The position numbers and the translations under genes were made by a program. A stretch of DNA of 43,857 nucleotides from an uncultured Ruminococcus sp. (GTDB taxonomy: Bacteria > Bacillota > Clostridia > RUG12999). Under the pieces are notes generated by a model. That model was not told the origin of the DNA. It saw nothing but the letters and a program-made list of their open reading frames with translations, and did not search any database. The stretch covers positions 1 through 43,857 of the forward strand of contig CACZWD010000013.1 of NCBI GenBank assembly GCA_902784805.1. The letters are read 5' to 3'. This document shows, in pieces, positions 1 through 43,857 of this stretch (within the stretch, counting starts at the first letter, position 1; each line of letters opens with the position of its first letter).

Positions 1-162
1 CATAATATAGCATAATAATTATAACACACAATTGCCAAAAAGTAAAGATTTTTAGAAAAATTTCTGAATTTTACATAACAAACAAAGTGTGATTCTTTAT
101 ATGTACATAACACTGCCTAAAACCCTTTGTTTTCTCCGTAAAAAATAAAGAACCGAAGCCCC
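1..162. other. AT-rich noncoding flank downstream of the recombinase gene
   Basis: Very AT-rich sequence with stops in all frames. It lies just beyond the 3' end of the first recombinase, where an attachment site of a serine-recombinase element would be expected, but I could not find a convincing repeat of the right-hand junction (about 6495-6510) here. No gene, tRNA or clear terminator is visible. Confidence 0.4.
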
Positions 163-1752
163 TTATTTCATCATTTCAATCTGCACTGTAACCCCGTTTT
201 TAAAGTGAACTATGCACTTTTTATCGTGTGAAACCTCAACTTTCTCAACCAGTGTTATCCAAAGTTCCTCGTCAAAGGTCGTTATCGACTCCGGCTTATC
301 ACGCAGGGCTTCAATGAAAATCTGCATTTCACGCTCCTTGTTTGTGCGTTCGGTTCTTTCTGCCGTAACAGTATTCAGCCTTTTTTCGGCTTTTTCGTAT
401 CTGCGAACAAGGCTGTTATATTTCTTATCGTAGGCTTTCTGCGATTGCTTTTTTTGTGCGTTCTCGTTTATGCATTGACTGACCAATTCGGATACAACAT
501 TTAGCTCTTCGTTGAGCGTTTCAATCTTCGCATCAAGCTCCGTGCAGTCGCATACGGTTTCAATCATTAAATCACAGTCCTCAAGCACCCTTGTTTTGTC
601 TTTCATTGCTATGTTATATGCTTCAATGAAAATGTTCTGTATTTCCTCTTCGGTAAGGTTCGGTGTTTTGCATTTTTCGGAGTTTTTGAATTTGCTGTTG
701 CATTGGTATATGTTACATTTATATTTGTCCTTGAAATGCCATAATTTTGAGCCGTAAAATCCGCCACAGTCGGCACATACGATTTTGGACGAGTAAATGC
801 TGTTTCCACTGTATGCCTTGCCGAGCTTCTGCCTTCTTGCCATTTCCGCCTGGACGATGTCAAACTCCAATTTCGGAATAATAGCGGGGTGGCTGTCCTC
901 GACATAGTATTGCGGAACCTCGCCCTCGTTGACTTTCATTTTCTTTGTCAAAAAGTCAACCGTGAACTTCTTCTGCAGAAGGGCATCGCCCTTGTATCTC
1001 TCGTTTGTCAAAATGCTCCGTACCGTCGATCCGCTCCATCTTGGTTTTCCGGAAACAGTGGCAATGCCCAATCTTTCAAGTTCTCTGCAGATACCGCTCG
1101 GTGTTTTGCCGTCCATGTAAAGTCTGTATATCAATCGCACAATCTTTGCTTCCGCTTCGTTTATGACAGGCTTTCCGTCTTTGCCCTTTTCGTAACCGAG
1201 AAATCTCTTAAAGTTCATTTTTACCTTGCCGTCCGAGAAGCTCTTCCTTTGCCCCCAGGTGACATTTTCCGAAAGGCTCCGGCTTTCTTCCTGTGCAAGG
1301 CTCGACATTATGGTAATCAGCAGTTCGCCCTTGGAATCAAAGGTATAAATGTTTTCTTTTTCAAAAAATATCTCCGTGCCGTTTTCTTTCAGTTTTCGCA
1401 CTGTTACAAGGCTGTCAACAGTATTTCTCGCAAATCGGCTGACCGACTTTGTAACAATGAGGTCTATCTTTCCGTTCAGGGCATCTTGTATCATTTCCTT
1501 AAATCCGTCTCTTCTTTTCGTGCTTGTACCCGAAATGCCCTCATCGGTGTAAACCTTGACAAACTGCCAATCTTCCCGTTGGGTTATGAACTTTGTGTAA
1601 TAATCAATCTGTGCTTCGTAACTTGTGAACTGCTCGTCACTGTCGGTGGAAACACGTGCGTATGCCGCAACCTTCCTTTTAGCAATTGAGGTTGTTGGTA
1701 CTGATGCGAATTTATTCTTGGTCGCAGGAATATATTTTATTGTTTTCTGCAT
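163..1752 (-). CDS. Large serine recombinase 1 (site-specific integrase)
   Basis: A 529-aa large serine recombinase, which catalyses DNA exchange between attachment sites through a phosphoserine intermediate. The resolvase-type catalytic domain is at the N terminus, with the nucleophile in the motif YARVSTDSDEQ (about residues 31-41) and the helix containing SVSRFARNTVDSL. A recombinase domain follows, then a zinc-ribbon with CxxC (VCADCGG) and a second cysteine pair, a coiled-coil stretch (about 405-490) and a short C-terminal beta region. Length and domain order are normal and no frameshift is seen. The ATG is preceded by GGAAAGGAG. The gene overlaps the 3' end of recombinase 2 by 41 nt, so the two are co-transcribed. 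Probably the integrase/excisionase of the adjoining phage-like element. Confidence 0.93.
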   Translation of the reverse strand: MQKTIKYIPATKNKFASVPTTSIAKRKVAAYARVSTDSDEQFTSYEAQIDYYTKFITQREDWQFVKVYTDEGISGTSTKRRDGFKEMIQDALNGKIDLIVTKSVSRFARNTVDSLVTVRKLKENGTEIFFEKENIYTFDSKGELLITIMSSLAQEESRSLSENVTWGQRKSFSDGKVKMNFKRFLGYEKGKDGKPVINEAEAKIVRLIYRLYMDGKTPSGICRELERLGIATVSGKPRWSGSTVRSILTNERYKGDALLQKKFTVDFLTKKMKVNEGEVPQYYVEDSHPAIIPKLEFDIVQAEMARRQKLGKAYSGNSIYSSKIVCADCGGFYGSKLWHFKDKYKCNIYQCNSKFKNSEKCKTPNLTEEEIQNIFIEAYNIAMKDKTRVLEDCDLMIETVCDCTELDAKIETLNEELNVVSELVSQCINENAQKKQSQKAYDKKYNSLVRRYEKAEKRLNTVTAERTERTNKEREMQIFIEALRDKPESITTFDEELWITLVEKVEVSHDKKCIVHFKNGVTVQIEMMK

Positions 1753-3046
1753 TTGCGTTTCTCCTTTCCAGCGTTTTCTGCCGAGCCTGTGCTTTCATTT
1801 GTGGGGTCCAACTCTCACTGCGTGAACGGTCTTGCCATTCTCTTTCAACCGTATGTCCGTCCTTGAAAACATAAAGCAAGTGGTTTGCCTTCGGAACAAT
1901 TATTTTTTCGATCAGTTTTTCAAAAAGCTCCGCATGAAATTCTTTCGAGGCAATCACATCCGCGGTCACGGCACATAGTGTTTTATCGGGTATCTGCTTT
2001 GAAGCACATTCTTTTTTTCCGTTCCTGTCATAGGTTATGCATATCCAAACCACCCCCGTGGCAGTGACCTTTCTTCTGTAATGCTTACCACAGTTTCCGC
2101 ACTGTATTTTGCTCGTAAAGGCATACTTTTGCGGTTCGGATATTTTGTAATGCTTTTCTCTGCGCCGTTCAAATTCAAGCTGAACCGCCTCGAACATTTC
2201 TTTTGAAATAATCGGCGCATGGTTGTTCTCTACATAATATTGCGGTTTTTCGCCCCTGTTTTTCTTGGTTCGTTTTGTTAAATGGTCGGTTCTGAAAGAC
2301 TTTTGCAGGAGCAAGTCCCCAATGTATTTTTCGTTTGAAAGAATGTATCGGACTTTTTTGTCCGTCCATCTGTCATTCGAGTTGCTTCGGATTCCCAGTT
2401 TGTTTAATTTATCTGCGATTTTCAGCATACCAAAACCGTCCAAAAACAAACTGTATATCCGCCTTACAGTTTCCGCTTCTTCGGGTATGATTTCCAATCC
2501 TCCGTCAGCGGTTCTTTTGTAGCCGTATATGTTTTGAATCATCAAAGGAAGAACCCCTTGTTTGTAATCGTTTTGAATACGCCATTTAACATTCTCACTT
2601 GCGGACAGACTTTCCTCTTGGGCATACGATGCAAGAATCGTTATCATAAGTTCACCGTCGGCACTTAAGGTATTAATGTTTTGTTCTTCAAAAAACACCC
2701 CGATTCCGAGTTCCTTGAGTTCTCTAACGGTTCTAAGAAGTGTAACCGTATTTCTTGCAAACCTTGAAATCGACTTAGTAATAACAAGGTCGATTTTTCC
2801 GGCTTTGCAGTCCTCAATGAGCCTTTGAAAATTTTCACGATTATCCTTTGTACCTGTGAGTGCTTCGTCGGTGTACACACCGACATACTCCCAATCGTTA
2901 TGGGACTGTATGAGTTTGCTGTAGTAACTGACTTGTGCCGAGAGCGAATGAAGCATCGCATCCTTGCCGTTTGAAACACGGGCATAGACTGCAACATTTT
3001 TCTTTTCCACAAGACCCGGAACAGCCTTTATTTCAGTTATTTTCAT
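1712..3046 (-). CDS. Large serine recombinase 2 (site-specific integrase)
   Basis: A second large serine recombinase of 444 aa. The catalytic serine is in YARVSNGKDAM near the N terminus, with the helix ITKSISRFARNTVTLL. The recombinase domain is central, with a zinc ribbon (IQCGNCGK...CITYDRNGKKEC) at about 330-375. It has no long C-terminal coiled coil like its neighbour, ending in a basic, Arg/Gln-rich tail. The start at ATG 3046 is chosen because it carries the conserved N terminus and follows AAGGAGG; upstream codons in frame are not needed. It overlaps the SHOCT-like gene upstream by 14 nt and recombinase 1 downstream by 41 nt. Two different intact serine recombinases in tandem recall CcrA/CcrB of SCC elements, but shared function here is inference. 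Confidence 0.92.
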   Translation of the reverse strand: MKITEIKAVPGLVEKKNVAVYARVSNGKDAMLHSLSAQVSYYSKLIQSHNDWEYVGVYTDEALTGTKDNRENFQRLIEDCKAGKIDLVITKSISRFARNTVTLLRTVRELKELGIGVFFEEQNINTLSADGELMITILASYAQEESLSASENVKWRIQNDYKQGVLPLMIQNIYGYKRTADGGLEIIPEEAETVRRIYSLFLDGFGMLKIADKLNKLGIRSNSNDRWTDKKVRYILSNEKYIGDLLLQKSFRTDHLTKRTKKNRGEKPQYYVENNHAPIISKEMFEAVQLEFERRREKHYKISEPQKYAFTSKIQCGNCGKHYRRKVTATGVVWICITYDRNGKKECASKQIPDKTLCAVTADVIASKEFHAELFEKLIEKIIVPKANHLLYVFKDGHTVEREWQDRSRSESWTPQMKAQARQKTLERRNANAENNKIYSCDQE

Positions 3047-3272
3047 TGATGTTTTGCACCTCCTTGTGTGGTATGATACCGTCATATTCGGCATATATCA
3101 AGCGATTGTCGGCAAATATACTACACGAATTTATACCGTATTTTTGTGCAAGTTTTGTATCAATTTTAGAGTAGTCATCAGCGGATATTAACCCCGTTTC
3201 GAACATTGTTTTGGCTTGTTTCATTGAGGTTTTGTATGAAGTTAACGCCTTGTAATAATCAAGTTTATCCAT
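3033..3272 (-). CDS. Small SHOCT-like domain protein
   Basis: A 79-aa protein beginning at the ATG at 3272, eight bases after a GAGGAG-type ribosome binding site; the longer upstream frame lies inside the preceding gene. Residues about 10-38 (MKQAKTMFETGLISADDYSK) look like the SHOCT fold, a short helical hairpin often found in small phage and plasmid proteins. The rest contains LIYAEYDGIIPHKEVQ. The start overlaps the end of the HTH/zinc protein by 8 nt and its end overlaps recombinase 2 by 14 nt, so it is part of a four-gene recombination operon. It may help control or assist the recombinases; function is not known. Confidence 0.7.
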   Translation of the reverse strand: MDKLDYYKALTSYKTSMKQAKTMFETGLISADDYSKIDTKLAQKYGINSCSIFADNRLIYAEYDGIIPHKEVQNINENN

Positions 3273-3654
3273 TACAATTCCTCCTCTGATAACAATGCTG
3301 TGAGCAGTATTTTCTGTCGGCACTTTTGTATGCCGTAAATTCGGTTCCGCAGGTCTTACATACAAGAGAAATCTCGCTTGTTTTTTTGTGATCTTCCTTG
3401 TGACTTTTCCACCAGGAAATCTTACAGGCATCGCAACAAAAAACACGAGGTTTTGTTTTTGATTGCGAAACGATGGCTTTACCGCAGTTTTTACACGGTA
3501 TCACTTCTTTCAGAAGTTCTTCGGTGTTAAGGCAGTTTCTGTAACAGTAGGACTTGATCGTATTGACTGGAAGTCCGAGAACATCGGCTATTTCCGCATA
3601 GTTGTAGAGCTTGTTTCGCATATTGCGTACTATTTTTTTCTGTTCGACAGTCAT
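3265..3654 (-). CDS. HTH and zinc-finger protein of the recombinase operon
   Basis: A 129-aa protein. Residues about 1-45 form a sigma-70 region 4-like helix-turn-helix (YAEIADVLGLPVNTIKSYCY). Two cysteine-rich modules follow: CKNCGK with FCCDACKISWW (about 53-86), and CKTCGTEF with KYCSQHCYQRR (about 98-126). These are probably two zinc-binding ribbons, the second resembling treble-clef 'CxxC...CSxxC' fingers. ATG is preceded by GGAGG at 7-nt spacing. It is the first gene of the operon with the SHOCT protein and the two recombinases, so a role as DNA-binding regulator or recombination directionality factor is plausible. No function is proven. Confidence 0.75.
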   Translation of the reverse strand: MTVEQKKIVRNMRNKLYNYAEIADVLGLPVNTIKSYCYRNCLNTEELLKEVIPCKNCGKAIVSQSKTKPRVFCCDACKISWWKSHKEDHKKTSEISLVCKTCGTEFTAYKSADRKYCSQHCYQRRNCNG

Positions 3655-3723
3655 AGTGATTCCTCCAATCCGAGGGTTTCCTCACTAACCACTGGACATC
3701 AAATGTCTCTTTGGGCGAAAAAC

Positions 3724-3765
3724 AAGCAAAAAAATAAAGCCTGCAAGGAAAAAATCCTCACAGGC
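3724..3765 (-). terminator. Rho-independent terminator of the phage lysis genes
   Basis: Read on the minus strand, GCCTGTGAGG pairs with CCTTGCAGGC (10 bp with two G-U pairs) around a T-rich loop and is followed by TTTATTTTTTT. It sits directly after the amidase stop codon, separating the lysis cassette from the recombinase operon. Confidence 0.75.
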
Positions 3766-3782
3766 AGTATTTTGTAACAGTA

Positions 3783-4616
3783 TTATTCGCCGTAATTCCC
3801 GGCTCTGTCGTTGATGACGAGCATACGGAGCATATTATCGTCAAGGTTGAGTTTACCTTCCTCATCCCCTTTGAGATAGCCCTTGTTAATGAGCTTAGTG
3901 ATGGTAGGCTTCGCCCAATCGGGCATATTGTCATCAACACAGGCATAAATCATTTTATGCTCCAGCTTATCGACCTTTTCGGCAAGAGTACCGACTGCAT
4001 CAACAAGCGCATTGAATTTGTTTCTTTCTTCGGTAGTCATAGGTTCGTCCTCCTTATTTTCCATTTTCTTTTTAACATCGGCTCTGAAGCCGTCCATTGT
4101 GTAATTCAGCCCGACACCTTTCCATAAGTGTTCGGGGTCGCCGTGGTTTGTAGCAATACCGAGAGCGTGACCTTCACGGTGGGAAACAATATCCTTCAAA
4201 GGATTAAGGTTAAACTTCTTGCAGAGCATTGCAAAAAGCTCGACAGCAGAATCGTAGGTCTTTTTCACGCTTTCCTGCGCCTTTGCCTTATCGGAGCAGG
4301 TAAAAGAGGAACCTCCCGTATATTTGATTACGGAAGGCTCACACATTTCGACTCCGATATGGGTGTTGTTTGAAGAACCGCCACCGTGCCAACCTCTGTG
4401 ATTCCAAGGGAGCGTCTGATAAACGATGCCGGTGTTACCGTCAATGAAGCCGTGGACACAGGCGGTTTTGTAATCGGTACGGTTCCAGTTCCCTATAAAG
4501 ACTTGTGCATTCGGCTGCGGACAGCCTACGCTGTGGAGCATAAGTCCTTTAACAGAGATTTTCCGTCCTGCCGTATAGCACGGGTTTTTCGTCATAATGC
4601 TTTCAATTAACTGCAT
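3783..4616 (-). CDS. Phage endolysin, N-acetylmuramoyl-L-alanine amidase
   Basis: A 277-aa amidase of the Amidase_2/PGRP type, which cuts the bond between muramic acid and L-alanine in peptidoglycan. Visible motifs are the first zinc histidine in GLMLHSVGCPQ (about 25-35), a Trp/His-rich LPWNHRGWHGGG segment, HIGVEMCEP, and a second metal/catalytic histidine in IVSHREGHALG (about 158-168). Residues 195-230 are a helical linker, and the C terminus (about 232-277) resembles a small SLH-like or cell-wall binding module (WAKPTITKLINKGYLKG). It starts 2 nt after the holin stop codon, with a GGAGG site inside the holin gene: a classic holin-endolysin lysis pair. No signal peptide is seen, as expected for holin-dependent release. 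Confidence 0.9.
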   Translation of the reverse strand: MQLIESIMTKNPCYTAGRKISVKGLMLHSVGCPQPNAQVFIGNWNRTDYKTACVHGFIDGNTGIVYQTLPWNHRGWHGGGSSNNTHIGVEMCEPSVIKYTGGSSFTCSDKAKAQESVKKTYDSAVELFAMLCKKFNLNPLKDIVSHREGHALGIATNHGDPEHLWKGVGLNYTMDGFRADVKKKMENKEDEPMTTEERNKFNALVDAVGTLAEKVDKLEHKMIYACVDDNMPDWAKPTITKLINKGYLKGDEEGKLNLDDNMLRMLVINDRAGNYGE

Positions 4617-4618
4617 TG

Positions 4619-5029
4619 TCAGTCCTCCTTTTCACTGCGGTCATGGAGCTGTTCAAGTATCAGCTTAATCTTTTTAGGTACAGGCAGTCCAAGATATGTA
4701 GCATTTTCCAAAAGGGATACGCCCTCATTGGAAATGTAAAAGAAGATAACCGCCGTTCTCAAAACAGAGCCGGACCCGATGATATGCGTATCAAGGATAT
4801 GTCCCATACCGACAAGTGCAAAGATAAGCACCTTTTTACAGATGCCTTTAAAACCGACACGGCTGGATAACCGCTTGTCCACAATGGCACACATCACGCC
4901 CGTTATGTAGTCGATAACGACAAAGGCAATCAAGGCATACAAAAGTCCGTCACATCCTCCCAAAAACCATCCGAGCCAACCGCCCACAGCAGCCAATATT
5001 AACTGCACAGTGTTCCATAATTCTTTCAT
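4619..5029 (-). CDS. Phage holin (toxin secretion/phage lysis holin family)
   Basis: A 136-aa membrane protein; the ATG at 5029 is chosen as it begins the conserved N terminus (MKELWNTVQLILAAVGGWLG). Hydrophobic stretches at about 8-25 and 27-45 (LLYALIAFVVIDYITGVMCA) and a pair around 65-105 fit the Phage_holin_4 family, whose signature DYITG is present. Holins form lesions in the cytoplasmic membrane that let the endolysin reach the wall. The gene lies just before the amidase (2-nt gap) and just after the appendage gene (7-nt gap). Confidence 0.88.
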   Translation of the reverse strand: MKELWNTVQLILAAVGGWLGWFLGGCDGLLYALIAFVVIDYITGVMCAIVDKRLSSRVGFKGICKKVLIFALVGMGHILDTHIIGSGSVLRTAVIFFYISNEGVSLLENATYLGLPVPKKIKLILEQLHDRSEKED

Positions 5030-5036
5030 AATAAAA

Positions 5037-5894
5037 TCAATCCTCCTTGTAGATTTGCAGATAGCTTTCGCTTTCATCTGCGTTGAAATAATGAGTAAGA
5101 GTTATATAATAAACGGAGCCTCCTGTTAAGGAAAAACTCCGTCCGTAAAAGTATCCGTCATAAAGCGGTGTAAAGGCACTGTCATAGAACCGTATCTCGT
5201 GATCGCCGGACAAGCGTTTGTTTTGTATTCTGTAAGTCCCGTCAGAGGGTGGGACAAATTTATACAAATACATCCTTTCGCTTTCGGTTTTCAAGTATGC
5301 GGAATAGACAGGGGCGATTGAGACAAGATTACCATTTATATTAACGAGAATATCTGTTGCCCTAACAAGCGAACCGCCTATATTTGCATAAACTTCCGTC
5401 AAACCCTTTTTTACGCCCGAACGGTTGGTAAAGATACCGTATTGAAACATACCTGTCGATAATTCATTTGCTTCAAGAGTTTCGGTGAGCGTGATGCTGT
5501 TTATGCTGCACCCGTTAGTCCATGTTCTGCTTGAACCCGGATTTGAAGATGGTACACAGGCAATTTGCGAGATGTTATAATTTCCTATATCGGTGTCAAT
5601 CGTATATTTTCCGTCATCCGGCAAGGTGAAGGTCATAACCTCATACCAACCGTACCCGTCTCTGTAAATGAAAAAGTCCCAGCTTCTGCCGAGAACTGTT
5701 CCACTTCCCGTGTTTTCAATTTCAAGGTCGAAGTTAATATGTGAGCATTTCGGGATCGATGAATTAAACTGAACAGGGTGAGTATAGCATCTGTTAAGAG
5801 TAACACTTGATTCCGACCAGTGCCATGTAAATCGACCTTTGCTTTCGCTGTAGTAGGTGTACGGATAATTATAGGTAAAATTAATCGTTGCCAT
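5037..5894 (-). CDS. Phage tail appendage / receptor-binding protein candidate
   Basis: A 285-aa protein rich in Ser, Thr, Tyr and Gly with no signal peptide or membrane segment. Its place, between a tail-fibre gene and the holin, is where tail-tip or host-recognition proteins sit in siphophages. The C-terminal 80 residues (YLYKFVPPSDGTYRIQ, DHEIRFYDSAF, SVYYITLTHYFNADES) look like a beta-sandwich of the bacterial pre-peptidase C-terminal type; the N-terminal half (WDFFIYRDGYGWYEV) also appears all-beta. No catalytic motif is recognised. Gap to the fibre gene is 11 nt, with GAGGTGATAC upstream of the ATG. Confidence 0.65.
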   Translation of the reverse strand: MATINFTYNYPYTYYSESKGRFTWHWSESSVTLNRCYTHPVQFNSSIPKCSHINFDLEIENTGSGTVLGRSWDFFIYRDGYGWYEVMTFTLPDDGKYTIDTDIGNYNISQIACVPSSNPGSSRTWTNGCSINSITLTETLEANELSTGMFQYGIFTNRSGVKKGLTEVYANIGGSLVRATDILVNINGNLVSIAPVYSAYLKTESERMYLYKFVPPSDGTYRIQNKRLSGDHEIRFYDSAFTPLYDGYFYGRSFSLTGGSVYYITLTHYFNADESESYLQIYKED

Positions 5895-5905
5895 ATCGTA
5901 TCACC

Positions 5906-6502
5906 TCAAAATACCTTGATGACAATGTCACCGTTACTCGTTGAAGGCGGAGTGGTACCGCTTGCCCAAAACACGATATTTCTGACCTGCTTCGTAGTAT
6001 ATGCTGTATTTGAATAAGCCGTGAGCTTTGCAGACATCGTAGTATCAGCATTCTTTCTTACAAAGTTCGTATCAACATAGTTTTTATTCGCAATATCGTA
6101 TGTAGAGGACGGATCTGCCACCTTTGCTCTGCCGTTACTATCACGCATCATCAGACGGCTCACCGTATTGGAATCGGTTGCATTATCGAGTTTTGTTTTG
6201 TCTGCTGCACTCAAAAAACCGCTTGCCGATGATGTTGCATTTGCGTGTGTTCCGTTTTGGATATGGTCTTTGCATTGCGAAAGAGTCACAGGCGGAGTAC
6301 CTTGCCACGACGAAAGTCCCGTTATGGCTTTTATGCGGTTTGCAAGCCAACCGAGGACAACAGACAGCTTGCCGCCCGCAGAACTGCTTGACGGGGCATT
6401 TGTGGCCGTGACAGTAGGCGTTAATGCCGTGTCGATCATATCCAAATCCTCGTTAATGACGGCTATATCTGCATTTTCGGTATAAAGCGGTTTTTGAAGG
6501 TT
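5906..6502 (-). pseudogene. Tail-fibre protein, 5' end lost at the element junction
   Basis: The frame encodes a fibre-like protein with features typical of phage tail fibres: LTPTVTATNAPSSSS, HIQNGTHANATSSASGFLSA, AADKTKLDNATDSNTVSRL and KNYVDTNFV. An in-frame ATG lies at 6445 (179 aa), but the same frame continues upstream as NLQKPLYTENADIAVINEDL, which still reads like the phage protein and has no start codon or ribosome binding site before the neighbouring DUF4357 sequence begins. I therefore read it as 5'-truncated at about 6500. Expression from the internal ATG cannot be excluded, but there is no Shine-Dalgarno at good spacing. Confidence 0.65.
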
Positions 6503-6767
6503 AGTTGATGATGGGTTTGTCGTTTTTAAGGGTTCTAAAATCGCCTCTGATGTAACGGCTAGTATTTCAGAAAGCTTAATTAAATTACGAAATAAACTTT
6601 TGTCAAAAAATATAATAAGCGCAAATTACGAATTTGTCAGTGACTATACATTTACAAGTCCATCATTGGCGGCAGCGATTGTAATGGGCAGAAATGCAAA
6701 TGGTCGTACTGAATGGAAAACGGAAAATAAAAAGACATTAGCTGAAATTGAAAAAGAAAAGCTTTAA
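6498..6767 (+). pseudogene. 3' remnant of a DUF4357-domain gene
   Basis: From a stop at 6495-6497 the + frame reads about 89 codons without any plausible start, ending at TAA 6765-6767. It contains DDGFVVFKGSKIASDV, a helical middle, then YTFTSPSLAAAIVMGRNANG followed by RTEWK and KTLAEIE. This is the DUF4357 pattern (FxSPSxAAxxVxGRxxNGxxEW), a C-terminal domain seen in GIY-YIG nucleases, restriction-linked proteins and similar enzymes. The N-terminal enzyme domain is missing, replaced on the left by phage sequence in the opposite orientation. The boundary is between about 6500 and 6510. Likely broken by insertion or by a deletion that also removed most of the prophage. Confidence 0.75.
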
Positions 6768-6779
6768 TGCCGTTAGCGA

Positions 6780-7030
6780 AACCCTCAAAGTACATTTCGC
6801 CTCCACCACGTCGGAACGGACTTTGCTTCGTTCCGATTTTTAAATGAAAAATCAGTCACACGCGCTGTCGTTCCTCCTCTTTCGCAAAAAGGCACGCTTG
6901 CTACGGCTATGCCTTTGTAAACGCAGGCATAACGCCTCCGCTTCGCTACCACCTTTTTGCGATTTTGCGCCTTCGGCGCAGGTGCATCCATGCCGTTCGG
7001 ATTTTTATAAAAAATCCCGTTAAAAGCGCA
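6780..7030. repeat. Palindrome-rich intergenic block
   Basis: Noncoding block with several inverted repeats: CGGAACG...CGTTCCG (6812-6835) followed by ATTTTT; TCGCAAAAAGG...CCTTTTTGCGA (about 6880-6962) enclosing smaller dyads; and GCGCC-TTC-GGCGC (6967-6979). The composition with CTTCG loops resembles the hairpin array after the tRNA at 27667-27845 though the sequences differ. Probably an accumulated set of extragenic palindromes or a decayed small transposable element. Confidence 0.5.
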
Positions 7031-7049
7031 AAAGCATATAACTTTTGTA

Positions 7050-7078
7050 TTGACATTTTTTTTTGTTTGCGGTATAAT
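7050..7078 (+). promoter_or_regulatory. Sigma-A type promoter of the small-membrane-protein/lar cluster
   Basis: Perfect TTGACA (7050-7055), 17-bp spacer, perfect TATAAT (7073-7078). It lies 24 bp before the first start codon of the cluster (7103), so the leader is short and shows no riboswitch. Confidence 0.85.
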
Positions 7079-7102
7079 AAAACCAAAAAGGGAGGAATAA
7101 AA

Positions 7103-7480
7103 ATGGCTTGTTTTATAGTACCTACAGCAGAAGCGATTGTAACCACTTTTGTAAAGAAAAACGCGGATAAAAAAGGAAATGAAAAAATAAAGGCTAATCC
7201 TTTTATCAAAAAAATGAATTGGCTTAACAATATGCTTTGGGGCGGTTCGGCATTGCTTGCCTTTGAACATATATGGCATGGAGAAGTTACGCCGTGGTTT
7301 CCGTTTTTAACAAAGGCGGCAAATCCTGTTGATGCGGCGGAAATGCTTCACGAAATGGCAACCTCCGGAGTAGCAATGGCGGTATTGGTAACAGCAGTAT
7401 GGACAGGTATGGTTTTGGTGACAAATTCTATTGAAAACAGAGAGACAGCAAAAACAGCTGTAAGCGGAGGCAAAAAATAA
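7103..7480 (+). CDS. Small membrane protein A of the lar cluster
   Basis: A 125-aa protein of unknown function. The ATG at 7103 follows GGGAGG (7090-7095), which decides the start. The N terminus MACFIVPTAEAIVTTFVKK is short and hydrophobic, followed by a basic Lys-rich stretch (19-36), then a hydrophobic segment MLWGGSALLAFEHIWHG (about 44-60, containing two His) and a C-terminal membrane helix (about 84-110). Two or three membrane passes are predicted by eye. It overlaps the next gene by one base (TAATG), so both are translated together. Position just ahead of larB suggests a link to the cofactor, for example metal or substrate transport, but this is inference from context only. Confidence 0.75.
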   Translation: MACFIVPTAEAIVTTFVKKNADKKGNEKIKANPFIKKMNWLNNMLWGGSALLAFEHIWHGEVTPWFPFLTKAANPVDAAEMLHEMATSGVAMAVLVTAVWTGMVLVTNSIENRETAKTAVSGGKK

Positions 7481-7794
7481 TGACACTTCTTATAACCTTG
7501 TTTATGGCGGTTGTTACAACAATAATCTGGTATCTTTACCCTCAAAGCAATATGAGAATCGGTACGTTAGCTTTAATATATTGGGGCGCGTCACTTATGT
7601 GGCTTGTTGATGCGGTTGCCGAATATATCGATCTTGGCGAGGAATATTTTACTCCTGCTTCCGCGGATATGTTAAATGATACATATCTCGGACTATCCGT
7701 AGCGGTCCTGGCACTTGTTATATGGTTAATCATTCTTCTTGTAAAGGACCCTGAACATAGAGTGAAATCGGCACTTTTGAAATATAAAAAATAA
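7480..7794 (+). CDS. Small membrane protein B of the lar cluster
   Basis: A 104-aa protein with three clear hydrophobic segments: about 2-18 (LLITLFMAVVTTIIWYLY), 28-46 (IGTLALIYWGASLMWLVDAV) and 70-90 (LGLSVAVLALVIWLIILLV), and a basic C-terminal tail. Acidic residues cluster in the second loop (EYIDLGEEYF). Start ATG 7480 overlaps the stop of the preceding gene; GGAGG at 7476-7480 region of the upstream gene's end (AAGCGGAGGC) gives the ribosome binding site. Unknown family; probably forms a two-component membrane complex with the preceding protein. Confidence 0.75.
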   Translation: MTLLITLFMAVVTTIIWYLYPQSNMRIGTLALIYWGASLMWLVDAVAEYIDLGEEYFTPASADMLNDTYLGLSVAVLALVIWLIILLVKDPEHRVKSALLKYKK

Positions 7795-7799
7795 AGCGG

Positions 7800-7834
7800 C
7801 AGGGCTGTGGCAAAATCATTCTGTCACAGCCCTG
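7800..7834 (+). terminator. Strong hairpin between membrane genes and larB
   Basis: CAGGGCTGTG (7800-7809) pairs perfectly with CACAGCCCTG (7825-7834). The stem is strong but is followed by TAAGTATATAAG rather than a U-run, so it may be a weak terminator, attenuator or mRNA-stability element that separates expression of the membrane pair from larBCE. Confidence 0.5.
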
Positions 7835-7855
7835 TAAGTATATAAGAGGTCAATT

Positions 7856-8608
7856 ATGGAAAATAATGATTTACAAAAAATATTGCAAAGCCTTGCGGAC
7901 GGAAAAATATCGGTAAGTGATGCTGTGCTCAAAATAAAAAATAAGCCGTTTGAGGATTTGGGATACGCGAAACCGGATTTTCATCGCAAGGCAAGACAAG
8001 GTGCCTCTGAAGTTATTTACGGAGCGGGGAAAACACCCGGACAGATTATAGGAATATCACAAGCGTTAATAAATAACGGTCAAAAAAATATCTTAATCAC
8101 AAAGCTTGATAAAGAAAAAGCCGGGATAATAGGTAAAGAAATTCAGCTTGACTACAAAGAAACAGCTAAAATCGGCATTATAGGCAGTATGCCAAAAGAG
8201 AAAATCGGGAAAATAGTTGTGGCAACCGGAGGTACAAGCGATATTCCTGTTGCGGAAGAAGCAGCTGTTACAGCCGAGATGCTTGGAAATAATGTTGTTC
8301 GTTTATATGATGTCGGGGTTGCCGGAATACACAGACTGCTTTCAAACACAGATGAAATAATGACGGCAAGGGTAATTATAGCGATTGCGGGAATGGAAGG
8401 AGCTTTGGCAAGCGTTATAGGAGGTCTTGCCGATTGTCCTGTTATTGCCGTTCCGACAAGTGTGGGCTACGGAGCGTCATTCGGAGGCATTGCGGCACTT
8501 TTGTCAATGCTTAATTCATGTGCAAGCGGCGTCAGCGTTGTCAATATCGACAACGGCTTCGGCGCGGGCTATCAGGCAAGTATGATAAACAGAATGAAAG
8601 GATTATAA
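7856..8608 (+). CDS. larB: LarB, nickel-pincer cofactor biosynthesis carboxylase/hydrolase
   Basis: A 250-aa LarB. In the known pathway LarB carboxylates nicotinic acid adenine dinucleotide at C5 and hydrolyses the phosphoanhydride to give pyridinium-3,5-biscarboxylic acid mononucleotide, the first step to the nickel-pincer nucleotide. The N-terminal half has the LarB-specific DLGYAKPDFHRKARQGASEV segment (about 35-56); the C-terminal half is the PurE-like (AIR carboxylase) fold with ATGGTSDIPVAEEA (about 123-136), the glycine-rich PTSVGYGASFGG (about 201-212) and IDNGFGAG near the end. Length is normal. GAGGT lies 6 nt before the ATG. larC begins 2 nt after the stop. Confidence 0.95.
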   Translation: MENNDLQKILQSLADGKISVSDAVLKIKNKPFEDLGYAKPDFHRKARQGASEVIYGAGKTPGQIIGISQALINNGQKNILITKLDKEKAGIIGKEIQLDYKETAKIGIIGSMPKEKIGKIVVATGGTSDIPVAEEAAVTAEMLGNNVVRLYDVGVAGIHRLLSNTDEIMTARVIIAIAGMEGALASVIGGLADCPVIAVPTSVGYGASFGGIAALLSMLNSCASGVSVVNIDNGFGAGYQASMINRMKGL

Positions 8609-8610
8609 AA

Positions 8611-9825
8611 ATGAGAGCTTTGTATATTGAGTGTACAATGGGCGCAGCCGGTGATATGCTTATGTCGGCATTGTGTGAAATTCACCCTGACAGCGATGAT
8701 TTTATAAAAAGAATAAATAAGCTTAATATTCAGGGTGTTAAGGTTACAAAGAATAAGTCTGAAAAATGCGGAATTACAGGTACGCATATAAATGTGTCGG
8801 TTGACGGTGTTTGTGAAAATAACCATATGCACGGGCATCATAATCACGAACATCATGCTCATACCACATTTAATGATATAAAAAATATTGTGGCAGGGTT
8901 TGATTTATCACAAAAGGTTAAAAATGATATTTTATCGGTTTATAAATTGATAGCGGAGGCGGAAGGCTTTGTACACGGGAAACCCGCCGAACAAATACAT
9001 TTTCATGAAGTCGGGACTATGGACGCTTTAACTGATATTACAGGCGTATGTATGTTGATTAACGAGCTTGGACCGGAACAAATATTTGTGTCTCCCGTAT
9101 GTGTCGGCAGCGGCACGGTAAAATGCGCTCACGGTACCCTGCCCGTTCCCGCGCCCGCAACCGCTTATATTCTTAAAGATGTTCCGATATACAGCGGCAG
9201 CATTAAGTCCGAACTGTGTACCCCCACAGGGGCAGCGCTGTTAAAATATTTTGCCGATAAATTTATTGATATGCCCGTTATGAAGATTTTAAAAATCGGA
9301 TACGGAATGGGAACCAAAGATTTTGAAAACGCAAATTGTGTTCGGGCTATTCTTGGTGAAATTAAAGAGAAAGAGGATATTGTTGTCGAGCTTAACTGCA
9401 ATCTTGATGATATGACGGGTGAAGAAACAGCTTTTGCCGTCGAAAGGCTTTTCAGCGCAGGCGCGCTTGAAGTGTTTACAACACCTGTTAATATGAAAAA
9501 GAACAGACCGGGAATAATGCTTACTTGTCTTTGCCCGGAAAAGCTTGAAAATGAAATGATTTCTTTGATTTTTAAAAACACCTCAACTATCGGCGTGCGT
9601 AAAAACATATGCGAGCGTTATGTTATGAGCCGCAGTGAAGAAAAAATCAAAACATCACTTGGATATGTGAACATTAAGACTTCCAAAGGCTACGGAACGG
9701 AAAAAACAAAAGCGGACTATGATGATGTCGCCAAAATTGCTTCCGAAAACAATTTATCGCTCAGAGAAGTCAGAAACCTGATTGAGGGCGAGGTGCTGCG
9801 GCGTGGAGATAAAAAGAAAATATGA
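8611..9825 (+). CDS. larC: LarC, nickel insertion protein of NPN cofactor synthesis
   Basis: A 404-aa LarC, the CTP-dependent cyclometallase that inserts nickel into the dithio-pincer precursor. It starts MRALYIECTMGAAGDM, the family signature. A histidine-rich nickel-binding strip at residues 72-84 has eight His (HMHGHHNHEHHAH). Further conserved parts are IHFHEVGTMDALTDI (about 131-145), PVPAPATAYIL, and the C-terminal LarC2 region with ELNCNLDDMTGEE. The gene is one uninterrupted frame, unlike Lactobacillus plantarum, where larC1/larC2 are joined by a programmed frameshift. AAAGGA inside the end of larB is the ribosome binding site. Its 3' end overlaps larE by 23 nt. Confidence 0.95.
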   Translation: MRALYIECTMGAAGDMLMSALCEIHPDSDDFIKRINKLNIQGVKVTKNKSEKCGITGTHINVSVDGVCENNHMHGHHNHEHHAHTTFNDIKNIVAGFDLSQKVKNDILSVYKLIAEAEGFVHGKPAEQIHFHEVGTMDALTDITGVCMLINELGPEQIFVSPVCVGSGTVKCAHGTLPVPAPATAYILKDVPIYSGSIKSELCTPTGAALLKYFADKFIDMPVMKILKIGYGMGTKDFENANCVRAILGEIKEKEDIVVELNCNLDDMTGEETAFAVERLFSAGALEVFTTPVNMKKNRPGIMLTCLCPEKLENEMISLIFKNTSTIGVRKNICERYVMSRSEEKIKTSLGYVNIKTSKGYGTEKTKADYDDVAKIASENNLSLREVRNLIEGEVLRRGDKKKI

Positions 9826-10609
9826 GCTTTTAAAACAAGCTTTAAAAGAAATGAAAAGTGTTGCGATTGCCTTTTCGGGAGGCGTTGATTCAACATTTCT
9901 ACTGAAAACGGCAAAAGAAGTATTGGGTGATAATGTTATTGCGGTAACGGTAAAATCCTGCCTTATTACAGAATGCGAACTGTCCGGAGCGTATGATTTC
10001 TGTAACAGCGAAAAAATCAGACAAATTATATGTGAAATAAATCCGCTTGCCATTACAGGGTTTGCCGAAAATTCTCCCGACAGATGTTATATATGTAAAA
10101 AAGAAATATTTAAAAATATAAAAGAAATTTCCGCGAAATACGGCATCCAAACTGTCGCAGACGGCTCAAACGCCGACGACGCCGGCGATTACAGACCGGG
10201 AATGAGGGCTATGGAGGAGCTGAATATAATAAGCCCATTAAAGACGGTCGGTTTTACAAAAAAGGAAATCAGGGAGGCGTCAAAAGCACTTGGGCTTAAA
10301 ACATATAATAAACCGTCTCTTGCCTGCCTTGCGTCACGCTTTCCGTACGGTGAGCAAATAGACGAAAAAAAATTAAAGATGGTTGAACAATCCGAAAAAT
10401 ATTTATTTTCTTTGGGGTTTAATCAACTCAGAGTGAGAATACATACAAATACGGCAAGAATTGAAGTGTTGCCGCAGGATATGGAAAAGCTGATTGAAAA
10501 CAGATTAAATATATACCAAAAATTAAGGGAATTTGGATTTTGTTATATAGCTATGGATTTAATGGGATACAGAACGGGCAGTATGAATGAGATACTTTTG
10601 AATGAGTGA
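9803..10609 (+). CDS. larE: LarE, sulfur transferase of NPN cofactor synthesis (three-cysteine type)
   Basis: A 268-aa PP-loop ATP pyrophosphatase that adenylates P2CMN and transfers sulfur to make the dithio intermediate. I place the start at GTG 9803, nine bases after GAGG; the frame also opens at TTG 9782 without a good site. The PP-loop SGGVDS is at 25-30. Cysteines C95 and C98 (PDRCYICKK) plus C175 (SLACLASR) match the three-cysteine set of LarE proteins that bind a [4Fe-4S] cluster, as described for Thermotoga maritima, rather than the single sacrificial cysteine of L. plantarum LarE. It overlaps larC by 23 nt and a possible small downstream gene by 8 nt. Confidence 0.94.
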   Translation: MEIKRKYELLKQALKEMKSVAIAFSGGVDSTFLLKTAKEVLGDNVIAVTVKSCLITECELSGAYDFCNSEKIRQIICEINPLAITGFAENSPDRCYICKKEIFKNIKEISAKYGIQTVADGSNADDAGDYRPGMRAMEELNIISPLKTVGFTKKEIREASKALGLKTYNKPSLACLASRFPYGEQIDEKKLKMVEQSEKYLFSLGFNQLRVRIHTNTARIEVLPQDMEKLIENRLNIYQKLREFGFCYIAMDLMGYRTGSMNEILLNE

Positions 10610-10730
10610 CACAAACACCGAAACCGCAAGTAAAGTGTTTTGCGGTACAGCGCAAATACTTGTAAAAGCGGAAGTTAAATTATTATTTGATTTAGGGTTT
10701 ATTACATTTTTACAGCGGCAGATAATTTGA
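10602..10730 (+). CDS. Possible 42-aa protein coupled to larE
   Basis: An ATG at 10602 overlaps the larE stop (ATGAGTGA) and opens a 42-codon frame ending at TGA 10728-10730, directly before a hairpin. The product is MSDTNTETASKV... with a hydrophobic-amphipathic second half (LVKAEVKLLFDLGFITFL). The start-stop overlap and the frame filling exactly the space up to the terminator argue for a real gene; the small size and lack of a known family argue against. No ribosome binding site is obvious, so it would depend on translational coupling. Confidence 0.35.
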   Translation: MSDTNTETASKVFCGTAQILVKAEVKLLFDLGFITFLQRQII

Positions 10731-10753
10731 GCCGGACGATAATCGCCCGGCTC
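10729..10753. terminator. Hairpin between convergent lar and yqeY operons
   Basis: GAGCCGG-A-CGAT-A-ATCG-C-CCGGCTC forms a nearly perfect stem (10729-10753), followed on the + strand by TTAAAAATTT. It lies between two converging transcription units and can serve both, although neither side has a long U-run. Confidence 0.6.
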
Positions 10754-10761
10754 TTAAAAAT

Positions 10762-11202
10762 TTAGCTTAAATATTTTTTTACAAGCTCATTAACCGCTTT
10801 TCCATCGGCTCTGCCTTTTACCTTCGGCATAAGCGCCGACATAACTTTTCCCATATCCTTCATGGTGGAAGCGCCGACTTCTTTAACGGTTTCGCTTACT
10901 GTTTTGTCTAATTCATCTGCGGTCAGCTGCGAAGGAAGATACGATAAAAGTATCTCGATTTCCCTCTGTGTTGCTTCAATTAAATCCGTTCTACCGGCTT
11001 TTTCAAAGTCAGGCAAAACGTCTTTTCTTTTTTTGACTTCTTTCGCGATTACTTCAATAACGCCTTCGTCATCAAGAGTAATTCTTTTATCTTTTTCGAC
11101 CTGCAAAACACCGGCACGAACCATCTGGACAACGTTTTTGCGGATTTCGTCCTTTGCCTTCATTGCCTCTTTAAGGTCGCTTGCAAGCTGTTCTTTTAAC
11201 AT
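10762..11202 (-). CDS. yqeY: GatB/YqeY domain protein
   Basis: A 146-aa YqeY-family protein, with the family's N-terminal LKEQLASDLKEAMKAKDEIRKNVVQMVRA and C-terminal DMGKVMSALMPKVKGRADGKAVNELVKKYL. The domain is related to the tRNA-binding tail of GatB of the Glu/Asp-tRNA amidotransferase; a role in tRNA or ribosome biology is suspected but not settled. It sits 20 nt after rpsU, the usual rpsU-yqeY pair of Firmicutes. A direct glnS is present elsewhere in the window; in Deinococcus a YqeY domain is fused to GlnRS, while here it stands alone. Confidence 0.9.
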   Translation of the reverse strand: MLKEQLASDLKEAMKAKDEIRKNVVQMVRAGVLQVEKDKRITLDDEGVIEVIAKEVKKRKDVLPDFEKAGRTDLIEATQREIEILLSYLPSQLTADELDKTVSETVKEVGASTMKDMGKVMSALMPKVKGRADGKAVNELVKKYLS

Positions 11203-11222
11203 ATAAATTCACCGCTTTAAGA

Positions 11223-11396
11223 TTAATACTTTCTTTTTCTTGCTGCTTCTGATTTCTTTTTACGCTTTACGCTCGGTTTTTCATAATGCTCTCTTTTTCT
11301 GAGTTCATTGAGCACACCTGATTTAGCGCACTGGCGTCTGAACCTACGAATAGCATTTTCCAAGGATTCATTTTCCTTGAGTCTGATTTCTGACAT
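11223..11396 (-). CDS. rpsU: 30S ribosomal protein S21
   Basis: A 57-aa basic protein starting [20 protein letters not shown] and ending in the Lys/Arg-rich tail [14 protein letters not shown]. This is ribosomal protein S21, a small-subunit protein near the anti-Shine-Dalgarno region that helps initiation. The ATG at 11396 follows GAGGGGAGGGG, an unusually strong purine stretch. First gene of the rpsU-yqeY operon, with a consensus promoter 66 bp upstream. Confidence 0.95.
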
Positions 11397-11461
11397 GTGA
11401 TTCCCCTCCCCTCGCCGTTTACAATTAACGAGAATTAGACAAAGGTAAACTTAACAAATGT

Positions 11462-11490
11462 ATTATACAACATTTTAGATAATTTGTCAA
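11462..11490 (-). promoter_or_regulatory. Consensus sigma-A promoter of rpsU-yqeY
   Basis: On the minus strand: TTGACA (11490-11485), 17-bp spacer, TATAAT (11467-11462). Both hexamers are perfect, as expected for a ribosomal protein operon. Confidence 0.88.
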
Positions 11491-11534
11491 GTTTTTTCTG
11501 TTAATTTTATAAAATCATTAAACATTTTTATTTT

Positions 11535-12968
11535 TTACGAACGGTCGTCAACATACAAAACTCTTACAGCATCGCTCTGTGCAGCCGGAACGGAAGCGGC
11601 TTTTTTTGATTCGGGAGCCTGCGCCCTGCCGTCACGGATATCAAAAAATTTTTTCGCGACCTGCGGGAAAAGCGCGTAGCTTAAAACGTCCTCTTCACTC
11701 TTTGCGAAAGCTTTTGTTTCCTTGCGGTAAGCGTCAAGCTCGGGCTTTAAAAGGTCGGCGGGACGGCAAGTAATAACTTCCTCGTCACCGATTGCTTTTT
11801 TCCTGACTTCTTCGTTGACTTCACCCGGCAGTTTGCCGTATTCACCCTTTAAAAGACCTTTTGATTCCTTTGTTATCATTTTATATCTTTCGCCGGAAAG
11901 AATGTTTAAAACAGCCTGTGTGCCGACAATCTGGCTTGTGGGAGTTACAAGAGGCGGATATCCGAAATCCTTTCGTACTCTCGGCACCTCCGCAAGAACA
12001 TCATAGTATTTATCCTCGGCATTAGCCTGTTTGAGCTGTGAAATAAGGTTTGAAAGCATACCGCCGGGCACCTGATATAAAAGCGTGTTTGAATCAACAT
12101 TCAGTACCTTCGGGTCAAGGGTGCCTTCAGCCTTCATTTTATTTGCGACTTTTCTGAAATGAGCCGCCGCCTCACTTAACTTGCCGAGGTCAAGACCTGT
12201 GTCATATTCCGTACCTTTAAGAGTCGCGACAAGCGATTCGGTTGATGGATTGCTTGTGCCGTTTGCCATTGGCGAAAGCGCGCAGTCAACAATATCAACG
12301 CCTGCCTGAATTGCCATAAGGTTTGTCATATCGCCCGTTCCCGCTGTATTATGAGTATGCAGATGTATCGGAACGCCGACATTTTCTTTAAGCTTTTTAA
12401 CAAGACTGTAAGCGTCATAGGGCAGAAGCAGATTCGCCATATCCTTTATGCATATGGTATCCGCGCCCATTTTTTCAAGCTGCATGGCGAGCTTAACAAA
12501 ATAATCCTCACTGTGTACGGGGCTTACCGTATAGCTTATTGCGGTTTCGCACATCCCTCCGTAATATTTAACAAATTTTATTGCGGCTTCAAGATTTCTG
12601 GGGTCGTTAAGCGCGTCAAAAATTCTTACCACGTCTATGCCGTTTTCAATGGATTTTTTGCAGAACGCCTCAACGACGTCGTCCGCATAGTGCTTGTATC
12701 CTAAAATATTCTGACCTCTGAAAAGCATCTGAAGCTTTGTGTTCGGCATAGCTTTTTTAAGTGTGCGGAGCCTTTCCCACGGGTCTTCGTTTAAAAAACG
12801 CATACAAGAATCAAAGGTTGCTCCGCCCCAACATTCGAGCGACCAATAACCGATACTGTCGAGCGTTTTAAGCGCGGGCAGCATATCCTCCGTGCGCATA
12901 CGGGTTGCCGCCTGCGACTGGTGGGCATCTCTTAAAATTGTATCTGTAATACATACTTTATGTGCCAT
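11535..12968 (-). CDS. oadA: Oxaloacetate decarboxylase alpha subunit (carboxyltransferase)
   Basis: A 477-aa carboxyltransferase of the pyruvate/oxaloacetate family. It moves CO2 between oxaloacetate (or pyruvate) and the biotin of the carrier protein. Motifs: DTILRDAHQSQAATRM at the N terminus (metal Asp), CWGGATFDSCMRF, the carbamylated-Lys segment TICIKDMAN (about 172-180), the metal-binding LHLHTHNTAG-type IHLHTHNTAG (about 199-208), and the conserved C-terminal PGGMLSNL. No biotin domain is fused at the C terminus; the carrier is a separate gene in this operon. The tail (about 450-477) is a short Ala-rich linker. Last gene of a four-gene Na+-pump operon; ribosome binding site GAAAGGAA is before the ATG. 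Confidence 0.93.
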   Translation of the reverse strand: MAHKVCITDTILRDAHQSQAATRMRTEDMLPALKTLDSIGYWSLECWGGATFDSCMRFLNEDPWERLRTLKKAMPNTKLQMLFRGQNILGYKHYADDVVEAFCKKSIENGIDVVRIFDALNDPRNLEAAIKFVKYYGGMCETAISYTVSPVHSEDYFVKLAMQLEKMGADTICIKDMANLLLPYDAYSLVKKLKENVGVPIHLHTHNTAGTGDMTNLMAIQAGVDIVDCALSPMANGTSNPSTESLVATLKGTEYDTGLDLGKLSEAAAHFRKVANKMKAEGTLDPKVLNVDSNTLLYQVPGGMLSNLISQLKQANAEDKYYDVLAEVPRVRKDFGYPPLVTPTSQIVGTQAVLNILSGERYKMITKESKGLLKGEYGKLPGEVNEEVRKKAIGDEEVITCRPADLLKPELDAYRKETKAFAKSEEDVLSYALFPQVAKKFFDIRDGRAQAPESKKAASVPAAQSDAVRVLYVDDRS

Positions 12969-12993
12969 AAAACATTATTCCTTTCTGATAAAT

Positions 12994-14640
12994 TTAACCG
13001 AACATTGCGAGCAGCGCTCCTGCCGCGATGGCGGAGCCTATAACGCCGGCAACGTTTGGTCCCATTGCGTGCATAAGAAGGAAGTTTCCGGGGTCCTCGC
13101 TCTGACCGACCTTCTGTGAAACACGTGCCGCCATAGGAACGGCGGAAACACCTGCCGAGCCGATAAGCGGATTTATCTTCTTTCCTTCGGGAAGGAAAAG
13201 ATTCATAAGCTTCGCGAGCAGTATTCCTCCTGCCGAGGCTACCGCGAAAGCCACAACGCCCATAACAATAATCTTAATGGTCTGAAGGCTCAGAAACGTA
13301 CCTGCCGTTGCCGTTGCGCCGACCGTTATGCCAAGGAATATTGTAACAATGTTCATAAGCTCGTTCTGAACGGTTTTTGAAAGCCTTTCAACGGCACCGC
13401 ACTCACGCATAAGATTGCCGAGCATAAGGCTGCCTATAAGCGCGCCTGCCGAAGGAATTAAAAGCGCAACGAAAACACTTACGACAATCGGGAAAATAAT
13501 TTTTTCGGTTTTTGATACCTTGCGAAGCTCCTTCATACGGATTTTACGCTCTTTTTTTGTTGTGAGCGCTTTCATTATCGGCGTTTGGATAACGGGTATG
13601 AGCGCCATATACGAATATGCCGCAACGGCGATGGGACCCAAAAGCTCCGGAGCAAGCTTTGTGGTAACAAAAATTGCCGTCGGACCGTCAGCGCCGCCGA
13701 TTATACCGATAGAGCCTGCCTGCGCTTCGGTAAAGCCGAGGTATCTTGCGCCGATGAAGGTCGCGAATATACCAACCTGTGCCGCTGCGCCGAGAAGAAG
13801 GCTTACGGGGTTCGCAATAAGCGGACCGAAATCCGTCATTGCGCCGACACCTATAAAGATAAGGCAAGGATATATTCCAAGCTTAACTCCGAGATACAAA
13901 TAATCAAGCAAACCGGGACTTACAGAGTTTGACGCGTTGAACAGGTCCCAATGCACGTGACCGCCGGCGAAAAGCTCCTCATGAAACATTCCCGCGCCGG
14001 GAAGGTTTGTTAAAAGCATACCAAAAGCTATCGGCAAAAGCAGAAGCGGCTCAAATTTCTTTACAATGGCAAGATACAAAAGCACAAAGGCTATAAGCAT
14101 CATTATAAGCGTTTTGGGGTCTGCGCCGAGCTTTGAAAAGCCCGTTTCACGGACAAAGCCAAGAATGGCGTTGCCGCCTTTTTTATTTAAAATATCGGTA
14201 AAATTAAGAGTTACAATATCATCCTGCGAAAGCTGTTTGCCGGCTTCTATTACGGCTTCGTCATTTATATAATATTGAATTGTACAGTCTATGACAGGAT
14301 TTTTTCCGCCCTCTTTAAATGAAGGAATTGATACGTCAAAAATAACTTTTTTTTCGCCGCCGGGAGCAATTTCACCCGTAACGGCGCCTTCGGTGCCGTT
14401 AATTTTTACGTTCGCGTCCTGTGAGCTTATGGCAACGGAGGAATTCGCTATTGTTTCGCTGCTTTTATTCGCCACTGTTACGGTAAGCGTCTGTGCCTCG
14501 GCACTATAAACGGCAGATTTGACAAATTCGGTTTCGTCCGCTTTTTTCTGCTCGGTTTGTCCGGCGCAAAAACCGATAATACTTGTGCCGAGCAATATTA
14601 TAAGAAGAGCAAAAAAAGCGGAAATACGTTTTTTGTTCAT
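12994..14640 (-). CDS. oadB: Sodium-translocating decarboxylase beta subunit with N-terminal extracytoplasmic extension
   Basis: A 548-aa membrane carboxybiotin decarboxylase that couples decarboxylation to Na+ export. The start at ATG 14640 follows AAAGGA. The beta-subunit core runs from about residue 165 to the end, with many membrane helices and the conserved [13 protein letters not shown] and [11 protein letters not shown] regions and the C-terminal [11 protein letters not shown]. Typical beta subunits are about 375-435 aa, so roughly 150 residues are extra: a signal-like hydrophobic helix (6-25) and a soluble beta-rich segment (about 35-130, [31 protein letters not shown]) that looks like an immunoglobulin-type fold. 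This extension probably lies outside the cell. Downstream oadA follows after 25 nt. Confidence 0.92.
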
Positions 14641-14668
14641 TGTTAATCGTCCTTTCAAGGTTTTGCTT

Positions 14669-15004
14669 TTATTCAATCACGCAAAGGGGCGTACCGGATT
14701 CAACGGTCGCGCCTTTTGAGGTAAGTACCGTAACTTTTCCGTCCGCCGGAGCCATAATTTCATTTTCCATTTTCATAGCTTCAAGTACCATAAGCACATC
14801 GCCCTTTTTAACAGACGCGCCGTTTGATACCTTAACGTCAAGAATCGTACCCGGCATCGGAGCCGAAACCTTTTCTCCGCCCGAGGGCGCCGTCAAAGTA
14901 GCCGGAGCTGCCTGCGCCGCGGGGGATGCCGCCGCATCTCCTTCAACCGTTTCAAGTGTAATTTCATATTTTGTTCCGTTAACGTTTACAATATACTTTT
15001 TCAT
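14669..15004 (-). CDS. Biotin carboxyl carrier subunit of the decarboxylase
   Basis: A 111-aa biotinyl-domain protein. Residues 1-20 begin [17 protein letters not shown], followed by an Ala/Pro-rich linker (about 22-42) and the biotinyl domain with the biotin-attachment motif EAMKMENEI; the biotinylated lysine is K78. It carries carboxyl groups from the alpha subunit to the membrane beta subunit. It lies between the small membrane subunit and oadB (28-nt gap). A similar carrier serves methylmalonyl-CoA and glutaconyl-CoA decarboxylases, but the OadA-type alpha subunit in the same operon points to oxaloacetate or pyruvate. Confidence 0.92.
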
Positions 15005-15040
15005 TTTTAAATCTGTCCTTTCTTTATTGACAAAAGTTGT

Positions 15041-15325
15041 TTAAAGTTTTTTTACGGAGAGAATACGGATACCGTTTATATCCTTCCCCATATCCTCCGC
15101 GATTGCCGCGGAAACAGCGGCAATAAATTCCTGTTTGTTCGGTATGTTTCCGCTGTCCGAAGGTATAGCCGCAGAATTGTTTTTCGGTTCGTCTTTAATC
15201 AGCGCAAGGCACACCGCGCCCATAATTTTACATATTAAAATTATACTGATAAGCCCAACAAAAACCGTTCCGATACCTATAAGACATGAAATCATTGTTT
15301 CGCCGAAATTAACAGCCAAAAGCAT
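15041..15325 (-). CDS. Small OadG-family subunit of the decarboxylase
   Basis: A 94-aa protein with one N-terminal membrane helix (about 10-34, CLIGIGTVFVGLISIILICKIMG), an acidic/Asn-rich linker, and a C-terminal soluble part with EFIAAVSAAIAEDMGKDINGIRILSVKKL, as in OadG/MmdD delta subunits that hold the complex together at the membrane. First gene of the operon. AGGAGG precedes the ATG and a consensus promoter lies about 60 bp upstream. Confidence 0.85.
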   Translation of the reverse strand: MLLAVNFGETMISCLIGIGTVFVGLISIILICKIMGAVCLALIKDEPKNNSAAIPSDSGNIPNKQEFIAAVSAAIAEDMGKDINGIRILSVKKL

Positions 15326-15383
15326 AAAAATCCTCCTTTCGATAATAAGGAATATATATTAAAATCAAAAAATTTCCAATGAT

Positions 15384-15412
15384 ATTATATCACTTAAAAT
15401 CCCTTTCGTCAA
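15384..15412 (-). promoter_or_regulatory. Promoter of the Na+-decarboxylase operon
   Basis: On the minus strand: TTGACG (15412-15407), 17-bp spacer, TATAAT (15389-15384), 58 bp before the first start codon. Confidence 0.8.
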
Positions 15413-15534
15413 CCGTTTTGCGGTATGAAATAAAATTTTGTGAAATACTTAACATTTATGGACTCCCATCGGCTTATTTTTTGTTGTTTTTTGTATTAAA
15501 ACTTATATGTAATTAAAAAAAATTTAATAAACAC

Positions 15535-15564
15535 TTGCAATTATGCCAATTTATGGAGTATAAT
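15535..15564 (+). promoter_or_regulatory. Promoter of the abhydrolase-murF-ddl-ispG operon
   Basis: TTGCAA (15535-15540), 18-bp spacer, TATAAT (15559-15564). A palindromic repeat of about 155 bp lies between this promoter and the first gene, making a long leader. Confidence 0.6.
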
Positions 15565-15572
15565 ATATAATA

Positions 15573-15730
15573 GGTCACTTCTAAAAATTCTCGTGCATTC
15601 ATCTTGCGGGATCTTTTTCCGTCATATTTTACAAAAATGCTCGTAAATACACAAAGTATTCACTTCGCTTTTTGTTTCATCTGACGAAAAAATCTCTTCG
15701 CAATCTAAATACGTCGAATATTTAGAGGCT
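15573..15730. repeat. MITE-like palindromic element in the operon leader
   Basis: Nested inverted repeats. Outer arms TCTAAAAATTC (15580-15590) and GAATATTTAGA (15716-15726), extended by GGTCACT against AGGCTCC-like sequence; inner arms at 15604-15624 (TTGCGGGATCTTTTTCCGTC) and 15682-15703 (TGACGAAAAAATCTCTTCGC) that pair with few mismatches. No coding potential. The layout fits a miniature inverted-repeat element or other dispersed palindrome that inserted between promoter and gene. Confidence 0.6.
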
Positions 15731-15762
15731 CCCAATGATGAATTTTATCCGGAGGTGCGGTT

Positions 15763-16536
15763 TTGGATATAAATATTAACGGAATGAATGTTCATTACGA
15801 AGTAAGCGGAAGCGGAAAAGCTGTGATTATTCTTCACGGCTGGGGCGCAAGTCTTGAAGTTATGCGCCCCGCGGCAGAGTGTTTTAATGAAAAAATGAAG
15901 GTTTATAACCTTGACCTTCCCGGTTTCGGCGGTTCCGACGAGCCTGCGGGCGATGACTGGGATATATATTCCTATGCCGGTTTTATCGCGGAATTTGTAA
16001 GGAGGCTCGGCATTGAAAAGCCGGTTATTCTCGCTCATTCGTTCGGCGGGAGAATTGCGCTGATACTTGCGGGTAAAAAGCTGATTCCGGTAAACAAAAT
16101 GATTTTGACGGGCTGCGCGGGAATAAAACCGAAGCGAGGCATAGATTATTACGCAAAGGTTTATACATATAAGCTGTCAAAAAAAATTTCAAAAATCATC
16201 GGTTTTTTCGGTAATGATTACGAAGAAAAAATGAAAAAAAAATACGGCTCCGAGGACTATGCCTCCGCAAGCAATAAAATGCGTGCCGTTATGGTAAGGG
16301 CAATAAACGAGGACCTTAAATATCTTATGCCGGATATTGACGCGCCGACTCTCCTTGTCTGGGGTGAAAACGATGACGCTACGCCGCTTTCGGACGGCAA
16401 AACCATGGAAAAGCTTATTCCCGACGCCGGGCTTATTGTTATGCCCGACAGCGGACATTTCGCTTTTCTTGAAAATATCGGCTGGTTTTCAAACATTGTG
16501 CGTAACTTCTGCGCGAAAGATATGGAGGAAGTCTGA
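15763..16536 (+). CDS. Alpha/beta hydrolase
   Basis: A 257-aa alpha/beta-hydrolase fold protein; substrate unknown. Catalytic set: oxyanion motif LHGWGAS (about 25-31), nucleophile elbow AHSFGG (Ser about 90), acid in LVWGENDDATP (about 205-215) and His in DSGHFAF (about 232). It starts with TTG at 15763, six bases after GGAGGTGC; no ATG is better placed before MNVHYEVSGSG. Its stop abuts the ATG of murF (TGAATG), so it is translated with cell-wall precursor genes and might act on a wall or lipid ester, which is only inference. Confidence 0.9.
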   Translation: MDININGMNVHYEVSGSGKAVIILHGWGASLEVMRPAAECFNEKMKVYNLDLPGFGGSDEPAGDDWDIYSYAGFIAEFVRRLGIEKPVILAHSFGGRIALILAGKKLIPVNKMILTGCAGIKPKRGIDYYAKVYTYKLSKKISKIIGFFGNDYEEKMKKKYGSEDYASASNKMRAVMVRAINEDLKYLMPDIDAPTLLVWGENDDATPLSDGKTMEKLIPDAGLIVMPDSGHFAFLENIGWFSNIVRNFCAKDMEEV

Positions 16537-18165
16537 ATGTTTAATTTTGTTTTGATTTTAAATATTGTTTTTCTTTTGCTGACGCTTTTTCTTTTTTTGA
16601 GAAAAACCCGTTTCGGGCTGCATATGCTTCAGCAGAGCAGTTATTTAAGCACGGATTTTCTGAAATGGGGAGAAGAAAACCTTTTCAGAAATTTATCCTT
16701 TGCCGAGCTTATTTCTATGGCGCTGACAATCGTGCTGTTTTTTGTTTTTTTGTATTATGATTCGTTTTTTCAGCTTGTAAATTCCTCGGCGGCGCTGTTT
16801 TTTGTATCGCTCGGGCTTATTCCCATGAAAAAATATTCGGGTAAAAACGCGAAAAAACCGCTTGTTTATACTGCAAGGGTAAAACGGCTTATTGCCGCCT
16901 GCGCGGTACTCTTTGTTTTAATATCCGCGGTCACGGTTTATCTGAGTATTAAATATATGACGGTATATCCGTTTTTATACGCGCTTATTTTAATGACTGT
17001 TTTTAATTACGTGTTTGTCGCGGCGGCAAACGGGCTTGTCAGACCTGTTGAGCTTGCCGTAAACAGGCATTATTACAACGATGCCGCGCGGATTTTAAAG
17101 AGCGCGAAAAATCTTAAAATTATCGGCATAACGGGCAGCTACGGTAAAACCTCGGCAAAATACATTCTGACGCGTATTTTGTCCGAAAAATACAATACTC
17201 TTATGACTCCCGAAAGCTACAATACTCCAATGGGTGTTATAAAGACGGTGAGAGGCAGCCTTAAAGCCACGCATGAGATTTTTGTGTGTGAAATGGGCGC
17301 GAAATACCGCAAGGACATAAAGGAGCTTTGCGACCTTGTAAAGCCGCAGTACGGGCTTTTAACCTCAATCGGACCGCAGCACCTTGAAACCTTTAAATCC
17401 ATTGAAAATATTATCGCGACAAAGTTTGACCTTGTAGGCTCTCTTGCCGACAAATCGAAAGCGATTTTAAATATTGAAAATGAATATATAGCGCTTAACG
17501 CTCCTCCCGAAGCGGTAAAATACTCGGTTGAGCGTAAAAACGGAGCAAATTTCTGGGCGGAAAACGTCTCTTACGGTCCGCAGGGCGTAAGGTTTACGCT
17601 CTGTTCCGATAAAGGTGAACGCACAGAGCTTGAAAGCAAGCTTCTCGGCAGGCATAACGTGTTGAACATTGTCGGAGCCGCCGCCGCCGCCGTTACGCTC
17701 GGAATGGATATTCGTGACGTGGTTTATCCCGTGCGCCGCCTTGAGCCTGTTCCGCACAGGCTTGAGCTTAAACGGAAGCCCGGCGGCATTACCGTAATAG
17801 ACGACGCATTTAATTCAAACATTGAAGGCGCGAAATCCGCGGTCGAAGTGCTCGGAAGCTTCCCTGAAGGCGGCAGGATTTTAATAACTCCCGGTATTGT
17901 TGAGGCGGGTGAAAAAGAAGCGGAGCTTAACCGTGAGTTCGCGCTTAGCTGCAAAGGAAAATGCGATTATATAATACTTGTCGGCAAAAAACAGACCGAA
18001 GCAATAGCGGCAGGACTTGACGAGGCAGGCTTTGATAAAGAAAGGCTTTTCGTCGCGGACAGCCTTTCGCAGGCGCTTGCCATAATGAACAGTCTTGCCG
18101 GAAGCGGAAGCACCGTTCTTTTTGAAAACGACCTTCCCGACCTGTACAATGAAAAATTAATTTAA
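16537..18165 (+). CDS. murF: MurF-like UDP-MurNAc-tripeptide:D-Ala-D-Ala ligase with N-terminal membrane domain
   Basis: A 542-aa Mur ligase. The first ~165 residues hold about four hydrophobic helices (1-20, 50-90, 115-160), absent from classical cytosolic MurF (about 450 aa). The ATPase core begins with the P-loop GITGSYGKTSAKY (about 197-209), then ESYNTPMGV, EMGAKYRKDIKEL, GPQHLETF, GRHNVLNIVGAAAAA and DDAFNSN. It adds D-Ala-D-Ala to the peptidoglycan precursor stem. The ddl gene 26 nt downstream makes its substrate, supporting the call. Membrane-anchored Mur ligases of this shape occur in many Clostridia. Confidence is high for Mur ligase, slightly lower for MurF itself. Confidence 0.88.
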   Translation: MFNFVLILNIVFLLLTLFLFLRKTRFGLHMLQQSSYLSTDFLKWGEENLFRNLSFAELISMALTIVLFFVFLYYDSFFQLVNSSAALFFVSLGLIPMKKYSGKNAKKPLVYTARVKRLIAACAVLFVLISAVTVYLSIKYMTVYPFLYALILMTVFNYVFVAAANGLVRPVELAVNRHYYNDAARILKSAKNLKIIGITGSYGKTSAKYILTRILSEKYNTLMTPESYNTPMGVIKTVRGSLKATHEIFVCEMGAKYRKDIKELCDLVKPQYGLLTSIGPQHLETFKSIENIIATKFDLVGSLADKSKAILNIENEYIALNAPPEAVKYSVERKNGANFWAENVSYGPQGVRFTLCSDKGERTELESKLLGRHNVLNIVGAAAAAVTLGMDIRDVVYPVRRLEPVPHRLELKRKPGGITVIDDAFNSNIEGAKSAVEVLGSFPEGGRILITPGIVEAGEKEAELNREFALSCKGKCDYIILVGKKQTEAIAAGLDEAGFDKERLFVADSLSQALAIMNSLAGSGSTVLFENDLPDLYNEKLI

Positions 18166-18191
18166 TATATTTATCGAAAGGAAATGAAACT

Positions 18192-19373
18192 ATGAAGGCA
18201 AATGTTTGTGTGATTTTCGGAGGACGTTCAACCGAGCACGAGGTTGCCGTGATTTCGGCAAACCAGGCTATGCACGCTCTTGACGCGGAAAAGTACAATG
18301 TTGTTCCGCTTTATATAACAAAGCAGGGAGTTATGTACACGGGAGAAAAGCTGTTTGATATTAAAAATTACAAAAATATGAAGACATTGCTTGAAGGCTG
18401 TGAAAAAGCGGTTCTTTATAACGACGGAAACGGCGTTGTAATGGAAAAACTTAAAAAAACCGTTTTTTCGAGAGAAAAACCTGTTAAAATAGACGTTGCC
18501 GTTCCGGTTGTACACGGAACAAACGTGGAGGACGGCACAATACAGGGCTGGCTTGAAACTCTCGGCGTTCCGTATGCGGGCTGCGATGTAACCTCATCGG
18601 CGCTCGGCATGGATAAAATCGCGATGAAGGACGTGCTTGCGGCAAGGGGTATCCCCGTGCTGCTGTGCAAATGCTTTTACAGCCGTGAATGGTTTGATAA
18701 TAAAGACGCCGTTATCGAAAAAATAGAAACACTCGGCTATCCCGTGATTATCAAACCCGCAAATCTCGGCTCAAGCATAGGAATATCAATCGCGAAGGAC
18801 AGAGATGAGCTCATAGCTTCAATTGACGAAGCGGCGGGTTATGCCGAAAAAATTCTTGCGGAGCATGCCATAACAAAAATAAGGGAAATAAACTGCAGCG
18901 TTCTCGGTGACTTTAACTCCGCAAAGGCTTCGGTATGTGAAGAACCTGTCGCGGCGGACGGCTTTTTGTCATATGATAAAAAATATAAAGAGGGAGCGAA
19001 GGGTGCTTCAAAGGGTATGGCAAGCACAAAGAGGATTATTCCCGCCGAGCTTGATGACGATACCACAAAGAAAATTCAGGGCTACTCGGTTGACACATTT
19101 AAGGCTCTCGGCTGCGCCGGAGTATCGAGAATCGACTGTATGATAGACGGAGATACAAACGAAATTTACGTAAACGAAATCAATACCATTCCCGGCTCGC
19201 TCGCGTTTTATCTTTGGGAAAAGACGGGTTTAAGCTTTACGGGGCTTATGGACGAACTCGTTTCCATTGCGCTGAGGCGCGCAAGGGAAAAGGCAAACCT
19301 CACGTTTTCGTTTGACACAAACCTTCTTGAACTGCACGGCGGCACAAAGGGCGGAAAAATGGGAGTAAAATAA
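18192..19373 (+). CDS. ddl: D-alanine--D-alanine ligase
   Basis: A 393-aa ATP-grasp ligase joining two D-alanines for peptidoglycan. N terminus VCVIFGGRSTEHEVAVISA; VVHGTNVEDGTIQGWLE (about 104-120); ATP-grasp motif PVIIKPANLGSSIGIS (about 186-201); omega-loop with FLSYDKKY; and the metal/product site YVNEINTIPGSLAFYLWEK. Slightly longer than the usual 300-370 aa because of inserts in the central domain. GAAAGGAAATGAAACT precedes the ATG. Third gene of the operon, between murF and ispG. Confidence 0.93.
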   Translation: MKANVCVIFGGRSTEHEVAVISANQAMHALDAEKYNVVPLYITKQGVMYTGEKLFDIKNYKNMKTLLEGCEKAVLYNDGNGVVMEKLKKTVFSREKPVKIDVAVPVVHGTNVEDGTIQGWLETLGVPYAGCDVTSSALGMDKIAMKDVLAARGIPVLLCKCFYSREWFDNKDAVIEKIETLGYPVIIKPANLGSSIGISIAKDRDELIASIDEAAGYAEKILAEHAITKIREINCSVLGDFNSAKASVCEEPVAADGFLSYDKKYKEGAKGASKGMASTKRIIPAELDDDTTKKIQGYSVDTFKALGCAGVSRIDCMIDGDTNEIYVNEINTIPGSLAFYLWEKTGLSFTGLMDELVSIALRRAREKANLTFSFDTNLLELHGGTKGGKMGVK

Positions 19374-19397
19374 AAGCAAGGAAAGCGAGAAAACGTT

Positions 19398-20450
19398 TTG
19401 TTTAAAAGAGAAAACACAAGACAATTTAATATAGGAAACGTAAAAATCGGAGGAAGCGCGCCCGTAAGCGTTCAAAGTATGACGAACACCAAAACCGCCG
19501 ATATAAACGCTACCGTAAACCAGATAGAGCGTCTTACGGAGGCGGGCTGTGAAATTGTACGTGTAACCGTACCCGATATGCAGTCGGCGGAGGCTTTAAA
19601 GGAAATAAAGCGGAGGATAAAAATTCCGCTTGTCGCGGATATTCATTTCGATTACCGTCTGGCGCTTGAAAGCATAAAAAACGGTGTGGATAAAATACGC
19701 TTAAACCCCGGAAATATCGGCGATGCGGAGCGCGTCAAGGCGGTCGTTAAAGCGGCAAAGGAAAGAAATATCCCGATAAGAATAGGTGTAAATTCGGGCT
19801 CCGTTGAGCGTGAACTCCTTGAAAAATACGACGGTCCGACGCCCGGGGCGGTTGTTGAAAGCGCAGAGCGGCATATTAAAATTTTGCAGGATAACGGTTT
19901 TGAGAATATTGTTGTTTCACTTAAAATGTCAGATGTTGTAAATACCATTGAAGCGTACAGGCTTTTTTCCGAAAAATGGGATATTCCGCTTCATGTAGGC
20001 GTCACCGAATCGGGAACGGTTAAGACAGGAAGCATAAAATCGGCGGTCGGTATAGGCAGCGTACTTTCGCAGGGTATAGGAAACACCATAAGAGTTTCGC
20101 TCACGGGGGACCCCGTAGAGGAGGTTATCGTCGCGAGGCAGATTTTAAAAAGCTTAAAGCTTATGCCGGTGGGCGTGAATATTGTTTCGTGTCCCACCTG
20201 CGGCAGGACGAATGTTGATTTGCCGAGCCTTGCCGAAAAAATAGAAAAAGCGCTTTCAACCTGCGAAAAAAACATAACCGTCGCGGTTATGGGCTGCGCC
20301 GTAAACGGACCGGGCGAAGCGAGAGAAGCGGATTACGGCGTTGCCTGCGGAAAAGGTGACGGGCTGCTGTTTAAAAAGGGCAAAACGGTTAAAAAGGTTA
20401 AAGAAAATGAAATTGTAAGAGAACTTCTTTTGATGATTGACAACGACTGA
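19398..20450 (+). CDS. ispG: 4-hydroxy-3-methylbut-2-en-1-yl diphosphate synthase (IspG)
   Basis: A 350-aa IspG/GcpE, a [4Fe-4S] enzyme of the MEP isoprenoid pathway. It starts with TTG (19398) after AAGCAAGGAAAGCGAG; the next residues FKRENTRQFNIGNVKIGG give the conserved N terminus QSMTNTKTADINATV. The TIM-barrel part shows PLVADIHFDYRLAL and RLNPGNIG; the cluster cysteines are in VSCPTCGRTNVDL and GCAVNGPGEAREAD near the C terminus. It supplies undecaprenyl precursors, which fits the cell-wall operon it ends. Confidence 0.94.
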   Translation: MFKRENTRQFNIGNVKIGGSAPVSVQSMTNTKTADINATVNQIERLTEAGCEIVRVTVPDMQSAEALKEIKRRIKIPLVADIHFDYRLALESIKNGVDKIRLNPGNIGDAERVKAVVKAAKERNIPIRIGVNSGSVERELLEKYDGPTPGAVVESAERHIKILQDNGFENIVVSLKMSDVVNTIEAYRLFSEKWDIPLHVGVTESGTVKTGSIKSAVGIGSVLSQGIGNTIRVSLTGDPVEEVIVARQILKSLKLMPVGVNIVSCPTCGRTNVDLPSLAEKIEKALSTCEKNITVAVMGCAVNGPGEAREADYGVACGKGDGLLFKKGKTVKKVKENEIVRELLLMIDND

Positions 20451-20538
20451 TTTTTTTGATAAAATATTAAACGATTATTATTTTTTATAAATTCGGGACA
20501 AGCGTAAAATTGCTCCCGCTTTGAAAGGATTGAAAAAA

Positions 20539-22182
20539 ATGGATTTTAACGCTCTTGCAGAGCTTCTTTTTCCGGAGATTACAAAAACACCTCAGGATTA
20601 TGAGAAAATATATCCGCCTCGCGGCGGAGACGGCAAGGTAACAAGGTTCGCGCCGAGTCCAACGGGTTTTTTGCACATCGGCGGACTTTTCGCGGCGCTT
20701 ATATCGAAAAGAGTTGCTATGGAAAGCGGCGGCACATTTTATCTCCGAATTGAGGATACCGACAAAAAACGTGAAATTGACGACGGCGTAAGCGAAATCA
20801 TAAAAGGTCTTGAAGCGTTTGGTGTAACGCCGGACGAAGGGGTCCTCGGCTTTGAAAAAGAAAGCGGAAATTACGGTCCTTATGTTCAAAGCAGACGACG
20901 GGAAATATATCAGACTTACGCAAAAGAGCTTGTACGCAAAGGGCTTGCGTATCCGTGCTTTTGCGGAGCGGACTATATGGAAAGTATAAAAGCACAGCAG
21001 GAAAAGGAAAAGGTGCGCACGGGCTATTACGGAAAATGGACAAGATGCCGCGACCTTTCTCTTGAAGAAGTCAAGGAGAATATTGCTTCCGGTAAAAGCT
21101 ATGTTTTAAGGCTTCGCTCGCCCGGAAGTGAGGAAAACCGGATTTCTTTTATTGACGGAATAAAGGGTAAAATTGAAATGCCCGAAAACGATATGGACAT
21201 TGTTGTTTTAAAGAGCGACGGCATACCGACCTATCATTTCGCTCACGCCGTTGACGACCACCTTATGGGTACAACAGACGTAATAAGAGGCGATGAGTGG
21301 ATTTCTTCGGCACCTATACATTTACAGTTGTTTGAGCTTCTCGGTTTTGAGGCACCGAAATATTCTCACATTTCGCCCATTATGAAAGAGGACGGCGGCG
21401 GTAAAAGAAAGCTCAGCAAGCGTAAAGACCCCGAAGCGGCTGTTACGTTTTACCATGAACAGGGGTATCCCACAAACGCCGTTACGGAATATCTTCTGAC
21501 GCTCGCAAACTCAAATTATGAGGAATGGCGCAGAGATAATCCGGCGCTTCCAAATGAGGATTTTCCGTTTTCTCTTGACAAAATGAGCGTCAGCGGAGCG
21601 CTTTTTGATCTTGATAAGTTTAACGACGTCGCGAAAAATGACGTTACAAGGTATTCCGCTGATGAAATATACGATTTTGCGACAAGCTGGGCGGAGCAAT
21701 ATAACATACCGCTTTACAAAAAGCTGACGGATAACCCTTCTTACGCAAAAGCAATTTTCGCCATTGAGCGAGGCGGAGAAAAACCGAGGAAGGATATCGC
21801 GAAATGGAGCGATATTGAGGAGTACAGCGCGTATTTTTACGATTTTAATCCGACTTATGAGAATATGCCCGAAATAGGGAAAGAGAATATTTACGCGCTT
21901 CTTACGGAGTACAAGAAGATATACAGTCCTGCGGACGAAAACGAGGCATGGTTCGCGAAGCTTAAAGAGCTGGCGCTTTCCATGGGTTATGCCAAAAATC
22001 CGAAGGAATATAAGAAAAACCCGGACAGTTATAAAGGCGCAGTCAGCGATTTCGCGACGGCACTCCGCGTTGCCGTGACCGACAGGCGCAACACGCCCGA
22101 TTTATGCGCCATAATGCAGGTGCTGGGCGAAAAAGAGGCGCTTTCAAGGATAGATAAAGCAATAGAATGGAGCAAAAAATAA
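20539..22182 (+). CDS. gltX: Glutamyl-tRNA synthetase
   Basis: A 547-aa class I synthetase charging tRNA-Glu. The ATG at 20539 is preferred to an in-frame TTG at 20521, since GAAAGGATTG lies just before it. After a ~35-residue N-terminal extension ([18 protein letters not shown]) come the HIGH motif [13 protein letters not shown], the acceptor-binding domain, and the KMSKS-like [12 protein letters not shown] (about 291-302). The C-terminal anticodon-binding domain is all-helical. The leader after ispG (88 nt) is too short for a T-box and shows only AT-rich sequence. glnS follows with a 1-nt overlap. Confidence 0.94.
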
Positions 22183-23834
22183 TGGTTGATTTAGGTACAA
22201 ATTTTATTTATGACGCTATTGACAAGGATTTGGAGGAAAAAGTCTATGACAAGGTTCAGACGCGTTTTCCGCCCGAACCTAACGGCTACCTTCATATAGG
22301 GCACGCGAAAGCGATTTCGATTGACTTCGCGGCTGCCGAAAAATACGGCGGAGTGTGCAATCTGCGCCTTGATGACACAAACCCCATAAAGGAAGATACC
22401 GAATATGTTGACGCAATTAAAGAGGATATTGAGTGGCTCGGCTTTAAATGGGGCAATGTTTATTATGCGTCAGACTATTTTGATATAATGTATAAATGCG
22501 CTCTTTCGCTCATAGAGCAGGGCAAGGCTTACGTCTGTGACCTTTCTGCCGACGAAATAAGAGAATACCGCGGAACGCTTACCGAGCCGGGCAAGGAAAG
22601 CCCGTACCGAAACCGCAGTATAGAAGAAAATATGGATTTGTTCAGGCGTATGACAGCGGGCGAGTTTGAAGAAGGCGAAAAGGTTCTTCGCGCGAAAATT
22701 GATATGGCAAGTCCGAATCTTAATATGCGTGACCCCGTAATTTACAGGATTTTAAAAGCGACTCATCACAGAACGGGAGATAAATGGTGTGTTTACCCGA
22801 TGTACGATTTCGCTCACCCTATTTCCGATACGGCGGAAGGTGTTACACATTCGCTTTGCTCGCTTGAATTTGAAAATCACAGACCGCTTTACGACTGGTT
22901 TTTAAAAGAGGTTGGGCTCTTTGATAAGCCTTCAAGGCAGATTGAGTTTGCGAGGCTTAATTTAAACTATACTCTTACAAGCAAAAGAAAATGCTTAAAG
23001 CTTGTAGAAGACGGCATTGTTTCGGGCTGGGACGACCCGAGAATGTCCACTCTCTGCGGAATGAGAAGAAGAGGTTTTCCGCCCGAAGCGATTCTTGATT
23101 TTATAAGCCGTATAGGTGTGGCAAAAGCAAACAGTGTTGTTGATTTCGCACTTCTTGAGCATTGCGTGAGAGATTATCTCAACCTTAACGCGCCGAGAGC
23201 CATGGCTGTGCTTAATCCTGTTAAAGTGGTTATAGACAATTATCCCGAAGGAAAAACCGAGGAGCTTTCCGTTCAGACATCTCCGAGCGATAAGGAAGTC
23301 ACGGCGCCGATTACTTTTTCAAGAGAAATTTATATTGAACGGGAGGATTTTAAAGAAGACCCCGAAAAGAAATTTTTCCGTCTCGCGCCGGGCAGAGAGG
23401 TAAGGTTAAGAGGAGCGTATTTTGTAACCTGCACGAGCGTTGAGAAGGACGAAAACGGTGAAATTACCGTTATTCACTGCACCTACGACCCCGAAACAAG
23501 AGGAGGCAACGCTCCGGACGGACGTAAGGTTAAAGGCACTATTCACTGGGTATCCTGCGCTCACTGCGCGGACGCCGAAATAAGGCTTTACGATAGGCTG
23601 TTCAATGTGGAAAACCCGTCAGATGAAGATGGTGCCGGAGATTTTATAAAAAATTTAAACCCAAATTCGCTTGAAGTTATAAACTGCAAGATTGAAGCGG
23701 CGCTTAAAAACGCGAAACCAGGAGATAAATTTCAATTTGTGCGTAACGGGTATTTCTGTGCCGATAAGGACAGCACACCCGAACATATTGTGTTTAACAG
23801 AACGGTGTCGCTAAAAGATTCATATAAGGCGTAA
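22182..23834 (+). CDS. glnS: Glutaminyl-tRNA synthetase
   Basis: A 550-aa GlnRS that charges tRNA-Gln directly. The ATG at 22182 overlaps the gltX stop (TAATG) and has GGAG nine bases upstream; another in-frame ATG at 22167 is inside gltX. Motifs: [18 protein letters not shown] (HIGH), [11 protein letters not shown], and the KMSKS counterpart [11 protein letters not shown] (about 267-277), then [17 protein letters not shown] typical of GlnRS. The C-terminal two-barrel anticodon domain is complete, with no YqeY fusion. Most Firmicutes make Gln-tRNA by GatCAB, so a glnS operon-linked with gltX points to an ancient acquisition shared by certain Clostridia. Confidence 0.94.
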
Positions 23835-23852
23835 TTTAAAATGCTGCTATGA

Positions 23853-23873
23853 CGGGCGGATATTATCCGCCCG
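23853..23873. repeat. GGGCGGATA palindrome after glnS
   Basis: CGGGCGGATA-T-TATCCGCCCG, a 21-nt palindrome followed by AAAACTTTTT. The same palindrome family recurs at 39971-40102. It also could act as a terminator between the convergent glnS and sigF genes. Confidence 0.65.
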
Positions 23874-23903
23874 AAAACTTTTTACATAATTGCGTAACTT
23901 CGG

Positions 23904-24641
23904 TTACGCCATTAGTTTTTTCATTTTTTCAAGCATCTTTTTTTCAAGCCTTGAAACCTGCACCTGCGATATGCCCAGCTTTTCTGCAACCTTACTTTGC
24001 GTCATATTTTTAAAATACCGGAGCACCAAAATCTGTCTGTCTCTGCCGTCAAGCTTTCCGGCGGCTTCCGCAAGGCTGATTTTCGTAATAAGCTTTTCGT
24101 CAAAACGGGAGGAATCCTCAATAATTTCTCCGAGTGAGGCGCTGCCTTCGCCGTATGCGGGGCGGTTTATCGAATCGGGGTGCTCCGAAGCCGAAAGCGC
24201 CGCCGATATTTCCTCCTCGGAAATGCCGAGCGCAAAGGCGATTTCTTTAACCGTTGCTTCTCTGCCGTTTTTTTGAGTAAGCTCGCTGCCGCATCTTCTT
24301 GCCTTTGACGCGATTTCACGCAGACTCCGGCTGACCTTTACAGGACCGTCGTCACGTAAAAACCGCTTTATTTCGCCCATAATCATAGGTACGGCATAGG
24401 TTGAAAAAGCAAGTCCTCTTTCAAGGTCAAAGTTTTTTACGGCTTTTATCATTCCCAAAGCGCCAAGCTGAAACAAATCATCGGCTTCACAGCCTCTGCC
24501 GTAAAAACGCTTCGCGATATCCCATATAAGCCTCTCATTGCTTTTAATAAGCTCGTTCATTGCCGGACCGCTTCCTGCCTGCGCGTTTTTTATCAGAAAA
24601 AAAAGCTGTTCATTCAAGGCTTTCATCTTCTTTTCCGCCAT
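23904..24641 (-). CDS. sigF: Sporulation sigma factor SigF
   Basis: A 245-aa sigma-70 family factor, the first forespore-specific sigma of endospore formation. Region 2 has [35 protein letters not shown]-type sequence with [21 protein letters not shown]; region 3 and region 4 ([20 protein letters not shown]) complete it. It is the last gene of spoIIA, after spoIIAA and spoIIAB, which settles sigF against sigG. It overlaps spoIIAB by 32 nt if the ATG at 24641 is used; a second ATG at 24626, preceded by GGAAAAGAAG, may be the real start. Confidence 0.93.
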
Positions 24642-25065
24642 GCAGATATTTTGTCATAATAACGGAAGTACCGACTCCGGGCAGAGATTTCACCTCCACC
24701 TTATCCATAAATGTTTCCATAACGGTAAAGCCCATGCCGGAGCGCTCACCGTCGGGATTGCTTGTATAAAGCGGTGTTCTCGCAAGCTCTATATCGTCAA
24801 TTCCCGCGCCTTTATCGGTAATTTTTACTTTCAGGCTTTTTTTGCCGTCCGTTTCCTTTGCTTCACATTCTATGTAAGCTATGCCGTTTCCGCCTTTATA
24901 TCCGTGAATAATAATGTTTGTAACGGCTTCGGAAACGGCGGTTTTGATTTCGGCAAGCTCCTCAAGAGTGGGGTCGAGCCGTGAGGCAAATGACGCGACA
25001 AAAACTCTCGCGAAGCTTTCGTTTATTGATTTTGCGGGAAATTCGCATTTTACTGTATCTTTCAT
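24610..25065 (-). CDS. spoIIAB: Anti-sigma F factor SpoIIAB
   Basis: A 151-aa GHKL-type serine kinase/anti-sigma factor. It binds SigF and holds it inactive, and phosphorylates SpoIIAA. The Bergerat ATP site is visible: [18 protein letters not shown] (N box, about 41-58), [10 protein letters not shown] (G1) and [14 protein letters not shown] (G2). The C terminus is slightly longer than in Bacillus. Starts one base after spoIIAA stops; middle gene of the spoIIA operon. Confidence 0.95.
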
Positions 25066-25066
25066 A

Positions 25067-25420
25067 TTAAAAACTGTCCTTTCTGTTTAGCATTTCCGCT
25101 GCGCTTTTTATATCTTCGCAGATTCCTATAAGCTTTCCGAGCCCCGAAAGCAAAATGATTTTTTTAATCGGCGGTTTCGCGCTGCATACGCATAAATGCC
25201 CTCCCGAAGCTTCCATAATGCGGTATCTGCCCATTATAATGCCTATGCCCGAGCTGTCCATCATGTCAAGCCCCGACAAATCCAGTATAAGCCCGTTGTA
25301 GCTGCCGCCCAAAATTTCTCTGTCTGTTTCTTCACGCAGGGATGCGGCGCTGTGGTGGTCAAGCTCACCTGTAATTTTTACAATAAGCAGCCGTCCTTTT
25401 TTTTCAAATTCAAATTTCAT
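25067..25420 (-). CDS. spoIIAA: Anti-anti-sigma F factor SpoIIAA
   Basis: A 117-aa STAS-domain protein which, when unphosphorylated, displaces SigF from SpoIIAB. The start at ATG 25420 follows GAAAGGA at good spacing; the frame also opens at TTG 25429. The regulated serine is S57 in [12 protein letters not shown] (the pair S56-S57), matching Ser58 of B. subtilis. First gene of the operon, with a sigma-H-like promoter upstream. Confidence 0.94.
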
Positions 25421-25472
25421 CTTTTGCAAATCCTTTCACGGTTTTTTGTGCGTGTTTTTACCATATTACGGT

Positions 25473-25500
25473 TTTCGCCGCAGAAGCCGGCTTTCCTTTG
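25473..25500 (-). promoter_or_regulatory. Candidate sigma-H promoter of the spoIIA operon
   Basis: On the minus strand, CAAAGGAAA (complement of about 25491-25500) is followed after about 12 bp by GGCGAAAAC (complement of about 25471-25479). This resembles the sigma-H consensus (RnAGGAwww, then RnnGAAT) with an imperfect -10. spoIIA is transcribed by sigma-H in Bacillus, so the position, 55-80 bp before spoIIAA, makes sense. Confidence 0.4.
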
Positions 25501-25611
25501 ACTAATAATGTCGGTTTTTAATAAGTTATTGACAGCTTTTGACAGCAATATACATTCTAATTCAAAAAACGTCTTTTTAGGGCTTATTTCCAATATTTTA
25601 CCTTTTTACAC

Positions 25612-25640
25612 TTGACTTTTTGTGCAATTTGTGTTATTAT
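25612..25640 (+). promoter_or_regulatory. Promoter of the FAD oxidoreductase-regulator operon
   Basis: TTGACT (25612-25617), 17-bp spacer, TATTAT (25635-25640), about 70 bp before the start codon at 25709. Confidence 0.65.
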
Positions 25641-25708
25641 AAAGATTGTTTGAAAGATGCCGTTTATGCAAAAAATTGGTTAATATATCTGAAAGGCTGA
25701 AACAAAAA

Positions 25709-27109
25709 ATGGATTACGATGTTGTTATAGTCGGTGCGGGACCGGCGGGCATTTTTACCGCGCTTGAGCTTATACAAAAGGGAAGCGGGCAAAAGATAAT
25801 TATGATAGAAAAAGGCAGCGCCGTTGAGAAACGAAGCTGTCCGAAAAACAAAACGGGCGAATGTATGAGCTGTAAACCGTACTGCCATATTACAACCGGT
25901 TTTTCGGGCGCCGGAGCTTTTTCCGACGGCAAGCTTTCGTTAAATTATGAAGTCGGCGGAGATTTGCCTATGCTTATAGGTGAAAAAAAAGCTCAGGAAA
26001 CCATTGACTATACGGATAAAATATATTTAAAATTCGGCGCGGATACTCATGTTGAAGGGCTTGAAAACAGTGAAGAAGTAAAGGAGATACGCAAAAGAGC
26101 CATTCATGCGGGGCTGAAGCTTGTTGACTGTCCCATACGTCACCTCGGCACAGAAAAAGCGCAGGAGCTGTACTATGCTATTGAGCAATATCTTTTACAG
26201 AACGGCGTTGAAATTCTTTTCGGATACGAATGCACAAATCTTATAATAAATAACAGCGAATGCAGGGGCGTATATGTTTCAAAGGGTGCCGAAAACAAGG
26301 AAATATTCGGAAAGCGTATTGTTGTAGCAACAGGCAGACGCGGCGCCGACTGGCTTGATAAGCTTTGTATAGAGCACGGTATAGCTCATAACCCCGGCAC
26401 GGTTGATATAGGAGTAAGGGTAGAGGTGCGCAGTGAAATTATGGAAACTGTAAACCGCACGCTTTACGAATCAAAGCTGATAGGATATCCTTTGCCGTTC
26501 AGAAATAAGGTTCGCACGTTTTGTCAGAATCCGGGCGGTTTTGTTAGTCAGGAAAATTACGATAACAACCTTGCCGTTGTAAACGGACATTCCTATAAGG
26601 ATTTAAAATCCGACAACACAAACCTTGCCATTCTTTGCTCTCATAATTTTAACCAGCCGTTTAATCAGCCGATTGAGTATGCACAGAAAGTCGGAGAGCT
26701 TACAAATATGCTGGGTGCGGGACATATTCTTGTGCAAAGGTACGGGGATATATTAAACGGCAAACGCACATGGCAAAATGAGCTTTCGCGGTCAAATGTC
26801 AAACCGACGCTTCCCGACGCTGTGGCGGGTGATATTACTGCGGCGCTGCCGTACCGTTCGATGGTTAATATAATTAACTTTATTCAGGCGGTTGACCACG
26901 TTGTTCCGGGCTTCGCATCGGAGGAAACGCTTCTTTATTCGCCGGAGCTGAAATTTTACAGTAACCGTGTGCGTATGGATAAAGATTTTACAACAAGTGT
27001 TAAAGGGCTTTATTGCCTCGGCGATTCAAGCGGCTGGACGAGAGGGCTTATGATGGCTTCGGCAATGGGAGTGCTTATGGGACGGAGAATTTTTGAAGAA
27101 ACCGTATAA
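25709..27109 (+). CDS. NAD(P)/FAD-dependent oxidoreductase (COG2509-type)
   Basis: A 466-aa flavoprotein. The start at ATG 25709 puts the Rossmann dinucleotide motif VVIVGAGPAGIFTALEL right at the N terminus; upstream codons lack a start with a ribosome site. A conserved cysteine cluster CPKNKTGECMSCKPYC (about 44-60) precedes GFSGAGAFSDGKLSL, both hallmarks of the uncharacterised COG2509 dehydrogenases. A second nucleotide motif VVATGRRGADWL and the C-terminal FAD-binding LYCLGDSSGWTRGL are present. Substrate unknown. A DtxR-type regulator follows after 21 nt in the same operon. Confidence 0.9.
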   Translation: MDYDVVIVGAGPAGIFTALELIQKGSGQKIIMIEKGSAVEKRSCPKNKTGECMSCKPYCHITTGFSGAGAFSDGKLSLNYEVGGDLPMLIGEKKAQETIDYTDKIYLKFGADTHVEGLENSEEVKEIRKRAIHAGLKLVDCPIRHLGTEKAQELYYAIEQYLLQNGVEILFGYECTNLIINNSECRGVYVSKGAENKEIFGKRIVVATGRRGADWLDKLCIEHGIAHNPGTVDIGVRVEVRSEIMETVNRTLYESKLIGYPLPFRNKVRTFCQNPGGFVSQENYDNNLAVVNGHSYKDLKSDNTNLAILCSHNFNQPFNQPIEYAQKVGELTNMLGAGHILVQRYGDILNGKRTWQNELSRSNVKPTLPDAVAGDITAALPYRSMVNIINFIQAVDHVVPGFASEETLLYSPELKFYSNRVRMDKDFTTSVKGLYCLGDSSGWTRGLMMASAMGVLMGRRIFEETV

Positions 27110-27130
27110 CACAAAGAAAGGTGTGATTAT

Positions 27131-27505
27131 ATGCAGATAAAAGAATCGGCGGAAAATTATCTTGAGGCAATTCTTGTTATAGGTAAAGAAAAAGGCTTTG
27201 TAAGAAGCGTTGACGTTGCAAACCATTTGAATTTTACAAAGCCGAGCGTTTCTGTTGCAATGAAAACCTTTCGTGAAGAAGGGTATATTCTAATGGACCC
27301 GGGCGGCGGCATAACGCTTACCGAAAAAGGACGGGCTATAGCCGAGCGCATATATGAAAGGCATCAGGTTATAGCTAAGGCGCTTATTGCACTTGGCGTT
27401 TCAGAAAAACAAGCGTATGACGACAGCTGTAAAATAGAACACGACCTTTGCGATGACAGCTTCGATAAAATAAAGGCCTATCTTAAAAAAACCGGAGTAA
27501 TATAA
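27131..27505 (+). CDS. DtxR/MntR-family metal-dependent regulator
   Basis: A 124-aa repressor. Winged helix-turn-helix (about 20-65, VDVANHLNFTKPSVSVAMKT) followed by the dimerisation/metal domain; the SH3-like domain of long DtxR proteins is absent, as in MntR. Possible metal ligands are E11 region, H in YERHQV (about 77) and the CKIEHDL motif (about 97-103). A cysteine in this last motif is as in DtxR/IdeR (CxxEH), whereas Bacillus MntR has Glu there, so iron rather than manganese may be sensed; this is inference. It sits after the FAD enzyme and near the oxygen-defence genes. Confidence 0.88.
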   Translation: MQIKESAENYLEAILVIGKEKGFVRSVDVANHLNFTKPSVSVAMKTFREEGYILMDPGGGITLTEKGRAIAERIYERHQVIAKALIALGVSEKQAYDDSCKIEHDLCDDSFDKIKAYLKKTGVI

Positions 27506-27513
27506 ATTTTTTC

Positions 27514-27542
27514 TTGACAATTGATGTTTTATATGTTAAAAT
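27514..27542 (+). promoter_or_regulatory. Promoter of tRNA-Thr
   Basis: TTGACA (27514-27519), 17-bp spacer, TAAAAT (27537-27542), starting 8 bp after the regulator gene and 17 bp before the tRNA. Confidence 0.75.
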
Positions 27543-27558
27543 ATATTCATCGGTTTTT

Positions 27559-27634
27559 GCTGGAGTGGCACAGTCGGTAGCGCAGCTGATTCGTAATCAG
27601 CAGGTCGTGGGTTCAAGTCCCATCTCCAGCTCCA
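27559..27634 (+). tRNA. tRNA-Thr (anticodon CGT)
   Basis: A 76-nt tRNA with encoded CCA. Acceptor stem GCTGGAG pairs with CTCCAGC; D-arm contains AGTCGGTAGCGC; anticodon stem GCTGA/TCAGC encloses loop TTCGTAA, giving anticodon CGT for codon ACG; T-arm has GGGTTCAAGTCCC. Own promoter upstream and a perfect terminator immediately after. Confidence 0.96.
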
Positions 27635-27666
27635 AAAAAACGACTTGTTTCGACAAGTCGTTTTTT
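27635..27666 (+). terminator. Terminator of tRNA-Thr
   Basis: AAAAAACGACTTGT pairs with ACAAGTCGTTTTTT around a TTCG tetraloop, ending in TTTTTT. Works in either direction. Confidence 0.9.
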
Positions 27667-27845
27667 CAACGAAATACGCCTTGCGGCGTGTGAAATATTG
27701 CTACGCAATGTGAAATAGCTTCGCTGTGAAATATTTGCTTCGCAAATGTTAAAGGCGTATTTCATTTCACATCGAGCGGTAGCGAGATATTTCACAATTT
27801 ACGCAGTAAATTATTTCATATTTTGCGCAAGCAAAATATTTCACT
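27667..27845. repeat. Array of short hairpins separated by TGAAAT/ATTTCA
   Basis: About eight small perfect dyads in 180 bp: ACGCC-TTGC-GGCGT, ATTGC-TAC-GCAAT, AGC-TTC-GCT, ATTTGC-TTC-GCAAAT, TCG...CGA, AATTTAC-GCA-GTAAATT, ATTTTGC-GCAA-GCAAAAT. Each is joined by TGAAATA or its complement TATTTCA. GAAATACGCC (27671-27680) and GGCGTATTTC (27754-27763) also form a larger inverted pair. Stems differ in sequence while linkers are constant. No open frame. A family of extragenic palindromic repeats; function unknown. Confidence 0.8.
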
Positions 27846-27881
27846 TAAAAATGTTGCATCCAAACCGTTTGTTTTCAGGTT

Positions 27882-27913
27882 GAGCAAGCTTATAAAGGCT
27901 TGCTCTGGTTTTT
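27882..27913 (+). terminator. Terminator-like hairpin
   Basis: GAGCAAGC (27882-27889) pairs with GCTTGCTC (27898-27905), followed by TGGTTTTTTT. No gene directly upstream remains; it may be an orphan of an earlier transcription unit or end read-through from the hairpin array. Confidence 0.6.
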
Positions 27914-27936
27914 TTAAAAAATAAAAGTATAAATTG

Positions 27937-27965
27937 TTGACAACGGGCGATTTTCGTAATATAAT
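27937..27965 (+). promoter_or_regulatory. Promoter of the oxygen-defence island
   Basis: Perfect TTGACA (27937-27942), 17-bp spacer, perfect TATAAT (27960-27965), 38 bp before the superoxide reductase start. Confidence 0.85.
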
Positions 27966-28002
27966 ATATTCTGATACCAAAATATTGAAAGGAAGGGATA
28001 AA

Positions 28003-28377
28003 ATGGAACAGAAATTTTACGTTTGCGCTCATTGCGGCAAGATAATAGCAATAGTTAAGGGAAGCGGTGTTCCCACTATGTGCTGCGGAGAAAAAATGCA
28101 GGAGATTATACCCGGCACAACAGACGCGGCAAAGGAAAAACATATACCCGTATATAAAATTGAAGGAAATAAGGTTTTGGTTACGGTCGGTGAAGTACCG
28201 CACCCCATGCAGGAGGAGCATTACATAGAATGGGTATCGCTTCAGACGTCTTCGGGCAATCAAAGAAAAGCGCTTAAACCGGGTGATGAACCGAAGGTAT
28301 GTTTCGCGATTTGCGACGGTGACAAGGTTGAAGCGGTATATGCTTTTTGTAATCTTCACAGCCTTTGGAAAGCATAA
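28003..28377 (+). CDS. Desulfoferrodoxin (superoxide reductase)
   Basis: A 124-aa two-iron superoxide reductase that reduces superoxide to hydrogen peroxide without making oxygen. The N-terminal desulforedoxin centre has CAHC (8-11) and the adjacent cysteine pair MCCGEKM (about 27-33). The catalytic Fe(His)4Cys centre is formed by HIPVYK, PHPMQEEHYIEW and, at the C terminus, CNLHSLWKA. ATG 28003 follows AAGGAAGGG. Thioredoxin and rubrerythrin genes follow, making a coherent detoxification set. Confidence 0.95.
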   Translation: MEQKFYVCAHCGKIIAIVKGSGVPTMCCGEKMQEIIPGTTDAAKEKHIPVYKIEGNKVLVTVGEVPHPMQEEHYIEWVSLQTSSGNQRKALKPGDEPKVCFAICDGDKVEAVYAFCNLHSLWKA

Positions 28378-28430
28378 TTCTTTAAAAAATCGGAATAATA
28401 AAATAAAAATTTTACGGGAGATGAAATAAC

Positions 28431-28751
28431 GTGGCGGAAATAACGCTTACATCCGGAAATTTCGCGGGTGAAGTTCTAAATGCCGATAAGCCCGTGCTTG
28501 TTGACTTTTGGGCTTCGTGGTGCGGTCCGTGTAAAATGCTTGCGCCAATAATAGAGGAGCTTGCGGACGAATATGAAGGTAAAATTAAAGTCGGTAAGGT
28601 TAATGTTGACGATGAGCAGGAGCTTGCGATGAATTACGGCATAGCAAGCATACCGACGGTAATTTTGTTTAAAGACGGCGAAATAAAAGAAACACTTATA
28701 GGCTACAGAGAAAAAGAGGATTTTAAAGCCGTAATAAACGCGCAAATCTGA
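28431..28751 (+). CDS. trxA: Thioredoxin
   Basis: A 106-aa thioredoxin with the active site WCGPCK (C31, C34), upstream FWASW and downstream cis-proline segment [10 protein letters not shown]. Starts with GTG at 28431 after GGGAG at 10-nt spacing. It probably reduces target disulfides in the oxygen-defence operon; no thioredoxin reductase is in the window. Confidence 0.95.
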
Positions 28752-28774
28752 TTTTAAAAGTGAGGGGAAAACAA

Positions 28775-29311
28775 ATGAGTAAATATAAAGGCACACAGAC
28801 GGAGAAAAACCTTCTTGCCGCTTTTGCGGGGGAATCACAGGCAAGAAACAAATATACCTATTTTGCTTCAAAAGCAAAAAAAGAAGGCTTTGAGCAGATT
28901 TCGGCGCTTTTTTTAACGACTGCCGATAATGAAAAAGAGCACGCAAAAATGTGGTTTAAAGAGCTTGAAGGAATAGGAAGCACAGCCGAAAACCTCGGAG
29001 CCGCGGCAGACGGCGAGAATTTTGAATGGACGGATATGTATGAGGATTTCGCGAAAACAGCGGAAAGCGAAGGTTTTCCGGAGCTTGCGGCGAAATTCCG
29101 CGCGGTCGGTGAAATTGAAAAACACCATGAGGAACGTTACCGCGCGCTTTTAAAAAATGTTGAAACCGCCGCTGTTTTTGAAAAAAGCGAGGTTAAGGTT
29201 TGGGAATGCCGCAACTGCGGGCATATTACGGTCGGAACAAAAGCACCCGAAAAATGTCCCGTCTGTGACCACCCGCAAAGCTATTTTGAGGTTCACGCTG
29301 AAAATTATTAA
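28775..29311 (+). CDS. Rubrerythrin
   Basis: A 178-aa rubrerythrin, a non-haem diiron peroxidase. The ferritin-like part has the E-x-x-x repeats [14 protein letters not shown] (about 19-32), DNEKEHAKM (about 51-59) and [13 protein letters not shown] (about 113-125). The C-terminal rubredoxin-like domain carries CRNCG and CPVCDHPQ for one Fe(Cys)4. It removes the peroxide made by superoxide reductase. ATG 28775 is chosen over an upstream GTG because GAGGGGA precedes it. Confidence 0.95.
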
Positions 29312-29325
29312 TTTTAAAATAACTG

Positions 29326-29354
29326 CGGCACTGCGGCAATTTACCGCTGTGCCG
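29326..29354 (+). terminator. Terminator of the oxygen-defence island
   Basis: CGGCACTGCGG (29326-29336) pairs with CCGCTGTGCCG (29344-29354) with one mismatch, followed by TTAAACTTTT. The short U-run makes it moderate. Confidence 0.55.
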
Positions 29355-29376
29355 TTAAACTTTTCGGGAGAAATGT

Positions 29377-30575
29377 ATGAGAGAAAAAATAAAACGCTAT
29401 TTTGAGGATAATAAAAATATGCGGAAAAATATGGCTTTAAAACGGAAATAAAAAACCGGTACGCTATTGCCAAAATTTTTGAAGGCGAAAAACAAATCGG
29501 GATTTTTTCTCATCTGGACGTTGTTCCCGCGGACGAAAAAGATTGGATTGTTACAAAGCCGTTTCAGCCGGTTTTAAAAGGCGGCGCGCTTTTCGGAAGG
29601 GGAAGCATTGACGATAAATGCGCTGCCGTTATGGGATTTCACGCAGCGGACGCGATAAGAAAACTTAATATTCCTTTTAACTCGCAAATTATGCTTTTTA
29701 TGGGCGGCGATGAGGAATGCGGTATGACAGACCTTAAAGAATTTGTAAAAAATGAGAAAATGCCCGATATTTCACTTGTTCCGGATAATGAGTTTCCGGT
29801 GTGTCTGGGCGAAAAGGGCATAGCCGTATTGGAGCTTGAAAGCAGGGAAAAGTTTGAATATATAAAAAGAATTTACGGCGGTACGGCGCATAATATAAGC
29901 CTTGGCGAAATAACGGCGGAGCTCGGCGGAGAAACGCTTAAAGAAAAGGGCATATCCACTCACGCGGCAATGCCGGAAGGCTCGGCAAACGCGGGCGCCG
30001 GGCTTGCGGAAAAACTTCTGAAATCCTTTGATTTGCCCGAAAATGACAGAAAAATCGTATTGGCAATGAAAAACATTCAGGAAAGTCCTTACGGAGAATT
30101 TTTTGGTATTGATTGTAATGACAGCCGTTTCGGAAGGCTTACCTGTGTAAACGGTATTGTGAAAACTGTGAAAGGAAAGCTTAACATAACGCTTGATTTG
30201 CGCTACGGCACGGAAAGCGATTTTGAGCAAACTATCGAAAAAATTAAAAATTCGGCGGATGGGTTTGATATTAAAGTTACAATGAACAAGCCTCCGTTTA
30301 TTCTTCCGGATAACGGTATGGGAAGAAAATTTGAAAAGCTTTACTTTGATGTTACGGGTGAATATAAAAAAGCTTACTATTCGGGCGGCGGCACATACGC
30401 GAGAATGCTTAAAAACGCTTACGGTATCGGAACAAGCACGAAAAAAGAGGATATTTCGCTTCCCGACGGTCACGGAAACGAGCATCAGCCCGATGAGTGT
30501 ATATCGGTTGAAGGTATGCTTGAGGCAGCCGAAATTATGACTCTTATGCTTATTGAAGCAGAGAAAAGCTATTGA
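29377..30575 (+). pseudogene. M20-family dipeptidase gene with an internal deletion
   Basis: ATG 29377, after GGGAG, starts MREKIKRYFEDNKN, the usual N terminus of M20 (PepV-like) dipeptidases, but runs into a stop within 24 codons. The rest of the enzyme is in another frame from about 29418: YAEKYGFKTEIKNRYAIAKI, then IFSHLDVVPAD (metal His/Asp), GRGSIDDKCAAV, MGGDEECGM (catalytic Glu) and, near the end, LPDGHGNEHQPDE. About 40-45 residues normally between these parts (the SDKG/PFGEG region) are missing, and the joint is out of frame. The downstream part is otherwise intact, so the loss looks recent. A shortened protein from ATG 29631 would lack the first metal ligand. Confidence 0.8.
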
Positions 30576-30600
30576 TTTTATTGTATTTTTGTGTTAAAAT
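30572..30600 (+). promoter_or_regulatory. Promoter of the hydroxyacid dehydrogenase operon
   Basis: TTGATT (30572-30577), 17-bp spacer, TAAAAT (30595-30600), overlapping the end of the broken peptidase gene; 35 bp before ATG 30636. Confidence 0.65.
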
Positions 30601-30635
30601 ATATATGAAAAACAAAAAGATTGGAACAGATAAAA

Positions 30636-31586
30636 ATGAACATTGTTTTACCGGACAGCGATACTCTCGGAAAAGGGCTTGATTTTTCCGTGCTCGAAAA
30701 ATTCGGCAAGGTTAGTATTCTCGGATATACGCCTCAGGAAAAAGTGGGCGATGTGCTTGCGGACTGCGATATTGCCATAATAAACAAAACGAAAATGAAT
30801 GAGGAAAGCCTTAAAAACGCGAAAAACCTAAAACTTATCTGCGTTTTCGCGACAGGTTTTGACAACGTTGATATTGCTTATTGCAGGGAGCGAGGCATTG
30901 CCGTATGTAATGTCACCGGATATTCCACGGACAGCGTTGCGCAGCTGACCTTCACGATGGCGCTTGCGATAGCGAACCATCTGAAAGAATATACCGATTT
31001 TGTAAAAAGCGGCGCATATACAAAAAGCGGTATTCAAAACCATCTTGAACCGCAGTTTTATGAGCTCTGCGGAAAAACGTGGGGAATTATAGGCGGCGGA
31101 AATATCGGCGGCAGAGTTGCGGAAATCGCGAAGGCTTTCGGCTGCGAGGTAATTGTGAACAAGCGCACGCCGAGCGAAAAATATACATGCGTTTCGGTTG
31201 ATGAAATATGCGAAAGGTCGGATATAATTTCGCTGCACGTTCCGCTTACACCCGAAACAGAGAGCCTTATTAACGCGGAAAGGCTTAAGAAAATGAAAAA
31301 GACCGCTATACTTATAAATGCCGCCAGAGGAGCCGTTACGGATGAAGCGGCAGTTGCGGAGGCTGTTTTAAACGGCAAAATAGGCGGTTTTGGCACAGAT
31401 GTATATTCGGTTGAGCCGCTGCGGGCGGGACACCCGTTTTACAAAATTATGAATTTGCCGAATGTCTGTCTTACGCCGCATATGGGGTGGGGCGCGTATG
31501 AAGCGAGAGTACGCTGCCTTAATGAAATTGAAAAAAATATTTCCGCTTTTTTAAACGGAAAAATAAGGAATAGAGTTGACGTATAA
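30636..31586 (+). CDS. D-2-hydroxyacid dehydrogenase
   Basis: A 316-aa NAD-dependent dehydrogenase reducing a 2-oxoacid (glycerate dehydrogenase/hydroxypyruvate reductase-like). The start at ATG 30636 fits MNIVLPDSDTLGKGLDFS; an upstream TTG has no better site. NAD fold WGIIGGGNIGGRVAEIA (about 145-161); catalytic Arg in LINAARGAVTDE, Glu in the following strand region (SVEPL) and catalytic His in LTPHMGWG near the end. The exact substrate cannot be told. The next gene begins with a one-base overlap. Confidence 0.9.
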   Translation: MNIVLPDSDTLGKGLDFSVLEKFGKVSILGYTPQEKVGDVLADCDIAIINKTKMNEESLKNAKNLKLICVFATGFDNVDIAYCRERGIAVCNVTGYSTDSVAQLTFTMALAIANHLKEYTDFVKSGAYTKSGIQNHLEPQFYELCGKTWGIIGGGNIGGRVAEIAKAFGCEVIVNKRTPSEKYTCVSVDEICERSDIISLHVPLTPETESLINAERLKKMKKTAILINAARGAVTDEAAVAEAVLNGKIGGFGTDVYSVEPLRAGHPFYKIMNLPNVCLTPHMGWGAYEARVRCLNEIEKNISAFLNGKIRNRVDV

Positions 31587-32137
31587 TGATTAATGAAATT
31601 AAAAAACAAGCTTTAACAGCAGTGAAGGAATTGTTTGACGTCGCAAGGCTTAAAGAGGGCGATATTCTTGTTATAGGCTGTTCGTCAAGTGAGATAGCGG
31701 GACACAAAATAGGCACTTTTTCTACCTGCGACCTTTCAAAAGCCGTTTTTGGGGCTGTTTACCGGGAGGCGGAAAAGCATGGGGTTTTTGTTGCCGCGCA
31801 ATGCTGTGAGCATCTAAACCGCGCGCTTATTACAGAAAGAGAATGTGCCGAAAAATATAACCTTGAGCCGGTAAATGTTGTGCCGCAGATAAAGGCGGGC
31901 GGTTCGCTTGCTGTAAGTGCGTATGAAACGTTTAAAGATCCTGTCGCTGTGGAAAAAATCCGCGCGCACGCCGGTATGGATATAGGCGATACTCTTATAG
32001 GTATGCATCTTCGTGAGGTTGCCGTGCCTGTAAGACTCAGCATAAAAAAAATCGGCGAGGCAAACCTTGTGTGCGCAAGGACAAGACCAAAATTTATAGG
32101 CGGCGAAAGAGCGGTTTATGATAGGGAGAAAATGTAA
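31586..32137 (+). CDS. DUF436/TIGR01440 (UPF0340) protein
   Basis: A 183-aa protein of a conserved Firmicutes family of unknown function. Signature parts: DILVIGCSSSEIAGHKIG (about 26-43), AAQCCEHLNRALITERE (about 71-87), and a C-terminal ANLVCARTRPKFIGGERA. ATG overlaps the stop of the dehydrogenase gene by one base (TAATG). Confidence 0.88.
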   Translation: MINEIKKQALTAVKELFDVARLKEGDILVIGCSSSEIAGHKIGTFSTCDLSKAVFGAVYREAEKHGVFVAAQCCEHLNRALITERECAEKYNLEPVNVVPQIKAGGSLAVSAYETFKDPVAVEKIRAHAGMDIGDTLIGMHLREVAVPVRLSIKKIGEANLVCARTRPKFIGGERAVYDREKM

Positions 32138-32139
32138 AA

Positions 32140-32316
32140 ATGCGGGCAGACTGTGAAAATTGTATGAATTATACATACGATGAGGAATTTGATGAATATA
32201 TCTGCGGAATTGATATGGACGAAGATGAAGCGGCAAGGCTTTTCGGGCAGAAAAAAAGCGTCTGCCCGTATTTTCGTTTTGGTGATGATTATTCCATTGT
32301 AAAAAAACAGATTTAA
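32140..32316 (+). CDS. Small four-cysteine protein (DUF6472-like)
   Basis: A 58-aa acidic protein: CENCMNY at the N terminus, YICGIDMDEDE in the middle, and CPYFRFGDDYSIVKKQI at the end. The four cysteines (C5, C8, C22, C42) suggest a single metal site. The pattern fits the DUF6472 family seen in Clostridia. It begins two bases after the DUF436 gene and overlaps the convergent ybaK stop by 4 nt. Confidence 0.7.
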   Translation: MRADCENCMNYTYDEEFDEYICGIDMDEDEAARLFGQKKSVCPYFRFGDDYSIVKKQI

Positions 32317-32801
32317 TCCTGCGTTATTGCGGCTACGTCACATTCCGCCGCGCGGATAAGGTCGGCGGGAGCAAGCTCCATCTGATAGCCGATTTTTCCC
32401 GCGCTTACCATAACGGTGTCAAAATTCATACAGCTTTCGTCAATTACGGTACGGAACTTCTTTTTCATACCGATTGGCGAACAGCCGCCGCGGATATAAC
32501 CGGTAATTTTCGTAAGGTCGGTGAGCTTAATCATTTCAACGCTTTTCTCCCCGACTGTACGCGCTGCGGCTTTAAAGTTTATTTCTTTGTTTACGGGAAG
32601 GATAAACACATAGTTTTCGCGGCTTTGACCGTGTGTAACAATGGTTTTAAAAACTTGTTCGGGTTTTTGACCGAGCTTTTCGGCAATTTCAAGCCCGCCG
32701 GAAAATTCATCGCCGTGCTCGTATTTGTGAAGTGTGTAATTGATTTTCATACTTTCGAGAATTCTTATCGCGTTTGTTTTGAAATTTGCTTTTTCAGCCA
32801 T
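32313..32801 (-). CDS. ybaK: Cys-tRNA(Pro)/Cys-tRNA(Cys) deacylase YbaK
   Basis: A 162-aa YbaK/EbsC-type editing enzyme that hydrolyses mischarged Cys-tRNA(Pro). ATG 32801 is favoured, ten bases after AAGG. The catalytic lysine is in VFKTIVTHG; other family marks are FILPVNKEINFKAAA and GGCSPIGMKKKF. Own promoter in the 80-bp gap shared with the divergent DUF523 gene. Confidence 0.92.
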   Translation of the reverse strand: MAEKANFKTNAIRILESMKINYTLHKYEHGDEFSGGLEIAEKLGQKPEQVFKTIVTHGQSRENYVFILPVNKEINFKAAARTVGEKSVEMIKLTDLTKITGYIRGGCSPIGMKKKFRTVIDESCMNFDTVMVSAGKIGYQMELAPADLIRAAECDVAAITQD

Positions 32802-32838
32802 ATATTTCACGCCTTTTTATAATTATGGTAATATTTAT

Positions 32839-32867
32839 ATTTTAACACAGAATAAGCAAAAAATCAA
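32839..32867 (-). promoter_or_regulatory. Promoter of ybaK
   Basis: On the minus strand: TTGATT (32867-32862), 17-bp spacer, TAAAAT (32844-32839), 38 bp before the ybaK ATG. Confidence 0.65.
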
Positions 32868-32884
32868 GAGAGGAACAGCAAAAT

Positions 32885-33325
32885 ATGGTTTTTGTCAGCA
32901 AATGTCTTTTTGGTGAAAACTGCAAATATAACGGCGGAAACAATTTGCGTAAAAAGCTTCAAGAAAAGCTTTCGGACGAGGAGGTTGTGCTTATTTGCCC
33001 CGAATGTGAGGGCGGACTTCCCGTTCCGAGGGCGCCGTCCGAGATTGAAAGCGGCTTCTGCGGCGCCGACGTTATAAACGGCAGCGGCAGAGTGCTCGCG
33101 AAGAACGGCAAGGATGTGACACCGGAATTTTTAAAAGGAGCGGAAAGTGTGCTGAAGCTTGCAAAAAAGCTATCGCCCGAAAAAATATATTTAAAGCAGT
33201 CAAGCCCTTCCTGCGGCTTAGGTCTTATTTATGATGGGAGCTTCGGCGGTGTCAAAAAAACGGGAAACGGCGTAACGGCGCAGCTTCTTGCGGATAATGG
33301 ATTTAATATTGAAGCGGTGGAATAG
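32885..33325 (+). CDS. DUF523 family protein
   Basis: A 146-aa protein of the DUF523 (YbbK-type) family, function unknown. Conserved parts: VSKCLFGENCKYNGGNN (about 3-19), LICPECEGGLPVPRAPSEI (about 36-54), and KQSSPSCGLGLIYDGSF (about 103-119). Paired cysteines suggest an Fe-S or redox role. AGAGAGGAAC precedes the ATG. An EamA transporter follows after 16 nt. Confidence 0.88.
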   Translation: MVFVSKCLFGENCKYNGGNNLRKKLQEKLSDEEVVLICPECEGGLPVPRAPSEIESGFCGADVINGSGRVLAKNGKDVTPEFLKGAESVLKLAKKLSPEKIYLKQSSPSCGLGLIYDGSFGGVKKTGNGVTAQLLADNGFNIEAVE

Positions 33326-33341
33326 AAAGGAAAACGGTTTA

Positions 33342-34241
33342 ATGGGTAGCGAAAAAATTAAAGGTGCGGCGCTTGTGATGTCGGCAGGGTGCCTGTGGGG
33401 CTTTATGAGTATATTTGTAAACGGTATGGCAAGCCTTGGGCTTTACGCAATGGACGTTATTTTTGTAAGAGTTGCGGTTTCGTCTGTTATCATGTCTCTT
33501 ATTTTGTTTTTTAAAGATAAATCCCTTTTTCGCGTAAGGTTAAAAGATATATGGTGTTTTTTCGGAACAGGAGTGTTAAGCCTCACAATGTTCAACTTTT
33601 TTTATTTTTCAAATATACGGCTGACCTCGCCGGGCGTTGCGGCGGTTTTAATGTACACTTCACCTGTTTTTATATTGTTTTTTTCGGCGGGGTTTTTTAA
33701 GGAAAAGCTTACCGCCTTAAAGCTTGCCGCCTGCCTTTTAACCTTTTTGGGCTGTGCGCTTGTGGGGGGTGTTTTCGGGCAGGGAATTACGCTTAAAGGG
33801 CTTGTTTTCGGTTTGCTTTCAGGGCTTGGCTACGGGCTTTACAGCATTTTCGGGCGTTTCGCTTCGGATAAAGGCTATTCGTCAATGACAATTACGGCAT
33901 ACACCTTTATATTCGCAATATTCGGAACGCTCCCGTTTACAAAGTTTGAGGTTATCGGCGGAATGTTTAAAGACAATTCCCCGATAAAGGTTTTCGCGGC
34001 TCTCGGCGGCGCGGTGCTTTTAACGGTTGTCCCGTATCTTCTTTACACGGCGGGGCTTAAACACATAGAAACGGGTAAAGCGGGCGTAATTGCCGCAATT
34101 GAAGTTGTTGTGGCTTCGCTTGTAGGATATTTTGTATTTAATGAAGTTTTTTCGTTTGCCAAAATTATCGGAATAATTTTGGTGCTAATATCAATCGCTA
34201 TGATGAATACAAAAAAGGAAAGAAAAGAAAATGGAATTTAA
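33342..34241 (+). CDS. EamA/DMT-family transporter
   Basis: A 299-aa integral membrane protein with two EamA repeats and about ten hydrophobic helices. The repeats show [19 protein letters not shown] (about 9-27) and [20 protein letters not shown] (about 158-177). Such proteins export metabolites or amino acids; substrate unknown. ATG 33342 follows AGAAAGGA. Its 3' end overlaps mnmG by 11 nt. Confidence 0.9.
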
Positions 34242-36123
34242 AAACATCAAAAAATTTGAAGCGGGCGAATATGACGTTGCGGTGATAGGCGGCGGTCATG
34301 CCGGGATTGAAGCGGCTTTGGCAAGCGCAAGGCTGGGACTTAACACAATAATGTTTGCGATAAATCTGGATTCAATCGGCAATATGCCGTGCAATCCAAG
34401 TATAGGCGGTACGGCAAAAGGGCATCTTGTGCGTGAAATCGATGCGCTCGGCGGTGAAATGGGCAAGGCTGCGGACAAAACGTTCATTCAGTCACGTATG
34501 CTTAACCGCGGTAAAGGTCCCGCTGTACACTCGCTTCGCGCGCAGATTGACAGACGCGCTTACAGCACGCTTATGAAGCATACCGTAGAGCTTCAGAAAA
34601 ACCTTGACGTGCGCCAGGCTGAGGTCTGTGAAATTCTTTTTGAAAACAACAGCGTAACCGGCGTTGTTATACATACGGGCGCGGTTTATAAATGTAAGGC
34701 GGCAATTATTGCCAGCGGAACATATCTTAAAGGCAAGGTTATAATCGGTGAGGTGCAGTACGGAAGCGGTCCGGACGGAATGTTCCCTGCGGACAACCTT
34801 TCGGAGTGCTTAAAAAACGCGGGTATTGAGCTTATGCGCTTTAAAACGGGAACTCCGGCGAGAGTTCACAGCGCTTCGGTAAATAAGGATATTCTTGAGG
34901 TGCAGAACGGCGATGACGAAATTGTTCCGTTTTCTTTTGAAAACGAAGGCAGAGAAAATTTTGAAAATAAAGTAAAATGTTACCTCACCTATACCTGCGA
35001 AAATACGCATAATATTATCCGCGCGAATCTTGACCGTTCACCAATATATTCGGGCAAAATTCACGGTATCGGGCCGAGATATTGTCCGTCAATCGAGGAT
35101 AAGGTCGTGCGTTTTTCGGATAAGGAAAGACATCAGCTTTTTATTGAGCCTATGGGGCTTGAAACTGAGGAAATGTATGTTCAGGGCTTTTCGTCAAGCC
35201 TGCCGGAGGAAGTTCAGGCGCAGATGATTAAAACCGTAAAAGGGCTTGAAAACGCAAAAATGATGCGAGCGGCATATGCTATTGAATATGACTGCGTTAA
35301 TCCTTTGCAGCTTAACGCAACGCTTGAATTTAAAAAAATAAGCGGTCTTTACGGAGCGGGACAGTTTAACGGGACGTCGGGTTATGAGGAAGCGGCGGCG
35401 CAGGGGCTTGTGGCAGGAATAAACGCCGCGCGGAAAATTCTGGGAAAAGAGCAGATTGTAATCGGCAGAGATACGGCTTATATAGGCACGCTTATTGACG
35501 ACCTTGTGACAAAAGGCACAAACGAGCCGTACAGAATGATGACATCAAGGAGCGAATACCGCCTCGTTTTAAGGCAGGATAACGCCGACGAAAGATTGAC
35601 GCCTTTGGGTCATGAAATAGGGCTTATTTCGGACGAAAGATACGAAAAATATCTTGAAAAACAGGAAAAAATAAACGCGGAGGTTAAAAGGCTTGAAAGC
35701 ATGGTTCTCGCGCCGAATGAGGAAAGAAACAAGTATCTTGAGGAAAAGGGCAGCGCGCCGCTTAAAACAGGTATAAAATACGCGGAGCTTTTAAGAAGAC
35801 CCGAAATATCATACGCCGACCTTGCCGCGCTCGGAGCGGAGGTCAAAGACATACAAAAGGCGGTTGCGGCGCAGGCGGAAATACGCATAAAATATGAAGG
35901 TTATATAAAAAGGCAGCAGTCGCAGATTGCGGCGTTTAAAAAGCTTGAAAACAAGCGGCTTGATGAAAATTTTGATTATTCGCTTATAAAAGGCTTGCGT
36001 CTTGAAGCGAGACAAAAATTAAACAGGGTTAAACCGGTTTCGGTCGGACAGGCTTCAAGAATATCGGGTGTTTCGCCTGCGGATATTGCGGTGCTCCTTA
36101 TTTATCTCGAACAGAACAATTAA
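34231..36123 (+). CDS. mnmG: tRNA uridine 5-carboxymethylaminomethyl modification enzyme MnmG
   Basis: A 630-aa MnmG (GidA), an FAD enzyme that with MnmE modifies the wobble uridine U34 of certain tRNAs. FAD motif [21 protein letters not shown] (about 17-37, N-terminal), [20 protein letters not shown] (about 55-74), [12 protein letters not shown], the conserved FKTGTPARV and [11 protein letters not shown], and [21 protein letters not shown] near 375. The C-terminal helical MnmE-binding domain is complete. mnmE is not in the window. rsmG follows by 21 nt. Confidence 0.96.
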
Positions 36124-36144
36124 AATCGAAAGGGTACGGATAAA

Positions 36145-36855
36145 ATGAAACAAAAATTAATTTCGGGCGCAGACATGCTCGGAATAAGTCTTGACGAAAG
36201 CAAAGCGGATAAGCTTACGCGCTATGCGGAGCTTCTTGCGGAGTGGAACGAAAAAATTAATCTCACGGCAATAACGGCGCCGGATGAAATTGTCACCAAG
36301 CATTTTCTGGATTCCCTTTCCATATTCAAAACGGGCGTTGTAATGCCGGGAGACACGGTCATAGATGTCGGCACGGGCGCCGGTTTTCCGGGATTGGTAA
36401 TGAAAATTGCCGTTCCGAGCCTTAAAATCACATTGCTTGATTCTCTTGAAAAACGCCTTGATTTTTTGCGCTGTGTTTGTGACGAGCTTAATCTTTCCGA
36501 TGTTATTTTTGTTCATGCCAGAGCGGAGGACGCCGGCAAAGATAAAAATTACCGTGAAAAGTACGATATTGCCACGGCAAGGGCAGTCGCGAATATGAGT
36601 ACGCTTGCCGAATATCTGCTTCCTTTTGTTAAAATAGGCGGCAGATGTATTGCTCTTAAAGGACCGCTTGCAGACGAGGAGCTTGAAAACGCCGGAAAAG
36701 CGGTTAATATTCTCGGCGGAAAAATCGAGAAAACCATAAATGCCGAAATTCCGTTTACAGAGCTTAAACATAAAATTGTATGCGTAAAAAAAGCGCGCCC
36801 CTGCCCGAAAATGTATCCCCGTAAGGCAGGAACGCCCGCGAAAAAACCGATATAA
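36145..36855 (+). CDS. rsmG: 16S rRNA (guanine527-N7)-methyltransferase RsmG
   Basis: A 236-aa SAM-dependent methyltransferase (GidB) for G527 of 16S rRNA. Marks: WNEKINLTAIT (about 34-44), KHFLDSLSIF, the SAM site VIDVGTGAGFPGLVMKI (about 72-88), and DIATARAVANMSTLAEYLLP. Classic mnmG-rsmG pair. ATG follows GAAAGGGTACGG. Confidence 0.95.
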   Translation: MKQKLISGADMLGISLDESKADKLTRYAELLAEWNEKINLTAITAPDEIVTKHFLDSLSIFKTGVVMPGDTVIDVGTGAGFPGLVMKIAVPSLKITLLDSLEKRLDFLRCVCDELNLSDVIFVHARAEDAGKDKNYREKYDIATARAVANMSTLAEYLLPFVKIGGRCIALKGPLADEELENAGKAVNILGGKIEKTINAEIPFTELKHKIVCVKKARPCPKMYPRKAGTPAKKPI

Positions 36856-36866
36856 AATTTTTGGTT

Positions 36867-38099
36867 TCAGTCCGACATAAAGAGGTCTCTTGTATATACT
36901 TTTTTTATAACGTCGTCAAGCTCTTCGTTGTATCTGTTCGCGATTATTGTATCGGAAAGACGCTTAAACTTGTCAAGGTCGTTTATAATGCGGCTTCCGA
37001 AAAAGGTATCGCCGTCTTTTAAAGTCGGCTCGTATATAATAACCTTTGCGCCCTTTGCCTTGACGCGCTTCATAACTCCCTGAATGGAGCTTTGACGGAA
37101 ATTATCACTGCCCGATTTCATAGTGAGTCTATATACGCCGATTGTAACCTCTTTTTCATTTTCCTCTTTCCACGAGCTGTTTGCGCTGTAATATCCGGCA
37201 TTTTTAAGCACGCGGTCGGCGACAAAATCCTTTCTTGTTCTGTTAGACTCAACAATTGCTTCAATCAGATTTTCAGGAACATCACGGTAGTTTGCAAGCA
37301 ACTGTTTTGAATCTTTCGGAAGGCAGTAACCGCCGTATCCGAAAGAAGGGTTGTTATAATGATTGCCTATTCTGGGGTCAAGACAAACGCCGTTAATTAT
37401 ATCTCTTGTGTTTAAATTTTTCATTTCGGCGTATGTGTCAAGCTCGTTAAAATAGCTTACTCTGAGAGCAAGATATGTATTCGCAAAAAGCTTAACGGCT
37501 TCCGCTTCGGTAAAGCCCATAATAAGAGTGGATATATCTTTTTTTATTGCTCCGCCTTTTAAAAGTTCAGCGAAAGTTTCCGCGCTTTTTTTAAGAAATT
37601 CATCGTCAGGGTCTGTACCAATAATAATGCGGCTCGGATACAAATTATCGTAAAGCGCCTTGCTCTCGCGAAGAAATTCGGGGCTGAAAATAATATTTTT
37701 AAGGCCGGTTTTTTCACGAAGCCCTGCCGTATATCCTACCGGTACGGTTGATTTTATAACAATTACCGCGTCTTTGTTATATTTTACGGCAAGGTCTATT
37801 ACGCTTTCGACAGCGCCGGTATCAAAAAAGTTTTTGTCACTGTCATAGTTTGTAGGTGCCGCCACAATTATGTAGTCCGCGTCGGCATAGGCTTCTTCCG
37901 CGCTAAGCGTCGCTTTAAGGTTAAGCTCCTTTTCCGCAAGATATTTTTCAATGTAATCGTCCTGAATCGGTGATTTTCTGTTGTTTATAAGCTCAACTTT
38001 TTCGGGCAGTATATCGATAGCCTTAACTTCATTGTGTTGCGCGAGAAGTACAGCAAGGCTTAGACCAACATATCCTGTTCCTGCTACCGCAATTTTCAT
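36867..38099 (-). CDS. UDP-glucose 6-dehydrogenase
   Basis: A 410-aa nucleotide-sugar dehydrogenase oxidising UDP-glucose to UDP-glucuronate. N-terminal NAD motif [19 protein letters not shown]; catalytic region with FSPEFLRES, the catalytic cysteine in [14 protein letters not shown] (about 258-271) and [15 protein letters not shown]. It follows an epimerase gene by 26 nt on the same strand. Together they would give UDP-galacturonate for capsule or other surface polysaccharides. Confidence 0.93.
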
Positions 38100-38125
38100 A
38101 ACTTCCTCCTCTTTTTTTTATATTT

Positions 38126-39160
38126 TTATTTTATGTAATCTTTATACCACGCCGCGAAACGCTTAAGTCCTTCTCTTAAAGATATTTCGGGTTTTATGCC
38201 AAAATCATTTTCAAGAGGCGAAACATCAGCATAGGTTGTTTCAACGTCGCCGGGCTGCATGGGCACAAGCTCGGTATGCGCGTCAAAATCAAAATCCTTT
38301 GGCAGGATTTTCGCCGCTGTCAGTTCTTCCTTTAATATTCTGACAAATTCAAGCAGATTTTCGGGCTTGCTGCCGCCTATATTATATACCTTGTGAGGCA
38401 CGCCGTTTTCGTCCCCGCGCGGCGGAACGCGCATAACATTTATTACACCTTCTGTTATATCGTCAATATATGTAAAATCACGCCTGCAGTTGCCATAGTT
38501 GAAAATCTGAATTTTTTCGCCTTTTAAAAGCTTGTCGGTAAATTTAAAATACGCCATATCGGGTCTTCCCGCAGGACCGTAAACGGTAAAGAACCGGAGA
38601 CCTGTTGATTTTATGCCGTAAAGCTTTGAATAAGCATAGGCTAAAAGTTCGTTGGATTTTTTTGTTGCCGCGTAGAGAGAAACGGGGCTGTCGGTTTTGT
38701 CTTCGGTTGAAAAAGGAATTTTAGTGTTTGCGCCATAAACACTTGATGAGCTTGCATATACAAGATGAAGCGACGGATATTTCCTGCAGGCTTCAATAAT
38801 ATTAAAAAACCCGATTATGTTTGAATTTATATATGCGTCGGGATTATCAATCGAATATCTGACTCCGGCTTGTGCGGCGAGGTGAAGGACAAAATCAGGC
38901 TTCTTCTCACCAAAAAGCCTGAAAATAAGCTCTTTGTCCGCAATATCACCCTTAATAAATTCAAAGCCGTCGTATTTTTTGAGCTCCTCAAGTCGAGCTT
39001 CTTTAAGCTTTACGTCATAATAAGAGTTCATATTGTCAATGCCGATAATTTTTATATTTGGATATTCTTCAAAAAGACGTTTTGTACAGGCGGCTCCTAT
39101 AAAGCCTGCCGCGCCGGTTAATAATACGGTTTTATTGTCGAGATTTAAATTTACACTCAT
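38126..39160 (-). CDS. NAD-dependent nucleotide-sugar epimerase (UDP-glucuronate 4-epimerase-like)
   Basis: A 344-aa extended short-chain dehydrogenase. NAD motif VLLTGAAGFIGAACTKRL (about 12-29), catalytic YAATKKSNE (Tyr/Lys, about 153-161), SSSSVYGANT, FTVYGPAGRPDMAY and a C-terminal EGLKRFAAWYKDY. The sequence style and the neighbouring UDP-glucose dehydrogenase favour UDP-glucuronate 4-epimerase (CapI-like); GalE-type activity cannot be ruled out. First gene of the pair, with its own promoter. Confidence 0.9.
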   Translation of the reverse strand: MSVNLNLDNKTVLLTGAAGFIGAACTKRLFEEYPNIKIIGIDNMNSYYDVKLKEARLEELKKYDGFEFIKGDIADKELIFRLFGEKKPDFVLHLAAQAGVRYSIDNPDAYINSNIIGFFNIIEACRKYPSLHLVYASSSSVYGANTKIPFSTEDKTDSPVSLYAATKKSNELLAYAYSKLYGIKSTGLRFFTVYGPAGRPDMAYFKFTDKLLKGEKIQIFNYGNCRRDFTYIDDITEGVINVMRVPPRGDENGVPHKVYNIGGSKPENLLEFVRILKEELTAAKILPKDFDFDAHTELVPMQPGDVETTYADVSPLENDFGIKPEISLREGLKRFAAWYKDYIK

Positions 39161-39193
39161 AAGGTTTCCTCTCTGTGAAATAATTTTGTATTT

Positions 39194-39222
39194 ATTTTAT
39201 CACAACAAACAAAAAAAAGCAA
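39194..39222 (-). promoter_or_regulatory. Promoter of the epimerase-dehydrogenase operon
   Basis: On the minus strand: TTGCTT (39222-39217), 17-bp spacer, TAAAAT (39199-39194), 34 bp before the epimerase ATG; GAGAGGAAA is the ribosome site. Confidence 0.6.
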
Positions 39223-39309
39223 GACTTTTTTATATAAGTTTTTTATGTTGCGTATAAAGAATAAGTTTTTTGAAAAAACTAAATAAAAAATCGGAAAGGA
39301 AAAAATGTG

Positions 39310-39726
39310 ATGGATTTTAAAAGCGCATTTGAAAAAATAAAAAATGAAATTTCTGAGGCAGATATAAAAAAGCTTGTTTCGGATTTCGCTATTCAGGTAA
39401 CAATAACAGATGAGGACTGCGGAGGAACCTTTTATATAAGTAATATGGGAGGAAATTTTTCTGTACAGCCGTATGATTATCGGGATAACACTGTAGCGGT
39501 GAGCCTTACAAAAAATGATTTTTTAAGGCTCATAAGCGGAAGGTCAAAAATGGAAAACTTTATAAAAAGCGGTAAAATAGAATTTTGCGGAGATATAAGT
39601 GGTTTGGAAGAATTGATTGCAGCCATGCCAAAGCCCCCGCAAAAAATCGAGCGTAGTCAGGTGGATAGCAAAACAGTAAAAAGCCCTCTCGGTAAGGTAG
39701 AAGGAATATCGGCAAAAAGCCGGTAA
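39310..39726 (+). CDS. SCP2-like small protein
   Basis: A 138-aa soluble protein. ATG 39310 follows AAAGGA by nine bases; an adjacent GTG at 39307 is an alternative. Middle and C-terminal parts resemble the SCP2 lipid-binding fold: AVSLTKNDFLRLISGRSKM (about 64-82), IKSGKIEFCGDISGLEELIA (about 85-104). The tail (105-138) is basic, Ser/Lys-rich and probably disordered. Ligand and role unknown; it stands alone. Confidence 0.65.
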   Translation: MDFKSAFEKIKNEISEADIKKLVSDFAIQVTITDEDCGGTFYISNMGGNFSVQPYDYRDNTVAVSLTKNDFLRLISGRSKMENFIKSGKIEFCGDISGLEELIAAMPKPPQKIERSQVDSKTVKSPLGKVEGISAKSR

Positions 39727-39758
39727 ACATGCGAAGGCGCAAACGGAATATTTCTGGC

Positions 39759-39788
39759 GTAGGGGACGATGCTCGCATCGTCCCCTAC
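39759..39788. repeat. Perfect 30-bp extragenic palindrome
   Basis: GTAGGGGACGATGC followed by GCATCGTCCCCTAC around a two-base centre; a REP-like unit. Lies just left of the inverted-repeat RNA candidate. Ends with the same GTAGGGG/CCCCTAC termini as the units at 39971-40102. Confidence 0.8.
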
Positions 39789-39790
39789 GA

Positions 39791-39942
39791 GGCTGTAACA
39801 TCTAAAAGTTTGCATTAGTATCAAAGCATAAGCTGTGTAAACAAGGATGACGACGCAGGCGGGCCGGCGCCCGTCAAGAAGGAAGACGCTGCTTATGCAG
39901 CTTATACAAAGATAATAGTGTGAAGTTTTAGGTGTTACAGCC
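39791..39942 (+). ncRNA. Long inverted-repeat element, possible structured RNA
   Basis: Two 45-nt arms (39791-39835 starting GGCTGTAACATC, and 39898-39942 ending GTGTTACAGCC) pair along their whole length: about 35 Watson-Crick and 4 G-U pairs with six mismatches when read as + strand RNA. On the other strand the four G-U pairs would be A-C mismatches. The 62-nt apical part is GC-rich and folds again (GGGC-CGGC-GCCC with flanking GAC/GUC). No open frame and no similarity I recognise. Either a miniature transposable element or a structured noncoding RNA; I cannot name the class. Confidence 0.45.
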
Positions 39943-39970
39943 TACTACGCCCAAATTTTCTCATTGCCCC

Positions 39971-40102
39971 GTAGGGGCGGCAATCTGCCGCCCGAAAAAC
40001 GTTTGGTTTAACGGTATCGCCTCAATTCTTTACGGGCGGATAATATCCGCCCCTACACCTCACGCCTCGGTTTTCCGTAGGGGCGGACCTGTGTGTCCGC
40101 CC
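39971..40102. repeat. Cluster of three GTAGGGGCGG palindromes
   Basis: Units at 39971-39994 (GTAGGGGCGGCA...TGCCGCCC), 40031-40056 (GGGCGGATA-A-TATCCGCCC then CCTAC, reverse orientation) and 40077-40102 (GTAGGGGCGGAC...GTCCGCCC). All share GTAGGGGCGG at one end and a variable palindrome core. The unit after glnS (23853) belongs to the same family. Dispersed REP-like sequences. Confidence 0.8.
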
Positions 40103-40139
40103 GCCGTTATAATTAAATGTAAAATTCAAAATTAATTCT

Positions 40140-40634
40140 TCATTCTTCATTTTCCTGCTGCCGGCTTAATTTTGCTGCTTCTATAAATAAAGCATCTGAA
40201 AGTCTGTTTAAAAAGACAAAAATATTTTCAAAATTTTTAATGCCGCTTTCGTTTGCGTAAGCCACGAAATGACGTTCTGCCCTTCGCGCGACAGCACGCG
40301 CAAAGTTTAAACGGGCGGAAAGCTCGTTTTCGCCAAAAGTTAAAAACCCGTTAAAATTATATTCTTTATCGGAATAAAAATCTTCAGCTTCATTTAAAGA
40401 AATATAATATTTTTTATTACCATTCGACGCGACAAATGACATTACTTTAAAAAGAAGCTTTTGAATGTCATCTATGAATTTTTTCTCTCCGCCTGCCGCG
40501 CGACATAGCCCGATAGCGGCGGAAAGCTCGTCAATATCGCCAAGAATTTCAAAACATATACTGCTTTTGGATAAAGGTTTTCCGTCCGCGAGGGATGAGA
40601 AACCTGCATCGCCTTTTCCGGTACTTATTTTCAT
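40140..40634 (-). CDS. PduO-type cob(I)alamin adenosyltransferase
   Basis: A 164-aa ATP:corrinoid adenosyltransferase making adenosylcobalamin. The ATP-binding N terminus is MKISTGKGDAGFSSLADG, followed by ILGDIDELSAAIGLCRAA (about 30-47), the conserved basic helix FARAVARRAERHFVAY (about 113-128) and the C-terminal FLNRLSDALFIEA. The start at ATG 40634 matches family alignments; an ATG at 40658 would add eight residues and no strong ribosome site decides between them. It stands alone; no cobalamin riboswitch or B12-dependent enzyme is next to it. Confidence 0.88.
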   Translation of the reverse strand: MKISTGKGDAGFSSLADGKPLSKSSICFEILGDIDELSAAIGLCRAAGGEKKFIDDIQKLLFKVMSFVASNGNKKYYISLNEAEDFYSDKEYNFNGFLTFGENELSARLNFARAVARRAERHFVAYANESGIKNFENIFVFLNRLSDALFIEAAKLSRQQENEE

Positions 40635-40833
40635 AATATTAATATCATATCCTTTCATAAAAATTTAAAATTAATTCGCGTTCTGCGTTTTGAATTCTGC
40701 TTTTATATTCTATCACTTTTTTAGCGAAAAAGCAAGAAAAACGTGAAAAAAGAAAATATATATAAACAAAAGCGCTAAAATGTTTTTAGACAAAAGTAAC
40801 AAAAAGATAGACTATAATTTTACGTTTTAATCA

Positions 40834-40862
40834 TTGACACATAAAAACTTTTGTGATATAAT
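40834..40862 (+). promoter_or_regulatory. Consensus promoter of the cohesin locus
   Basis: TTGACA (40834-40839), 17-bp spacer, TATAAT (40857-40862): both hexamers perfect. The leader to ATG 40962 is about 90 nt and includes a stem-loop. Confidence 0.85.
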
Positions 40863-40879
40863 TGTTAGTAATATGATAC

Positions 40880-40928
40880 CGTGGAAAATATTTCTGACTT
40901 ATTTGGTTTGATAGGGCTGTTTTCCACG
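40880..40928 (+). promoter_or_regulatory. Leader stem-loop of the cohesin-dockerin mRNA
   Basis: CGTGGAAAA (40880-40888) pairs perfectly with TTTTCCACG (40920-40928), enclosing a 31-nt loop, and is followed by AAAAAACAG and the AAGGAGGG ribosome site. Begins within about 12 nt of the expected transcript start, as in 5' stabilising hairpins; could also be regulatory. Confidence 0.55.
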
Positions 40929-40961
40929 AAAAAACAGTAAAAAATTTAAGGAGGGTATTTC

Positions 40962-41684
40962 ATGAGAAAAACAATCAAAAGAAGCCTCAGCGTGCTTTTG
41001 GCGTGCTTAATGATAATGAGCATAGCATCAGTAGCTTTGGCGGACGGCACCGCTGCAATTGTGGTCGGCACAGCCACAGGTGAAGCCGGAGACAGCGTAG
41101 CGGTTGATGTTACCTTAACAGGTAGCGGAATCACAAACGGTGTATTTAAAGTTACATATAACACAAGTACACTGACATATGTAAGCGCATCATCATTGGT
41201 TGACGCAGAAGTTGCAGAAATTTCTGCCGGCACAATTTCTGTTGCGTTTGCAAAAACAACAGCCGTAACAGGCACAGTAGCAACACTTAACTTTACAATC
41301 AAGGACGGCGCTTCGGCAGGTAGCTACGACTTAACTCCGAGCTTTGCGGCAGCAGACGGTAACTATCATCTTGAAGCTGACGGTTTGTTCGCAGATGACA
41401 CCAGAGTAGCTGATGTTACACTTACAGCAGGTTCTGTAACGGTTGAAGAAGGCGAAACAGAAATAACTTACGGTGACCTCAATGATGATGGAGATGTAGA
41501 TACATCAGACGTTATAATATTACTTAGATACGTTGCTGAATGGGATGGCTACGATGAGGAAAATTATAACATAGATGCAGCGGATCTCAATGGCGATGAT
41601 GAAGTAGATACATCAGACGTTATAATATTACTTAGATACGTTGCTGAATGGGACGGCTATGAAGAGCTTCCGATATTAGATTAA
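40962..41684 (+). CDS. Secreted single-cohesin, single-dockerin adaptor
   Basis: A 240-aa exported protein. Signal peptide 1-27 (cleavage after SVALA). Residues about 30-160 are a cohesin: VGTATGEAGDSVAVDVTLTG, TNGVFKVTYNTSTLTYVSA, TVATLNFTIKDGASAGSYDL. Residues 171-233 are a type I-like dockerin with two EF-hand repeats: GDLNDDGDVDTSDVIILLRY (171-190) and ADLNGDDEVDTSDVIILLRY (207-226); calcium ligands N174, D176, D178, D183 and their partners are present. Both repeats end in VAEWDGY. A protein with one of each module can bridge a dockerin-bearing enzyme and a cohesin-bearing anchor, as small adaptor scaffoldins do in Ruminococcus. No enzyme domain or membrane/sortase anchor. AAGGAGGG precedes ATG. 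Confidence 0.85.
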   Translation: MRKTIKRSLSVLLACLMIMSIASVALADGTAAIVVGTATGEAGDSVAVDVTLTGSGITNGVFKVTYNTSTLTYVSASSLVDAEVAEISAGTISVAFAKTTAVTGTVATLNFTIKDGASAGSYDLTPSFAAADGNYHLEADGLFADDTRVADVTLTAGSVTVEEGETEITYGDLNDDGDVDTSDVIILLRYVAEWDGYDEENYNIDAADLNGDDEVDTSDVIILLRYVAEWDGYEELPILD

Positions 41685-41717
41685 AAGAATAGGTATTTTA
41701 AGGAGGATTATATTGAT

Positions 41718-43547
41718 ATGTTAAAAAAAATAATTTCATTATCTTTAATGTTGATGTTGTTATCGACATTTATGATTGTCGCTCATGCTGATGCACCGGT
41801 TATGGGAATTTCAACAGTGGAAGCTGATCCGGGAGAAAGTGTGAATGTTACAGTTTATATACAGAACAACCCCGGTATATCAGGTACAAAGTTTTATGTA
41901 AGAAGGGATTTATCACTTACATTAACAGGTTATGCAGTTGGAAATGTTATAGGTGATGGAGGTACAGGTGTAACAGCAACTGATTTAGCGAATGAGCTTT
42001 TTTTAGTAAGTTTGTCAGAGTTGACAGGTTCATCAAATGATGGTACGCTTGCTACGTTAACATATACTGTTCCGAACGATGCAACACCTGGTACTACATT
42101 ACCTTTAACTTTAGAATGGGTTAGGGGTACAAAAAGAGGAAATATAACAGCAACTGACACTACTAAATTATATAGCATAGATAAAAATGGAAATGTTACT
42201 AATGCGGGTGGCTTTACATTTGTAAATGGTGGTATTACAGTTAAAGGTACACCCGCTCCCACAACTTACACATTAACATATGATGCAGGCGCAGGTTCAA
42301 ATGCTCCGGCAGCTGAAACAGGTATTACAGCAGGCACAGAAATCAGCCTTGCAGGTAAAACCGCTACAGCTCCCGCAGGTAAGGTATTTGCAGGTTGGAC
42401 AGCAAACGGAACAGATATTATAACAAGCATTGTTGTAAATGACAACGTAACTCTTACAGCAGTTTACGAAGATGAGCCTGTAGCAGAAAAATTACTTAAG
42501 GGTGTTATCACACGTCAGGCAGACTCTGTAGCTATTGACAATGCTAATAAGACGGTTAATGTAGAATATGACCTTAAACAGATTAAAGTAAAATCAAACT
42601 ATGTAATGTTTGCGCCTTCTGTTGATGAAGACACAGAGGTTGATATGGGCGCGTTTAGCTATCTTAATAAGTTTGCTACAACCGAATATACATTGTCGAA
42701 TGCAAGCGCTGCAGGCATAAATCTTGCGGCTGAAACCGGAAAGCCAAGCGTTCAAGCATATGCTATTAATAAAGCTGCGGCAAATTCACAGACCTTCACA
42801 ATGACTCTTACAAAAGGTGAAGATGTTGAAGAATATACAGTTACTCTTACAATAAGAGATTTTGCTACAGCAAAGGCAGGTACGTTCGGTATAACCGAAG
42901 ACATGATTAAGACAAATCGTGATGATATTGTTAGCGTTGAAGGTAAGGTTATTAGTATTACCACTAAGAACCGTTACAATTGGGATGCTCTTGCAATAAA
43001 GGGTTCTGAATTTGGTCCTGTTGAAAACAGACAAAGGCCGATTTTAGAGGTTCTTAATCTTGATGCTGATGCTAAAGTTATCGATGACAGTGATGCTAAT
43101 TATGGAAATGCTGTTCTTTTATACTATGGTGCAAATAGATCTTATACAATAAGAGTTTATGGTGACGACGATTGCTTGTCATATGAGGATTATACTCTTA
43201 ATGTAAACTATGTGCCTACCAGCGGTAATGATGTCATTAAGATTTGGAGAGTACATACACTCAAGAATGCAAGCGTTAATGCTGCTGATGATATTAATAC
43301 CAGAGAAGCTATTATAATCAACTCCAAAGCAACAGGCGGAAATATTTCGTTCTATCCGATACTTATTAAAGGATTTAGCGGCGAATTTAAAGATGTTGGA
43401 GAAGCTGCAATTGTTGCACAGGAATACAACGGCAGAGAAATGAAGAAGGTTATAGTTGATCCTTCTGAAGTTCCGAGTGATATGAAGTTTATTGTAAAAT
43501 ATCTTCGTGATACAAGAGCATATGATGTTACTTTTGATGTTCAGTAA
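41718..43547 (+). CDS. Large secreted cohesin-like protein with InlB repeat and unknown C-terminal region
   Basis: A 609-aa exported protein 33 nt after the adaptor gene. Signal peptide 1-24 (VAHA-DA). Residues about 28-178 look like a cohesin-type beta-sandwich: VEADPGESVNVTVYIQNNPG, GTKFYVRRDLSLTLTGYAVG, GTLATLTYTVPNDATPGTTL. Residues about 184-252 form one InlB/Listeria-Bacteroides repeat (TYTLTYDAGAG, KVFAGWTANGTD, NVTLTAVYEDE). The remaining about 355 residues match nothing I recognise; they include two similar-looking beta segments (EEYTVTLTIRDFA; LSYEDYTLNVNYV) resembling cadherin-like/Ig-type surface repeats. No dockerin, SLH or LPXTG is seen, so it is free or bound by unknown means. 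Its own GGAGGA site precedes the ATG. Confidence 0.7.
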   Translation: MLKKIISLSLMLMLLSTFMIVAHADAPVMGISTVEADPGESVNVTVYIQNNPGISGTKFYVRRDLSLTLTGYAVGNVIGDGGTGVTATDLANELFLVSLSELTGSSNDGTLATLTYTVPNDATPGTTLPLTLEWVRGTKRGNITATDTTKLYSIDKNGNVTNAGGFTFVNGGITVKGTPAPTTYTLTYDAGAGSNAPAAETGITAGTEISLAGKTATAPAGKVFAGWTANGTDIITSIVVNDNVTLTAVYEDEPVAEKLLKGVITRQADSVAIDNANKTVNVEYDLKQIKVKSNYVMFAPSVDEDTEVDMGAFSYLNKFATTEYTLSNASAAGINLAAETGKPSVQAYAINKAAANSQTFTMTLTKGEDVEEYTVTLTIRDFATAKAGTFGITEDMIKTNRDDIVSVEGKVISITTKNRYNWDALAIKGSEFGPVENRQRPILEVLNLDADAKVIDDSDANYGNAVLLYYGANRSYTIRVYGDDDCLSYEDYTLNVNYVPTSGNDVIKIWRVHTLKNASVNAADDINTREAIIINSKATGGNISFYPILIKGFSGEFKDVGEAAIVAQEYNGREMKKVIVDPSEVPSDMKFIVKYLRDTRAYDVTFDVQ

Positions 43548-43597
43548 TTAGTATCAAGAAATAATATTTACAATATATAAGTTTTATACTTAAAAAT

Positions 43598-43634
43598 AAA
43601 GACCTCAATAAGTTTAGGCTTATTGAGGTCTTTT
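43598..43634 (+). terminator. Terminator of the cohesin locus
   Basis: GACCTCAATAAG (43601-43612) pairs perfectly with CTTATTGAGGTC (43619-43630), followed by TTTT; flanking A and T runs make it bidirectional. Confidence 0.85.
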
Positions 43635-43758
43635 ATTGGCGTCTTTAGGCGTGGAAATAAACCCTGCTTATACCGGGGGAAAATAATAAAAAAGCTTTAG
43701 CAAAAACAAAACCTCTATGATATAATAGTAAAGGTTTGGCGACCGCATTACTAAAAAG

Positions 43759-43857
43759 TGTAAATGTTAAAATGAAAATGTACAAAAACGCCGACTCAAA
43801 ATGTACAATTCTGGCGAAACATTCCAAGATAGAGTATAATCTATCCGGGAGTGATGA
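43759..43857 (+). mobile_element. Left end of an IS21-like insertion sequence (cut by window end)
   Basis: Repeated terminal motifs AATGTACAAAAACGCCGA (about 43777-43794) and AATGTACAATTCTGGCG (about 43799-43816), preceded by TGTAAATGTTAAAATG (from 43759), look like the multiple end repeats of IS21-family elements. TATAAT at 43835-43840 and GGGAG just before a start codon (ATG 43854, or GTG 43851) are where istA would begin. Only the first codon is inside the window. The element class is judged from memory of such ends, so moderate confidence. Confidence 0.5.

Follow-up and report, generated by a model that had tools for sequence, protein, structure and literature searches.

The window analysed here, the whole stretch of 43,857 nt, belongs to a 1.67-Mb draft genome and carries on its + strand a tRNA gene (27559-27631) directly followed by a Gut-1 RNA (27667-27737; RF01706, 69.3 bits). 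At 40962-41684 lies a secreted-looking protein whose translation contains a repeated DTSDVIILLRYVAEWDGY motif resembling dockerin. The element studied here, a long hairpin whose parts are listed in Table 1, is surrounded by a nest of REP-like palindromes with arms GTAGGGGCGG or GTAGGGGACG (39758-39789, 39971-39998, 40029-40056 and about 40070-40105).

The arms of the hairpin, the first entry in the inverted-repeat listing of the window, span 39790-39843 and 39890-39943 (54 nt) and are 76% complementary. The fold reaches -69.2 kcal/mol on the + strand (z = -8.9), a stability equalled by 0 of 200 shuffles, and -56.0 kcal/mol on the − strand (z = -8.3), again with no equally stable shuffle. An earlier note on this DNA had proposed a long hairpin at 39791-39942 (152 nt); the hairpin is real, and its limits are corrected here to 39789-39944, with CTAC on both flanks. 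The left end reads GA where relatives read TA, and the right end reads TA. A chance palindrome, or a REP-like repeat without conserved content, might be suspected from the GTAGGGGCGG palindromes among which the element sits, but the fold z-score, together with the covariation and the distant homologues described below, reduces this reading to a negligible probability.

Table 1. Features of the element, and copies of the second MITE type of the same genome (window positions unless a locus is named).
Feature	Position	Strand	Evidence
Whole element, single-hairpin MITE, 156 bp	39789..39944	+ (motif strand)	Arms; fold; end-to-end alignment with other Bacillota elements; length class 156-160 bp including TA ends
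Left flank CTAC, probable target-site duplication	39785..39788		Direct repeat of 39945-39948; CTAG in the same place in relatives
Right flank CTAC, probable target-site duplication	39945..39948		Direct repeat of 39785-39788; CTAG in the same place in relatives
Left terminal inverted repeat GAGGCTGTAACATCTAAAA	39789..39807	+	Matches TACTCTGTAACACTTAAAA of relatives
Right terminal inverted repeat TTTTAGGTGTTACAGCCTA	39926..39944	+	Complement of left repeat; matches ..TTAGGTGTTACAGAGTA of relatives
Left arm of long stem, including one side of an AAA-containing internal loop (39823-39825)	39808..39835	+	Fold; parts of TATCAAAGCATAA..TTATGCAAAGATA kept in diverged copies C30 and G003:C34
Right arm of long stem	39898..39925	+	Fold; arm pairing
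Conserved core, G.A ladder and apical stem-loop	39836..39897	+	Covariance models R2 (74.2 bits) and R3 (65.8 bits), the core being a training sequence of both
First ladder strand AAGGATGACGACGCA	39843..39857	+	Antiparallel to 39876-39890; isolated Watson-Crick pairs covary
Apical stem-loop GGCGGGC-CGGC-GCCCGTC	39858..39875	+	Fold; covariation
Second ladder strand AAGAAGGAAGACGCT, direct-repeat partner of the first	39876..39890	+	Covariation
Copies of the 276-bp type	L206 577-852, L207 543-819, L209 633-908, L208 750-1014 (own genome C18, C8, C10, C4); C27:2048-2323

Copies, ends and mobility

One clear sister copy is present in the window's own genome (C30:23363-23477, 76% identical), directly after the stop codon of a 364-aa ORF resembling hemW, and a short derivative made of the outer palindrome alone is found at C25. 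In the genus-mate G003, the right half of the element lies at C54 (70 nt, 90% identity) and C34 holds a diverged copy; these sites, and that at C30, are unrelated to the one in the window. REP-like palindromes similar to those of the window nest also lie near the C54 half-copy. The sister copies are decayed, the differences between the window and C30 sequences in the alignment being nearly all transitions. The age of the window copy shows in its left end, which has drifted from TA to GA, and in the decay of its sole clear sister in the genome. Scanning genomes with a consensus pattern of the right arm gave four matches, with the genus-mate as the one known homologue among them.

Window-type relatives in other Bacillota families read CTAG-TACTCTGTAACACTTAAAAC...GGTGTTACAGAGTA-CTAG. 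The window element aligns end to end with elements of G158, G725, G731, G450, G575, G591, G638 and G690, and elements are multi-copy in G725, G591, G690, G340 and G293. With a covariance model built from the 4 first sequences, the apical architecture was found again in a second genus of the family. There, in G005 and G007, a ~290-bp MITE form occurs at unrelated sites, with compared copies mostly 93-97% identical and with two core hairpins in opposite orientation in each full copy. The window's genome also contains a second MITE type, 276 bp long, with ends TAGCCTGACGGCGCCAATTTGAAC and two inverted G.A-ladder hairpins. At L287-L290 (G340 C92, C11, C113 and C13), longer versions of 267-274 bp carry additional palindromes (GGGCCCCACAAAAACAAC... 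and another) as insertions within the ladder hairpin. Three species of a single genus have an element beside a 339-aa ORF (L239, L236 and L164; G153:C2, G340:C1 and G195:C23); this may be one old insertion that the three share, of use for dating and for substitution patterns. Several terminal-repeat types exist among these related MITEs, and over unrelated terminal repeats the element lengths fall into two narrow classes, 156-160 bp for one hairpin and 275-277 bp for two, TA ends included.

For the TACTAATCC type, an identical 3-bp TNA duplication is present at 32 of 41 distinct insertions, and all four middle bases are seen. The two-hairpin types have only TA at their ends, and many window-type relatives have CTAG on both sides. 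Note that CTAG is its own reverse complement, so that a duplication is indistinguishable from a terminal repeat in the CTAG type; the CTAC flanks of the window element form a direct repeat, which fits a duplication, at this one site. As to a short TA-centred target duplication, the observations are TNA in one related type and, for the window type, only CTAC/CTAC and the CTAG ends of its relatives. The 19-bp terminal inverted repeats lie within the 54-nt arms, and no transposase gene is contained in the 156 bp. Related genomes hold copies at unrelated sites, a related type shows target-site duplications, and element lengths are conserved; the window hairpin is hence a copy of a small mobile DNA element (MITE), and this half of the 'undescribed RNA or MITE' alternative put forward in the earlier note holds.

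The IS1031 group of IS5 targets TNA, which is similar to the TWA of PIF/Harbinger. We infer that the mobilising transposase is most likely of the IS5/PIF-like superfamily and that it would act in trans on the terminal repeats to move the element. Searches for an autonomous partner with matching ends found none, the window's own genome yielding only MITE copies of its other type; the window-type end, searched in seven genomes, returned short elements, derivatives and single ends and no autonomous transposon, and no IS5-type transposase lay between matching repeats in the genomes searched, whose coverage is limited. Neither the window element nor L300 had a BLAST match in phages or plasmids, and three exact patterns gave 0, 1 and 0 matches in viral contigs, the single match (L218) being accompanied by bacterial-looking genes and probably not viral.

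A conserved G.A ladder at the apex

The hairpin is capped by a conserved core that is invisible from the window sequence alone. This motif of 62-65 nt consists of single Watson-Crick pairs at every third position with tandem G.A mismatches between them, each ladder strand reading roughly AAG-GA-N-GA-N-GA-C-GCA and having as its antiparallel partner a second copy of the same pattern. Under plain MAFFT, 12 cores align nearly without gaps, with standard pairs in 12/12 sequences at all four isolated ladder positions: one is G-C throughout, and the others vary as U-A/A-U/C-G, C-G/G-C and C-G/A-U/G-C/U-G. Their covariation amounts to 0.613, against 0.237 when shuffled and at most 0.200 with partners slid. 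For 60 matches from many genera it reaches 0.763 (0.232 shuffled, at most 0.113 slid), in an alignment fitted to the structure, and we therefore retain 0.613 as the safer figure. The covariance models start from the predicted fold of the window, so that their matches are partly selected for pairing, a concern that is lessened, not removed, by copies found by BLAST, by second hairpins found in the flanks and by arms lying outside the models.

In a few members, such as L163, two G-C pairs take the place of a tandem G.A step, a change that pairing at the G.A positions would predict, and in L317 ordinary pairs stand in place of part of the ladder. The G.A pairs are probably sheared. A dimeric protein bound to double-stranded DNA would not be expected to preserve G.A mismatches; their conservation points to a single-strand fold. 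Two other readings of the core were rejected. Although one frame reads as an acidic peptide, protein coding is at odds with 1-base indels between close copies of the same MITE type (62 and 63 nt), which break the frame; in a classical kink-turn, by reasoning, the 3-nt loop side would be on the other side of the G.A pairs.

The earlier note had recognised no named RNA class, in line with Rfam 15, where the window element has no match, whether at gathering level or with E relaxed to 10, and the core matches no family, relaxed thresholds included. The motif was not found described in literature searches; an unnamed earlier listing is possible in candidate-RNA supplements (e.g. PMC8040213).

Folding strand, working form and gene context

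We compared wobble positions on the two strands over the arms of 36 non-redundant single-hairpin elements, using an arm alignment rule that scores G.U and A.C alike. The motif strand has 138 G.U against 46 A.C (p = 7e-12, in a binomial test that assumes independent positions, whereas related elements are not strictly independent), with more G.U in 31 elements and more A.C in 2; an earlier count from minimum-energy folds gave 83 G.U against 43 A.C. A strand bias in G-U pairs had been noted from the window alone, with counts of 4 and 1; the bias stands family-wide, and under the same rule the counts become 6 G.U and 2 A.C on the + strand of the window, which is weak taken singly. This excess of G.U on the motif strand indicates that the motif strand folds alone. 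Two marks of a structured RNA, covarying base pairs and strand-specific wobble pairs, are found together.

From these sequence patterns, the working form of the ladder is likely to be RNA, which is also a simpler reading of a strand-biased fold than single-stranded DNA. That the folded form is instead single-stranded DNA, the ladder being recognised when the strand is exposed in replication or transposition, would suit elements that are mobile DNA with random gene orientation, and the G.T mismatch is well tolerated in DNA too. However, TNA duplications point to a double-strand DDE transposase, with no single-strand step, and G.U exceeds A.C by 3 to 1, the usual mark of RNA; we thus regard the DNA form as rather unlikely. 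As to the alternative of an undescribed RNA or a MITE, both halves hold and the either/or does not: a conserved single-strand structure absent from Rfam is evident from covariation and G.U bias. Copies with target-site duplications and no covariation had been named as the outcome that would make the element a MITE; copies and duplications are seen, yet covariation is present.

Judged by open reading frames alone, the gene upstream of the element shares its strand in 30 of 59 single-hairpin copies and has the opposite strand in 29, i.e. the orientation to neighbouring genes is not fixed. Such random orientation speaks against a cis-acting role in host mRNAs, and we rejected host cis-regulation on this ground. 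In the window and at C30, the motif does lie on the sense strand just after a gene, as could be the case for a cis-acting RNA element of the adjoining genes (3'-UTR stabiliser, terminator or riboswitch), but the even split across the 59 copies, and arms that terminate in MITE terminal repeats, render such an element very improbable. In two T-box leaders, the match is interrupted by a ladder element (L310 1321-1642, 55.4 bits; L297 1281-1759, 47.2 bits; both below gathering), and at L307 a T-box lies beside one; ladder elements seem to be tolerated inside transcribed leaders.

Distribution, interpretation and known systems

The R2 search gave matches in 6 of 9 genomes of the order (E <= 0.01) and in 32 of 391 sampled genomes of the class, representing 20 of 222 genera (E <= 1e-4); the R3 search gave matches in 22 of 398 sampled genomes of the phylum, from 18 of 267 genera (E <= 1e-4), all E-values being based on a shortened calibration. 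The class and phylum lists overlap in the window's genus only, leading to about 37 genera, among which a few of the weakest matches may be chance; the weak matches L177 and L316 look so. Most inspected matches cap a long hairpin, and since the long outer arms are not part of the models, they provide an independent check on the matches.

L295 (G340 C45), L353 (G591) and L357 (G725) are short derivatives in which both ends are retained but the entire ladder core is gone, so the ladder is unnecessary for the persistence of an element. These derivatives, the decayed sister copies in the window's genome and the absence of an orientation preference would all be compatible with an ordinary decaying MITE, in which the ladder is a relic of an autonomous ancestor without present function. 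We consider this unlikely, as the ladder is common to MITEs with unrelated terminal repeats and different targets in about 37 genera, and its pairs covary among MITE copies.

We judge it quite probable that the element is a non-autonomous MITE moved in trans, whose interior is subject to selection for a fold of one strand only, a long hairpin with the G.A ladder at its tip, i.e. single Watson-Crick pairs every third position and tandem, probably sheared, G.A pairs below a stem-loop. The folded form would be the RNA produced when the element is transcribed, and a protein of the host or the transposon may use the ladder as a site of recognition or protection; on the motif strand, most likely as RNA, it would be recognised by a protein or would shield the hairpin. 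We give about even weight to the wider proposal that G.A-ladder hairpins form a new class of functional structured RNA, spread by MITEs of several terminal-repeat types across Bacillota, recognised by a protein through the tandem G.A pairs and selected for the life of the transposon and not for host genes.

MITEs are commonly regarded as hairpins whose form is set chiefly by their mobilising transposase. In the present elements, compensatory change preserves one particular non-Watson-Crick fold in MITEs with differing ends and targets, in many families of one phylum, which suggests a shared selective reason other than terminal-repeat recognition. A widespread structured element can thus be missing from Rfam.

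TA-centred targets are a signature of the IS5 superfamily and of PIF/Harbinger. The present elements may resemble the IS5 superfamily (IS1031, IS427 and IS5 groups) and the Tourist-like MITEs of PIF/Harbinger in this respect, with TNA duplications for the TACTAATCC type and TA and CTAG ends in other types. Like REP/REPIN sequences, moved by RAYT transposases, they are short extragenic palindromes spreading within a genome; unlike these short palindromes lacking target duplications, the element is 156 bp long, its terminal repeats are long and its internal core is conserved, and a related type shows target duplications. Drum, skipping-rope, raiA and HEARO are conserved bacterial RNA structures, as the core would likewise be, but the core matches none of the Rfam 15 families. 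Among structured bacterial MITEs, RUP and BOX of Streptococcus pneumoniae generate target duplications and pair their terminal repeats when folded (PMC3049150), and Correia elements of the Correia/NEMIS group in Neisseria bind RNase III (PMC2649163); reviews and studies of bacterial MITEs treat stable hairpin transcripts in general (PMC10969869, PMC3049150). The present element is similarly small, non-autonomous and bounded by terminal inverted repeats. It differs from RUP, BOX and Correia elements in its conserved non-Watson-Crick ladder, none being reported in the corresponding sections (PMC3049150, PMC2649163). Finally, while BOX, RUP and SPRITE are mostly restricted to S. pneumoniae and its close relatives (PMC3049150), the ladder motif spans many Bacillota families and several terminal-repeat types.
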